Shown: piece by piece, positions 1 to 48,290 of the stretch
How the letters are laid out: each line of letters opens with the position of its first letter
Position numbering within the stretch: position 1 is the stretch's first letter
From: Clostridium sp.
GTDB taxonomy: Bacteria > Bacillota > Clostridia > Clostridiales > Clostridiaceae
Assembly: GCF_030532265.1 (NCBI RefSeq)
Contig: NZ_JAUNLM010000013.1
Location: 1 to 48,290 of the forward strand
DNA length: 48,290 nt
Reading direction: 5' to 3'
Notes under the pieces: generated by a model
Databases searched by the model: none
Seen by the model: only the letters and a program-made list of their open reading frames with translations
Told to the model about the DNA's origin: nothing
Position numbers and translations under genes: made by a program

Positions 1-6
1 ATACTA

Positions 7-564
7 TTAAACTCTTTCCATGTACTCTCCAGTTCTAGTATCAACTCTAATAGTATCTCCTTCATTAACGAACATAGGAACATTTACAACTGCTCCAGTT
101 TCAAGTGTAGCTGGCTTTAAAGCATTTGTTGCAGTATTTCCTTTTACTCCTGGTTCACTTTCAGTTACTAATAATTCTACGAAGTTTGGTGCTTCAACTG
201 AGAAAGCGTCTCCTTTATAGAATTTTATTATAGCAAACATATTTTCCTTTAAGTATTTTATAGCATCTTCAACCTTTTCATAATTTAAAGGAATTTGATC
301 ATATGTTTCTTGATCCATGAAGTAATATAACTCTCCATCTGAGTATAAATATTGCATTTCTTTTCTTTCAATAACAGCTTCTTGGAACTTAGCTGTAGGG
401 TTAAATGTTGTTTCAGTAACTCCTCCTGATATAACATTTCTAAGTTTTGTTCTTACGAAAGCTGCTCCTTTTCCTGGTTTAACGTGTAAAAAGTCTACAA
501 CTGTATATACTTGTCCTTCGTGTTCAAAAGTTGTACCTTTTCTTAAATCTCCTGCTGATATCAT
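7..564 (-). CDS. efp: Translation elongation factor P
   Basis: EF-P binds between the P and E sites and relieves ribosome stalling at consecutive prolines. The 185-residue protein has the family's usual length and three beta domains. The loop PGKGAAF near residues 30-36 carries Lys32, the position modified in Bacillus EF-P. A TTG in frame at 579 would add five residues, but it sits inside the ribosome binding site. The ATG at 564 lies seven bases after GGAGGG and gives the standard N-terminus [10 protein letters not shown]. It is the last gene of the minus-strand series and follows the pilus operon, but it has its own promoter-like sequence in the preceding 190 bases. Confidence 0.98.
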
Positions 565-664
565 TAAATATCCCTCCAAAAGTATAAATTCAATCCAAAT
601 AATTATATCAATTAGAAGTTAATCATATATAATCATAATTTGGTTTCTTCTGACATACAAATTT

Positions 665-693
665 ATTTTATCAAAACTCCTTATTAATTGCAA
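665..693 (-). promoter_or_regulatory. Putative efp promoter
   Basis: On the minus strand, TTGCAA (693-688) is followed after 17 bases by TAAAAT (670-665). This matches a vegetative sigma-A promoter and predicts a leader of about 95 bases before the efp ATG at 564. It would separate efp transcription from the pilus operon upstream. The call rests on pattern matching only. Confidence 0.55.
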
Positions 694-751
694 TTATTTA
701 GAGTATTATTTTAACATTATTTTTATATTTAAAATCCTTCTTTAAATATTA

Positions 752-1126
752 TTATAATTTTCGTTTAAATTTATACTCTTCAAGATTTAATTTTACATTA
801 AAATTGTCATTATCATATTTAACTTCATAATCTTTTATAATATAACCTTTTATTTCTTTCATTGCCTTAATAATAACGTCCTTATTTCCTTCTATAGTTA
901 CAAGAGCTTTTATATTTTTAGTTCCTTCTATATTATTTACAATTAGTCCTTTTATGTTGCTTAAATCATTAAATACATTATTAATAGTTTTTATATCTCC
1001 ATTAAATACATTTATTGCATTATCATAATAACTTTTTTCATCTATTTTAGATGATGATACAAAAAACATTCCCTGAATCAAAATCATTATTATAAGTGAT
1101 ATATATTTAAAATAAATCTTTTTCAT
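752..1126 (-). CDS. Small membrane-anchored protein, PilO-like position in the pilus operon
   Basis: I do not recognise this 124-residue protein by sequence. It has a single hydrophobic segment near residues 6-24 and a short extracytoplasmic part rich in Ile, Asn and Lys that looks like a small alpha/beta domain. That architecture, and its place as last gene after a PilN-like protein, suggest the PilO/GspM-type platform component that couples the inner-membrane ring to the assembly ATPase. It overlaps the preceding gene's stop. Two ATGs, at 1132 and 1126, are possible. The second is better spaced from GGGA. The PilO assignment is inference from context. Confidence 0.6.
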   Translation of the reverse strand: MKKIYFKYISLIIMILIQGMFFVSSSKIDEKSYYDNAINVFNGDIKTINNVFNDLSNIKGLIVNNIEGTKNIKALVTIEGNKDVIIKAMKEIKGYIIKDYEVKYDNDNFNVKLNLEEYKFKRKL

Positions 1127-1128
1127 AA

Positions 1129-1521
1129 TCATTTTCCCAAAACTTTTAAATAATAACCTTCCTCTCCTTTATTTTCTATACTTTCTATTGTTTTTTCTTT
1201 ACTTATATAATCTATATATTTTTTATCCATTATAAGCATACTTCCCTCATTATTTTTAATCTCACCACTGCGTGATGTTTTATATAATATATTCATCCAA
1301 TCTTTTAATTCATCTATATTAACTCCAATATCAGCTACTATATTTTCATTTATTTTTGATTTTATTTCCTTATTATTTATCAAAACTTTTATATTGCTAA
1401 TTGTACTTGGTAATAATATTAAATTAATAATTAATGTTATTTTAATCATTATATTTAATCTTGTTTTAGTTTCTTTCATCCTTTTATCTATAAACTTTTT
1501 AGGTATAAATTCATTGCTCAT
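1129..1521 (-). CDS. PilN-like inner-membrane platform protein
   Basis: This 130-residue protein has a short basic cytoplasmic N-terminus containing FIPKKFIDKR, one transmembrane helix near residues 24-42, and a periplasm-side remainder. PilN and GspL C-terminal-type proteins share this layout, and their N-terminus (usually an NLLP-like motif) contacts PilM. FIPK may be the equivalent here. It starts one base after the upstream PilM-like gene's stop and overlaps the next gene by a few bases, so the three are translated together. The family call depends mainly on architecture and operon position. Confidence 0.55.
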   Translation of the reverse strand: MSNEFIPKKFIDKRMKETKTRLNIMIKITLIINLILLPSTISNIKVLINNKEIKSKINENIVADIGVNIDELKDWMNILYKTSRSGEIKNNEGSMLIMDKKYIDYISKEKTIESIENKGEEGYYLKVLGK

Positions 1522-1522
1522 A

Positions 1523-2074
1523 TCATACCTCCTCTAAAATAAAGCTTTTTTTATTAAAAGGAAAACTTATTTTTCCAACTAGAATATTATCTAACGAATC
1601 TTTTAAATTAAAATTACTGTATATTTTATTATTTATTAAATACCCATTTACCACCTCAAGAAAATACCAATTTTCATAAACTTTTATTACAGCCTTAAAT
1701 GTATTTAATTTCTTCATTTTAATTATTAAATTTATTATTTGAAATTGGATTGGTATAACTTTAAGTTTTCTTATATTATTTAATACTTGTGATATTTTAT
1801 TTCCACCTTTAACAGCATATATATAAGTTTTATTTAGTTTTTTATCAACTTTAAAATCTAATAAATAATCATCTTCATTAAACTCACCCTTTATATCATT
1901 ATCTATAATATTACTAATTTTCTTTTTATTAATTTCTAAGTATTCTTTTATATAAATTTCTTCATCTAATATAAAAATCTTAGCATTTAATTTATTATGT
2001 AAATTTAGTGAATTTTGTTGTCCTTTATAAACATATCCAAATTTATTTATCTCTAATATTTCTTTATTTATCAT
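1523..2074 (-). CDS. Short PilM/GspL-like protein in the pilus operon (tentative)
   Basis: This is a 183-residue soluble protein with no signal peptide or clear membrane helix. The stretch around residues 128-145 (FKAVIKVYENWYFLEVVNG) has the rhythm of the actin-like subdomain in PilM, where a strand pair around an acidic residue ends in an NG turn. The usual DIG phosphate-binding signature is missing, and PilM is normally about 350 residues, so this would be a half-size, probably non-ATP-binding version. It sits directly before the PilN-like gene, which is where pilM belongs. It could instead be an unrelated clostridial protein. Confidence 0.5.
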   Translation of the reverse strand: MINKEILEINKFGYVYKGQQNSLNLHNKLNAKIFILDEEIYIKEYLEINKKKISNIIDNDIKGEFNEDDYLLDFKVDKKLNKTYIYAVKGGNKISQVLNNIRKLKVIPIQFQIINLIIKMKKLNTFKAVIKVYENWYFLEVVNGYLINNKIYSNFNLKDSLDNILVGKISFPFNKKSFILEEV

Positions 2075-2079
2075 AAACT

Positions 2080-2586
2080 CTATACCTTTCTTTTAGGAAA
2101 CAATCTTAAAATTTTATTTTCTTCATTTTGTAAATCAGCTTTTAATTTTTCATCCTTTTTTAAATTATTCTGACTTTCTTTTTCTATGAAAACTTTTTCT
2201 TTATCTTCTATACTATAAAGACAATATAAAGTTTTTTCTTCTTTTTTAATACCATAAGCTATTTTAAATATTTTTTTACTTTTTAAATAATGTAATTTAA
2301 TATAATTTTCATTTGGTATAACATAAGAATTTTCTATATCATTTATATTTTCATTATTCATATTGTTAATAACTTTATTACTATTACTTTCTAGCCAAGC
2401 ATTGCATATATTTAAAACTTCAACCTGACTATCTTTTAAATCTAAAAAACTAGAATAAATTTCATAATTTTTTATATATTTAATATTCATGTTTGATATT
2501 TTAGCTCCTAAAATTAATATAGTTGTTATAAAAAATATTAATATTATAGAGTTTATAAGTACATACCCCTGTTTTTTTACATACAT
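2080..2586 (-). CDS. Prepilin-like minor pseudopilin lacking Glu+5 (GspK/PilX-like)
   Basis: The 168-residue product begins with a short basic leader KKQG followed by the hydrophobic N-terminal helix YVLINSIILIFFITTILIL, the signature of a type IV prepilin cut after Gly by PilD. Position +5 of the mature protein is Asn, not the Glu that nearly all pilins carry. Loss of Glu+5 is known for GspK-type tip pseudopilins. The rest is lysine- and glutamate-rich. Its ATG overlaps the last codons of the upstream prepilin gene. The processing site is clear by eye; assignment to GspK rather than PilX is inference. Confidence 0.75.
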   Translation of the reverse strand: MYVKKQGYVLINSIILIFFITTILILGAKISNMNIKYIKNYEIYSSFLDLKDSQVEVLNICNAWLESNSNKVINNMNNENINDIENSYVIPNENYIKLHYLKSKKIFKIAYGIKKEEKTLYCLYSIEDKEKVFIEKESQNNLKKDEKLKADLQNEENKILRLFPKRKV

Positions 2587-3071
2587 ATTAAGTACTCCTT
2601 ATCATCAATTCCGAGTTCAACATATATAAGTTTATCTTTTTTATAAACAATAAATTTTGTTACATCATCTAAAATTATATTTGTTGTTAACTCTTTTTTT
2701 ACTCCACCTATTTCTCTATAATACTTAATTTGTAATGTTTTGCTAACTAAATATATCTTTTTATATTTAACTAATAAATTTTTATCTATTGCATTTTTAT
2801 CATTTATTTCTTCTAACTTATGTTCTTCCTTTGAAATTTCAATTTCATCACTATTTTTTGAAATTTTATAATTTGTATTATCTACTTCTGAAAATATTTT
2901 CTTTATATTTAATATTGCCCTATCAATTTCATTTTCTTTTTTTATTAAAGTATTTCTTTCACTTGAATACTTATATGTATTCAATGTTAACTTAATCAAA
3001 CATAAAATTATAATTGATGATATAAATATATATGATAAACATTCTATTAATGTAAAGCCTTGCTTTTTCAT
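2577..3071 (-). CDS. Prepilin-like protein, PilW/GspJ type
   Basis: This 164-residue protein has the canonical prepilin N-terminus MKKQG/FTLIECLSYIFISS, with Glu at +5 of the mature form and a hydrophobic helix to about residue 26. An in-frame TTG at 3086 gives a longer N-terminus, but TTGGATGG there looks like the ribosome binding site. The ATG at 3071 gives the normal five-residue leader, so I chose it. The size and position in the series of four prepilin genes suggest a PilW/GspJ-like minor pilin. The product would be cleaved by a PilD peptidase, which is not encoded in the window. Confidence 0.75.
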   Translation of the reverse strand: MKKQGFTLIECLSYIFISSIIILCLIKLTLNTYKYSSERNTLIKKENEIDRAILNIKKIFSEVDNTNYKISKNSDEIEISKEEHKLEEINDKNAIDKNLLVKYKKIYLVSKTLQIKYYREIGGVKKELTTNIILDDVTKFIVYKKDKLIYVELGIDDKEYLICM

Positions 3072-3502
3072 TTTAATTCCATCCAATACTCTTTTAATAT
3101 TTCAGTTTCTAAAAATTTTTCATCATTTAAAGTTAAACTTATACTCATTTTAATCTCTTTATCATTTTTGAAAATTTTACTTATTTTTATAAAACTTTTA
3201 GAATTAAAATTAGAAAATAAATTTATTATATTTTCATCTTTTAATTTATTTGCATCATTTAAATTAATAAAAATATTTTCTTCAAACTTATTAAATATTC
3301 TATCTAATTCATTTATACTAATATTAAACTTAAGCTCACTTATAATATTATTTAAAATAATATTATTTTTTCTTGATTCTTCCCTAATAACAAATGCCTT
3401 CAAATCTAATTTATTCATTTTTACAACTACTCCACATAATATAGTTATTATAAATATAGAAACTATACATTCAAGCAATATACTACCACTTTTCTTTTTC
3501 AA
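3068..3502 (-). CDS. Prepilin-like minor pilin (PilV/GspI-like)
   Basis: The 144-residue product starts MKKKSG/SILLECIVSIF, a prepilin leader with Gly at -1 and Glu at +5, followed by a hydrophobic helix. The rest is predicted helical and strand segments without a cysteine loop. Its start codon is TTG, 20 bases inside the upstream gene, and no ATG in this frame would keep the leader. A minor pilin or pseudopilin role in filament initiation is expected from family knowledge. The PilV/GspI label rests on gene order. Confidence 0.72.
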   Translation of the reverse strand: MKKKSGSILLECIVSIFIITILCGVVVKMNKLDLKAFVIREESRKNNIILNNIISELKFNISINELDRIFNKFEENIFINLNDANKLKDENIINLFSNFNSKSFIKISKIFKNDKEIKMSISLTLNDEKFLETEILKEYWMELK

Positions 3503-3926
3503 TATTTATATAGTCAACTCCTACTCTTATTTTTAATGAATATTTTTCCTTATCTTTATAATTCTTCATTACAGTTGTTTGAGATGAAATTTGTCCATTA
3601 GTACTTATTTGAATAATAGATCCATTTTCAACACTTATATAATCTGGTATTTTAAAAGATTCTATTACGATACCTTCTTGAGTTAAATTAACTTTACTAT
3701 TTGCTTTGCTAAAGTTAATTTGAAAATTTTTATTCTCTTTTATTGCCTTAGCCTTACTATAAGTTAATATACCTTCAATAGATGTAAGAAAATTTTCTGT
3801 TTCTAAATTTCTAATAGCCTTGGTATAGTAATTTATAATACTATTTGAAGATCCTATTATAATAGTTATAATTATAATTACTGCCATAAGCTCAATAAGT
3901 GTATACCCCTTCTTTTTCTTTATCAA
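3483..3926 (-). CDS. Prepilin-like protein, GspH/FimT type
   Basis: The 147-residue product has leader MIKKKKG and mature start YTLIELMAVIIIITIII, with Glu at +5 and Met at +7, the cleanest prepilin signature in the operon. The C-terminal part has alternating strands typical of GspH/FimT minor pilins. The gene uses a TTG start overlapping the TGA of pilC (TTGA), preceded by GGAGG. It could be the main filament subunit of this small system, but nothing marks it as more abundant than the other three. Confidence 0.78.
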   Translation of the reverse strand: MIKKKKGYTLIELMAVIIIITIIIGSSNSIINYYTKAIRNLETENFLTSIEGILTYSKAKAIKENKNFQINFSKANSKVNLTQEGIVIESFKIPDYISVENGSIIQISTNGQISSQTTVMKNYKDKEKYSLKIRVGVDYINIEKEKW

Positions 3927-4954
3927 ATTATTCCTCCATAAACACTTTGAAAAATTGGTAATATAAATATTCCAATAAATGCTAATATTAAAATAGACAT
4001 AATAACAATAATTATCGGCTGAAACATAGCTGTTATTTTTTTAAGTTTATCATTATTTTTCTTATAAAGTCTTGAATATAAATTATCTAAGTTATTATCT
4101 AAAGAACCACTTTCTTCACCTAACCTTATCATAGCTAGACTATATTCAGATAAATTTATAGTTTTCTTTAAAGATTCTGAAAGTTCTAATCCACTTAATA
4201 TATTTTTATTAATATCTTTATAAATTTCTTTATTTAATATATCGTCTTCACAATATTTAAGCCCTAATGATATATTTACCCCACTTAAAACAATTATCTT
4301 AATAACTAAAATAACCTCAAGCTCTCTAAATTCTTTAAAAATTTTATTCTTTTTAAATATTAAATTTATTATTTTATTAAAGTTATTTTTAAATAATATG
4401 CAAGGAATTAAAATTACCCATATAAATAAAGATAATATATATATAATTGGAGATTCGTTTATTTTATAGGAAAAATCAATTAGTACTTGTGCTATATAAG
4501 GAATAGAATTTCCTATAGATTTATATATATCCTCCAATTGAGGAATCATAAATTTCATTACAAAAATTAATATAAATATCATAGAACTTAATAAAAACAT
4601 TGGATATATCAAGAAATTTATTATATCTTTAAGTAATTCATCTTTTCTTTTATAATATATACTTAATTCATTAAGAACTTCTTGAAGTCTTCCAGTCTTT
4701 TCTCCAATTGAAATCATTCCAACAAAAAACTTAGGATATAAATTATTATTTTTCATAAATCCTTCACTTAAAGATTCTCCTTGCATTATTGAGTTAACTA
4801 ATACTTTTATACTATTTTTATAATCATTTCTTAATGGAAATTCATTTAATAAACTAATCGCTTTACTTATTTGCAATCCATCTTTATATAAATTAGATAA
4901 GTTTTCACATATAATACTTAAATTCTTATATGAATATTTTTTGTTGAAATTCAT
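3923..4954 (-). CDS. pilC: Type IV pilus/type II secretion inner-membrane platform protein PilC/GspF
   Basis: This is a polytopic platform protein on which the PilB ATPase acts to extract and polymerise pilins. The 343 residues show the duplicated T2SSF domain. The first copy includes LSEGFMKNNNLYPKFFVGMI and GEKTGRLQEVL (about residues 58-90). The second includes LSESLKKTINLSEYSLAMIRLGEESGSL (about residues 250-285). Three hydrophobic segments lie near residues 113-133, 170-190 and 315-335. This is somewhat shorter than the usual ~400 residues because the N-terminal cytoplasmic lead is brief. The gene begins 29 bases inside the end of pilB, implying coupled translation. Confidence 0.9.
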   Translation of the reverse strand: MNFNKKYSYKNLSIICENLSNLYKDGLQISKAISLLNEFPLRNDYKNSIKVLVNSIMQGESLSEGFMKNNNLYPKFFVGMISIGEKTGRLQEVLNELSIYYKRKDELLKDIINFLIYPMFLLSSMIFILIFVMKFMIPQLEDIYKSIGNSIPYIAQVLIDFSYKINESPIIYILSLFIWVILIPCILFKNNFNKIINLIFKKNKIFKEFRELEVILVIKIIVLSGVNISLGLKYCEDDILNKEIYKDINKNILSGLELSESLKKTINLSEYSLAMIRLGEESGSLDNNLDNLYSRLYKKNNDKLKKITAMFQPIIIVIMSILILAFIGIFILPIFQSVYGGII

Positions 4955-6308
4955 ATTTTACTAATTCCTCTCCATTTATAAATCTTTTATATTGCTTATA
5001 GCTTATTTCTCCTTTATACAATAATTCTTTACATCTGCTATACATTTGTTCATTTGACAATATTTCTAAATCTTCATTTATATTTTTAAGCTTACTTCTT
5101 ATATTTTCATCTATAAAATGTACTGCACATATTAGTCTTCTTCCACTTATACCAGTATAATTACATCTTTTACATCCCACTTCTTTATAAAAATAGTAAA
5201 TCTTATCATTTATGATTTCTTCTTTTTTAGTTTTACATTTTTCACACAAGCAACCAATTAATCTTTGAGATATAGCCCCAACCATTGAATCGCGTATTAA
5301 ATAATCTTTTACATTCATATCTTCAAATCTAAAAAATACATCTCTACTTGATTTTGTATGAATTGTAGAATAAACTTTATGTCCAGTAATTGCAGCTCTT
5401 ATTGCTATATTAGCTGTTTCTTCATCTCTAATTTCTCCTACCATTATCACATCTGGATCTTGCCTTAATATGCTCCTTAGACCATTTGCAAAATTTAAAT
5501 TTATTTTATTATTCACATTTATTTGATTAATTCCACTAAGATTACATTCCACCGGATCTTCAATGGTAGTTATATTTATATCATTATCTTTAATTTTTGA
5601 AATTATTGAATATAAAGTTGTAGATTTACCACTTCCTGTCGGACCATTTATTATGACTATTCCATTGTTAGCTTTTATAATTTTATCTAAATTTTCAGAC
5701 TGTTCTTTTGATAAATTAAGTAATTCCATATTATAATCAGATTTTTCTTTATAAAGTATTCTTATAACCATTTTTTCTCCAAATACTAATGGTATTATAG
5801 ATATTCTGCAATCAAAATAAATTTCATTATACTTAACAACAATTTTTCCATCTTGAGGTTTTCTCTTTTCTGCAATATCCATATTTCCATTTAACTTTAC
5901 TCTAGATAATATTTGATTATAATCACATATTCTTATTTTACTAACTAATATTAAGATTCCATCTATTCTTATTCTAACATTTACGAAATCTTCAAAAGGC
6001 TCAAAATGTATATCACTGCCTTTTTTAGATATAGTATATTTTATAAAAATTTCCTCTAAAGATTTGCTTAAGTCCGGCTTAACCATATAAAATAAATCAT
6101 AAAAATCATCCTTACTTAAATAAATAAATTCTACTTTTTTACTAAATATAAATTCTATAAACTCTTTTGAATTATTATTTTTTTCATAAGTTGCAACCTT
6201 TATATAATCCTTTTCAATATATAAAGGTAATATTTTGTATTCAATCATCTTATCTTTATCTATTTTATATACACAATTTAAATCTATATTTAAAATTAAA
6301 TTTTTCAT
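4926..6308 (-). CDS. pilB: Type IV pilus assembly ATPase PilB/GspE
   Basis: This is a hexameric cytoplasmic ATPase that powers pilin polymerisation. The 460 residues contain Walker A GPTGSGKSTT (about 222-231), an Asp box with TTIEDPVE, Walker B DPDVIMVGEIRDEETA (about 281-296), a His box around STIHTKSS, and a tetracysteine zinc site made by CLCEKCK and GCKRCNYTG. Most PilB proteins are about 560 residues; the missing length is in the N-terminal MshEN region, reduced here to about 70 residues. It is the first gene of the operon, with AAGGAGG before the ATG. No PilT retraction ATPase is in the window. Confidence 0.93.
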   Translation of the reverse strand: MKNLILNIDLNCVYKIDKDKMIEYKILPLYIEKDYIKVATYEKNNNSKEFIEFIFSKKVEFIYLSKDDFYDLFYMVKPDLSKSLEEIFIKYTISKKGSDIHFEPFEDFVNVRIRIDGILILVSKIRICDYNQILSRVKLNGNMDIAEKRKPQDGKIVVKYNEIYFDCRISIIPLVFGEKMVIRILYKEKSDYNMELLNLSKEQSENLDKIIKANNGIVIINGPTGSGKSTTLYSIISKIKDNDINITTIEDPVECNLSGINQINVNNKINLNFANGLRSILRQDPDVIMVGEIRDEETANIAIRAAITGHKVYSTIHTKSSRDVFFRFEDMNVKDYLIRDSMVGAISQRLIGCLCEKCKTKKEEIINDKIYYFYKEVGCKRCNYTGISGRRLICAVHFIDENIRSKLKNINEDLEILSNEQMYSRCKELLYKGEISYKQYKRFINGEELVKYEFQQKIFI

Positions 6309-6377
6309 ATCTCCTCCTTAATATTATTTATTTAATTATTTTCCAAATATTTCATATAATATTCAAAGCAAAATAAA

Positions 6378-6403
6378 AAAGCCTTAATAAAAATTAAGAC
6401 TTT
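6378..6403 (-). terminator. Rho-independent terminator after the lipoprotein gene
   Basis: On the minus strand an 11-bp stem (one G-U pair) with a UUUU loop is followed by TTTTTTATTTT. The stem starts within the stop codon of the lipoprotein gene. It separates dapF-lipoprotein transcription from the pilus operon about 70 bases further on. Confidence 0.8.
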
Positions 6404-7418
6404 AATTTATATTTATAAAGTTATAGTTTCCTTCTTTATTACTTATTAAAGAAACACTGTTATCCTTATAAGAAAATACTTCTTCTTTACCTTCTGAAGA
6501 ATTACTTCCAATAAATAATATTCCACTATTTGAAATCTGAATTCCTTTTTTCATATTTATACTTGATGGAAAAGAAAATACTAATTTTTTAATATTTTTA
6601 TCTTTTAACTTATATAATGATTTTGTATCATCAAAAGCTTCGCCTAATATATAGTATGAATTATCTTGTTTTTCTAAATCATTTATAGATTTAAAACTAT
6701 TTGATATATTATTTATATTCTTATTTTCAGCATTTATTTCTAATAAGATTTTTTCATTATTAGCTTTTTGTTGAAACACAAATACACTATTAAGATCTCC
6801 CTTTAGAAAATCTACATATCCTCCAGACTTTAGATTGTATAAAAGTTCTTCTTTATTCTCTTTTAAATCGTAAGTAAATATTCCATTTATTTTATCTTCT
6901 GAAATTCCATAATAGACAAGTTTATCATTTTTTATAAAATCATATAAATTGCCAGAAATAGCAACCTTAGATTTTATATTTATTTCTTTATCATCTTCTA
7001 AAGAAATTACTTTTAAATTATATCCGTTATCATAACTCATATAAGAAACATATCTTCCATCATAAGATATTTTTATAAAGTTATAATTACTATCCTTTAT
7101 TGGAATTTCTTTACCCTTATAATAAATATAATGTTTTCCATCTTTAACAAAAATATAAGTTCCACTTTCTTTGTTAAAATTTATAATAACCCTATCATTA
7201 CTTATCCCATGATATTTATCTTCTTGTAAATCAAAAACTTTATACTTTCCATTACTTTCTAATAACACAGAACCTTTTTCTAAGTTTATAGGTTGCAAAT
7301 TTAAATTTGAGTTTTCTATATTTGATTTACTATTACACGAAATAAATGTCAAAGATAAACTTAAAATAATTAGTATATACATAGGTACTTTGATTGATAC
7401 CTTTTTTAATAAATGCAT
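6402..7418 (-). CDS. Predicted surface lipoprotein with beta-propeller-like repeats
   Basis: I do not recognise a named family. The 338-residue product has a long signal peptide whose hydrophobic core ends in LTFISC, a plausible lipobox with Cys near residue 28, followed by a Ser/Asn-rich linker. The body is full of short strand-turn-strand units such as ISYDGRYVSYMSYDNGY and Gly/Asp/Asn-rich turns that resemble TolB or WD40-like propellers. It would be anchored outside the membrane. The ATG is preceded by GAGGGAG and lies 21 bases after dapF, so they are probably one transcript, ended by the terminator at its stop codon. Confidence 0.75.
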   Translation of the reverse strand: MHLLKKVSIKVPMYILIILSLSLTFISCNSKSNIENSNLNLQPINLEKGSVLLESNGKYKVFDLQEDKYHGISNDRVIINFNKESGTYIFVKDGKHYIYYKGKEIPIKDSNYNFIKISYDGRYVSYMSYDNGYNLKVISLEDDKEINIKSKVAISGNLYDFIKNDKLVYYGISEDKINGIFTYDLKENKEELLYNLKSGGYVDFLKGDLNSVFVFQQKANNEKILLEINAENKNINNISNSFKSINDLEKQDNSYYILGEAFDDTKSLYKLKDKNIKKLVFSFPSSINMKKGIQISNSGILFIGSNSSEGKEEVFSYKDNSVSLISNKEGNYNFININ

Positions 7419-7439
7419 TAAACTCCCTCTTATCTATAT

Positions 7440-8258
7440 TTATAATGTTTCACCTTTACATATATACTCAGCATTCCCCGTCATATAAACACCATTATCT
7501 AAAACTTCTATAATTAATTCTCCACCTGGTAGCTTTGCTAATACTTTATTATTAGTTAATCCAAATTTATTAGTTACAACAGCAGATGCACATGTTCCAG
7601 TACCACAAGCTAAAGTTCTTCCTGCGCCTCTCTCCCATGTATCTACTTTAATTGTATCACTATCAATTACTTTAACAAAATTAACATTTGTTCCTTCTTT
7701 AAAATAACTAAACTTCTCTATATACTTTCCTTCTAAAACATCATAATTATTGTTTTTATCAATTACTATAGTATGTGGTACACCCATTAATAATGCTGTT
7801 AACTCATATATCTTATTATTTATATTTACCTCTTCTTTTATTAATTCTTTTTTATTATTTAATGGAATTAATTCGCCTTTAAATGATGGCTTACCCATAT
7901 AAACTCTAGCTCCAATTATAATATTATCTTCACTTATAAGTTCAATTTCTTTTTTTCCATCATCTGTTTCCACAATAAACTTTTTATCTTTAACATATCC
8001 TTTATCATAAATATATCTTCCAAAACATCTTATTGCATTTCCACACATATTTGCTCTAGATCCATCACTGTTTATAATAGTCATTTTCATATTTAAATTA
8101 TTTAATTTTCTAACTACAACTAATCCATCTGCACCTATTCCAAAATGTCTATCACATAGCTTTTTAGCTATTGAAACTTCTTTTTCTAATAATTTGTTAT
8201 CTAAATCTTCAATAAATATAAAATCATTCCCAATACCTTGCATCTTTGTAAACTTCAT
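7440..8258 (-). CDS. dapF: Diaminopimelate epimerase
   Basis: DapF converts LL-diaminopimelate to meso-diaminopimelate for lysine and the peptidoglycan stem peptide. The two catalytic cysteines are in NMCGNAIRCFGRY (Cys near 72) and RTLACGTGTCASAV (Cys near 218). The N-terminus FTKMQGIGNDFIFIE is the family signature, and 272 residues is normal. AGGAGGAATAGAA precedes the ATG. MurE in the same window has the DAP-specific DNPR motif, so the product probably enters the wall. Confidence 0.97.
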   Translation of the reverse strand: MKFTKMQGIGNDFIFIEDLDNKLLEKEVSIAKKLCDRHFGIGADGLVVVRKLNNLNMKMTIINSDGSRANMCGNAIRCFGRYIYDKGYVKDKKFIVETDDGKKEIELISEDNIIIGARVYMGKPSFKGELIPLNNKKELIKEEVNINNKIYELTALLMGVPHTIVIDKNNNYDVLEGKYIEKFSYFKEGTNVNFVKVIDSDTIKVDTWERGAGRTLACGTGTCASAVVTNKFGLTNNKVLAKLPGGELIIEVLDNGVYMTGNAEYICKGETL

Positions 8259-8288
8259 TTCTATTCCTCCTGTAACTAATATATATAA

Positions 8289-8318
8289 TTGATTATTATC
8301 TTTATTTGGTGTTATACT
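8289..8318 (+). promoter_or_regulatory. Putative rqcH promoter
   Basis: TTGATT (8289-8294) is separated by 18 bases from TATACT (8313-8318), about 35 bases before the GTG start of rqcH. It lies in the short divergent region shared with dapF. I could not identify an equally good promoter for dapF on the other strand. Confidence 0.5.
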
Positions 8319-8352
8319 ATCCTTAAATTAAAGAAAAGAAAGGACGATAAAC

Positions 8353-10083
8353 GTGGCATTAGACGGTATATTTTTAAACAGCTTAATCGATAATTTAAGA
8401 ATTTCTATTATAAATTCTAAAATAGATAAAATAAATCAACCTGAAAAAGATGAAATTATTTTAACATTAAGAAAAGATAGAAAAAATATTAAACTATTAA
8501 TCTCAGCATCTTCACAATTTGCTAGATTACATATTACCAATACTCAAAAAAATAACCCTCTTAAAGCTCCATTATATTTAATGGTTCTTAGAAAATATTT
8601 ACTTGGAGGTACTATAACAAACATAACTCAAAAAGATAATGATAGAATAATAACTCTTCATATTTCTTCTAGAGATGAGTTAGGTTTTGATAGCAAGTAC
8701 CAATTAATTATTGAAATAATGGGAAGACATTCAAATATAACTTTAGTTCGTGAGCGTGACTTTAAAGTTATGGAATCAATAAAACATATTACTCCTGATA
8801 TAAATAGTTTTAGAGTTTTATATCCAGGTGTTCCTTATATCTATCCACCAAAATCTCAAAAATTAAATCCATTTAATTTTTCTAAGGAAGACTTTGAAAA
8901 TATTATAAATGCTAACTCTTATGAAGTTAACGAAAATCTATTCTTTAATATATTTACCGGGATTAGTAAAACCTTTTCCAAGGAAATATTTTTAAATATT
9001 ACTATTGATTATTATAACCCAATAACTTCAGAAAGGTTATACAAATTTGTTACAAATTTATTTAATAATTTAAAAAATAATATTAATTTTAATATATATA
9101 TAAATGAAAATGGATTATTTAAAGATTTTTATTCAGTAGATTTATTAAATGTTTATAAAAACTTAAGAAAAATAAATTATAAAGATCCATCAAAAATGTT
9201 AGATGATTTTTATTTTAAAAAAGATAAGCAAGAAAGACTTCATAGCAGATCTCAAAACTTACAAAAATTAATTAATACAAATATAGAACGTTGCAATAAA
9301 AAAGAAAAAATACTTAATTTAACATTAAAAGATTGTTTAATAAAAGATGATTTTAAAATTAAAGGTGATTTATTAACTTCTTATATATACAGCTTTAAAA
9401 AAGGTGATAAATTTGTTGAAGTGCAAAACTTTTATGATGAAAATTTACCTATCGAAAAAATTAAATTAAATCCAAATAAAACTCCATCTGAAAATATACA
9501 AATATATTATAAAAAATATAATAAATTAAAAAAAGCTGAAGAAGAAGCTAAAGTGCAACTTGAAAAAAATAAAACTGAATTAAATTATTTAAATTCAGTT
9601 CTTACTAATATTATAAATGCTGATTCTTATGATGAAATTGAAGAAATTAAAAATGAACTTATGGAAACAGGATACTTAAAATTCAAAAAATCAAACAAGA
9701 AAAAAATTATTAAGTCAAAGCCTCTACATTTTATATCTTCTGATAATATCGATATATATGTAGGTAAAAATAATTTACAAAATGATTATCTAAGCCTTAA
9801 ATTTGCAAATAAAAATTTTATGTGGTTACATACTAAAGATATTCCTGGATCTCATGTAATAGTTTGCTCTAATGAAGTTCCTGATAATACATTAGAAGAA
9901 GCTGCTGTCATTGCTGCTTTTTATAGTAAAGCAAAAACATCATCAAAAGTTCCTGTAGATTACACTTTGGTAAAAAATTTAAAGAAACCAAACGGTGCTA
10001 AGCCTGGAATGGTTATTTATCATACTAACTATACTATGTATGTAGAACCTAAAGATTTTGAAACACTTAATTTAAATAAATAA
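8353..10083 (+). CDS. rqcH: Ribosome quality control factor RqcH (NFACT family, formerly fibronectin-binding protein A)
   Basis: RqcH binds peptidyl-tRNA-obstructed 50S subunits and directs addition of C-terminal alanine tails that mark stalled nascent chains for degradation. The 576 residues contain the NFACT-N domain (MALDGIFLNSLIDNL at the start), a basic coiled-coil middle (about 290-420) and the NFACT-R domain near the end (WLHTKDIPGSHVIV). The Asp97-Arg98 pair needed for tailing in Bacillus RqcH is at exactly those positions (NDRII). The GTG start follows AAAGGA. Older annotations call it a fibronectin-binding adhesin, but there is no secretion signal. Confidence 0.95.
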   Translation: MALDGIFLNSLIDNLRISIINSKIDKINQPEKDEIILTLRKDRKNIKLLISASSQFARLHITNTQKNNPLKAPLYLMVLRKYLLGGTITNITQKDNDRIITLHISSRDELGFDSKYQLIIEIMGRHSNITLVRERDFKVMESIKHITPDINSFRVLYPGVPYIYPPKSQKLNPFNFSKEDFENIINANSYEVNENLFFNIFTGISKTFSKEIFLNITIDYYNPITSERLYKFVTNLFNNLKNNINFNIYINENGLFKDFYSVDLLNVYKNLRKINYKDPSKMLDDFYFKKDKQERLHSRSQNLQKLINTNIERCNKKEKILNLTLKDCLIKDDFKIKGDLLTSYIYSFKKGDKFVEVQNFYDENLPIEKIKLNPNKTPSENIQIYYKKYNKLKKAEEEAKVQLEKNKTELNYLNSVLTNIINADSYDEIEEIKNELMETGYLKFKKSNKKKIIKSKPLHFISSDNIDIYVGKNNLQNDYLSLKFANKNFMWLHTKDIPGSHVIVCSNEVPDNTLEEAAVIAAFYSKAKTSSKVPVDYTLVKNLKKPNGAKPGMVIYHTNYTMYVEPKDFETLNLNK

Positions 10084-10085
10084 TA

Positions 10086-10124
10086 AAAAGGTCTAGAAAC
10101 TTATTAAAGTTTCTAGACTTTTTC
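10086..10124. terminator. Bidirectional terminator between convergent rqcH and the THUMP methyltransferase gene
   Basis: A 12-bp perfect stem (10091-10102 with 10107-10118) around an ATTA loop is flanked by an A-run on one side and a T-run on the other, so it can stop transcription from both directions. The two genes converge here. Confidence 0.9.
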
Positions 10125-10125
10125 A

Positions 10126-11286
10126 TTATATTAAACATTGCATCAAAGTATCACCTTGATTTTTTATTAAGCTATTATCAAAATATTGGTAATAATAACA
10201 TTTTAATTTACCATTATAAAGTTTTCTATTTTTAGTTGATTTTCTATTGAATGACTTTTCAAAATTTTCATATGATGTAAGGATATTAAATTCCCATTCT
10301 GAATACTTCTTTTTATATTCTCCAAATATTCTATAAAGCTCTTTTACTTCTCTTTCGTCACTTAATCTTTCCCCATATGGAGGATTAGATATTATGAAAC
10401 CATATTTATGTTTATTTGAAAATACTCTAAAGTCTCTCTCTTGAAACTCTATATATTCATCCACACCAGCTTTTTTTGCATTTTCTTTTGCAACTTTTAA
10501 AACTCTATAATCTATATCATAACCTATAAGCTTTAAAGGCTTATTTTTTATAGCTTTTCTCGCACCATTTCTTACTTGATCATATATATTAGGTGGCATT
10601 GTTGGCCATTTTTCTGATACAAACTCTCTATTTAATCCTGGAGCAATATTTTGCATAATCATACAAGCTTCTATAAGTATTGTTCCTGAGCCACAAAATG
10701 GGTCAATCAATATATACTCCTCTTTCCATCTTGATAATAAAACCATTGCTGATGCTAATGTTTCTTTAAGAGGTGCTGCTCCTGCATGTTCTCTATATCC
10801 TCTCTTATGAAGTCCAGCTCCTGATGTATCTATTGTAAGAGTTACTTTATCTTTTAATATAGCAACTTCTATTTTATATACTGGACCATCTTCACTAAAT
10901 TGACTTATTCCGTAAGCTTCGCTCATTTGAGTTACTATTGCCTTCTTTACTATAGATTGACAATCTGGAACACTATAAAGAGTTGATTTTATAGATTTTC
11001 CAACTACATGCATAACTCCATCTTTAGGAATTATTTTGCTCCAATTTACTTTTTTTGTACCTTGAAATAGCTCTTCAAAACTTCTTGCTTCAAATTCTGC
11101 CATTTTTATTAAAACTCTATCTGCCGTTCTTAAATGTATATTTGCTATTGCTATATCCATTTCATCTCCTTGGAAATGAACTTTACCATTTTCTGTCTTT
11201 AAACCTTCATATCCTAAAGCCTTAAGTTCTTTTGCAGTTACTCCTTCTATTCCAAAGGTTGTAGTTGCAATTAAATTGTATTCCAT
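10126..11286 (-). CDS. THUMP-domain class I SAM-dependent RNA methyltransferase (RlmL/YpsC type)
   Basis: This enzyme is predicted to methylate a guanine N2 in 23S rRNA, by analogy with RlmL and YpsC. The 386 residues start with a THUMP RNA-binding region (about 5-155), followed by a UPF0020 Rossmann methyltransferase domain. That domain has the SAM-binding DPFCGSGTILIEA (about 196-208) and the catalytic FIISNPPYGERL (about 303-314), whose NPPY is typical of N-methyltransferases. It is third in rluD-pyrR-THUMP MTase and has AAGGAGCG before the ATG. The exact target nucleotide cannot be read from sequence. Confidence 0.9.
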   Translation of the reverse strand: MEYNLIATTTFGIEGVTAKELKALGYEGLKTENGKVHFQGDEMDIAIANIHLRTADRVLIKMAEFEARSFEELFQGTKKVNWSKIIPKDGVMHVVGKSIKSTLYSVPDCQSIVKKAIVTQMSEAYGISQFSEDGPVYKIEVAILKDKVTLTIDTSGAGLHKRGYREHAGAAPLKETLASAMVLLSRWKEEYILIDPFCGSGTILIEACMIMQNIAPGLNREFVSEKWPTMPPNIYDQVRNGARKAIKNKPLKLIGYDIDYRVLKVAKENAKKAGVDEYIEFQERDFRVFSNKHKYGFIISNPPYGERLSDEREVKELYRIFGEYKKKYSEWEFNILTSYENFEKSFNRKSTKNRKLYNGKLKCYYYQYFDNSLIKNQGDTLMQCLI

Positions 11287-11310
11287 TAAATTCGCTCCTT
11301 TAAGTTTAAA

Positions 11311-11853
11311 TTAAACTTCTTTTTGATATATTTTTACTGAATCTTCTCCATCAATTTCTTGTATTTTAACTCCAACAACTTCTTCTTTTGATGTTGGTAT
11401 ATTCTTTCCAACAAAGTCTGCTCTTATAGGTAATTCTTTATGTCCCCTATCTATAAGAACTGCTAATTCAATTACTTTAGGTCTTTCCACATCTATTATT
11501 GCATCCATAGCTGCTCTTGCTGTTCTACAAGTGTATAATACGTCATCAACTATTATTACTCTCTTATCTTTTATATCAACACCTAAATCAATACTCTTTA
11601 ACTCTGGACTTTCATTATCTTTGCTTAAATCATCTCTATATAAAGTTATGTCAACTGAACCAACAGGTAACTCTATTCCTTCAATATCTTTTATGAAGTT
11701 AGATATTCTTTTAGCTAAAGGATATCCTCTTCTTTTTATACCTATTAAAACTAAATCATCTACACCTTTATTTTTTTCAATTATCTCATGTGAAATTCTT
11801 ATTAAACTTCTCTTTATAGCCTTATCATCTAATAAGTTTGCTTTTAATTTCAT
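11311..11853 (-). CDS. pyrR: Bifunctional pyr operon regulator/uracil phosphoribosyltransferase
   Basis: PyrR binds pyr mRNA leaders in response to UMP and also has uracil phosphoribosyltransferase activity. The 180 residues include the PRPP loop [17 protein letters not shown] (about 99-115), with Cys where Bacillus PyrR has Gly, and the conserved [10 protein letters not shown] near residue 38. An upstream GTA/ATG-containing extension exists to 11871, but AGGAGG lies seven bases before the ATG at 11853, giving the normal N-terminus. That AGGAGG overlaps the TAG stop of rluD. I see no PyrR-binding leader here, so its targets are elsewhere. Confidence 0.95.
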
Positions 11854-11863
11854 TTTTATCCTC

Positions 11864-12781
11864 CTATACATTATCTTTTCTTAAATTATTTAATAACACT
11901 TTATAATTTTCTGGAAGCTCTGATGAAAACTCCATATATTCTGAAGTTGAAGGATGAATAAATCCTAATGTTTTAGCATGTAACATTTGCCCTTCAGTTT
12001 TAAATTTACCTTTTTTAAAACCATATGTAGGATCTCCAACAAGTGGGTATCCAATAGATGCCATATGAACTCTAATTTGATGAGTTCTTCCAGTTTCTAA
12101 AACACACTTTACTAATGTAGAATTTCTAAATCTTTCTATAACTTCATAATGTGTCACTGCTCTTTTACCATCTTCACATATTGCTATTTTTAATCTATCT
12201 CTCTTAGATCTAGCTAAAGGCTTATCTATTGTTCCTTCATTTTGCTTCATTCTACCTTCAACCAATGCATAGTATTCTCTTTTCATAGAATGTTCTTTTA
12301 ATTGTTCTGATAATTTATTATGAGCATCATCATTTTTTGCAATTACAAGTATACCAGTAGTATCTTTATCTATTCTATGAACTATACCTGGCCTTATAAT
12401 TCCATTAATACTTGATAAATCTTTGCAATGATATAATAATGCATTAACTAGGGTTCCTGTATAATTCCCTGGAGCTGGATGGACAACCATTCCTTTTGGT
12501 TTATTTACTACTATTACATCTTTATCTTCATAAATTATATCTAATGGGATGTTTTCTGATTCAACAGCTAATTCTTTTGGTTCCTCAACAATTACTTTTA
12601 TTTTATCATTTTCTTTTAATTTATAATTACTTTTTATTTTTTTATCATTTACCAATACTTTTTCACGTTCTATTAATCCTTGAATAAAACTTCTTGATTT
12701 TCCTTCTAATTTTGTTAAAAGAAATTTATCAATTCTAATGTTCTTTTCTTCATTTGTTATGCTATATATTAATTCATCCAT
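11864..12781 (-). CDS. rluD: 23S rRNA pseudouridine synthase, RluD family
   Basis: This is an uridine isomerase of the RluA/RluD family. The 305 residues have an N-terminal S4 RNA-binding domain (about 12-75), then the synthase domain. The catalytic Asp is in [16 protein letters not shown] (about 138-153), and conserved motifs [16 protein letters not shown] and LVGDPTYG are present. The length fits RluD or its Bacillus homologue YlyB. The gene begins a three-gene unit with its own promoter. RluD acting on helix 69 is known in E. coli; the substrate here is inferred. Confidence 0.94.
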
Positions 12782-12814
12782 TTTAAAATTCTCCTAAAAC
12801 TTTATTACTTAACA

Positions 12815-12843
12815 ATTATAATATATAGTATACTTTTACTCAA
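12815..12843 (-). promoter_or_regulatory. Putative rluD-pyrR-methyltransferase promoter
   Basis: On the minus strand TTGAGT (12843-12838) and a perfect TATAAT (12820-12815) are spaced by exactly 17 bases, just downstream of the divIVA terminator and about 35 bases before the rluD ATG. Confidence 0.7.
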
Positions 12844-12860
12844 CTATATCAATATATAAA

Positions 12861-12890
12861 AAAGTCGGCATTACAAAGTAATGCCGGTTT
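12861..12890 (-). terminator. Terminator after divIVA
   Basis: A 9-bp stem CGGCATTAC/GTAATGCCG with a three-base loop is followed on the minus strand by a run of T. It lies directly after the divIVA stop and ends the yggS-sepF-yggT-ylmH-divIVA operon. Confidence 0.9.
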
Positions 12891-13490
12891 TTATTCTTCT
12901 TTATTTGCAAAAAAACTTTTTATCTCATCTAATTCACTTGATGAAACCCCTTCAACTACATTATCAACTATTTCCTCGTTATAATTAACATCTTTAATAT
13001 CTAAATCTTCTATTGTATTTGTAATTGAATAATTTTTATTTATATCTTTCTCTAAATCATCAAAAGTTTCTAATTGTGTATTCATAAAATTTCTAAACTT
13101 AGCTCTAAACTTAATAAATTCCTGTTTTACTCTATCAAATTCATCATTTATTTGAATAACATCATTGTGTGCTTTATCTACTATTCTTTGTGCTGTTTCA
13201 TTTGCATTCTTAACTATAAGTTCGGCCTCTTTTTGTGCACTTTCTTTTGCTTGATCTGCAGCATTTTGAGCTAAAACTAAAGTGTTTTGAATAGTTGATT
13301 CAATTTTAGCATAATGTTCTATTTGTTCTTCTAAAATTTCTAACTTTTCTTTAAGCTTTGAATTTTCTTTATATAGTTCTTCATAATTATCAACAACTTC
13401 ATCTAAAAATTCATCTACTTCATCTGGAATATATCCTCTAAGACCCCTCTTAAATTCCTTATTATTTATATCCATTGGAGTTAATTTCAT
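12891..13490 (-). CDS. divIVA: Cell-division/polarity protein DivIVA
   Basis: DivIVA is a coiled-coil scaffold that marks negatively curved membrane at septa and poles. The 199-residue protein begins MKLTPMDINNKEFKRGLRGY, the lipid-binding N-terminal domain with the conserved RGY turn, and continues as a long coiled coil (about 30-150). The acidic tail is poorly conserved. A GTG at 13499 adds three residues but overlaps the AGAGGTG ribosome binding site, so the ATG at 13490 is preferred. It is the last gene of its operon, next to ylmH, as in Bacillus. Confidence 0.95.
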   Translation of the reverse strand: MKLTPMDINNKEFKRGLRGYIPDEVDEFLDEVVDNYEELYKENSKLKEKLEILEEQIEHYAKIESTIQNTLVLAQNAADQAKESAQKEAELIVKNANETAQRIVDKAHNDVIQINDEFDRVKQEFIKFRAKFRNFMNTQLETFDDLEKDINKNYSITNTIEDLDIKDVNYNEEIVDNVVEGVSSSELDEIKSFFANKEE

Positions 13491-13506
13491 TATTTTCACA
13501 CCTCTA

Positions 13507-14274
13507 CTATGTATATTTTTTTATATCTATTTTACATTTTCCACTCTTTGTATATCCAGTACATTCCCCAAGTATGTACTTTCCATATTTTCTTATAGTT
13601 ATTCTATCTTCCCTTTTTACCTCAAAACTTTTATCTCTTACTGTAGAATAATTTACAAGTACTAAACCCTCATCAATCATACTTTGAGCTATATTTCTTG
13701 ATTTATTTATAAGCTTTGCAACTACAGAATCTATTCTCATAGATGAAATATTTATTGTAATATTTTCAAAATTATAAGTTACTTCATTTGTAGTTTTGTC
13801 AACTTCTTCTACATTACATTTTGCTTTTCCTATTTGAATTAAATTAGATATTATATAATCTTTTATATCTTCATGAACTACAACATAACAAGTATTATCT
13901 TTAACTATTAAATCACCAATCTTATTTCTTTCTAATCCTAATGATAGTATACTACCTAAATATTGATTATGAAATACTTTATTAAATTTCGTGTTTACTG
14001 TTATCTTAAGAAGAGCTGTTGGAAAAGGTAAATAAAAGTTATTATTAAAACATATCATACGTCTTTCGGAATCTTCAAAAATTCCTTCACTTTCAACCTT
14101 TAATCCATTTATCTTTTCTTCATCACAAAAAAATTTCCATATGTTTGGAGTATAAAATTCACTTCCAAACATAGGAATATCTCTATTATATGAAATTATC
14201 ATTTTTTCATATAAATTTATTGCTTTATTTTTATCTTCACCTATAAATTTTCTAATTATAGTTTCTTTATTCAT
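13507..14274 (-). CDS. ylmH: S4-domain RNA-binding protein YlmH
   Basis: YlmH binds large ribosomal subunits. In Bacillus it has been implicated in ribosome-associated quality control alongside RqcH and the S4 protein RqcP. The roughly 255-residue protein has an N-terminal YlmH domain and a C-terminal S4 domain (about 178-245, including MRIDSVVAKLINKSRN and the following DEGLVLVN). The ATG at 14274 follows the yggT stop by one base with no separate Shine-Dalgarno, suggesting coupled translation. A GTG at 14286 overlapping yggT is also possible. Confidence 0.92.
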   Translation of the reverse strand: MNKETIIRKFIGEDKNKAINLYEKMIISYNRDIPMFGSEFYTPNIWKFFCDEEKINGLKVESEGIFEDSERRMICFNNNFYLPFPTALLKITVNTKFNKVFHNQYLGSILSLGLERNKIGDLIVKDNTCYVVVHEDIKDYIISNLIQIGKAKCNVEEVDKTTNEVTYNFENITINISSMRIDSVVAKLINKSRNIAQSMIDEGLVLVNYSTVRDKSFEVKREDRITIRKYGKYILGECTGYTKSGKCKIDIKKYT

Positions 14275-14275
14275 A

Positions 14276-14551
14276 CTAAAAAACACTTAACAATATTGAT
14301 AAAATTATTGGTCTTATTAAATCTAATATAATAATTGCAAATATAGGTGATAAATCAATTGGTAAATTTCCTAAAAATTTATATTGTATCATTCGAAATG
14401 GCTTCAAAATAGGATCTGTAAAACTTGTTATAATACCCATTATTCCATTATTTCTATCTCTTATAACCCAAGATAATATACATTCTAAAATAATGGCTAA
14501 TTCTATTATACGAAAAAGGGAGTTAATAAAATTAACTAAAAAGCTTTGCAT
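14276..14551 (-). CDS. YggT-family membrane protein (YlmG)
   Basis: This is a 91-residue protein with two hydrophobic segments (about 8-28 and 65-88) and the conserved cytoplasmic loop LSWVIRDRN...SFTDPILKPFR. YggT/YlmG proteins occur in division clusters of Gram-positive bacteria and in chloroplasts, where they affect nucleoid and thylakoid distribution. Their molecular role is not settled. The gene sits between sepF and ylmH as in Bacillus. AGGAGG follows the sepF stop, and its own TAG is next to the ylmH start. Confidence 0.92.
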   Translation of the reverse strand: MQSFLVNFINSLFRIIELAIILECILSWVIRDRNNGIMGIITSFTDPILKPFRMIQYKFLGNLPIDLSPIFAIIILDLIRPIILSILLSVF

Positions 14552-14565
14552 ATAATATCCTCCTA

Positions 14566-15039
14566 TTATTTAGACCAATTAAATAAAGCTTTTGAAGTTA
14601 ACTCACTTTTTAACTCACTAGTTACCTCAACATTTGAAGGTGATAGTAAATATACTCTTTTTTCTATTTCTTGTATATCTCCATGTAATGCATAACAAGA
14701 ACCACCAATAAAATCTAACAATCTTTGAGCTGTTCTTATATCAAGATTAGTTGTATTAACTACTACTATTCTTCTATTTCTTATAGCATCACATATTTCC
14801 ATAGCTTCTTCATATGCAGTAGGTTTTGTTATTAAAACTTTAGCTGATGCTGAAGTATGAATATTTACAACCTTGTTTGATCTCTTTCCTGATACTGCAG
14901 GTGCTGAAATATTCTCATCTGTTTCAGTAACATCCTCATCTATTTCTTCGATTTCATCTGCAAATCCATCATCATCAAAATCTTCATCAAAATCTCCAAA
15001 ACCTAAAATATTTTTCATCTTTGATATCATATTTGCCAT
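14566..15039 (-). CDS. sepF: Cell division protein SepF
   Basis: SepF forms rings that bundle and anchor FtsZ filaments to the membrane. The 157-residue protein has the N-terminal amphipathic membrane anchor ([10 protein letters not shown]), an acidic linker (about 17-45), and the SepF core (about 70-145), including [20 protein letters not shown] and the glycine-containing [11 protein letters not shown] dimer interface. AGGAGG precedes the ATG and overlaps the yggS TAG stop. ftsZ itself is not in the window. Confidence 0.96.
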
Positions 15040-15050
15040 AAAAATTCCTC

Positions 15051-15713
15051 CTAAATATTATAATTTCTTTCTCCAAATATTCCAGTTCCTATACGAATCA
15101 TATTAGAACCTTCTTCTATTGCTATTTTATAATCATGTGTCATCCCCATTGATAATATTTCCATATTTATATTATTAAAAGATCTTTCTTTTAATTTTGA
15201 AAATATATCATAAGTTTGCTTAAAATAATACCTATTACTTTCATCATTTCCTTTTGGAATGATAACCATTATACCCTTAACTTTCACAAATTTACATTCT
15301 TCAATTTTCTCTATAAGCTCTTCTAAATTTTCAAGTAAAATCCCTGTTTTACTTTCTTCCCTTCCTATATTTATTTGGATTAAAGTATTAGCTACAACAT
15401 TGCTTTTTCCAAATAATTCTTCTATTTTTTCTAAAAGCTTAATACTTGAAAGGGAATGAATTAAATGTACCTTGCCTACAATATATTTAACTTTATTAGT
15501 TTGCAAGTTACCTATAAGATGCCATCTTACATCTTTATGAAATAACTCTTCTTTTCTAATTAATTCTTGAACTTTATTTTCAGCAAAATCTCTTAATCCA
15601 AAATCATAAGCCTCTTCCATTTCTTCTATAGTTCTAGTTTTAGAAACTGCTAATAATTTTACGCTTTTAGGTAAATTATTTTCTATGGTTTCTATATTTT
15701 GCTTAATACTCAT
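15051..15713 (-). CDS. YggS-family pyridoxal-5'-phosphate homeostasis protein
   Basis: These are single-domain TIM-barrel PLP-binding proteins that buffer PLP and affect amino-acid pools. The 220 residues include the PLP lysine in [13 protein letters not shown] (near residue 25), GENKVQEL as [20 protein letters not shown] (about 65-75) and a C-terminal [20 protein letters not shown]. All are family hallmarks. It begins the operon leading to divIVA, with AAGGAGG before the ATG. The linkage to sepF is widespread in Firmicutes and actinobacteria. Confidence 0.95.
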
Positions 15714-15819
15714 AAAAGCCTCCTTAATTAATAGTTTCTACCCTAAATAATATTATTCTTCATTTATTTTCAAATTCCTCTAATTTATATATATTTTTTT
15801 ATATATTTCATATTTTTTA

Positions 15820-16551
15820 TCAATTAGCTACATATTCCTTCATATATTCATTGTGCATTATCTTAGATGTAGCTGGCATAACTATATTTTCTTTTATTTC
15901 TATATTAACTGATAATTGTCTAATCATAAGTTCTCTAATATGACTTCCTTCCTCTAATAAAGAAGTTTTCATAACTTCTGGATCGCCTATTGCATATATG
16001 TAAAATGGTGCATATTCTGTTGTTTCATCCCCAAAACCCAAAAAAGCCCAATTACATATAACACCACTACCTGGTGTAACTCTATGATTATTTATACTTA
16101 TAGCTTCCGCCCCTGCTTTTCTTAAATCATTCAAAACTAATGCCATATCATTATCATGAAATATTTTTGATTTAGTTTCAAAATCTGTATCCTTATTTAA
16201 ATCAATATTTCCATCATTTATTTTTATTAAAAGTCCTGGACCTTGAACTTCTGTAAGTCCTGTTATCATACTATAATCTTTAAGCTGTAATTTCATACTA
16301 TCTAATATTTTATCTTGTTTTTTATCATCATACTTATATTTATTTATAGTTTCTTGAGTTTTAATATTATTTTCTCTTAAGCTTTCAACCTCTTTATATA
16401 AATCTCTCTTTTCATTTATTGCATCTTTATATTGTTTTGCACTTAAGCTTAAATTCCTTTCTATTATTTGATTAAAGTTTATATTAAACGATATAAGCAT
16501 ACCTAAAAATATAGCTGCAATAAAAACTATAAATCCGCCCTTTATTTTCAT
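15820..16551 (-). CDS. DUF881-family membrane protein, second copy
   Basis: This is a 243-residue protein with one N-terminal transmembrane helix (about 5-25), a coiled-coil region (about 35-85) and a DUF881 domain. The domain contains EVQGPGLLIKI, a LNDLRKAGAEAISINNHR motif and a late Gly-rich stretch. DUF881 proteins sit near division genes in clostridia and bacilli, and their role is not known. Its ATG overlaps the TGA of sbp. The paralogue on the other side of sbp shares the same order of motifs. Confidence 0.9.
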   Translation of the reverse strand: MKIKGGFIVFIAAIFLGMLISFNINFNQIIERNLSLSAKQYKDAINEKRDLYKEVESLRENNIKTQETINKYKYDDKKQDKILDSMKLQLKDYSMITGLTEVQGPGLLIKINDGNIDLNKDTDFETKSKIFHDNDMALVLNDLRKAGAEAISINNHRVTPGSGVICNWAFLGFGDETTEYAPFYIYAIGDPEVMKTSLLEEGSHIRELMIRQLSVNIEIKENIVMPATSKIMHNEYMKEYVAN

Positions 16552-16904
16552 ACCTTTTTCTCGCTATGTCTTGATCTAAGTTTTTCTATCAGTAATCTTC
16601 GTATTATTGCGAAATTATTAAATATTCTTCCACCAAATACTATTACTGCTGCAATATAAATAGGTATTCCAAGCTTATCTCCAAGATATGCTAAACCAGC
16701 AGCCAATAAAGAATTTCCAAAAAAACCTGAAATAAATATATCAGCTTGAAAACTATTTGATAGATTAGCTCTTATTGCTCCAAAGACAGAATCTAAGCAC
16801 GCCAATATAGCAACAGACATATACGGTGAAAGCTTATCTGGAATATTTATATCAAATATAAAGCCAAATACTATACCTATTAATAGTCCTATAAATGGTA
16901 CCAT
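16548..16904 (-). CDS. sbp: Small basic protein (Sbp/DUF1290 family)
   Basis: This is a 118-residue polytopic membrane protein with about four hydrophobic segments and the conserved LDSVFGAIRANL loop and FGGRIFNNFAIIRR near the C-terminus. The small basic family lies beside ftsQ/ftsZ in many Gram-positive bacteria, but no molecular function is established. Start and stop overlap both neighbouring DUF881 genes (TAATG and ATGA), so the three proteins are made together. Confidence 0.93.
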   Translation of the reverse strand: MVPFIGLLIGIVFGFIFDINIPDKLSPYMSVAILACLDSVFGAIRANLSNSFQADIFISGFFGNSLLAAGLAYLGDKLGIPIYIAAVIVFGGRIFNNFAIIRRLLIEKLRSRHSEKKV

Positions 16905-17641
16905 TATTTCTCCTCCTTTTTTTCAACTGGTTTTAAATAATCACTTTTTATAGTTTGAGTTGTTTTATCTATAATTATATTATCACTTTGTTCAACCTCA
17001 CAATTATAATTTTGAAGTGCTCCAAAATCTAAAGACCCCGGAAAATTCAATCCAACATTTAACCTTGCCTTATCCCCTATTGCTTTTATTGTTATAGGTT
17101 CCTTAGGACTAACTTTACCAGCACTTCCAATCCATATATAATTACTTGAATTTTTTATACCAGTTTGTGGAGTTATCCTGTATCCATTTACTGAAATTGC
17201 CTCAGCCTTTGAATACCAAAGTAAATTAATAATATGTACTAATTCTTCTTCAGTAATCCCTCTCCCCATTTCTTCTGTATTACTTCCAAATATTGATGTC
17301 TTTGGAGTTATCTTTATAGTAACTCCTGGTCCTTTTACATCTACAAGCCCTAATTGCATCCTAGCTGAATCTAATTGGTTTTTTATTTCTTTCCCAACAT
17401 TGCCTTCTTTTGAAGCTGATTCTTCTAAATTTTTCAATTCTTCTCCTAATGAATTATTTTTCTTTTGAAGTTCTTCCTTTTCCTTCTTTAAACTATCAAT
17501 TTCTGCAATTATATCACTTTTATTGTAATTGTCTATTCCTGTTTCATTATTTATTTTTAATATTTTAAACTGATATGCTAATAAAAATCCTAATATAGCA
17601 CATACAGCAGCAATAGAAATCTGTGAAACTGATTTCTTCAT
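16904..17641 (-). CDS. DUF881-family membrane protein, first copy
   Basis: This 245-residue protein has an N-terminal transmembrane segment (about 7-27), a charged coiled coil (about 45-95) and a DUF881 domain with DVKGPGVTIKI, LWYSKAEAISVNGYRITPQT and a SPKEPITIKAIGD strand. It follows ftsQ by 16 bases with AGGAGG before the ATG. The pair of DUF881 genes around sbp suggests a membrane complex, perhaps a heteromer, at the septum. That is inference from co-translation. Confidence 0.9.
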   Translation of the reverse strand: MKKSVSQISIAAVCAILGFLLAYQFKILKINNETGIDNYNKSDIIAEIDSLKKEKEELQKKNNSLGEELKNLEESASKEGNVGKEIKNQLDSARMQLGLVDVKGPGVTIKITPKTSIFGSNTEEMGRGITEEELVHIINLLWYSKAEAISVNGYRITPQTGIKNSSNYIWIGSAGKVSPKEPITIKAIGDKARLNVGLNFPGSLDFGALQNYNCEVEQSDNIIIDKTTQTIKSDYLKPVEKKEEK

Positions 17642-17657
17642 TTATATATAACCTCCT

Positions 17658-18431
17658 CTATTTTCTCTCTCTAATTACAGGAGCTCCTTCAAAACTTACA
17701 TCTATATATCCATTTTTCATATCAACTTTTTGTTCTTTTAACCCACTTAAAATATTTAGAGCATCATTCATTTTTTTAACTAAATCATCTCCATTTCCAA
17801 TCCTTACTTCAGTAGTACCAAAATATACTATTATTGAATTAAGATTTGAAACATTAACATTAGTTATATTATGTTTTGTAGTATTTGCTTGTTTTATCTT
17901 ATACAATTCTTTTAGAAAATCTTCTAACCTTGTATCATCCTTAGTGTCAATATATTTACTTCCTAAAGTTTCATTTCCAGAGTTTAACCCTGTTATTTCT
18001 ATCAAATTTTTTCCATTTAAATTATTTACTTTTTCTAAAAAAATAAAATCAGAACTTATAATATCATATCCGTTATTAGATTTTACATAATACGCTACAT
18101 TCTTTTCTGTAATATCAACTTTAAGTGTTGATGGAAACTTTCTTGATATAGAAATTTCATTTATATATGGATCTGATTTAAGTTTTGTTTTTATATCATT
18201 ACTTTTAACAAAAAATATATTTTCTCCCTTAACACCTTGAAGTTTATCAACTATAAGATTTTTAGAAATTAATTTATTTCCACTTACTTCTATATTCTTT
18301 ATTAAAAACATATTTGATTTTGTGATAAATAATCCTAATGCAACTAATATTAAAATTAATATAAAAATACTTCGCTTTATCATCCTTTTCCGTCTAGCTT
18401 TTTTTATATATCTATTTTCTGATGTTCCCAT
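17658..18431 (-). CDS. ftsQ: Cell division protein FtsQ/DivIB
   Basis: FtsQ/DivIB is a bitopic divisome protein that recruits FtsL/FtsB and the septal synthase. The 257-residue product has a basic cytoplasmic tail (KKARRKRMIKR), one transmembrane helix (about 21-41), and a POTRA domain starting with MFLIKNIEVSGNKLISKNLI and including RKFPSTLKVDITEKNVAYYV, then the beta domain. A GTG at 18449 would add six residues. The ATG at 18431, behind AGGT, looks better. It heads the ftsQ-DUF881-sbp-DUF881 unit. Confidence 0.93.
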   Translation of the reverse strand: MGTSENRYIKKARRKRMIKRSIFILILILVALGLFITKSNMFLIKNIEVSGNKLISKNLIVDKLQGVKGENIFFVKSNDIKTKLKSDPYINEISISRKFPSTLKVDITEKNVAYYVKSNNGYDIISSDFIFLEKVNNLNGKNLIEITGLNSGNETLGSKYIDTKDDTRLEDFLKELYKIKQANTTKHNITNVNVSNLNSIIVYFGTTEVRIGNGDDLVKKMNDALNILSGLKEQKVDMKNGYIDVSFEGAPVIRERK

Positions 18432-18470
18432 ACATTTACCTATCCTCACATATTTTATATATACATTAAT

Positions 18471-18479
18471 ATAATACCA
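18471..18479 (-). promoter_or_regulatory. Possible extended -10 promoter for ftsQ
   Basis: On the minus strand TGGTATTAT forms a TGn-extended -10 element about 40 bases before ftsQ. A TTGATG lies 20 bases upstream, too far for a standard -35. The ftsW terminator upstream implies that ftsQ needs its own promoter. Confidence 0.4.
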
Positions 18480-18543
18480 TTGTTCATATAAATTTTCATC
18501 AAAAAATTCTTAACAAGGAATTAATTATTTTATATTGCCCATT

Positions 18544-18579
18544 AAAAAACTTAGTAGTGTTATCACTACTAAGCCTTTT
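18544..18579. terminator. Terminator built on the ftsW/spoVE stop codon
   Basis: A 10-bp perfect stem (18550-18559 with 18564-18573) around a four-base loop is flanked by A and T runs. On the minus strand the stem begins in the TAG stop codon, giving TAG TAG TGA in frame before a T-run. Confidence 0.88.
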
Positions 18580-19717
18580 TTTCATTTATATTCTTAATCT
18601 TTTCTTTGCCTTCAACTTGTCTTGATATATTAAGTAATATACCCATAGCTATTAAGTTGATTACAAGGGATGTTCCTCCATAACTTATAAATGGTAGTGG
18701 AACTCCTGTTACTGGCATTGATCCAGTAACAACAGCTATATTTATTATAGATTGTACTGCTATAACGGATGTTATTCCTATAGCTAAAAGACTTCCAAAA
18801 GTATCCCTAGCTTTTATAGCAACTCTTATTCCTCTCCAAACAAATACAACAAATAATAATATGATTACTATACAACCTATTAACCCTAATTCTTCTCCTA
18901 TTATAGAAAATATAAAGTCATTATGTGGCTCTGGCATATAAAGCATCTTTTGTCTTGATTGCCCAAGTCCTAAACCTGTTACTCCACCAGCTCCTAATGC
19001 ATAGAATGACTGTATTAATTGATATCCATTTCCTGCTGGATCCTTCCAAGGATTTATAAAATTTAACATTCTTGCTCTTCTATACGGTTCTAAAAATGCA
19101 AATGCTGCTGCCGCCGCTCCTAAAGTTGGCATAACAAGGCCAAACATATGCTGATTTCTAGCACCTGATGAATATACCATTATAAACGTAACAATCATAA
19201 TAACTGAAGCTATACTTAAATTTTTCTCAGCAAGTACTAAACCTGCAAATATACCAGCAATTAAAAAGCAAGGAATTACACCTTTTTTTAGACTTTTTAC
19301 ATAATCTCCTTTTCTTTCTAAAAACATTGCTAAATAAAGTACAACTACATATTTTGCAAGTTCTGAAGGTTGAAATGAAAGTGGTCCAAGTTGAATCCAT
19401 CTTTTTGCTCCATTAACACCCGGAAAAGCAAAAACAGCTAATAATGCTAATATAGTTATTGGGATTAATGGTAGTATTATCTTCTTAAGCTTATGATAAT
19501 CTACTGACATCATAATCATCATAGATACAACACCTAAAACACTCCATATAAGCTGTCTTTTCAAATAATGCATACTATCATTATTATGAAACATAGCATA
19601 ATAAGAACTTGCTGAATATACCATTACAACCCCAACAGCAAGTAATAATATTATGGTACAAAACACACCATAATCAATTTCACCCATTCTCTTCCCTTTG
19701 GGTCTTAATTTTCTCAT
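18569..19717 (-). CDS. ftsW: SEDS-family septal peptidoglycan polymerase FtsW/SpoVE
   Basis: This is a glycosyltransferase that polymerises lipid II with a class B PBP, here probably the SpoVD/FtsI protein encoded upstream. The 382 residues show about ten membrane segments and SEDS motifs VMVYSASSYYA, GPLSFQPSELAKY, NPWKDPAGNGYQLIQSFYALG, and LPFISYGGTS near the end. The length fits. It is the only SEDS gene in the window. Clostridia often use this locus for both division and sporulation, so I cannot separate FtsW from SpoVE. GGAGG lies nine bases before the ATG. Confidence 0.92.
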   Translation of the reverse strand: MRKLRPKGKRMGEIDYGVFCTIILLLAVGVVMVYSASSYYAMFHNNDSMHYLKRQLIWSVLGVVSMMIMMSVDYHKLKKIILPLIPITILALLAVFAFPGVNGAKRWIQLGPLSFQPSELAKYVVVLYLAMFLERKGDYVKSLKKGVIPCFLIAGIFAGLVLAEKNLSIASVIMIVTFIMVYSSGARNQHMFGLVMPTLGAAAAAFAFLEPYRRARMLNFINPWKDPAGNGYQLIQSFYALGAGGVTGLGLGQSRQKMLYMPEPHNDFIFSIIGEELGLIGCIVIILLFVVFVWRGIRVAIKARDTFGSLLAIGITSVIAVQSIINIAVVTGSMPVTGVPLPFISYGGTSLVINLIAMGILLNISRQVEGKEKIKNINEKKA

Positions 19718-19742
19718 ACAAAACTTCCTCCGCTATATATTA

Positions 19743-20723
19743 TTAAAGTGATAAACCTCCTATAATACAAAGGATAATAGTTACTAATGAAAATACAAAT
19801 ACTACTTTCTTTTCTGACCAGCCTAATTGTTCAAAATGATGATGAACTGGAGCCATTTTAAATACTCTTTTACCAGTTGTTTTAAATGAAACTACTTGTA
19901 TTATTACTGATAAAGTTTCGAAAACATATATTCCTCCAACTATTGCAAGAATAATTGGATTCTTTAAAAGTAAAGCTATACTTGCAACAGCACCACCTAA
20001 TGCTAATGACCCAGTATCACCCATAAATATTTTTGCTGGATATTTATTATATTTTAAGAAACCTAAAAGTGCTCCTATTAAAGCTACACAAAATACTGTT
20101 ATTTGATAATTACCTTGTGTATAAGACATTATACTAAAGAATATTAAAACTATAACTGTAACACTTGAAGCTAATCCATCTAAACCATCAGTAAGATTTA
20201 CAGCATTTGTCGCTCCTGCATAATATAAAATTACAAATGGAATATATATTATTCCAAGGTTTAAATCTATTCCTAAGAATGGAATTACTATACTTGTTCC
20301 AAGAACATTATAGCTATAATAAGCCATTGCTATTGAAAATAATAAAAGTAATAACATCTTTTGCCATGCTCTTAATCCTAAGTTATTTTTGTGTATTATC
20401 TTTAACATATCATCTAAAAATCCAATAAACCCAAAAGCTATCATTGAATATAATATTATCATACCTTCATCTGATAATTTATATCTCATAACAAACATTA
20501 CAATTGTAACTGATATTATGAATATAACTCCTCCCATTGTTGGAGTACCAGCTTTTTTAAAATGGCTTTTTGGCCCCTCTTCTCTTATGTTTTGGCCAAA
20601 CTTAAATTTGTGTAGCATTGGTATAAATATTGGTCCTAATACTATTGATATAACAAAACCTAATACTAACGCTAATGCTAATACCATAAATGGACTACTA
20701 AAACTACTTAAAAATTCCCCCAT
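19743..20723 (-). CDS. mraY: Phospho-N-acetylmuramoyl-pentapeptide transferase (lipid I synthesis)
   Basis: MraY transfers phospho-MurNAc-pentapeptide to undecaprenyl phosphate. The 326-residue membrane protein has about ten transmembrane segments and the catalytic motifs [10 protein letters not shown] (about 56-65), [27 protein letters not shown] (about 173-185), [12 protein letters not shown] and [13 protein letters not shown]. The ATG at 20723 is the only plausible start; no ATG, GTG or TTG lies in frame between it and an upstream stop. Its Shine-Dalgarno is 31 bases away, across a hairpin, as described in a separate entry. Confidence 0.97.
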
Positions 20724-20764
20724 CTTTACTACTAAAGAAATCTACTTTAGTAGTTCACCTCCTT
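20724..20764 (-). promoter_or_regulatory. Hairpin-spaced Shine-Dalgarno of mraY
   Basis: In mRNA order: AAGGAGGTGA (20764-20755), a perfect ten-base complement of the 16S 3' end; then ACTACTAAAG, a seven-base loop and CTTTAGTAGT (20754-20728), a perfect 10-bp hairpin; then AAAG and the ATG. Folding the hairpin leaves about seven bases between GGAGG and ATG, the normal spacing. No other start codon lies at the right distance from the Shine-Dalgarno. It begins five bases after the murF stop. Confidence 0.8.
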
Positions 20765-20769
20765 CGTTG

Positions 20770-22128
20770 TTATTTTATATTTTTTAATTCTTCGACTATT
20801 TCTTCGAATTTTTCTCCTCTTGATGCTTTAACTAATACTACATCCCCAGGTTTAATAATTGAATTTAAGTCGTTTATTAAATTTACCTTTGTATTATATA
20901 ATTTTATTTTATCTTTTTCAAAACCTTCTTTGAAATCATCTATATGTTCACCACATGATACAAGTAAATCAACTCTATCTTTTGCATACTCTCCAACTTC
21001 TTTATGACATCTATTAGCTTCATCACCTAATTCTCTCATAGTGCCTAGTATTGCAATTTTTCTTTTTCCTTCTCTATTTTTTAATACATCAAGAGCTGCT
21101 TTCATAGAATCTGGACTAGCATTATAACAATCATTAATTATTTCTATTCCAAATTCATTTTCTATAAATTCTAATCTCATAGATGTAGCCTCTAAATTTT
21201 TAAGACCTTCTTTTATTTCATCTACTGTTAAACCTAATTTATATGATGCAGCAATACCTAGTAAAGCATTTAGAACGTTATGAATACCTACCATTGGTAA
21301 TGTTATTGTATTCATTTCTCCATTATAGTTAAAATCAAAAGATGTTGTTTCTTTATCTAATTTAATATTTTTAGCAAAATAATTACAATTTTGATTATAT
21401 CCAATATTTATTATTTCATACATATTGCTATTAACAGTTTGAAGCATATCATCTTCACTATTTAATATAAGAATATTATTTTTATTAAAGAAATCAGTTA
21501 TTTCCATCTTCGCTTTTAATATATTTTCTCTAGTTTTTAAATTTTCTATATGAGAAACTCCTATATTAGTTATCATAGCAATATCAGGCTTTGCACATTC
21601 GGCAAGATTATGAATTTCATTAAAATTACTCATTCCCATTTCAAGAACAGCAACATCAATTGAACTATCAAGTTCTAATACCATAAGTGGAAGTCCTATT
21701 TCATTATTAAAATTCCCTTTTGTTTTAAAAACTTTATATTTTCCACTTAAAAACGCACTTACCAAATCTTTAGTAGATGTTTTTCCTGTAGACCCTGTTA
21801 TGGCAACTACTTTTATTCCTAACTTTTCTCTATATCCTCTTGCAATGCTTAATAAAGCCTTCTTTGTATCTTTAACTTTAATTACAATACCATTTATTTC
21901 TTCTTCATTATATAAAACTTCATCAACTATAGCTATTGAAGCACCCTTTTCGAAAGCTTCCTTAACATACTTATTTCCATTAAAATTCTCACCTTTTAAT
22001 GCTAAAAATATATTATCTTTTTCAATTTTTCTAGTATCAGTTGATAATTTATTGAATTTTTTATTTTTATTATTTAAAATTATTTCTCCTTCGCTATATT
22101 TTAGTAACTCCTCAAATGTCATTTCCAT
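20770..22128 (-). CDS. murF: UDP-MurNAc-tripeptide-D-alanyl-D-alanine ligase
   Basis: MurF adds D-Ala-D-Ala to UDP-MurNAc-tripeptide. The 452 residues contain the ATP loop AITGSTGKTSTKD (about 108-120), KGNFNNEIGLPLMVL (about 137-151), EMGMSNFNEI and the late NDCYNASPDSMKAAL (about 313-327), which are Mur ligase landmarks specific to MurF. The three usual domains fit the length. AGGGGTG lies before the ATG, 13 bases after murE. Confidence 0.97.
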   Translation of the reverse strand: MEMTFEELLKYSEGEIILNNKNKKFNKLSTDTRKIEKDNIFLALKGENFNGNKYVKEAFEKGASIAIVDEVLYNEEEINGIVIKVKDTKKALLSIARGYREKLGIKVVAITGSTGKTSTKDLVSAFLSGKYKVFKTKGNFNNEIGLPLMVLELDSSIDVAVLEMGMSNFNEIHNLAECAKPDIAMITNIGVSHIENLKTRENILKAKMEITDFFNKNNILILNSEDDMLQTVNSNMYEIINIGYNQNCNYFAKNIKLDKETTSFDFNYNGEMNTITLPMVGIHNVLNALLGIAASYKLGLTVDEIKEGLKNLEATSMRLEFIENEFGIEIINDCYNASPDSMKAALDVLKNREGKRKIAILGTMRELGDEANRCHKEVGEYAKDRVDLLVSCGEHIDDFKEGFEKDKIKLYNTKVNLINDLNSIIKPGDVVLVKASRGEKFEEIVEELKNIK

Positions 22129-22141
22129 AATAACTACACCC

Positions 22142-23599
22142 CTAGTTCTTTTTTAAAATTTCATCTATTACTTCTCTTTCATCAAAATGAATTGTTTTAT
22201 CTTTTAAAATTTGATACGTTTCATGACCTTTACCTGCTATAACAATTACATCATCTTTTTTAGCAATATTTATAGCCTTTTCTATAGCTTCGTATCTACT
22301 TGTTATTTTAATAAAATTATCTTTATCTATTCCTTGTATTACATCTTTTATAATTAATTCAGGTTCTTCACTTCTTGGATTATCTGATGTAATTATTGCA
22401 ATATCTGAATAATCTACACCTATTTTTCCCATTTGTGGTCTCTTGACTTTATCCCTATCTCCACCGCAACCAAATACTGATATTAAATTTCCTTTAGTAA
22501 ATTGTCTTGCAGTTTTTAATATATTTTCTAATCCATCTGGAGTATGTGCATAATCTATTATTATTTCAAATGGAAGATTATACTTTCTAGCTACCCTTTC
22601 ACATCTACCTGGTACAACTATTTCTTTTAATCCTTTTTTTATATTTTCTAATGATATACCAAGTGAATAACATGCACCAATAGCCCCTAATGCATTATAT
22701 ACGTTATATTCCCCTGGAATAGGAAGTAGAATATTTTTTTCTCTCTCATCTTTAACTTTTAAATCAAATATTATGTCCATACTTTCTAGCTTTTCATTTT
22801 CAGCCTTTATATCAGCATTATTTTTTATACTGTAAGTTAAGTAATTATTTATATTTTCTTTTTCTAAATCTTTTGTTATTCTATTACCATATTTATCATC
22901 TATATTTATTATACTTACTTCTGTTCTTTCAAACAATTTATATTTTGCTTTATAGTAATTTTCAAATGTTTTATGAAAATCTAAATGATCTCTTGTTAAA
23001 TTAGTAAAGATTGAAGTTTTAAACTTCACTCCATAAACTCTATCTAATTCTAAAGAATGTGAAGATACTTCCATAACACAATATTTAACACCTTCGTTTA
23101 CCATATTACAAAATAATTCTTGTAACTCCAATGATTCTGGTGTTGTTCTTTCTGATTTTATTTGCTTATCCCCTATGTAGTTAGCAATAGTTCCTATAAG
23201 TCCTACCTTTTCTCCTAAACTTTCTAATATACTTTTTATCATAAAGGCTGTTGTAGTTTTACCATTAGTTCCTGTTATACCTATTATTTCTAATTTTTCA
23301 GAAGGTCTTCCATAGTAATTAGCTCCTATACTTGCAAGTGCTTTTCTTGTATCATCAAATTTTATTATTGTAACATCTTCATTTATATTTATTTCATCTT
23401 GACAAATAATAACTTTAGCACCTTTTTTTATTGCACTATCTACAAATTTATGTCCATCACTTTCAAATCCCTTTATACATACAAAAACATCTTTATCTTG
23501 TACTTTTCTACTATCATAGTTAATTTTATTTATTTCTCTATCTATATCCCCTTTTATTAATTTATAATTTAACCCATCTAATAATTTAGCTAAATTCAT
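22142..23599 (-). CDS. murE: UDP-MurNAc-L-alanyl-D-glutamate-2,6-diaminopimelate ligase
   Basis: MurE adds the third residue of the stem peptide. The 485-residue protein has the ATP loop [14 protein letters not shown] (about 107-120), the carbamylated-Lys region around [11 protein letters not shown], and SDNPRSEEP (about 404-412). The DNPR motif indicates a meso-diaminopimelate-adding enzyme rather than a lysine-adding one, consistent with dapF in the window. AAAGGAG precedes the ATG. A terminator-like hairpin separates it from spoVD upstream. Confidence 0.97.
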
Positions 23600-23659
23600 T
23601 TAATCATCTCCTTTAATAATATGCACTTTACTTAGCTATAATTACATTTACTCTTTAAA

Positions 23660-23690
23660 ATAGCATGTAAGGATAACCCTTACATGCTAT
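23660..23690 (-). terminator. Terminator-like hairpin between spoVD/ftsI and murE
   Basis: A 13-bp perfect stem (23660-23672 with 23678-23690) around a five-base loop is followed on the minus strand by TTTTAAA. The tail is weak, so it may be a partial terminator or an RNA processing and stability element inside the cluster. Confidence 0.65.
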
Positions 23691-23704
23691 AACAATTAAA
23701 GAAT

Positions 23705-25900
23705 CTAATCTTTATAATCTGAATTTAATGTTAACTTAACACTAGTTCCCTTATTAATTAATTCTCCACTAGGTACATTTTGATCAGTTACTTTGCCTTC
23801 ACCTTCAAAAATAGCAGATATTCCAAGACCTTTTAAAAGATTTGATGCAGCATCTTTTGAGTACCCTCTAACATCAGGCATTATAACAGCTTCTTTGTTA
23901 TTATCATTTCCATTAGTATATAATGTTACCTTAGTACCTTCCTTAACTGAATAGCCTGGATATGGTTTAACACTCTTTACTGTTGTTCCATTTCCTTCTA
24001 TATTATAATCTAACTTTGAATCTTTTAAAATCTTTTTAGCCTCTTCAATACTTTTACCTCTTACTTCTGGTATTATAGCATCTCTAATTATAGCTGAATC
24101 ATTCTCTTTAGAAAAGTCACTTTCTAAATAATTAAAAATATCAGTAAATAAAGATTTTGCCACAGGACTTGTTACAACCCCAGCATAATATGCTCCATTA
24201 CTTGGTTCATCAATTGTTATCATAACTGTTATCTTTGGATCACTAACTGGAGCCATACCTACAAATGAAGATATATATTTACCTTGTTCATAAGTACCAT
24301 TCTCTGGATTAACCTTTTGAGCAGTACCAGTTTTTCCACCAATATGATATCCTTCTATAAATGTACCCTTTGCAGAACCTGCTGTAACAACTCTTTCTAA
24401 GTATTGTCTAAGTTGTGCTGTAGTCTCTTTATCTGAAACAGCCTTCTCTGTTGGCTCAAACTTTCTATCTACTACCTCAACTCCACTATCATCTTTATGA
24501 GTTATTTCTTTCATAATATGAGGTTGTATTAATGTACCACCATTTGCAATAGCATTAAAGGCAGACATATATTGAACAGAATTTACAGTATTAGTTTGTC
24601 CAAATGATATTGTAGCTAAATCTGTTGCTGAAATATTTTTAGGATTCTTTATTATTCCTGATGCTTCTCCAGGAAGGTCTATACCGCTTTTTTTACCAAA
24701 TCCATATTTATCAATATATTTATATAATTTATCTTTACCAATCTTTTCACCAAGTTCCATAAATCCTACGTTACATGAATTTTGAATTATTTCAGGAAAT
24801 GTCAACTTACCATGTCCTGTAGTTTTCCAACATTTTATTTTTCTTTTTCCAAATGTTAAACCTCCGTTACATACAAATGTATCGTCTGGTTTTACAACAC
24901 CTTCTTGCATAGCAGCAATTGCCGTTATTACTTTAAAAATTGAACCTGGTTCAAATGTATCATTTACAAGTCTATTTCTCCACATTTTTTGAACTTTATC
25001 ATACTCTGTTTTTCCTGTAAATTTATCAGCACCTTCAAAAGGATTATTAGGGTTAAAATCTGGCTTATTTGCCATAGCTAATATTTCACCATTTTTAGGA
25101 TTAAATACTAAAACTGATGTTGCTTTTGCCTTATTATCCTTTAAAGCTTTTTCTGCTGCCTTTTCTGCAAAAAACTGAATATTTTCATCTATAGTTAAAA
25201 CAACATCTTTTCCTTCAACTGGAGGAACAAATTTTGATATTGTATATGGTAAATCATTACTCTTACTATCTAATTCTGCAATTCTCATTCCTGGTATTCC
25301 TGATAATTCTTTATTATATTGAAGTTCTACTCCCGTTAATCCTTGACCATCTATATTAGTACTACCTAAAAGATGAGCTGCAAAATTATTATTTGGATAA
25401 TATCTCTTTGTATCTGGTGAAACTATAACACCATGTATTTTTAAATCTTTAACTTTATCAGCTTGGTCTTTTTCTATTCTTCTCACTAAAGTTGCTGATC
25501 CAGCTGGAGCACCACTTGGTAATTTAGTTTCAAGTTTCTTTAAAACATCAGCTTCTTTCATATTAAGAGCTTCTGCTATTTTAGGTGCTATTTGACTATT
25601 TGTTAATTCATTATCTTTTAAATATGCTCTTATAGAATTTAAATCAAAATCTACTCTATATACATTTGCTGAAACAGCAAGTTCTGATCCATTTCTATCT
25701 AATATTCTTCCTCTTCTTGCATCAATCTTAACTTCACTTGTCCATTGTTCTTCAGCTCTTGCTTCATAATCTTGTCTTTTAACAATCATTATATAAGATA
25801 ATCTAATTGTCAAAACTACAAATATTAATGTTAAAAAACCTACAACGACTCCAATCCTTTTTCTAGTTAGAGCTCTATCAACAAAGCCTCTTTTTTTCAC
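23705..25900 (-). CDS. Class B penicillin-binding protein with two PASTA domains (SpoVD/FtsI)
   Basis: This is a transpeptidase that crosslinks septal or spore-cortex peptidoglycan with its SEDS partner. The 731 residues show an N-terminal membrane anchor (about 16-38), the PBP dimerisation domain beginning RRGRILDRNGSELAV, and a transpeptidase domain with SIFK, SCN and KTGTAQK as the three active-site motifs (about 331, 385 and 535). Two C-terminal PASTA units follow, opening with IPEVRGKSIEEA and MPDVRGYSKDAA. The start is GTG after GGAGGAG. Bacillus SpoVD has one PASTA domain and PBP2B has two, so the two-PASTA count does not favour a pure SpoVD. Confidence 0.94.
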   Translation of the reverse strand: MKKRGFVDRALTRKRIGVVVGFLTLIFVVLTIRLSYIMIVKRQDYEARAEEQWTSEVKIDARRGRILDRNGSELAVSANVYRVDFDLNSIRAYLKDNELTNSQIAPKIAEALNMKEADVLKKLETKLPSGAPAGSATLVRRIEKDQADKVKDLKIHGVIVSPDTKRYYPNNNFAAHLLGSTNIDGQGLTGVELQYNKELSGIPGMRIAELDSKSNDLPYTISKFVPPVEGKDVVLTIDENIQFFAEKAAEKALKDNKAKATSVLVFNPKNGEILAMANKPDFNPNNPFEGADKFTGKTEYDKVQKMWRNRLVNDTFEPGSIFKVITAIAAMQEGVVKPDDTFVCNGGLTFGKRKIKCWKTTGHGKLTFPEIIQNSCNVGFMELGEKIGKDKLYKYIDKYGFGKKSGIDLPGEASGIIKNPKNISATDLATISFGQTNTVNSVQYMSAFNAIANGGTLIQPHIMKEITHKDDSGVEVVDRKFEPTEKAVSDKETTAQLRQYLERVVTAGSAKGTFIEGYHIGGKTGTAQKVNPENGTYEQGKYISSFVGMAPVSDPKITVMITIDEPSNGAYYAGVVTSPVAKSLFTDIFNYLESDFSKENDSAIIRDAIIPEVRGKSIEEAKKILKDSKLDYNIEGNGTTVKSVKPYPGYSVKEGTKVTLYTNGNDNNKEAVIMPDVRGYSKDAASNLLKGLGISAIFEGEGKVTDQNVPSGELINKGTSVKLTLNSDYKD

Positions 25901-25930
25901 TTTAACTCCTCCGTATAATTGCTAAAACAC

Positions 25931-25967
25931 TTTGGATGCACTTTAAAATATTGAAAGTGCATCCAAA
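25931..25967 (-). terminator. Hairpin between ftsL and spoVD/ftsI
   Basis: A perfect 14-bp stem (25931-25944 with 25954-25967) has a nine-base A+T loop. On the minus strand only a short GTTTTAG follows, so termination would be partial. It lies just before the spoVD ribosome binding site. Confidence 0.5.
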
Positions 25968-25988
25968 TATTTTTTAAACTCTTTAAAT

Positions 25989-26432
25989 CTATCTTGCTAG
26001 TCTATTTAAACAATCTTTTGATAAATCGATATTTACCTTATCAGCTTTAGCTGGTGGAATCATACCTAATTTACTTTTTGCTTTTTCCTCTATTCCTTTA
26101 AGTGATGAATGTTTCAATAAATCTACCCTTAATGCTTCATTTTCATTGTTTACAACTTTTATTTCATTACTTATATTTCCAACCTGTGTTTGTAAATTAT
26201 AAACTTTTGTATCTCTCCAAATTGTAGCAACCCCTAAAACAAATATAACTAATGCAACTTGAATAGTTGAATTTATTTTTTTCTTTTTTTGTAACGTAGC
26301 TAATTTTTTCTTTTTATTGTTTTTTTGATTCTTTCTTTGCTTATCTTTTTTTATGTCATCGTATTTTCTTTGAGGTTTTACTGCAGTATTCCCTCTAACA
26401 TAATCAAAATCCTTCACTATCACTTTATTCAC
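25989..26432 (-). CDS. ftsL: FtsL-like septum protein
   Basis: This is a bitopic protein that bridges FtsQ/DivIB and the septal PBP. The 147-residue product has an unusually basic cytoplasmic tail (about 1-57, with KKDKQRKNQKNNKKKK), one transmembrane helix (about 59-75) and a short extracytoplasmic coiled coil with the LRVDLLKHSSLKGIEEKAKS segment. Sequence identity among FtsL proteins is low, and the position between rsmH and the PBP gene is the main evidence. The start is probably the GTG at 26432, close to AAGGGG. Confidence 0.85.
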   Translation of the reverse strand: MNKVIVKDFDYVRGNTAVKPQRKYDDIKKDKQRKNQKNNKKKKLATLQKKKKINSTIQVALVIFVLGVATIWRDTKVYNLQTQVGNISNEIKVVNNENEALRVDLLKHSSLKGIEEKAKSKLGMIPPAKADKVNIDLSKDCLNRLAR

Positions 26433-26463
26433 ATCCCCTTAAAATTATAACATAATATTTTAA

Positions 26464-27396
26464 TTATAGCTTTTCAATAACTCTAAGCTTTGCACTTCTA
26501 CTTCTTGGATTTTCAGTAACTTCTTCTTTGCTTGGCTCTATTGCCTTTCTACTTACTAATTTAACAGTTGGTTTCTTTCCACAAACACATATAGGAAACT
26601 CTTTAGGACATTTACATGGATTTGCAAGATCTCTAAATTTCAACTTAACTATTCTATCTTCTAAAGAATGGAATGTTATTATAGCCATTCTGCCACCCTT
26701 ATTTAATCTTTCAACTCCATCTTCTATAGCCTTATTTAATATTCTTAATTCTCCATTAACTTCTATTCTTATCGCTTGAAAAGTTCTTTTTGCTGGATGA
26801 GGTCCCTCTCTTCTAGCTTTCGCTGGTATTGCACTTTTTATTATGTCAACTAATTCTAAAGTTGTATTTATAGGACCTTCTGACCTTCTCTCTACTATAA
26901 AATTAGCAATTCTTTTTGCAAACTTTTCTTCTCCATAATCTTTTATAATTTTAAATAATTCTTCTTCACTATATTCATTTACAACATTATATGCTGAAAA
27001 TTCATTATCTCTATTCATTCTCATATCTAAAGGTGCATCTTGCATATAGCTAAAACCTCTTTCACCTTCATCTAATTGATATGATGATACTCCTAAGTCC
27101 ATTAATATTCCGTCTACATTTCCTATATTTAAACTATCTATTATCTCACCTATATTGTAAAAGTTATTGTGAACTAATATTTTATTATTATATTGTTCTA
27201 GTCTTTTTGATGCAGCTTTTAATGCATCTTTATCTTGATCTATTCCAATTAAAAGTCCGTCTTTATCTAATCTTTTAATTATTTGAGATGAATGTCCAGC
27301 TCCACCTAGTGTGCAATCAACATATTTACCATCTTTTTTTATATTTAACCCTTCTAAACATTCATTTAAAAGAACTGAAATGTGTTTAAATTCCAT
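26464..27396 (-). CDS. rsmH: 16S rRNA (cytosine-1402 N4)-methyltransferase
   Basis: RsmH methylates C1402 in the ribosomal P site. The 310 residues carry the SAM-binding [13 protein letters not shown] (about 28-40), [21 protein letters not shown] (about 99), DMRMNR, and the terminal [15 protein letters not shown]. It is the first dcw gene here, and mraZ, which usually precedes it, is absent. GAGGAG precedes the ATG. Confidence 0.97.
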
Positions 27397-27630
27397 ATAT
27401 TATTCTCCTCTTTTTGCTGTAATTTAAGCTACTAAATTATATAAAATTAATTAACAGTTTATACTATTCTGTTTGAACTTATTTTTAATACATATTTTCA
27501 CTTTCTCTATTATACTTTACATTTATTTTTATATACTTTCAACTACTATATTCTATTTTTAGCTATTTATTTATAGTTATTCTATAATTATTATTAATTT
27601 CCTTCATTTAAAAGTATATTTTTCAATAGT
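27397..27630. other. Non-coding region upstream of rsmH
   Basis: This stretch between rsmH and the selC promoter is A+T rich with no open frame of note. It should hold the rsmH promoter on the minus strand. TATAAT and TATAAA hexamers occur, but none has a well-spaced -35, so I do not assign one. No mraZ remnant is visible. Confidence 0.6.
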
Positions 27631-27659
27631 TTGACTTTTAATTATATTTTTTATAAAAT
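27631..27659 (+). promoter_or_regulatory. Promoter of selC
   Basis: TTGACT (27631-27636) and TAAAAT (27654-27659) are spaced by 17 bases. A start at about 27666 would be only a few bases before the tRNA, as expected for a stable-RNA gene. Confidence 0.75.
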
Positions 27660-27670
27660 AGTTCTATTAA

Positions 27671-27767
27671 GGGAATAGATAAGTTCTGGTGTACTTACCG
27701 GTCTTCAACACCGAGTTGTGGCGCTAATACCGTCATAGGTAGGTTCGATTCCTACATATTCCCGCCA
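27671..27767 (+). tRNA. selC: Selenocysteine tRNA (anticodon UCA), with encoded CCA
   Basis: This RNA of about 97 nucleotides carries selenocysteine to in-frame UGA codons through SelA, SelD and SelB. The 5' GGGAATA pairs with TATTCCC before discriminator G and CCA. The D arm is TAAGT/ACTTA. The anticodon loop CTTCAAC gives UCA at 27705-27707. A long variable arm (GTGGCG/CGTCAT with a seven-base loop) is followed by a T arm with TTCGATT. The long acceptor-T stack and long variable arm are typical of bacterial tRNA-Sec. The eighth acceptor pair is G-A rather than Watson-Crick. A tRNA-Ser would need a serine anticodon. Confidence 0.93.
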
Positions 27768-27773
27768 TAAATT

Positions 27774-27833
27774 TAAAATATAACTATAAAAAAGGTGGAG
27801 AATATTCTCCACCTTTTTTATAGTTATATTTTA
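27774..27833. terminator. 60-bp perfect palindrome serving as a bidirectional terminator for selC and ychF
   Basis: Every base from 27774 pairs with its partner up to 27833, centred on GGAGAATATTCTCC. The GC-containing core is flanked by AAAAAA and TTTTTT runs, so it can terminate both selC (+) and ychF (-). It begins six bases after the tRNA CCA and ends one base before the ychF stop codon. Confidence 0.93.
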
Positions 27834-28931
27834 TTAAACATTAAATCTAAAGTTTACAACATCTCCGTCTTTCATAACATACTCTTTACCTTCTAATCTG
27901 AAAAGACCTTTTTCTTTAGCTGCAGCTTCTGATCCACATTCTACTAAGTCATCATATGAAACAACTTCTGCTCTAATAAATCCTCTTTCAATATCTGAAT
28001 GAATTTTTCCAGCAGCTTGTGGTGCTTTAGTACCTTGTCTTATAGTCCATGCTCTTACTTCTTGAACACCAGCTGTTAAATAACTTATAAGTCCTAATAA
28101 TTTATAACCTTCTCTTATAAGTTGATCAAGTCCTGATTCACTTAAACCATATTCACCAAGCATTTCTTCTTTTTCTTCATCTTCAAGTCCTGATAGTTCT
28201 TCTTCTATTTTAGCACTTACTATAACTATACCTGAATTTTCATTTGTAGCATATTCTTCTACTTTTTTCACGTATTCATTATGAGTGTTTCCACTTACTA
28301 CGTCGTCCTCTGAAACATTACAAGCATATAATACAGGCTTTGATGTTATTAAGAATAAAGTTTTTATAAATGCTGCTTCATCTTCATTAACGTCTAAAGT
28401 TCTAACAGGTAAATTATTTTCTAAGTGAGCTTTAACTTTTTCCATTATCTCATATTCAGCTTTAGCTGTTTTATCTCCTGATCTTACAAGCTTAACAGCC
28501 TTTTCCATTCTTCTCTCTAAAACCTCTAAATCTGAGAATATAAGCTCTAAATTTATTGTTTCTATATCTCTTATAGGATCTACTGAACCTTCAACGTGAA
28601 CAACATTTCCATCATCAAAACATCTAACCACATGAACTATAGCAGCTACTTCTCTTATATGTGATAAAAATTTATTTCCTAATCCTTCACCCTTTGAAGC
28701 TCCTTTAACTAATCCAGCTATATCATAAAATTCTATTGAAGTATATACTTTTCTTTTCGTATTATACATTTTTTCTAATACATCTAATCTTTTATCTGGG
28801 ACACTAACTACTCCAACATTTGGCTCTATAGTACAGAATGGGTAGTTTGCTGACTCCGCTCCTGCCTTTGTTATAGCATTAAATAAAGTACTCTTACCAA
28901 CATTCGGTAAACCTACGATTCCTAACTTCAT
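27834..28931 (-). CDS. ychF: Redox-regulated ATPase YchF (Obg-related)
   Basis: YchF is a conserved ribosome-associated P-loop protein that hydrolyses ATP rather than GTP, probably acting in translation and stress control. The 365 residues have Walker A GLPNVGKSTLF (about 6-16), DIAGLVKGASKGEGLGN (about 66-82) and a C-terminal TGS domain (about 280-365, ending DGDVVNFRFNV). An ATG at 28940 lies against AAAGGA; the ATG at 28931 is correctly spaced and gives the standard MKLGIVG start. It has its own promoter and is a single-gene transcript. Confidence 0.97.
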   Translation of the reverse strand: MKLGIVGLPNVGKSTLFNAITKAGAESANYPFCTIEPNVGVVSVPDKRLDVLEKMYNTKRKVYTSIEFYDIAGLVKGASKGEGLGNKFLSHIREVAAIVHVVRCFDDGNVVHVEGSVDPIRDIETINLELIFSDLEVLERRMEKAVKLVRSGDKTAKAEYEIMEKVKAHLENNLPVRTLDVNEDEAAFIKTLFLITSKPVLYACNVSEDDVVSGNTHNEYVKKVEEYATNENSGIVIVSAKIEEELSGLEDEEKEEMLGEYGLSESGLDQLIREGYKLLGLISYLTAGVQEVRAWTIRQGTKAPQAAGKIHSDIERGFIRAEVVSYDDLVECGSEAAAKEKGLFRLEGKEYVMKDGDVVNFRFNV

Positions 28932-28969
28932 TATGTACATTCCTTTCTAACTTTTACTTATACCCATAA

Positions 28970-28998
28970 ATTATACTCTACATAATATTAATTTTCAA
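28970..28998 (-). promoter_or_regulatory. ychF promoter
   Basis: On the minus strand TTGAAA (28998-28993) and TATAAT (28975-28970) are spaced 17 bases apart, giving a leader of about 30-35 bases to the ATG. No equally clear promoter is visible for pdaA on the other strand. Confidence 0.75.
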
Positions 28999-29096
28999 CT
29001 TTTGAATTTTTTATCATTAAATCTTAAATATTACCATGTTTATTTTTTAAAATTTTCCTAATACTAATTATGACCTTTAAGAAAGGAGGTTTTATA

Positions 29097-29897
29097 TTGA
29101 AAAAGCATTTTAAAAAGCTTTTATTTATTTTTTCATTTATTTTAACTTTATTAGTAAGCGCTACACCTTTAGCCTTTTCTTCTAATGATAATACTGAATT
29201 TAATTGGTACTTTGTTTCTAGAGAAAAAAATAAAACTCCTGAAGCACCAAAAGAATCAGCAACATTTTTAAAAGATAGTAATTCTTTTTATGTTGGAGAT
29301 ACAACAAAAAAAGAATTATATTTAACATTTGATGAAGGATATGAAAAAGGAAACACAGAAGAAATTTTAGACATATTAAAATCCTTAAATGTAAAAGCAG
29401 CTTTTTTCGTTGTTAAACCTTATATAACTTCTCATGCTAGTACAGTTACTAGAATGGTTAAAGAAGGGCATTTAGTTTGTAATCATACAAATACACATCC
29501 ATCAATGGCAAGTATAACAGATGTTTCTAAATTTAATGAGGAAATAAATAGTGTAAATGAAGCTTACAAAGAACTTATTGGTGAAGATATGCCGAAATTC
29601 TTTAGACCACCTATGGGAAAATACTCTAAAAGCTCGTTAGATAAAACATCTGCGTTAGGTTACAAAACAATTTTTTGGAGTTTTGCATATAGAGATTGGT
29701 TAGTTAATGATCAACCAAATCCTGAATTTGCTATGAAAAAAATTAAAAATGGTGTCCATCCAGGATGTATAATGTTATTACATGCTGTATCTGATACAAA
29801 TACAAAAATATTGAAAGATTTAATTATATCTTTACAACAAGATGGTTATGAATTTAAAACTTTAAATGATTTACCAGATAAAATGATTATAGAGTGA
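29097..29897 (+). CDS. pdaA: PdaA-like polysaccharide deacetylase (N-acetylmuramic acid deacetylase)
   Basis: PdaA removes acetyl groups from MurNAc as a step towards muramic-delta-lactam in the spore cortex. The 266 residues start with a signal peptide (basic KKHFKK, then a hydrophobic core to about residue 27). The NodB domain has TFDEGYE (catalytic Asp and metal Asp, the PdaA form of TFDDG), a metal-binding HTNTH (about 138-142), RPPMGKY and the late MLLHAVSDTN. The start is TTG at 29097, six bases after AAAGGAGG. An ATG at 29070 lies upstream of that site. Expression in the forespore is expected, but I could not fix a sigma-G promoter. Confidence 0.9.
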   Translation: MKKHFKKLLFIFSFILTLLVSATPLAFSSNDNTEFNWYFVSREKNKTPEAPKESATFLKDSNSFYVGDTTKKELYLTFDEGYEKGNTEEILDILKSLNVKAAFFVVKPYITSHASTVTRMVKEGHLVCNHTNTHPSMASITDVSKFNEEINSVNEAYKELIGEDMPKFFRPPMGKYSKSSLDKTSALGYKTIFWSFAYRDWLVNDQPNPEFAMKKIKNGVHPGCIMLLHAVSDTNTKILKDLIISLQQDGYEFKTLNDLPDKMIIE

Positions 29898-29926
29898 AGT
29901 TAAAACTTCACTCTATAATCATTTTA
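29879..29926. terminator. Shared bidirectional terminator containing the stop codons of two convergent genes
   Basis: A perfect 23-bp inverted repeat (29879-29901 with 29904-29926) has only AA between the arms. It includes the last codons and TGA of pdaA on the plus strand and the TAA of the cyclodeaminase gene on the minus strand. The outer AAAA and TTTT runs serve as U-tracts for both directions. Confidence 0.85.
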
Positions 29927-30568
29927 AGAAAATATATAATTATTTACATCTTTTAATATTTTATTTTTATATTCCTTAGATTTATTTAAAATATCTTCTA
30001 ACTCTAATTTTATTTCATCAAAATATTCCTCATCCTTTAATGAATTTAAATTAACTTTCACATTTATTATAGAACTTTCTATAGCTGAATGTAATAAACT
30101 TGCTGAAACTCCAGCATCTGATATAAGCATTTTATTACCATATTTTATTGCAAATTCTATATTTTCATAAAATTTAATACATTCTCTACAAACTTTAAGA
30201 GGTGATATCATAGCTTCATATGTTTTAGCTTTTAATTCAGATTTTCTGTACTCTTTTTCTTCATCTGTATTTTTAGGGAGTTTATAGCATTTCATTAAGT
30301 TATTGAAACAAGTTCTATCTTCCTCCATAAAATTTACACAATTTGAAATAAAATTGTTACATTCATTTTCAAATTTTATCATTTCTTGTTTTTTCTCTTC
30401 AGTTAATATTTCAAATGACTTTTTATTTATTGTAAGTGAGTATACCATATTATTCAAGCATCCTGCCAATGCTCCTACAAATGCTGCAGTACTTCCTCCT
30501 CCTGGAGATGGAGCATCTGAAGCTAATTCATTTACAAATTCTTGTATTTTATAATCTTTAAATAACAT
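29924..30568 (-). CDS. Formiminotransferase-cyclodeaminase-family protein (cyclodeaminase/cyclohydrolase, FchA-like)
   Basis: This is a helical folate enzyme related to the C-terminal domain of FTCD and to methenyl-THF cyclohydrolase FchA. The 214 residues begin with the family signature FVNELASDAPSPGGGSTAAFVGALAGCLNNMV (about 11-42) and a conserved Asp near DAGVSASLL (about 145). It may convert methenyl- or formimino-THF in one-carbon metabolism. It follows the TPR gene by 24 bases with AAGGAGG. No histidine degradation gene is nearby, so formiminoglutamate catabolism is not supported by context. Confidence 0.88.
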   Translation of the reverse strand: MLFKDYKIQEFVNELASDAPSPGGGSTAAFVGALAGCLNNMVYSLTINKKSFEILTEEKKQEMIKFENECNNFISNCVNFMEEDRTCFNNLMKCYKLPKNTDEEKEYRKSELKAKTYEAMISPLKVCRECIKFYENIEFAIKYGNKMLISDAGVSASLLHSAIESSIINVKVNLNSLKDEEYFDEIKLELEDILNKSKEYKNKILKDVNNYIFS

Positions 30569-30592
30569 TTGACTCCTCCTTAAAAGCTATAT

Positions 30593-31693
30593 TTAATTAT
30601 CTTTTTCATTTTCTAATAATTTTTCAATCTTTTTAACAATTTCATCTTCACTATTTAATTTTTTTGCAATTTCTAAATGTAATTTTGCTTCTTTAATATT
30701 ACCAATATTTAAGTAACACATTATTATGTTTGTGCAAATTTCAACTTCTTTTGAAGCTTCAAAAGCTTTTTTAAAATATTGTATTGCTAAATTATATTCT
30801 CCTATACAAGCATAATTTAATCCAAGCTCATTTACAACTTCAAGTATTCCGCTTTCTATTTTTATACTTTCACATAAATAATATATAGCTTTATCATGTT
30901 TACCTAATTTTCTAAAGCAAACACCTAAGTAATAATATATTAATGGATTACTATCAAATTTATCTACTAATGATAAAAATAATTCAATAGATTTTTCTGG
31001 CTCAGTTTCAACTAACTCCACAGCCTTTTCATATGTTGTTACATTTTCTATATCATCCATAAGCATTTCTATTTCAGAAGTTTGTTCTCCACCTCTTCTT
31101 AAATACTCATTGATTTCTACCTTAGCTCCAACATAATCATTTTTATCTTTTAATATTATTGCTTTATATAAATAAGGTTCTTTCATATTTCCAAATAGTT
31201 TTTTAGCTTCTTCTATATCTTCTAGTAAAATCTCTTCAAAAGCCTTGTCTTTCTCTCTTAAATTAACACCTAGAAGAAGCAACTTTTCCATATATTCTTC
31301 CTTTTCTTCAAAATCAAGTAATCCTTTTAATATAAGATAAGCATCATCTAATCTATCCTCTTTAACTCTTTGTGCTACTAAACTTTTTCCACATTCTTCA
31401 CTTTGAGGTATTTGCATAAGTAATATATTATAATCATCTGCATATTTTATATTTCTATCAGCTCCTAAAGTTAAAAGCATACCTTCTACAAAATAATATA
31501 TAGGTAAATTTTCTATTTTTATTTTATCATCTATATTACTTGTTATGTATTCAGAACTTATTGGTACAAATAACTCCTTACTATTAAATGAAATATATTC
31601 TGGTATATTTAGTATATTTTTAAATCCTTCCTTATCAATCTCTAAGAATAAAAGCTTTCCTAATTTCTCTTTAAATACTGCTTTATAATCCAT
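30593..31693 (-). CDS. TPR-repeat protein of unknown function
   Basis: This 366-residue soluble protein has a mixed alpha/beta N-terminal part (about 1-100) and tetratricopeptide repeats after it. The clearest repeats are YYLGVCFRKLGKHDKAIYYL and LNYACIGEYNLAIQYFKKAF (about 250-310), with a third at LNIGNIKEAKLHLEIAKKL. TPR proteins are protein-interaction scaffolds, and the partner is unknown. No signal peptide. The ATG follows GGTGGTGA, and the leader contains a duplicated ribosome-binding-site block and a hairpin. Confidence 0.85.
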   Translation of the reverse strand: MDYKAVFKEKLGKLLFLEIDKEGFKNILNIPEYISFNSKELFVPISSEYITSNIDDKIKIENLPIYYFVEGMLLTLGADRNIKYADDYNILLMQIPQSEECGKSLVAQRVKEDRLDDAYLILKGLLDFEEKEEYMEKLLLLGVNLREKDKAFEEILLEDIEEAKKLFGNMKEPYLYKAIILKDKNDYVGAKVEINEYLRRGGEQTSEIEMLMDDIENVTTYEKAVELVETEPEKSIELFLSLVDKFDSNPLIYYYLGVCFRKLGKHDKAIYYLCESIKIESGILEVVNELGLNYACIGEYNLAIQYFKKAFEASKEVEICTNIIMCYLNIGNIKEAKLHLEIAKKLNSEDEIVKKIEKLLENEKDN

Positions 31694-31699
31694 TTGTTC

Positions 31700-31744
31700 A
31701 CCACCTATATAAAAATATCGCTACCACCTATATAAGATGATAGC
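31700..31744 (-). promoter_or_regulatory. Leader of the TPR gene with duplicated GGTGG block and hairpin
   Basis: The 12-base direct repeat TATATAGGTGGT occurs at 31711-31700 and 31734-31723. The upstream copy is folded into a 9-bp hairpin (GCTATCATC with GGTGGTAGC, two G-U pairs, seven-base loop) followed by GATATTTTT. The downstream copy is the functional ribosome binding site. It could be an attenuator. Confidence 0.45.
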
Positions 31745-32080
31745 TTAAATTTCAACTTATTTTTAATTAAGCTTATACATTTTCTTTAAATATAATATAT
31801 AATTTTACTATATATAAAAATTATTTTTAAAAAACATATTTTTATTACTCTTAATAGTTTTAAATTTTAATATAAAATATAATATATTTTCAAGTATAAA
31901 TTTTAACATATTTATATTAAGTAGTTCAATGTTAGTTTTTATATTTTAAATTAAAAGTTTTTAAAACTCTATCTTGAATCATATTTAATATTTATTTTAT
32001 ATAGTAAAAATTTTACTAATAAAATAATAAAGTTATTTTTTATACCTTGTTTAAGTAAAGTAATTTAGTATAAATAAATA
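31745..32080. other. A+T-rich intergenic region between rplY and the TPR gene
   Basis: About 340 bases made almost entirely of A and T, with no open frame, RNA gene or repeat that I can support. The promoter of the TPR gene should lie here on the minus strand. TATAAT-like hexamers are too frequent by composition to choose one. Confidence 0.6.
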
Positions 32081-32082
32081 AA

Positions 32083-32099
32083 CGGAGGTAAATCCTCCG
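32083..32099 (-). terminator. Terminator after rplY
   Basis: CGGAGG and CCTCCG form a 6-bp G+C-rich stem with a five-base loop, followed on the minus strand by TTTATTTATTTA. It lies about 20 bases after the rplY stop. Confidence 0.65.
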
Positions 32100-32118
32100 C
32101 TTAAATAAAAATTTACTT

Positions 32119-32721
32119 TTATTTATTTTTTTCTGAATTGTTAGCTTTTTGTTCTTCATCCATTAAATCTGATGTTAACTTTCTTTCATTTGATATTGAA
32201 GCCATAACAGAATTTAAATCATCTAAAATATTAAGTTCCTCTGCAATTTCTAAATCACAAACTCTAAATACATCTCCATTCATTCCCTTTGACACATCAA
32301 ATTTAATTGATTTTGGAATAGAGTTTAAATCACATGAAACTTTTATTGAATCTTTTTCTTTTTGTAAAACTGCCCCTTTATTATTTAAATATTTTTCTCC
32401 TAAATATTGTATTGGTACTTCCGTTTCAATATTTTGATTAGAGCTTATAAGTTCTAAATCTAAATGTATTATTTCATGATTTACAGGTTCCCTCTGAACT
32501 TCTTTTATTAACGCATCTCTTTTATTTCCATTAATATTTAAACTTAAAACTCCATGTTCCCCAACATTTGCTACTTCTCTACAAAGTTCTAAAGAAGATA
32601 CCTCAAACATAAAATTTTTCATTTCTTTTCCATAAACTACTCCAGGCACTAACCCCTTATTTCTAGTTTTTCTACCACTATGAGTAACTCTTTTTCTTTC
32701 AGTTATATTTAGTTCTGCCAT
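32119..32721 (-). CDS. rplY: 50S ribosomal protein L25 (general stress protein Ctc type)
   Basis: L25 binds 5S rRNA. The 200-residue protein is the two-domain Ctc/TL5 form: an L25 barrel (about 3-88, beginning NITERKRVTHSGRKTRNKGLVPGVVYG) and a C-terminal beta domain (about 95-175, with GEKYLNNKGAVLQKE and DVSKGMNGDVFRV). The acidic and polar tail ends NSEKNK. In Bacillus, Ctc is stress induced and dispensable. TAGGAGG precedes the ATG. Confidence 0.93.
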   Translation of the reverse strand: MAELNITERKRVTHSGRKTRNKGLVPGVVYGKEMKNFMFEVSSLELCREVANVGEHGVLSLNINGNKRDALIKEVQREPVNHEIIHLDLELISSNQNIETEVPIQYLGEKYLNNKGAVLQKEKDSIKVSCDLNSIPKSIKFDVSKGMNGDVFRVCDLEIAEELNILDDLNSVMASISNERKLTSDLMDEEQKANNSEKNK

Positions 32722-32798
32722 AATAAATACCTCCTATTTTTATTGAAACTCTTTTTAATTATTCCTAAAATAGATAGTATTTATACTACTAATTTATA

Positions 32799-33236
32799 TT
32801 AAATATTTTCTGGTATATTATTTTCTGAAAAAACTTCTATTCCATTTTCAATAAATTTTTTTGCTGTAACTCCAAAACCATTAATTTTATTATTTGTAAA
32901 TGTTCCATCATATATAAAATTACTTCCACAAGATGGACTACCATCTTTTAATATTGCAAATTTTGCATTTATAAGTTTTGCAAGTTTAAAAGCCTCTTCT
33001 GCACCTTTATTAAAGTTTTCCGTCAAATCTTCACCTAATTTATTAATAACTGTAAGATTTCCTTCTTTTTTTATAATTTCACAAGGTATTCTAGGAGTGC
33101 TTAATCCCCCTAATTGTTCAGGACATACTAAAATCGCTTTCCCTTCTTTAAATAAATTTAAACATTTTTCATTTTTATTATTTTTACCATTATATTTACA
33201 ATTACACCCACAAAGGCATGCGCTTATTATAATCAC
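32799..33236 (-). CDS. DUF523-family cysteine-rich protein
   Basis: This is a 145-residue protein with cysteine motifs ISACLCGCNCKYNG at the start, CPEQLGGLSTPR (about 39-50) and LKDGSPSCGS (about 98-107), which define DUF523. Family function is not established; the cysteines could bind metal or an Fe-S cluster. The start is GTG, nine bases after GGAG. It lies between a PfkB kinase gene with its own terminator and rplY. Confidence 0.9.
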   Translation of the reverse strand: MIIISACLCGCNCKYNGKNNKNEKCLNLFKEGKAILVCPEQLGGLSTPRIPCEIIKKEGNLTVINKLGEDLTENFNKGAEEAFKLAKLINAKFAILKDGSPSCGSNFIYDGTFTNNKINGFGVTAKKFIENGIEVFSENNIPENI

Positions 33237-33253
33237 TTTACCACTCTCCTATC

Positions 33254-33294
33254 TATAAAAATAGCTAAAGGATTTACCTTTAGCTATTTTTATA
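33254..33294 (-). terminator. Terminator after the PfkB-family kinase gene
   Basis: A perfect 18-bp stem (33254-33271 with 33277-33294) around a five-base loop contains TAGCTAAAGG and A/T runs on both sides. It starts two bases after the kinase stop codon region. Confidence 0.9.
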
Positions 33295-33295
33295 A

Positions 33296-34246
33296 TTAAT
33301 ATGTATTTTCTTCCCACTCAATTTTGTTCAGATATACATCTACATAGTCATTACTCATTTTAGGATTTATAGTATCTTCATGGGAAATAGTTATTGTTGA
33401 CATTGCAATTGCATATTTAACGGTATCCTTTAATGATAATCCATTCATATATCCATATCCAACTCCTGCGACAAATGAATCACCAGCTCCAGTTGTATTT
33501 TTAACTTTAACTTTTTTAGCTTTTATTTTTCCAACTTCTACTCCATTTGTATAATATATGCCATCTGCATCTAAACTTATAAATATATTTTTTACTCCTT
33601 GATCTAAAAAGTATTTTCCTGCTCTTTCTAAATCATCTTTAGTTTTTATTTCAAAACCACAAAGTATTTCAGCTTCATATCTATTTGGCTTTATTGTGTG
33701 GAAATATTTAATTAAATGTTTTATATTTCTAGCTTTAGCCGCTGATACTGGATCTAATATAAATTTTGTTTTTCCTTCATATTTTTTAAGTATATATTCA
33801 AGTAATTCTGCATCATCAGCATCAAGTATAGTGTATTCTGCAGCCTCTATTATGTGACTTTTAGAATCAATAAAATCAGTATCCATTTCATCTAAACTTT
33901 CCATGTCAACTACTGCTGATACCATATCACCTGTATGGTCTAAAATAGCCATGTATGTTGGAGTACATCCGCCTTCAAGTATTAACGAATCTTCCATATT
34001 GTAACCTATCATTTTTGAATGTGATAAAATATTTCTACCATTTTCATCATCACCTATAGTTGATATAAACTTAGTTCTAACTCCAACCCTTGCAAGATTT
34101 TCTGCAATATTTCTACAAACACCACCAAGTGATATTTTAATATTTCCCGGATTAGAGTCTTTTCCTTTATATGTATTTCTACTAAAGCCTAATATATCAA
34201 CTATGGATGCTCCAATAACTAGTACATAAGAATCTTTTTCTATCAT
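33296..34246 (-). CDS. PfkB-family sugar kinase, pseudouridine-kinase-like
   Basis: This is a ribokinase-fold enzyme. The 316 residues include SNPGNIKISLGGVCRNIAEN (about 28-47), very like the SNPG...GGVGRNIAQN of E. coli PsuK, and the anion hole with catalytic Asp in NTTGAGDSFVAGV (about 250-262). It would phosphorylate a nucleoside such as pseudouridine. PsuG glycosidase, the usual neighbour, is not present here. Longer starts up to 34297 exist, but AGGAGAG lies before the ATG at 34246. Substrate assignment is from motif resemblance only. Confidence 0.85.
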   Translation of the reverse strand: MIEKDSYVLVIGASIVDILGFSRNTYKGKDSNPGNIKISLGGVCRNIAENLARVGVRTKFISTIGDDENGRNILSHSKMIGYNMEDSLILEGGCTPTYMAILDHTGDMVSAVVDMESLDEMDTDFIDSKSHIIEAAEYTILDADDAELLEYILKKYEGKTKFILDPVSAAKARNIKHLIKYFHTIKPNRYEAEILCGFEIKTKDDLERAGKYFLDQGVKNIFISLDADGIYYTNGVEVGKIKAKKVKVKNTTGAGDSFVAGVGYGYMNGLSLKDTVKYAIAMSTITISHEDTINPKMSNDYVDVYLNKIEWEENTY

Positions 34247-34418
34247 ATTATCTCTCCTGTTTCCATTTCCCATTATTATAAAAAAATCTATCATCATTAT
34301 AAGTTACAAAAAGAAAAAAATAAAGAATAATTATTTAATTTTTTTTAAATAACACAATGTAAAGGTTTATTTGTATTATTTTTATGTTAAAATCATAGAT
34401 TATTTATGAACTTAGTGT

Positions 34419-36779
34419 TTACTTTAATATAACTACAGTGACTCCATCTCCCCCTTCACCATACACTCCTAATCTATGTGACTTTACATGAGGATGTCTC
34501 TTTAACATATCATTTATAGCTTTTCTAAGTATTCCTGTTCCTTTACCATGAACTATTGTAACTTCACCTAAATTAGCCATATAAGCATCATCTAAATATT
34601 TATCCGCTCTATAACATGCTTCTTCTGCATCTAACCCTCTAAGATCTACTCTTGATGATACAGAACTTAAATTTAATTTCACTTCCCTCTTTTTCTTTTC
34701 TTTTTTCTTTGTATTAGGATTATTTATAGCTCTTAGATCTTTAGCTTTAGCTGTTATTTTCATTATGCCTGCCTCTACTAAAACTTCACCTTTATTATCT
34801 GGAAGAGATAATACTGTTACATTCTGATTCAATGATGGAAGATATGCCTCCATTCCAAGTTTTATATTTTTTATTTCTTCTCCTTTTTGTTCTTTTTGCT
34901 TATAAATTTCATTTTCTTTATTTTCTAAACTTTCTCTAAGTTTTCTTCTCTCTTCTTCAAGCCTACTTCTTCCACCGCCTGATATTCCTAACTTTTCAAG
35001 TTCCCTCATAGCTTTTAATATATCATCAGCTTCTTCTTTTGCATCTGATATTATATTTTTCGCTTCTTGCCTTGCTTCCATATAAACTTTATCTCTAGTT
35101 TTATCTAACTTCTTAAGTTTTTCTTCAAATTTTTTCTTTAATTCATTAGCTTCTTCTTTTATTTTTAAAGCTTCTCTAGCATCTCTTTTAGCTATTATAC
35201 TTTTTTCTTGAAGTTCTCTTATTAAATCTTCAAATTGTAGGTTTTCATTAGATATAAATTCTTTTGCAGAATTTATTACATCTTCATTTAATCCTAATCT
35301 TCTTGATATTTCAAAAGCATTAGATTTACCTGGAACACCTATTAAAAGTCTATATGTTGGCTTTAATGTTTTTACATCAAATTCAACTGAAGCATTCTCT
35401 ACATCTTTATTTTTAAGAGCATATCCTTTAAGTTCACTATAATGGGTAGTTGCAATAACTTTAGTTCCTCTAGCTTTTAAATTATCTATTATTGCAGCAG
35501 CAAGTGCAGCTCCTTCTGTTGGATCTGTTCCTGCACCTAATTCATCAAAAAGCACTAAAGATTCTTTAGTTGCTTTCTTCATTATATCTACTATATTAGT
35601 CATATGCGATGAAAATGTTGAAAGAGATTGTTCTATACTTTGTTCATCACCTATATCTGCAAATATTTCTTTATAATATGCAATAGTTGAACCTTCCTTA
35701 GCAGGTATTAAAAGTCCAGACATTCCCATAAGATGTATTAATCCTACTGTTTTTAATGTTACTGTTTTACCTCCTGTATTAGGTCCAGTAATCATTATTA
35801 CATTATATTCATCACCTAAATATATATCTGAAGATATAACTTCTTTTGGATTTATAAGTGGGTGCCTTGCACTTATAATATCAAATCTTCCATCATCACT
35901 AACATTAGGATAAGTCCCATCAATACTAGATGCATATGCACCTTTAGCAAATATAAAATCTAATTTACCTAATATTTCATTATTGCTTTTACATATATTT
36001 ATATTGTTTGCTATTTTAAGTGACAAATCTTGAAGTATTCTTTCTATCTCAGCCTTTTCTTTTAACATAAGCTCCTTAATTTCATTATTTAAATTAACAA
36101 GACTCATAGGCTCTATAAAAAGAGTTGCTCCTGTTGAACTTTGATCATGTACAATACCTGGCACCTGACCTTTATATTCTACCTTTACAGGTAAAACATA
36201 TCTTTCACCTCTCATAGTATAAAGAGTTTCTTGAAGATATTTTGAATAACTTCTAACAATACTATTTATCTTTTCTCTAACTGAAGAATTTTTTTCTTTT
36301 AAATTTCTTCTCAAACTTCTTAAAGTGGCAGATGCCCTGTCACTTATTTCATCTTCTGATACAATTGCTCTTTCTATATAATCTTCCAAATCCTTTAAAG
36401 GTTCCAATATATATGCTAAATCTTCAATTCTTTCAAAAGCTAATTCTTCTTCTTCTCTTTTAACATACTCTTTAAATCTTCTAGAACACTTTAACATATT
36501 GCCAACTCTTAATATTTGTCCAGCTGATAATACTCCACCCTTTCCAGCTCTTTCTATAGCTTCTCTTACATCATATAACCCTTCAAAAGGTGGTGCTCCC
36601 TTTGAAACTAACATATCAAGTGCTTCTTTTGTTTCCTTTAATGCCATTTCCATCTCATATTTAGTTTCATAAGGAACAAGTTCATCTATAATCTTTCTTC
36701 CCATTTGTGTTTTAGAATATTTTTTTAAATTTTCCTTTACTTTTTTAAATTCTAATACTCTAAATGTTCTATCATTCAT
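34419..36779 (-). CDS. mutS2: MutS2 endonuclease/ribosome-rescue ATPase
   Basis: MutS2 proteins lack the mismatch-binding domain. Bacillus MutS2 (RqcU) senses collided ribosomes and splits them. The 786 residues have the lever/core region, the ABC ATPase with Walker A TGPNTGGKTVTLKT (about 330) and Walker B ESLVLFDELGAGTDPTEGAA (about 405), a coiled coil (about 515-620), and a C-terminal Smr domain with DLRGLDAEEA and HGKGTG. It lies three bases after the U32 gene. The AGAGGTG ribosome binding site is inside the end of that gene. Confidence 0.96.
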   Translation of the reverse strand: MNDRTFRVLEFKKVKENLKKYSKTQMGRKIIDELVPYETKYEMEMALKETKEALDMLVSKGAPPFEGLYDVREAIERAGKGGVLSAGQILRVGNMLKCSRRFKEYVKREEEELAFERIEDLAYILEPLKDLEDYIERAIVSEDEISDRASATLRSLRRNLKEKNSSVREKINSIVRSYSKYLQETLYTMRGERYVLPVKVEYKGQVPGIVHDQSSTGATLFIEPMSLVNLNNEIKELMLKEKAEIERILQDLSLKIANNINICKSNNEILGKLDFIFAKGAYASSIDGTYPNVSDDGRFDIISARHPLINPKEVISSDIYLGDEYNVIMITGPNTGGKTVTLKTVGLIHLMGMSGLLIPAKEGSTIAYYKEIFADIGDEQSIEQSLSTFSSHMTNIVDIMKKATKESLVLFDELGAGTDPTEGAALAAAIIDNLKARGTKVIATTHYSELKGYALKNKDVENASVEFDVKTLKPTYRLLIGVPGKSNAFEISRRLGLNEDVINSAKEFISNENLQFEDLIRELQEKSIIAKRDAREALKIKEEANELKKKFEEKLKKLDKTRDKVYMEARQEAKNIISDAKEEADDILKAMRELEKLGISGGGRSRLEEERRKLRESLENKENEIYKQKEQKGEEIKNIKLGMEAYLPSLNQNVTVLSLPDNKGEVLVEAGIMKITAKAKDLRAINNPNTKKKEKKKREVKLNLSSVSSRVDLRGLDAEEACYRADKYLDDAYMANLGEVTIVHGKGTGILRKAINDMLKRHPHVKSHRLGVYGEGGDGVTVVILK

Positions 36780-36782
36780 CTT

Positions 36783-39125
36783 TTATTCTACACCTCTTCT
36801 GTAATGACCTTTTGTGTAATCTTTAACATCTATAACTTTTTTGTTATTAAATTCATTAATTACTTTTCTTACTTCATCTATTGTCTCATCTGTAAAATCT
36901 AATCTTAAACAATTTATCCCCATATCTTTTAAATCATCGATTTCTTCTATTAAATTTAAAGGAAGAGAATTTAATATATAACTTCTACAAAATACATCTG
37001 TCATAATACTAAACTTTTCATTTACTCTATCAATCAAAGTATATATGTCTTTTTCACAAGCTCTATTACAACTTTTATTTGTATCTTTTAAACCAAATGT
37101 ACTTCCTATAGGGCAATATTCACTAACCATAAGTTCAGTTTTTCCATATATCATTTTAGCACAATTATATTTTGAACTCTTTAATAATGCTTTTATTTCT
37201 TTTCTATTTAATTCTTCACTAACTGTAATTATATCTAAATCTTCTTTAAAGAAATTTAAAGCCTCACTATTAAATATGTTTAATTTATAGTCACCTATAA
37301 TTTTCAATTCATTTTTATATTTATTTATTATACCTACATTTGATGTTAAAATACCACAAATATAAGGTTTTACTTTTTCTATAATATTTACAACTGAGCT
37401 AAATTCACTTTTTATTATATTAGGTAATTTAAGTATTAATTTATTTGTTTTACTATATTCTTTTAAATCATCTATTTTAATTGAATTTTTGTATCTACTA
37501 AATATATCTACTGCAATATACTCAAAATCTTTTTTTAATTCATTAAATTGATCTTTTAATATAACCTTCGGCAAAACATCTATAGCTTTAATTTCCTTAG
37601 AAATATTTTTAACTTCTACTTCTTTACCATATCTATTTCTTCTATACTTAGAACATTCACCTTTTACTATTTTCTCAAATAAAGCTCTTCTTAATTCATT
37701 AAGGTCTCCTATTCTTATAAACCCGTTATCAAAATCAATAAAATTAATTTTATTAAATTTATAAGGATAATCACCAGATTTAAATAATGCTTTTTCAATT
37801 CTTTCTTTATCTAAAGGCCTATTTGTAGCTTCTTCAACTATTTCCCCTGAAACTTCATAGTAATTATCATTAAATAAAGCACCTAATTTCAATTTCTCAT
37901 TAACTTTAAATGTTACATATCCTTCTAATTCTATTTTTCTACCATACGGTTTAACAGTTTCAGAAAGTTCAAGAGTTAATTTTTTATCTGACATTTTATA
38001 TAAAAAATCACCTTTTTTATAATCTATAGGAAAAAGTTTTACTTTATCACCTTTTTTAGCTTCTTTAATTTCATTTTTATTTTTTATTATTTTACTTAAA
38101 GTAAAACCACCATCATTTACTCTTATTCCATCACCTAAAGATATATCTCTTTCTAATATTACTTCTCCATTTTCTAATACTTTTCCTAATATAACACCTG
38201 TATTTTTAGGAAAATTATAACTCATCATATCTCTACCAACATCTTTTTTTAAATAAGCCTTAGAAAAACCTTCTCTATTAAAAAGCTGTAATAATTCATC
38301 TTTTCCAATCTTTACATCAAATTTTTCATGAAAAAGTTCTTTATCTACTGCTTTTCTGTAATTTCTAACTACACCAGCAACATACTCTGGCCTTTTCATT
38401 CGACCTTCTATTTTTAAAGAATACGTTCCACTATTAATTATATCTTTAACATCTTCTATAGTACACATATCTTTTGGAGATAATAAATAGCCTCTTTTTT
38501 CTCCAGATTTTCTTGATTTTAATGTATACTCCATTCTACAAGGTTGTGCACATCTTCCTCTATTTCCACTTCTTCCACCAATCATAGAACTCATTAAGCA
38601 TTGTCCTGAATAACATACACAAAGTGCTCCATGAACAAACATTTCTGTTTCTATTTTTAAATCTTTTGATATATGCTTTATTTCTTCAAAAGTTAATTCT
38701 CTTGATAATACTATTCTATGAAAGCCTCTCTCTTTAAAGTAAAGCGCACCTTCACCATTATGTATTGTCATTTGAGTAGAAGCATGTAATTCAAAATCAC
38801 TATATTTTTCTTTTATTAATTTAACTAAACCTAGGTCTTGTATTATAAGTGCATCTACTCCTATTTCATATAAATAACCTGCATATTTTAAAGCCTTTTG
38901 CAGTTCTTCTTCCTTTAATAAAGTATTCATAGTAACATATACTTTTACTCCATAGCTATGTGCATAATCTATAGCTTTTTTCATATTCTCATTATCAAAG
39001 TTAGATGCATATGCTCTTGCTGAAAATTTATTTCCGCCTAAGTATATAGCATCTGCACCATTATTTATTGCAGCATAAAGACTTTCCATACTTCCTGCTG
39101 GTGCTAAAACTTCTATTTTGTTCAT
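36783..39125 (-). CDS. U32-family protein with C-terminal DUF3656 (RlhA-like)
   Basis: U32 'peptidases' are mainly iron-sulfur RNA hydroxylases. RlhA, which hydroxylates 23S C2501 in E. coli, shares the DUF3656 extension. The 780 residues show EVLAPAGSMESLYAAI at the start, the conserved YSGQCLMSS...GRCAQPCRMEY cysteine pattern (about 168-200), and a late CNRACEKD. The 450-600 region is the DUF3656-type insertion. An ATG at 39131 overlaps AGGAGAG; the one at 39125 is better spaced. It is paired with mutS2. Confidence 0.85.
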   Translation of the reverse strand: MNKIEVLAPAGSMESLYAAINNGADAIYLGGNKFSARAYASNFDNENMKKAIDYAHSYGVKVYVTMNTLLKEEELQKALKYAGYLYEIGVDALIIQDLGLVKLIKEKYSDFELHASTQMTIHNGEGALYFKERGFHRIVLSRELTFEEIKHISKDLKIETEMFVHGALCVCYSGQCLMSSMIGGRSGNRGRCAQPCRMEYTLKSRKSGEKRGYLLSPKDMCTIEDVKDIINSGTYSLKIEGRMKRPEYVAGVVRNYRKAVDKELFHEKFDVKIGKDELLQLFNREGFSKAYLKKDVGRDMMSYNFPKNTGVILGKVLENGEVILERDISLGDGIRVNDGGFTLSKIIKNKNEIKEAKKGDKVKLFPIDYKKGDFLYKMSDKKLTLELSETVKPYGRKIELEGYVTFKVNEKLKLGALFNDNYYEVSGEIVEEATNRPLDKERIEKALFKSGDYPYKFNKINFIDFDNGFIRIGDLNELRRALFEKIVKGECSKYRRNRYGKEVEVKNISKEIKAIDVLPKVILKDQFNELKKDFEYIAVDIFSRYKNSIKIDDLKEYSKTNKLILKLPNIIKSEFSSVVNIIEKVKPYICGILTSNVGIINKYKNELKIIGDYKLNIFNSEALNFFKEDLDIITVSEELNRKEIKALLKSSKYNCAKMIYGKTELMVSEYCPIGSTFGLKDTNKSCNRACEKDIYTLIDRVNEKFSIMTDVFCRSYILNSLPLNLIEEIDDLKDMGINCLRLDFTDETIDEVRKVINEFNNKKVIDVKDYTKGHYRRGVE

Positions 39126-39201
39126 TTTCATCTCTCCTAAATTTTTAAAAAATAATTTCTCCTATGTATTATTTTAGTTTAACTTATAAACACACAAAAA
39201 T

Positions 39202-39236
39202 AAAGTACTGAGCAAAATTTAGTTACTCAGCACTTT
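39202..39236 (-). terminator. Terminator after the zapA-like gene
   Basis: An 11-bp stem with one G-U pair (39202-39212 with 39226-39236) and a 13-base loop is followed on the minus strand by ATTTTTG. It lies four bases after the stop codon of the zapA-like gene. Confidence 0.7.
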
Positions 39237-39240
39237 ATGA

Positions 39241-40518
39241 TTACTTTCTCTTTAATAAAACAGGCTCATTTTTAGCTTTTACCTTAGTAACTTCTATTTG
39301 AGCATCTATAAGCTTCTTTTCTAAATCTAAAATTTTATATTTACTAGTTTGAAGTGCTATTCTTGTGCTTTTTCCAGCTTCCATAAGTTTATTTCTGTCT
39401 TCCTTATACTTACAAGCCTTTTCTGTTAACTCTTCTATAATTGATTTCTTATCATTTATATCTTTATTTAAAGTTTCTATTTCTATTTTAAGATTTTCTA
39501 TCTCATTATTTTTTTCATTTTCTATACTATTAAAGTTATCTATTGTATCACGATTTTTTCTCATCTCATCTTTTAGTGAATTATTTAACTTTTCTTTTTC
39601 TGCAATTAGTAAGTTTAACTTTTCCTCGTTTTTATCTAATACATTAGATAAAGTTTTATTTTTATCTTCATATTCATTTATAATATCTTCATTATTTTTT
39701 ATTTCTACGTTCAGTTCTCTAATCTTTCCATTTAATTTTCTTATATCTTTTTCTAATATATTTTTTTGTTCTGCTTCTTTGTTTAAGTTTTCTAATAAAT
39801 TAATCTTTTCTTTTTCTATATTTTTAATTTTCTGTTCAAGATTATTATTTATAGTAGAAATATTATTTATTAACTCTTTATTAGTATCATTTTTAGATTC
39901 AAGATCCTTTATCTCTCTATATAATATCTTTTCACTTTCTTCTCTTTCTTTTGTTATTTCTTTTATTCTATTTTTATAAGTTTCATTTTCAGATTTTAAT
40001 ATTCTATTTTCTTCTTTAAGCTTATTTACGTAACTCTTTAAATTTTTTATTTCTTCTTCATTTTCTTTTATCTTAATTTCATTTTTTTCTTTTATTCCTT
40101 TTAAATCAACATTTGATTTATTTAGTTCATCTCTTTCCTTTAGAAGATTATTTCTATCTTCTTTTAAACCATTTATAGTATTTTCTTTTCCATCTATTAT
40201 TTTAGAACTTTCCTCTTTAAATTTTTCTAAGTTAATTTTTACTTCTTCTAAACTTTTATTTAATGCTAGATTTTCTTTTTCTATACTATTTTTTAACTTT
40301 GCTATGTTTCTTAATTCATCATCTGTTTTATATAATATATCTGTAATATTAACAGCTGCTAAAACAGATGCTTGTGAAATACTAAGCATTTTATTTTTAG
40401 CTAGTACCTCTTTTATTCTTTCGTCAACATAAGATGCAATATCTCTTAAATATTCTTCACTTTCTTTACCTTTTAAGTTATAATCTACTCCATTTATGTT
40501 AACCGTAATTTTTACCAT
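39241..40518 (-). CDS. zapA: ZapA with an exceptionally long coiled-coil extension
   Basis: ZapA crosslinks FtsZ filaments at mid-cell. Residues 1-90 are a normal ZapA (KITVNINGVDYNLKGKESEE, then ASYVDERIKEVL and LAAVNITDILY). Most family members end after about 90-140 residues. This one runs on for another ~330 residues of almost unbroken Lys/Glu/Asn/Leu heptads, 425 in all. Longer starts reach 40587, but AGAGGTGGG is positioned for the ATG at 40518. The order pheST-zapA-mutS2 matches Bacillus. The tail could act as a spacer or as a FtsZ-bundling rod, which is inference. Confidence 0.88.
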   Translation of the reverse strand: MVKITVNINGVDYNLKGKESEEYLRDIASYVDERIKEVLAKNKMLSISQASVLAAVNITDILYKTDDELRNIAKLKNSIEKENLALNKSLEEVKINLEKFKEESSKIIDGKENTINGLKEDRNNLLKERDELNKSNVDLKGIKEKNEIKIKENEEEIKNLKSYVNKLKEENRILKSENETYKNRIKEITKEREESEKILYREIKDLESKNDTNKELINNISTINNNLEQKIKNIEKEKINLLENLNKEAEQKNILEKDIRKLNGKIRELNVEIKNNEDIINEYEDKNKTLSNVLDKNEEKLNLLIAEKEKLNNSLKDEMRKNRDTIDNFNSIENEKNNEIENLKIEIETLNKDINDKKSIIEELTEKACKYKEDRNKLMEAGKSTRIALQTSKYKILDLEKKLIDAQIEVTKVKAKNEPVLLKRK

Positions 40519-40631
40519 TATGTCCCACCTCTTAAAATATAATCTTCCTATTATATTAATTATATTTGATATTTTAAGTTTGTACAATTATGTATATTAA
40601 AAAGGTAATTAATTTTATTATTATTTTAAAG

Positions 40632-40661
40632 AAAAGAGGTAGTTTAAAAACTACCTCTTTT
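40632..40661 (-). terminator. Terminator after pheT
   Basis: A perfect 14-bp stem (40632-40645 with 40648-40661) has a two-base spacer, with GAGGTAG as core and U-runs at its ends. It lies directly after the pheT stop and separates it from the zapA-like gene. Confidence 0.85.
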
Positions 40662-40666
40662 AAAAT

Positions 40667-43051
40667 TTATTGTTCTCTTAAAATAGCACCTAATTTATGT
40701 TCAAGTGATCTTAAAATTTTATCATGTACTTTATTTACTTCTTTATCTGTTAAAGTTTTGTTTTCATTTCTATATGTTATTGCGTAAGCAATACTTTTCT
40801 TTCCTTGTGGAACTTGTTCTCCTCTGTAAATATCAAAAAGTTCTACTTTTTCAACAATATTTCCACCAGCTTTTATTATTGAATCTTCTATATCTTGAAC
40901 TAATATATTTTCTTCAACTAAAAGAGCTATATCTCTTGTAACAGCAGGGAATTTTGGTAAAGGTTTATACTTCTTTTCAAGTTCTGAATTTTTATATACT
41001 TCATCTAAATCTATTTCTGCTACAAAACAAGAAGTTTCTATACCAAAGTTTTCAGCTACATCTGGATGTATTTCTCCAAATACTCCAGCCTCAAATTTTC
41101 TACCAACAACAAGTTTTGCTGTTTTCCCTGGATGGAATGTAGGATTTTCTGATTCTCTTAAGAATTTAACGCCTTTAACTCCTAATCCATCAATTAAGTT
41201 TTCAACTATACCTTTTAAATCTAGATAATCTACGTTTCCGTAAATTCCAATAGTTAAAATATTTTTTTCTATTGGTAATTCTGTTTCATCTTCTGAAGGA
41301 ATATAAACTTTTCCTATTTCAAAAAGATAAGCTTCACTATTATTTCTTGTATAATTTCTTGAAAGTGATTCCATCATTGAAGCTAAAGTTGTTGTTCTCA
41401 TAACACTATAATCTTCACCTAAAGGATTTTTGATAGTTACAACTTTTCTTAAATCACTATCTTCACTTAATTCTATCTTATCAAATGCTTTCTTTGATAT
41501 AAATGAATAGCTTATTGATTGATTTAAACCACTAGCTATCATTATATCAACAACTTTTTCATCTAATAATTCTTTCTTATATTTAGCTTCTCTTTCAGTT
41601 TGAGCCTTAAATATTGTACCTTCTATGTTATTATATCCATATATTCTAGCCACTTCTTCTGCTATATCTTCTTTTATAGCTATGTCAATTCTAAATGTTG
41701 GTATTGTAATTTCTAACATATCACCATTTATTTCAGTTTTTAAATCTACTGAATCTAAACATCTTTTCATTTCCTCTATTGAAATATTTGTTCCTAAAAA
41801 TTTATTTATCCAAGTAGAATCAACAGCTATATGTCCTTCTTCTTTTACTTCGTTATATACGTCTATAGTTCCATCTATAACTTCTCCAATACCTAATTCA
41901 CATACTAAAGCACAAGCTCTATCAAGTGCAAGTTTTGCTAAATTTGGATCTATATCTTTTTCAAATCTTGATGAACTTTCTGTTCTAATTCCTAGTTTTT
42001 TAGAGTTTACTCTTATATTAGTTCCTTCAAAATTTGCACATTCAAAATAAATATCTGTTGTGTCTTTTTTTACTTCTGAATTTAATCCACCCATTATTCC
42101 TGCTATCGCAACAGTTTTATCATCATCCTTTATACATAAAACGCTACTATCAAGTTTTCTATTAACTTCATCTAAAGTTACAAACTCTTCACCATCTTTA
42201 GCTCTTTCTACAACTATTTTATTTGACTTAATTTCTCTTTTGTCAAATGCATGCATTGGTTCTCCAGTTTCTAACATAACAAAATTAGTAATGTCAACTA
42301 TATTATTTATAGGTCTAACCCCTGCTTCTAAAAGTCTATCTTGCATCCATTTAGGTGAAGGTCCTATTTTAACATTTCTAACTCCTCTTGCCATATATCT
42401 TCTACATAAAGAATCTCTAACTTCAACTTTCAATTCGTCATTTATGTTACTTCCATCTACAGTTTTATATTGAAAGTTTGGCATTTTATAATTAGTTTTT
42501 AAAGTAGCAGCTGTTTCTCTTGCCATACCTATCATACTTAGGCAATCTGGTCTATTTGATGTTATATCAAAATCTAAAGTTTCTTTCTTAAGACCTAAAT
42601 ATTCTTTTATTTCAACACCTATAGGAGCATCCTCTTCTAATATCATAAGTCCATCAACTTCTTCTTCACCTTTTAAGCCAAGTTCTGCTTCTGAACAAAA
42701 CATACCATTTGATACAACGCCTCTAAGTTTTCCCTTTTTAATTTCTGTTCCATCTGCTAATGTTGATTTATGAAGTGCAACAGGAACCTTGTCTCCAACT
42801 TTCATGTTAGTTGCAGCTGTAACTATTTGTATTTCTTCTCCTCCAATATCAACTTGACATATACTTAATTTTTCAGCATCTGGATGCTTTTCTATAGAAT
42901 TGAATTTACAAACAACAACTCTATTTATATTATCTCCTTGAACTATTATTCCTTCTAAGGCTGAACCTGTAAGAGTTAATAAATCCCCAAGTTCTTTAGC
43001 ACTTACATTTATATCAACATAATCTTTTAGCCAACTATATGGTACTTTCAT
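40667..43051 (-). CDS. pheT: Phenylalanyl-tRNA synthetase beta subunit
   Basis: This is the second subunit of the alpha2-beta2 enzyme. The 794 residues have the EMAP-like tRNA-binding domain (about 40-150, with [19 protein letters not shown]), the B3/B4 editing domain (about 210-390), B5 (about 405-475) and the C-terminal FDX-ACB anticodon-binding domain ending [20 protein letters not shown]. The size and order fit Firmicutes. It follows pheS by about 30 bases with AGGAGG before the ATG. Confidence 0.97.
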
Positions 43052-43082
43052 TTAATTTACCTCCTGATTTATTAAATTTTTA

Positions 43083-44102
43083 CTAGAATTGATCTAAAAA
43101 TCTCATATCACTTTCATATAGTAATCTTATATCATCTATTCCATATTTAAGCATTACCATTCTATCTACACCGAATCCGAAAGCAAATCCTGAATATTCT
43201 TCTGGATCTATTCCACAATTTCTTAAAACTTCTGGATGAACCATTCCACAACCTAGTATTTCTATCCATCCACTTCCTTTACAAACTTTACAGCCTTTTC
43301 CACCACAAACAAAGCAAGTAGCATCCATCTCTGCTGAAGGTTCAGTAAATGGGAAATGATGAGGTCTAAATTTAGTTTTTACTTTATCTCCAAACATTTT
43401 CTTTGCAAATAATTCTAATGTTCCTTTTAAATCAGCAAAAGTTACTCCTTTATCAACAACTAAGCCTTCCATTTGATAAAATATAGGTGAATGAGTAGCA
43501 TCAACATCATCTGATCTATAAACTTTTCCTGGTGATATCATTTTTATTGGAAGAGTTTGTTTTTCCATAGTTCTAACTTGAACAGGAGAAGTTTGAGTTC
43601 TTAAAACAAGACTATCATTTATGTAAAAAGTATCTTGTTCACTTCTTGCTGGATGGTCTTTTGGAATATTTAACGCTTCAAAATTATATTTATCAAGTTC
43701 TATTTCTGGACCTTCCTCTATAGTAAATCCCATTGATACAAATATATTTTTCATACTTTGAAGAGTTAAATCTAATGGATGTCTCTTTCCTATTCTATTT
43801 TTCTTTCCTGGTAATGAAATATCTATAATTTCACTTGCTAGCTTTTCATTTTTTTCTTTATTTTTTATTTCTTTAGAAACACTTTCAATTTTTTCTTCTA
43901 ATATACTTTTTACTTCATTAACAAGCTTTCCAACTATAGGTCTTTCCTCTTTAGAAACATCTTTCATACCTCTTAATATAGTTGTAAGTTCTCCTTTTTT
44001 TCCAAGAAATCTTACTCTTATTTCTTCTATTTGAGAAGAAGTATTAGCAGTTTCAATTTCTTTTAATGCTGCTGCTTGAATATTTTTAAGTTTTTCTTGC
44101 AT
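43083..44102 (-). CDS. pheS: Phenylalanyl-tRNA synthetase alpha subunit
   Basis: This is the catalytic subunit that charges tRNA-Phe. The 339 residues have an N-terminal coiled coil (about 1-90) and the class II core with [12 protein letters not shown] (motif 2) and [18 protein letters not shown] (motif 3). An insertion [17 protein letters not shown] (about 254-270) carries four cysteines that may bind zinc. A TTG at 44108 adds two residues; the ATG at 44102, nine bases after AAAGGAG, is preferred. It is controlled by a phenylalanine T-box. Confidence 0.97.
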
Positions 44103-44141
44103 ATTCAAAATCTCCTTTCTTTAAAAACAATATTTTTTTAC

Positions 44142-44405
44142 AATAAAAAAACCGCCCCTAAAAAGGGACGGAATATCCGCGTTACCACCCTAATTGGTTT
44201 AATAAAATGAACTTTACTAAACCCAACTCGTAAATATAACGGTTTTAACCGCTAACCACTACTTTAATTAAATTTCGCAGTTAGAACTCCAGAGTGAACT
44301 TCAGAATAAAACTTTTAAAATAGCTTACAGTCAACGGCTATTTCTCCCTTAAAAAGTTATTTATACCTACTCTCTCTTTCTTAGTCTTTTAATGTAATTT
44401 TATAC
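44142..44405 (-). promoter_or_regulatory. T-box riboswitch leader of pheST
   Basis: This leader reads uncharged tRNA-Phe. On the minus strand the T-box core AGGGTGGTAACGCGG (44191-44177) is directly followed by the terminator CCGTCCC...GGGGCGG and a U-run (44171-44142). The upstream ~200 bases supply stem I. The likely specifier is TTC (44298-44296) in GAAGTTCACTC. Uncharged tRNA-Phe would pair with the specifier and the T-box bulge and prevent termination. The specifier choice is by eye, not by folding. Confidence 0.93.
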
Positions 44406-44411
44406 TATTAG

Positions 44412-44440
44412 ATTATACATATTATTAATCAAAATTTCAA
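44412..44440 (-). promoter_or_regulatory. Promoter of the pheST T-box leader
   Basis: On the minus strand TTGAAA (44440-44435), a 17-base spacer and TATAAT (44417-44412). The -35 begins four bases after the trmH stop codon, and the predicted start near 44405 opens the T-box leader. Confidence 0.8.
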
Positions 44441-44443
44441 TAG

Positions 44444-45220
44444 TTATCTTATTTGTCTTACTCTTTCATAAATAATAATAGATGCTGCCACTCCAACATT
44501 TAAAGATTCTGCTCCGCCAGGCATAGGAATTTTTACTTTTTTATCAGAAATATTATATATCTCTTTTGATACACCGTTTCCTTCATTTCCAACAGTAATT
44601 ATAATATTTCCTGTCAAATCCTCATTAAAAAAATCTTTGCTTCCTTCAAGTGAAGTAGAAACAATTGAAAATCCTTTATTTTTTAAATTCATTATATTTT
44701 TCAAATCTTCATCTTCTTGAATTATTGGTATATAAAACATAGAACCCATTGTAGATCTTATAGTTTTATCATTATATATATCTACAGTTCCTTTAGTTAA
44801 TATAACTCCATCTATATTAGCTGCATGAGCTGTTCTTATTATAGTTCCTAAATTCCCAGGATCTTGAACTTTATCACAAAGCAAATAAAAACTACCATTT
44901 AACTTTCTATCATTGTTATCCATACATATAACTGCAAGTATACCTTGAGGGTGTTCTGTTTGAGTACAGTCTAAAAATAAATCATTATTTAATCCAAAAA
45001 TTTTACCTTCATAATTATATTTTTGCAATAATTCTTCTGCTTTATATTTAGCACCTTCTGTAAAAAATATACAATCTATTTTTGTATTAGCTTTTAATGC
45101 TTCCTCTACAAGTCTAAAACCTTCGATTAAATACTTTTTTGCTTTATTTCTATTTTTTCTCTCTTTTAATTTTTTTATTTCTTTATATATAGCATTTTCT
45201 TTACTTTCTATATAAATCAA
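44444..45220 (-). CDS. TrmH/SpoU-family RNA 2'-O-methyltransferase
   Basis: This is a SPOUT enzyme predicted to methylate a ribose in rRNA or tRNA. The 258 residues contain an N-terminal substrate-binding domain (about 1-95) and the trefoil-knot domain with DPGNLGTIIRTAHAANID (about 117-134), TVGNEGNGVSKEI and the C-terminal SLNVGVAASIIIYERVRQ. The location between rplT and pheS matches the Bacillus ysgA locus. It follows ktrA by 17 bases and likely shares its transcript. The target is not readable. Confidence 0.92.
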   Translation of the reverse strand: MIYIESKENAIYKEIKKLKERKNRNKAKKYLIEGFRLVEEALKANTKIDCIFFTEGAKYKAEELLQKYNYEGKIFGLNNDLFLDCTQTEHPQGILAVICMDNNDRKLNGSFYLLCDKVQDPGNLGTIIRTAHAANIDGVILTKGTVDIYNDKTIRSTMGSMFYIPIIQEDEDLKNIMNLKNKGFSIVSTSLEGSKDFFNEDLTGNIIITVGNEGNGVSKEIYNISDKKVKIPMPGGAESLNVGVAASIIIYERVRQIR

Positions 45221-45237
45221 TGTAATTACCTCGTCAA

Positions 45238-45903
45238 TTAAAATTTAACTATCATACCTTCTAACTTACTTAAGTCTTCAGCAGATCCTATTGCAACTAT
45301 AATATCTTTACTATTAATCACAAAGTCAGCAGGAGGTGAAAGATTTATTTCATCATCTCTCTTTATAGCCATAACATTTATCCCGTACTTACTTCTAAGT
45401 TTTAACTCTCTTATAGTTTTATCGTTCCAATCTTCTGGAGTCTCTATCTCCATAATACTATAATCAGGAGATAACTCTATAAAATCTAATATACTTTCTG
45501 ATACCAAATTGTGTGCAACTCTAACTCCCATATCCTTTTCTGGTAATATTACTCTGTCTGCACCTATTTTATATAGTACTTTAGCATGTAAATCACTATT
45601 TCCCTTTGCAATAATATATTTAACTCCAAGTTCTTTAACTAAAAGAGTAACCATTACACTTGCTTGTATATTAGAACCAATAGTAACTACTGCAACGTCA
45701 AAATTTCTAAGTCCTAATGTTCTAAGAGCACCTTCATCTGTTGCATCCATTTGAACAGCATGAGTTACCTTATCTGATATATCTTGTATTAAATCTTCAT
45801 CTTTATCTATTACTAAAACGTCATTGCCTAGTCCATATAAAGTTTCAGCAACTGATGATCCAAATCTACCAAGACCAATTACTACAAATTGCTTTTTTAC
45901 CAT
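45238..45903 (-). CDS. ktrA: KtrA-type RCK regulatory subunit of potassium uptake
   Basis: KtrA is a cytoplasmic ring that gates KtrB in response to nucleotides and, in Bacillus, is inhibited by c-di-AMP. The 221 residues have the RCK_N Rossmann fold with VIGLGRFGSSVAETL (about 6-20), a ribose-binding acidic residue in VIDKDE, and an RCK_C domain (about 140-220). The ATG at 45912 touches AGGGG; the one at 45903 is spaced nine bases, so I chose it. AGGGG overlaps the ktrB TAG stop. Confidence 0.94.
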   Translation of the reverse strand: MVKKQFVVIGLGRFGSSVAETLYGLGNDVLVIDKDEDLIQDISDKVTHAVQMDATDEGALRTLGLRNFDVAVVTIGSNIQASVMVTLLVKELGVKYIIAKGNSDLHAKVLYKIGADRVILPEKDMGVRVAHNLVSESILDFIELSPDYSIMEIETPEDWNDKTIRELKLRSKYGINVMAIKRDDEINLSPPADFVINSKDIIVAIGSAEDLSKLEGMIVKF

Positions 45904-45915
45904 ATAATTCATCCC

Positions 45916-47262
45916 CTAACCGATTAAAATCTTACCTTCTGGATATTTATGTGTTTGCTTTTTCTTATTTCTTATAAATGCTAATGCTACAGTCATAGGA
46001 CCAACTCTACCACAATACATAGTTATCATTATAATAATTTTTCCAGCAGTACTTAGCCTTTGGGTAACACCAGTTGTAAGACCAACAGTTCCAAATGCTG
46101 ATGTTGCTTCATACAAAATATTTATAAATGATTCATTTGGGTCAGTTATAGATAATAAAAGTGTAACACCTATAACTAAAGTCATTCCTATAATTAGTAA
46201 AGCAAATGATTTATAAACTAAACTTTTTGAAAATCTTCTTCCAAAAACTTGAGTATCTTCTCTACCTCTTATAACCGAAATTACTGTTAAAATTATAATT
46301 CCAAATGTTGCTGTTTTTAATCCACCTGCAGTTGAACCAGGTGATCCACCAATAAACATTAATATTATAGTTAATAACTTCCCTGAATTTGTCATTCCAT
46401 CTGTAGAAACACTATTAAAACCAGCTGTTCTTGGTGATACAGATGCAAAGAAGGAGTTTAAAACTTTATCATCAAAACTCATATTACCAATAGTTTTTGG
46501 GTTATGCATTTCAAATAAATACATAAAAATAGTTCCACCAATTATAAGAACAACTGTAATTAATATAACTATTTTAGAATGTACAGATAATTTCTTAAGT
46601 CCTCTATAATTATAGACTTCAAGCCATACTGTAAAACCTAAACCTCCTATTATTATAAGAGCACTTATAGTAAGTAAAACTACAACATTACCTGAATATG
46701 AAACAAGAGAACTAAATCCTCCAAATAAATCAAATCCAGCATTACAAAAAGCCGAAATTGAATGGAATATACTATAATAAATTCCTTTTGCTAATCCAAA
46801 CTTCGGAACAAACTGAGTAGATAATAACAAAGCTCCAAAAAATTGTACTGCAAATGTAAATCCAAGAACATATCTAACCATTTTAACAAGACCTTGAATA
46901 TTAAATGTATTCATAGCTTCTTGCATTATAAGTCTATCTCTTAAGGTTATTTTTCTTCCAAGAAGTACAGCTATAAATGTTGCAAAGGACATAAATCCTA
47001 ATCCACCAATTTCAATTAAAAACATTATAACTATTTGCCCAAATTCGTTCCAATGCGTACCAGTATCTAAAGTAATTAATCCTGTTACACATACAGCTGA
47101 TGTTGAAGTAAATAATGCATCTAAAAAGTTTGTACTTTCACCACTTGCAGAAGATATTGGTAAACTTAATAATACACCACCAACAAATATTACTATAAAA
47201 AATCCTAGTGCTAATATTTGTACGCCACTCAACTTCATTTTTTTAGTAAAAAATTTTTTCAT
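45916..47262 (-). CDS. ktrB: KtrB/TrkH-family potassium transporter
   Basis: This is the membrane subunit of the Na+-dependent K+ uptake system. The 448 residues have four M1-P-M2 repeats. The first P-loop has TSTSAVCVTGL (about 51-61), and later loops include SAFCNAGFDLFGGF, SPRTAGFNSV and ATSAFGTVGLTTG with the conserved filter glycines. It pairs with ktrA. The 167 bases before it contain two TATAAT sequences and no visible ydaO-type riboswitch. Confidence 0.94.
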   Translation of the reverse strand: MKKFFTKKMKLSGVQILALGFFIVIFVGGVLLSLPISSASGESTNFLDALFTSTSAVCVTGLITLDTGTHWNEFGQIVIMFLIEIGGLGFMSFATFIAVLLGRKITLRDRLIMQEAMNTFNIQGLVKMVRYVLGFTFAVQFFGALLLSTQFVPKFGLAKGIYYSIFHSISAFCNAGFDLFGGFSSLVSYSGNVVVLLTISALIIIGGLGFTVWLEVYNYRGLKKLSVHSKIVILITVVLIIGGTIFMYLFEMHNPKTIGNMSFDDKVLNSFFASVSPRTAGFNSVSTDGMTNSGKLLTIILMFIGGSPGSTAGGLKTATFGIIILTVISVIRGREDTQVFGRRFSKSLVYKSFALLIIGMTLVIGVTLLLSITDPNESFINILYEATSAFGTVGLTTGVTQRLSTAGKIIIMITMYCGRVGPMTVALAFIRNKKKQTHKYPEGKILIG

Positions 47263-47302
47263 TTAATCACCTCAAAGGTTTATATCCAATATAATATCTA
47301 AT

Positions 47303-47377
47303 ATTTATTATACACCCTTCAATAAAAATATTAACGTGTAAATTTTATCAATACTCTGTTAAAGATTTATTATACAC
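47303..47377 (-). promoter_or_regulatory. Duplicated -10-containing element upstream of ktrB
   Basis: GTGTATAATAAAT occurs twice on the minus strand (47377-47365 and 47315-47303), 62 bases apart. Each copy contains a perfect TATAAT but no good -35. They may be tandem promoters or duplicated operator sites for ktrBA. Confidence 0.4.
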
Positions 47378-47430
47378 ATATTAATAAATTATGAAAACAA
47401 TTTTTGTTTAATTTTATCTATATATAAAGA

Positions 47431-47452
47431 AAATGCGACCTAAGTCGCATTT
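47431..47452 (-). terminator. Terminator after rplT
   Basis: A 9-bp stem AAATGCGAC/GTCGCATTT around a four-base loop, followed on the minus strand by TTCTTTA. It ends the infC-rpmI-rplT transcript a few bases after the rplT stop. Confidence 0.85.
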
Positions 47453-47456
47453 CAAA

Positions 47457-47816
47457 TTAAGCGTTTATATGTTTTTTAGCTACTTCAACTAACTCAGCGA
47501 AAGCTTTTGGATCATTGATAGCTATTTCTGATAACATTTTTCTGTTTATATCTATACCAGCTAATTTGATTCCATTCATGAATCTTGAGTATGAAAGACC
47601 ATTCATTCTTGTAGCTGCATTTATTCTAGCTATCCATAGTCTTCTGTAATCTCTCTTCTTTAATCTTCTTCCAACATAAGCATTTCTTAATGCTCTGATT
47701 ACTGATTCGTTAGCTGTTTTAAATAACTTGCTCTTTCCACCGTAGTATCCTTTTGCAAGTTTTAATACTTTTCTATGATTCTTACGAGCGTTAACTGCTC
47801 TTTTAACTCTTGCCAT
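47457..47816 (-). CDS. rplT: 50S ribosomal protein L20
   Basis: L20 is an early 50S assembly protein. In Bacillus it represses its own operon by binding a leader upstream of infC, which would be outside this window. The 119 residues begin [20 protein letters not shown] and have the conserved [13 protein letters not shown] and [16 protein letters not shown]. The length is normal. It lies 27 bases after rpmI, with AGGAGG before the ATG. Confidence 0.98.
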
Positions 47817-47843
47817 TTAACAAAACCTCCTGCGTCTAAACTC

Positions 47844-48041
47844 TTATAGGTATGGTAATAATTTCTTAATTACTTTTTCTTGTGCTACTGATACGTATCC
47901 ACCTTTTCTAAGTTTTCTCTTAGTTTTTGAACTTTTCTTAGTTAATATGTGGCTTCTGAAAGCTTTAGCTCTCTTAAGTTTTCCTGTACCTGTCTTTCTA
48001 AATCTCTTTGCTGCACCTCTATGTGTCTTCATTTTTGGCAT
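47844..48041 (-). CDS. rpmI: 50S ribosomal protein L35
   Basis: A 65-residue basic protein with the L35 signature [20 protein letters not shown] at its start and [19 protein letters not shown] in the middle. It lies between infC and rplT, the usual order. GAGAGGAGG lies before the ATG. Confidence 0.98.
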
Positions 48042-48063
48042 GATAAAATCCTCCTCTCAAAAG

Positions 48064-48290
48064 TTATGCCTTTTTTGGACCTAAAATCAATGTCATGTTT
48101 CTGCCTTCTCTTTTTGGTTTCTTTTCGATAACACAAACATCTTCAAGTTTTCCAACGAAGTTATCTAGAATTCTTTCAGCTATGTGACCTAATTCCATTT
48201 CTCTTCCTCTAAATCTTACAGTGACTTTGACTTTATCTCCATCTAATAGGAACTTTCTTGCTTTTTTAGCTTTAATTGCAATGTCATTTT
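48064..48290 (-). CDS. infC: Translation initiation factor IF-3, C-terminal part (cut by window edge)
   Basis: The last ~75 codons are present. Read on the minus strand from 48288, they give a C-terminal domain with KKARKFLLDGDKVKVTVRFR, GREMELGHIAERIL and the ending MTLILGPKKA, followed by TAA at 48066-48064. This matches IF-3, which prevents premature subunit joining and checks the initiator tRNA. The 5' part and any L20-responsive leader are beyond the edge. Confidence 0.96.
   Translation of the reverse strand, partial: NDIAIKAKKARKFLLDGDKVKVTVRFRGREMELGHIAERILDNFVGKLEDVCVIEKKPKREGRNMTLILGPKKA

Follow-up and report, generated by a model that had tools for sequence, protein, structure and literature searches.

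Start-site models commonly take the spacing between the Shine-Dalgarno (SD) sequence and the AUG as a short linear distance. Start sites at which a hairpin bridges a longer stretch are, to our knowledge, known mainly from phage T4. According to the summary in PMC3014915, the SD and the AUG of T4 genes 38 and 25 lie 22 and 27 nt apart, and a hairpin bridges these distances to 5 and 11 nt; the arrangement of gene 25 is present in close T-even phages and absent in distant ones, and the experiments on both genes are summarised in the same source.

Here we describe a comparable layout upstream of mraY in a chromosomal window of Clostridium sp. (i.e. the whole stretch of 48,290 nt that was analysed, contig NZ_JAUNLM010000013.1, to which all positions refer unless stated otherwise). 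The likeness to the two T4 genes consists, at the level of sequence, in a far SD, an intervening hairpin and a spacing that the hairpin would restore. The differences are that the Clostridium cases are chromosomal and include three gene families in which almost every genus locus examined has the layout, that the gaps extend up to 216 nt, and that the SD is often extended by UGA to the base of the hairpin. Under our automatic bridging rule, the sequence of T4 gene 25 is called bridged, whereas that of gene 38 is not, its layout being recognised by eye only.

In E. coli thrS, a structure separates an upstream single-stranded part of the ribosome binding site from the SD and is the target of the repressor. 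This ribosome binding site, named a split one in PMC3936740, is likewise interrupted by structure; the Clostridium hairpin, however, sits between the SD and the AUG. In the case of Staphylococcus aureus, PMC13009471 reports ribosomes that use a start-proximal extension of the SD-antiSD duplex. Such an extension also occurs at the sites described here, and the ribosomes are those of a related phylum-level group, whereas the S. aureus sites are linear and the main text of that paper mentions neither a hairpin nor a stem-loop. We found no report of a chromosomal SD-hairpin-AUG layout in a literature that was mainly open-access, most subscription papers lying outside its scope.

The start region of mraY

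A preliminary description of the window had placed an SD, a hairpin, the spacer AAAG and an ATG, in that order, directly before mraY, and all four elements are indeed present (Table 1). The gap, which had been given as 31 nt linear and about 7 nt folded, measures 31 nt from the end of the SD (AAGGAGGTGA) to the ATG, and the residual of 7 nt is obtained by counting from the GGAGG core, from which the linear distance is 34 nt with 7 nt outside the hairpin. There is no closer SD (best linear SD score 2.4). The claim that no other start competes also held, in that the ATG at 20723 is the sole in-frame start from the upstream stop to the homologous region, upstream in-frame starts being absent because the TAG in the hairpin loop blocks them. 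A second in-frame ATG, at 20687 (minus strand), lacks a close SD; a protein that started there would be closer in length to MraY from other groups. The 16S tail GGCTGGATCACCTCCTTTCT has an exact match in 15 of 67 genus genomes and none in the window's own genome (G000).

Table 1. Features of the mraY start region in the window, and bridged genes elsewhere in the same genome (G000)
Feature	Position	Strand	Basis or remark
murF stop codon TAA	20772-20770	minus	murF = 20770-22128; MurF by NCBIfam
CAACG	between murF stop and SD	minus	sequence
SD AAGGAGGTGA, perfect, 10 nt	20764-20755	minus	complementary to 16S 3' tail of genus relatives
Hairpin, 10 bp, 7-nt loop	20754-20728	minus	perfect pairing
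Hairpin 5' arm ACTACTAAAG	20754-20745	minus	sequence and local fold
Hairpin loop TAGATTT, 7 nt	20744-20738	minus	TAG (20744-20742) = in-frame stop upstream of mraY start
Hairpin 3' arm CTTTAGTAGT	20737-20728	minus	sequence and local fold
Unpaired spacer AAAG, hairpin to start codon	20727-20724	minus	sequence
mraY start codon ATG, then GGGGGA	20723-20721	minus	ORF and homology
mraY CDS, 326 aa	19743-20723	minus	TIGR00445 (NCBIfam)
ireB of G000 (L432)	G000:C58:40081		bridged by rule
spoIIAA of G000 (L491)	G000:C42:21814		bridged
gerW of G000 (L301)			bridged, 4-bp stem

The local fold of 61 nt has an energy of -11.2 kcal/mol (z -2.56) and is equalled by 4 of 200 shuffles; being better than the other 196 is, on its own, modest evidence for the hairpin. 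Its pairing probability is 0.96 when the coding part is left off and 0.21 in a fold of 111 nt that includes the early coding sequence, in which a rival structure is preferred, and it rises to 0.99 when the SD and the start region are held unpaired, mimicking the ribosome. Across the relatives, folded with coding context, the hairpin has a mean probability of 0.83, with values above 0.5 in 51 of 59 genes.

Conservation of the layout in the genus

An mraY-like gene occurs in 67 of the 68 genus genomes searched and an ortholog in 66, with G043 lacking mraY and G050 holding a distant paralog only. Second mraY-like genes (L067-L069) were seen in G031, G033 and G056; they are 52-55% identical and have close SDs by eye. 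We read the upstream regions of all 66 orthologs and found a far SD in 59, with a hairpin of at least 5 bp in every one of those 59 gaps, although such counts overstate independence because orthologs are related. For the 48 gaps of at most 36 nt, dinucleotide shuffles satisfied the hairpin rule in 4.8 on average and in 11 at most (100 rounds). The distance from SD to ATG in the bridged genes varies from 23 to 189 nt; the number of nucleotides outside the hairpin (6-13) and the distance of the AUG beyond it (4-9 nt) each hold in 57 of 59. The gap amounts to 48-189 nt in 11 cases, with base stems in which TTGCCT pairs with AGGCAA, GGGCAA or GGGCGA. A stricter automatic classifier called 56 of the 66 genes bridged, 9 linear and 1 unclassed, the losses being two genes with an SD-like run inside the hairpin and one with a weak stem. 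The stability of the 48 short hairpins ranges from -3.2 to -14.0 kcal/mol, and no loop or stem sequence is common to all genus mraY hairpins.

Individual loci show further peculiarities. L026 and L037 have very large insertions inside the bridging hairpin (SD core to ATG up to 189 nt), and the hairpin loop of L017 contains AGGGAGG, a second SD-like run at 11 nt from the start.

Compensatory changes between the two arms had been set in advance as a test across Clostridium species, and they were found. In an alignment made by sequence with MAFFT (A1), which comprises 39 of the 59 bridged genes (i.e. those with short gaps, near-copies omitted) and for which the stem was chosen from folds, 35 cells carry a double change versus 15.6 (sd 2.6) in shuffles, with 0 of 500 shuffles that high. 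The 7 stem pairs are formed in 81.7% of the cells versus 72.2% after shuffling, and pairing falls to 21-50% when the partner is slid by 1-3 columns. Two of the five covariation measures, namely double-change pairs and further pair types, were not above the shuffles in this alignment (71 and 108 of 500 as high). When arms from different species are combined, a stem of at least 6 bp forms in 43% of the pairs versus 96% for native arms, and half-swaps between species shorten the stem from 7.4 to 5.2 bp on average, a contrast that is weak because many species share a stem.

The seven genus genes without the hairpin (L015, L027, L050, L053, L056, L060 and L065) all start 6-9 nt after an SD, so that the search for relatives that lack the hairpin yet keep the long gap, which had been proposed as a way to refute the element, yielded none. 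In a tree built from 43 of the 66 genes, from which the 23 without a located murF (including the hairpinless L027) were left out, the six remaining hairpinless genes require 4 changes, at least 3 of them by well-supported branches. The close SD in all hairpinless genes and the separate changes on the tree therefore imply that hairpin and gap come or go together. The covariation, the joint absence of hairpin and gap and the tree argue that the bridging structure of mraY is kept by selection.

A separate observation concerns codon 2 of mraY (20718-20720 in the window). It is GGG in 58 of the 60 cases of Gly among the 66 genes, whereas GGG makes up 10.4% of the other Gly codons in 30 mraY genes, and the bias occurs with and without the hairpin; it is an unexplained RNA-level signal. 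The GGGGGA that follows the ATG was dropped as a part of the element, since it is also found in the hairpinless L015, L050 and L053.

Anatomy of the Shine-Dalgarno sequence

The trinucleotide TGA follows GGAGG directly in 50 of the 59 bridged mraY genes, versus 4 of 160 GGAGG sites at linear spacing in genome G006 (800 kb covered), a set whose spacing peaks at 7 nt. Of the rule-called sites described below, 21 of 29 at ireB and at least 13 of 21 at spoIIAA likewise have TGA after the core. A TGA at this position extends the pairing with the 16S tail, and the hairpin starts 3-4 nt past the SD core in 56 of the 59 mraY genes, i.e. at or beside the point where the extended duplex stops. With the UGA included, the SD duplex would thus end at the base of the hairpin, and the two helices may stack. 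The mean SD score is 8.56 for bridged genes versus 5.87 for the seven linear ones, a comparison that is biased and only suggestive because for bridged genes the score was maximised over a far longer stretch.

Distribution outside the genus

In other Clostridiaceae, where the mraY genes represent 39 of the 41 genera sampled, 27 of 53 mraY genes are bridged by rule (9 are unclassed), in 17 of 39 genera, with the call doubtful in four (g23, g25, g38 and g40); outside the genus the rule did not accept gaps of more than 75 nt. Several of the stems in these genera are unrelated (e.g. GCTCT/AGAGC). In the other families of the class, the rule called 21 of 40 mraY genes linear and left 19 unclassed, with no bridged case, and no bridged site was found among 27 ireB loci from other families (out of 53 that gave a match). 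Ten of 80 named loci were classified, as 4 bridged (Clostridium sp. Ade.TY, C. thermobutyricum, C. polyendosporum and C. zeae), 4 linear and 2 unclassed.

Other genes with the layout

We scanned 800 kb of G006 (701 ORFs) and the window (48 ORFs), without a shuffle control, and flagged 10 ORFs with a hairpin in G006 as well as mraY in the window. Four of the 10 (mraY, ynbB, ytfJ and an ORF of 720 aa) were kept, with gaps of 23-32 nt, and the other six were discounted by eye (gaps of at least 89 nt). The 720-aa ORF (L283, position 18653 of G006), with an SD, a 5-bp hairpin and an ATG, is a credible candidate. For one of the ORFs discounted by gap (846 aa, L259, G006 C1:207194), a second SD-like run, AAGGGGGG, may sit closer to a long hairpin before the ATG.

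A covariance model built from mraY (R1) was run over 67 genus genomes. Its 30 best matches come from 30 genomes and all fall on mraY, which for many of them follows from the way in which the model was built. Among 20 other matches that were fetched, 10 display SD, hairpin and ATG (5 at spoIIAA and 5 at ireB) and 10 do not, and five ytfJ sites are, by position, also among the matches. We assigned the names spoIIAA, ireB and ynbB by recognition; gerW was confirmed by NCBIfam, and the ynbB protein has only below-cut-off matches to methionine gamma-lyase-like models.

The layout is bridged in 45 of 50 spoIIAA loci (50 of 66 matches examined), with 4 linear and one, L494, unclear; the 45 comprise 21 called by rule, 9 read from folds, a further 14 by rule and L510 by eye, and the first 21 include L414, which has a weak outer helix and was later refolded. 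The nine that were read from folds have gaps of 52-216 nt, and very large insertions inside the hairpin were noticed in L410, L424, L428, L429 and L431 (SD core to ATG up to 216 nt). For ireB (UPF0297), 29 of 30 loci are bridged by rule and L450 by eye (30 of 68 matches examined). Two other genes are bridged in part of the genus only: gerW/ytfJ in 18 of 30 loci by a rule that allows 4-bp stems (6 of 15 and 12 of 15), the latter twelve including L298, where a linear SD-like run is present as well, and L305 and L310, which have an alternative TTG; and ynbB in 13 of 30 loci. In L293, L294 and others the 3' arm of the gerW/ytfJ hairpin, GGGAG, is itself SD-like, and these sites may be ambiguous or switchable. 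The window's own genome has four bridged genes, i.e. mraY, ireB, spoIIAA and gerW (Table 1). The predicted layout is not peculiar to mraY, but common to spoIIAA, ireB and others.

Discussion

Comparative sequence evidence makes it very probable, in our view, that the mraY start is a constitutive structure-bridged, i.e. split, ribosome binding site like those of T4 genes 38 and 25. The 30S subunit would pair with the long SD, the hairpin right behind the SD would take the intervening RNA out of the path, and the AUG would thereby be brought within working reach of the P site. Ribosomes would initiate through the hairpin, which would stay folded on the 30S subunit, and the bridge would be constitutive and not a switch. 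The closure of the gap by a hairpin in the manner of T4 gene 38, as put forward in the preliminary description, is strongly supported by the covariation and by relatives in which hairpin and gap are missing together. The switch that went with it did not stand: a dependence of MraY synthesis on temperature, a protein or a helicase finds no support in hairpins that vary so widely in loop, stem and stability.

That the hairpin is in addition a regulatory switch, one that is melted or kept in place by a protein, a small RNA, a helicase or heat and so sets the output of MraY, seems rather unlikely to us. The element does occur on envelope and sporulation genes (mraY and, by NCBIfam, gerW; ireB and spoIIAA by recognition), and the window has an alternative fold with the coding sequence. 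Nevertheless, the hairpin prevails in most relatives with coding context (mean probability 0.83), no loop or stem sequence is common to all, the 48 short hairpins cover the range of stabilities given above, mraY and spoIIAA retain gaps of up to 189 and 216 nt, respectively, and Rfam 15 has no match at the site, neither of its two matches in the window lying at the hairpin and none being obtained on 20500-20950 at E up to 5. A structural spacer fits better than a tuned sensor because stem sequence, loop and stability vary widely. An RNA thermometer was rejected on the grounds that the SD and the AUG lie outside the hairpin and that the stability differs so much between relatives. The two Rfam matches are a selenocysteine tRNA (27671-27763, plus strand) and a T-box leader (44161-44391, minus strand).

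Translational coupling, in which ribosomes that end murF reinitiate at mraY, with a hairpin that is a mere bystander or retains them at the site, would agree with the murF stop codon at 0-20 nt before the GGAGG in the 59 bridged genes. However, spoIIAA and ireB have the same layout, and among 50 of their bridged loci none has a same-strand ORF of at least 70 codons whose end lies 100 nt or less upstream of the SD; as all 50 loci do without such an ORF, coupling is not what unites these sites, and we regard it as quite improbable. An even smaller chance is left for the inverted repeat, which is after all intergenic and within an operon, to act in transcription or RNA decay, be it as a terminator, an attenuator, a protein-binding DNA site or a processing site. 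The one terminator-like site in 20450-21050 lies at 20539-20552 on the other strand and none lies at the hairpin, no sequence is shared between hairpins, and all seven hairpinless genus genes also lack the gap, as an effect on the spacing between SD and AUG predicts. That the SD serves a short leader ORF, from which mraY is reached by reinitiation, is scarcely credible: some ATG, GTG, TTG, CTG or ATT lies 3-13 nt past the core in 56 of the 59 gaps, but an ATG, GTG or TTG at 5-13 nt in 3 of 59 only, and the gap in the window is not among these.

The structure-bridged start site may be taken one step further, to a class of initiation of the Clostridiaceae in which the extended SD-16S duplex would continue unbroken into the hairpin as a composite helix on the 30S platform. 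Such a helix would tolerate inserts of about 200 nt, would be common to a set of envelope and sporulation genes, and would be recognised by a shared factor, or a feature of the ribosome, that allows their joint control; we consider this a speculative and, on balance, doubtful extension.

In the structure-bridged reading, what was a phage curiosity moves into core bacterial genes. The genus appears to keep genes that break the assumption of linear spacing, with gaps that range between roughly 20 and 200 nt and a near-constant folded spacing, and this natural series of gaps provides a ready comparative set for the way in which the ribosome accommodates structure at the mRNA exit side.
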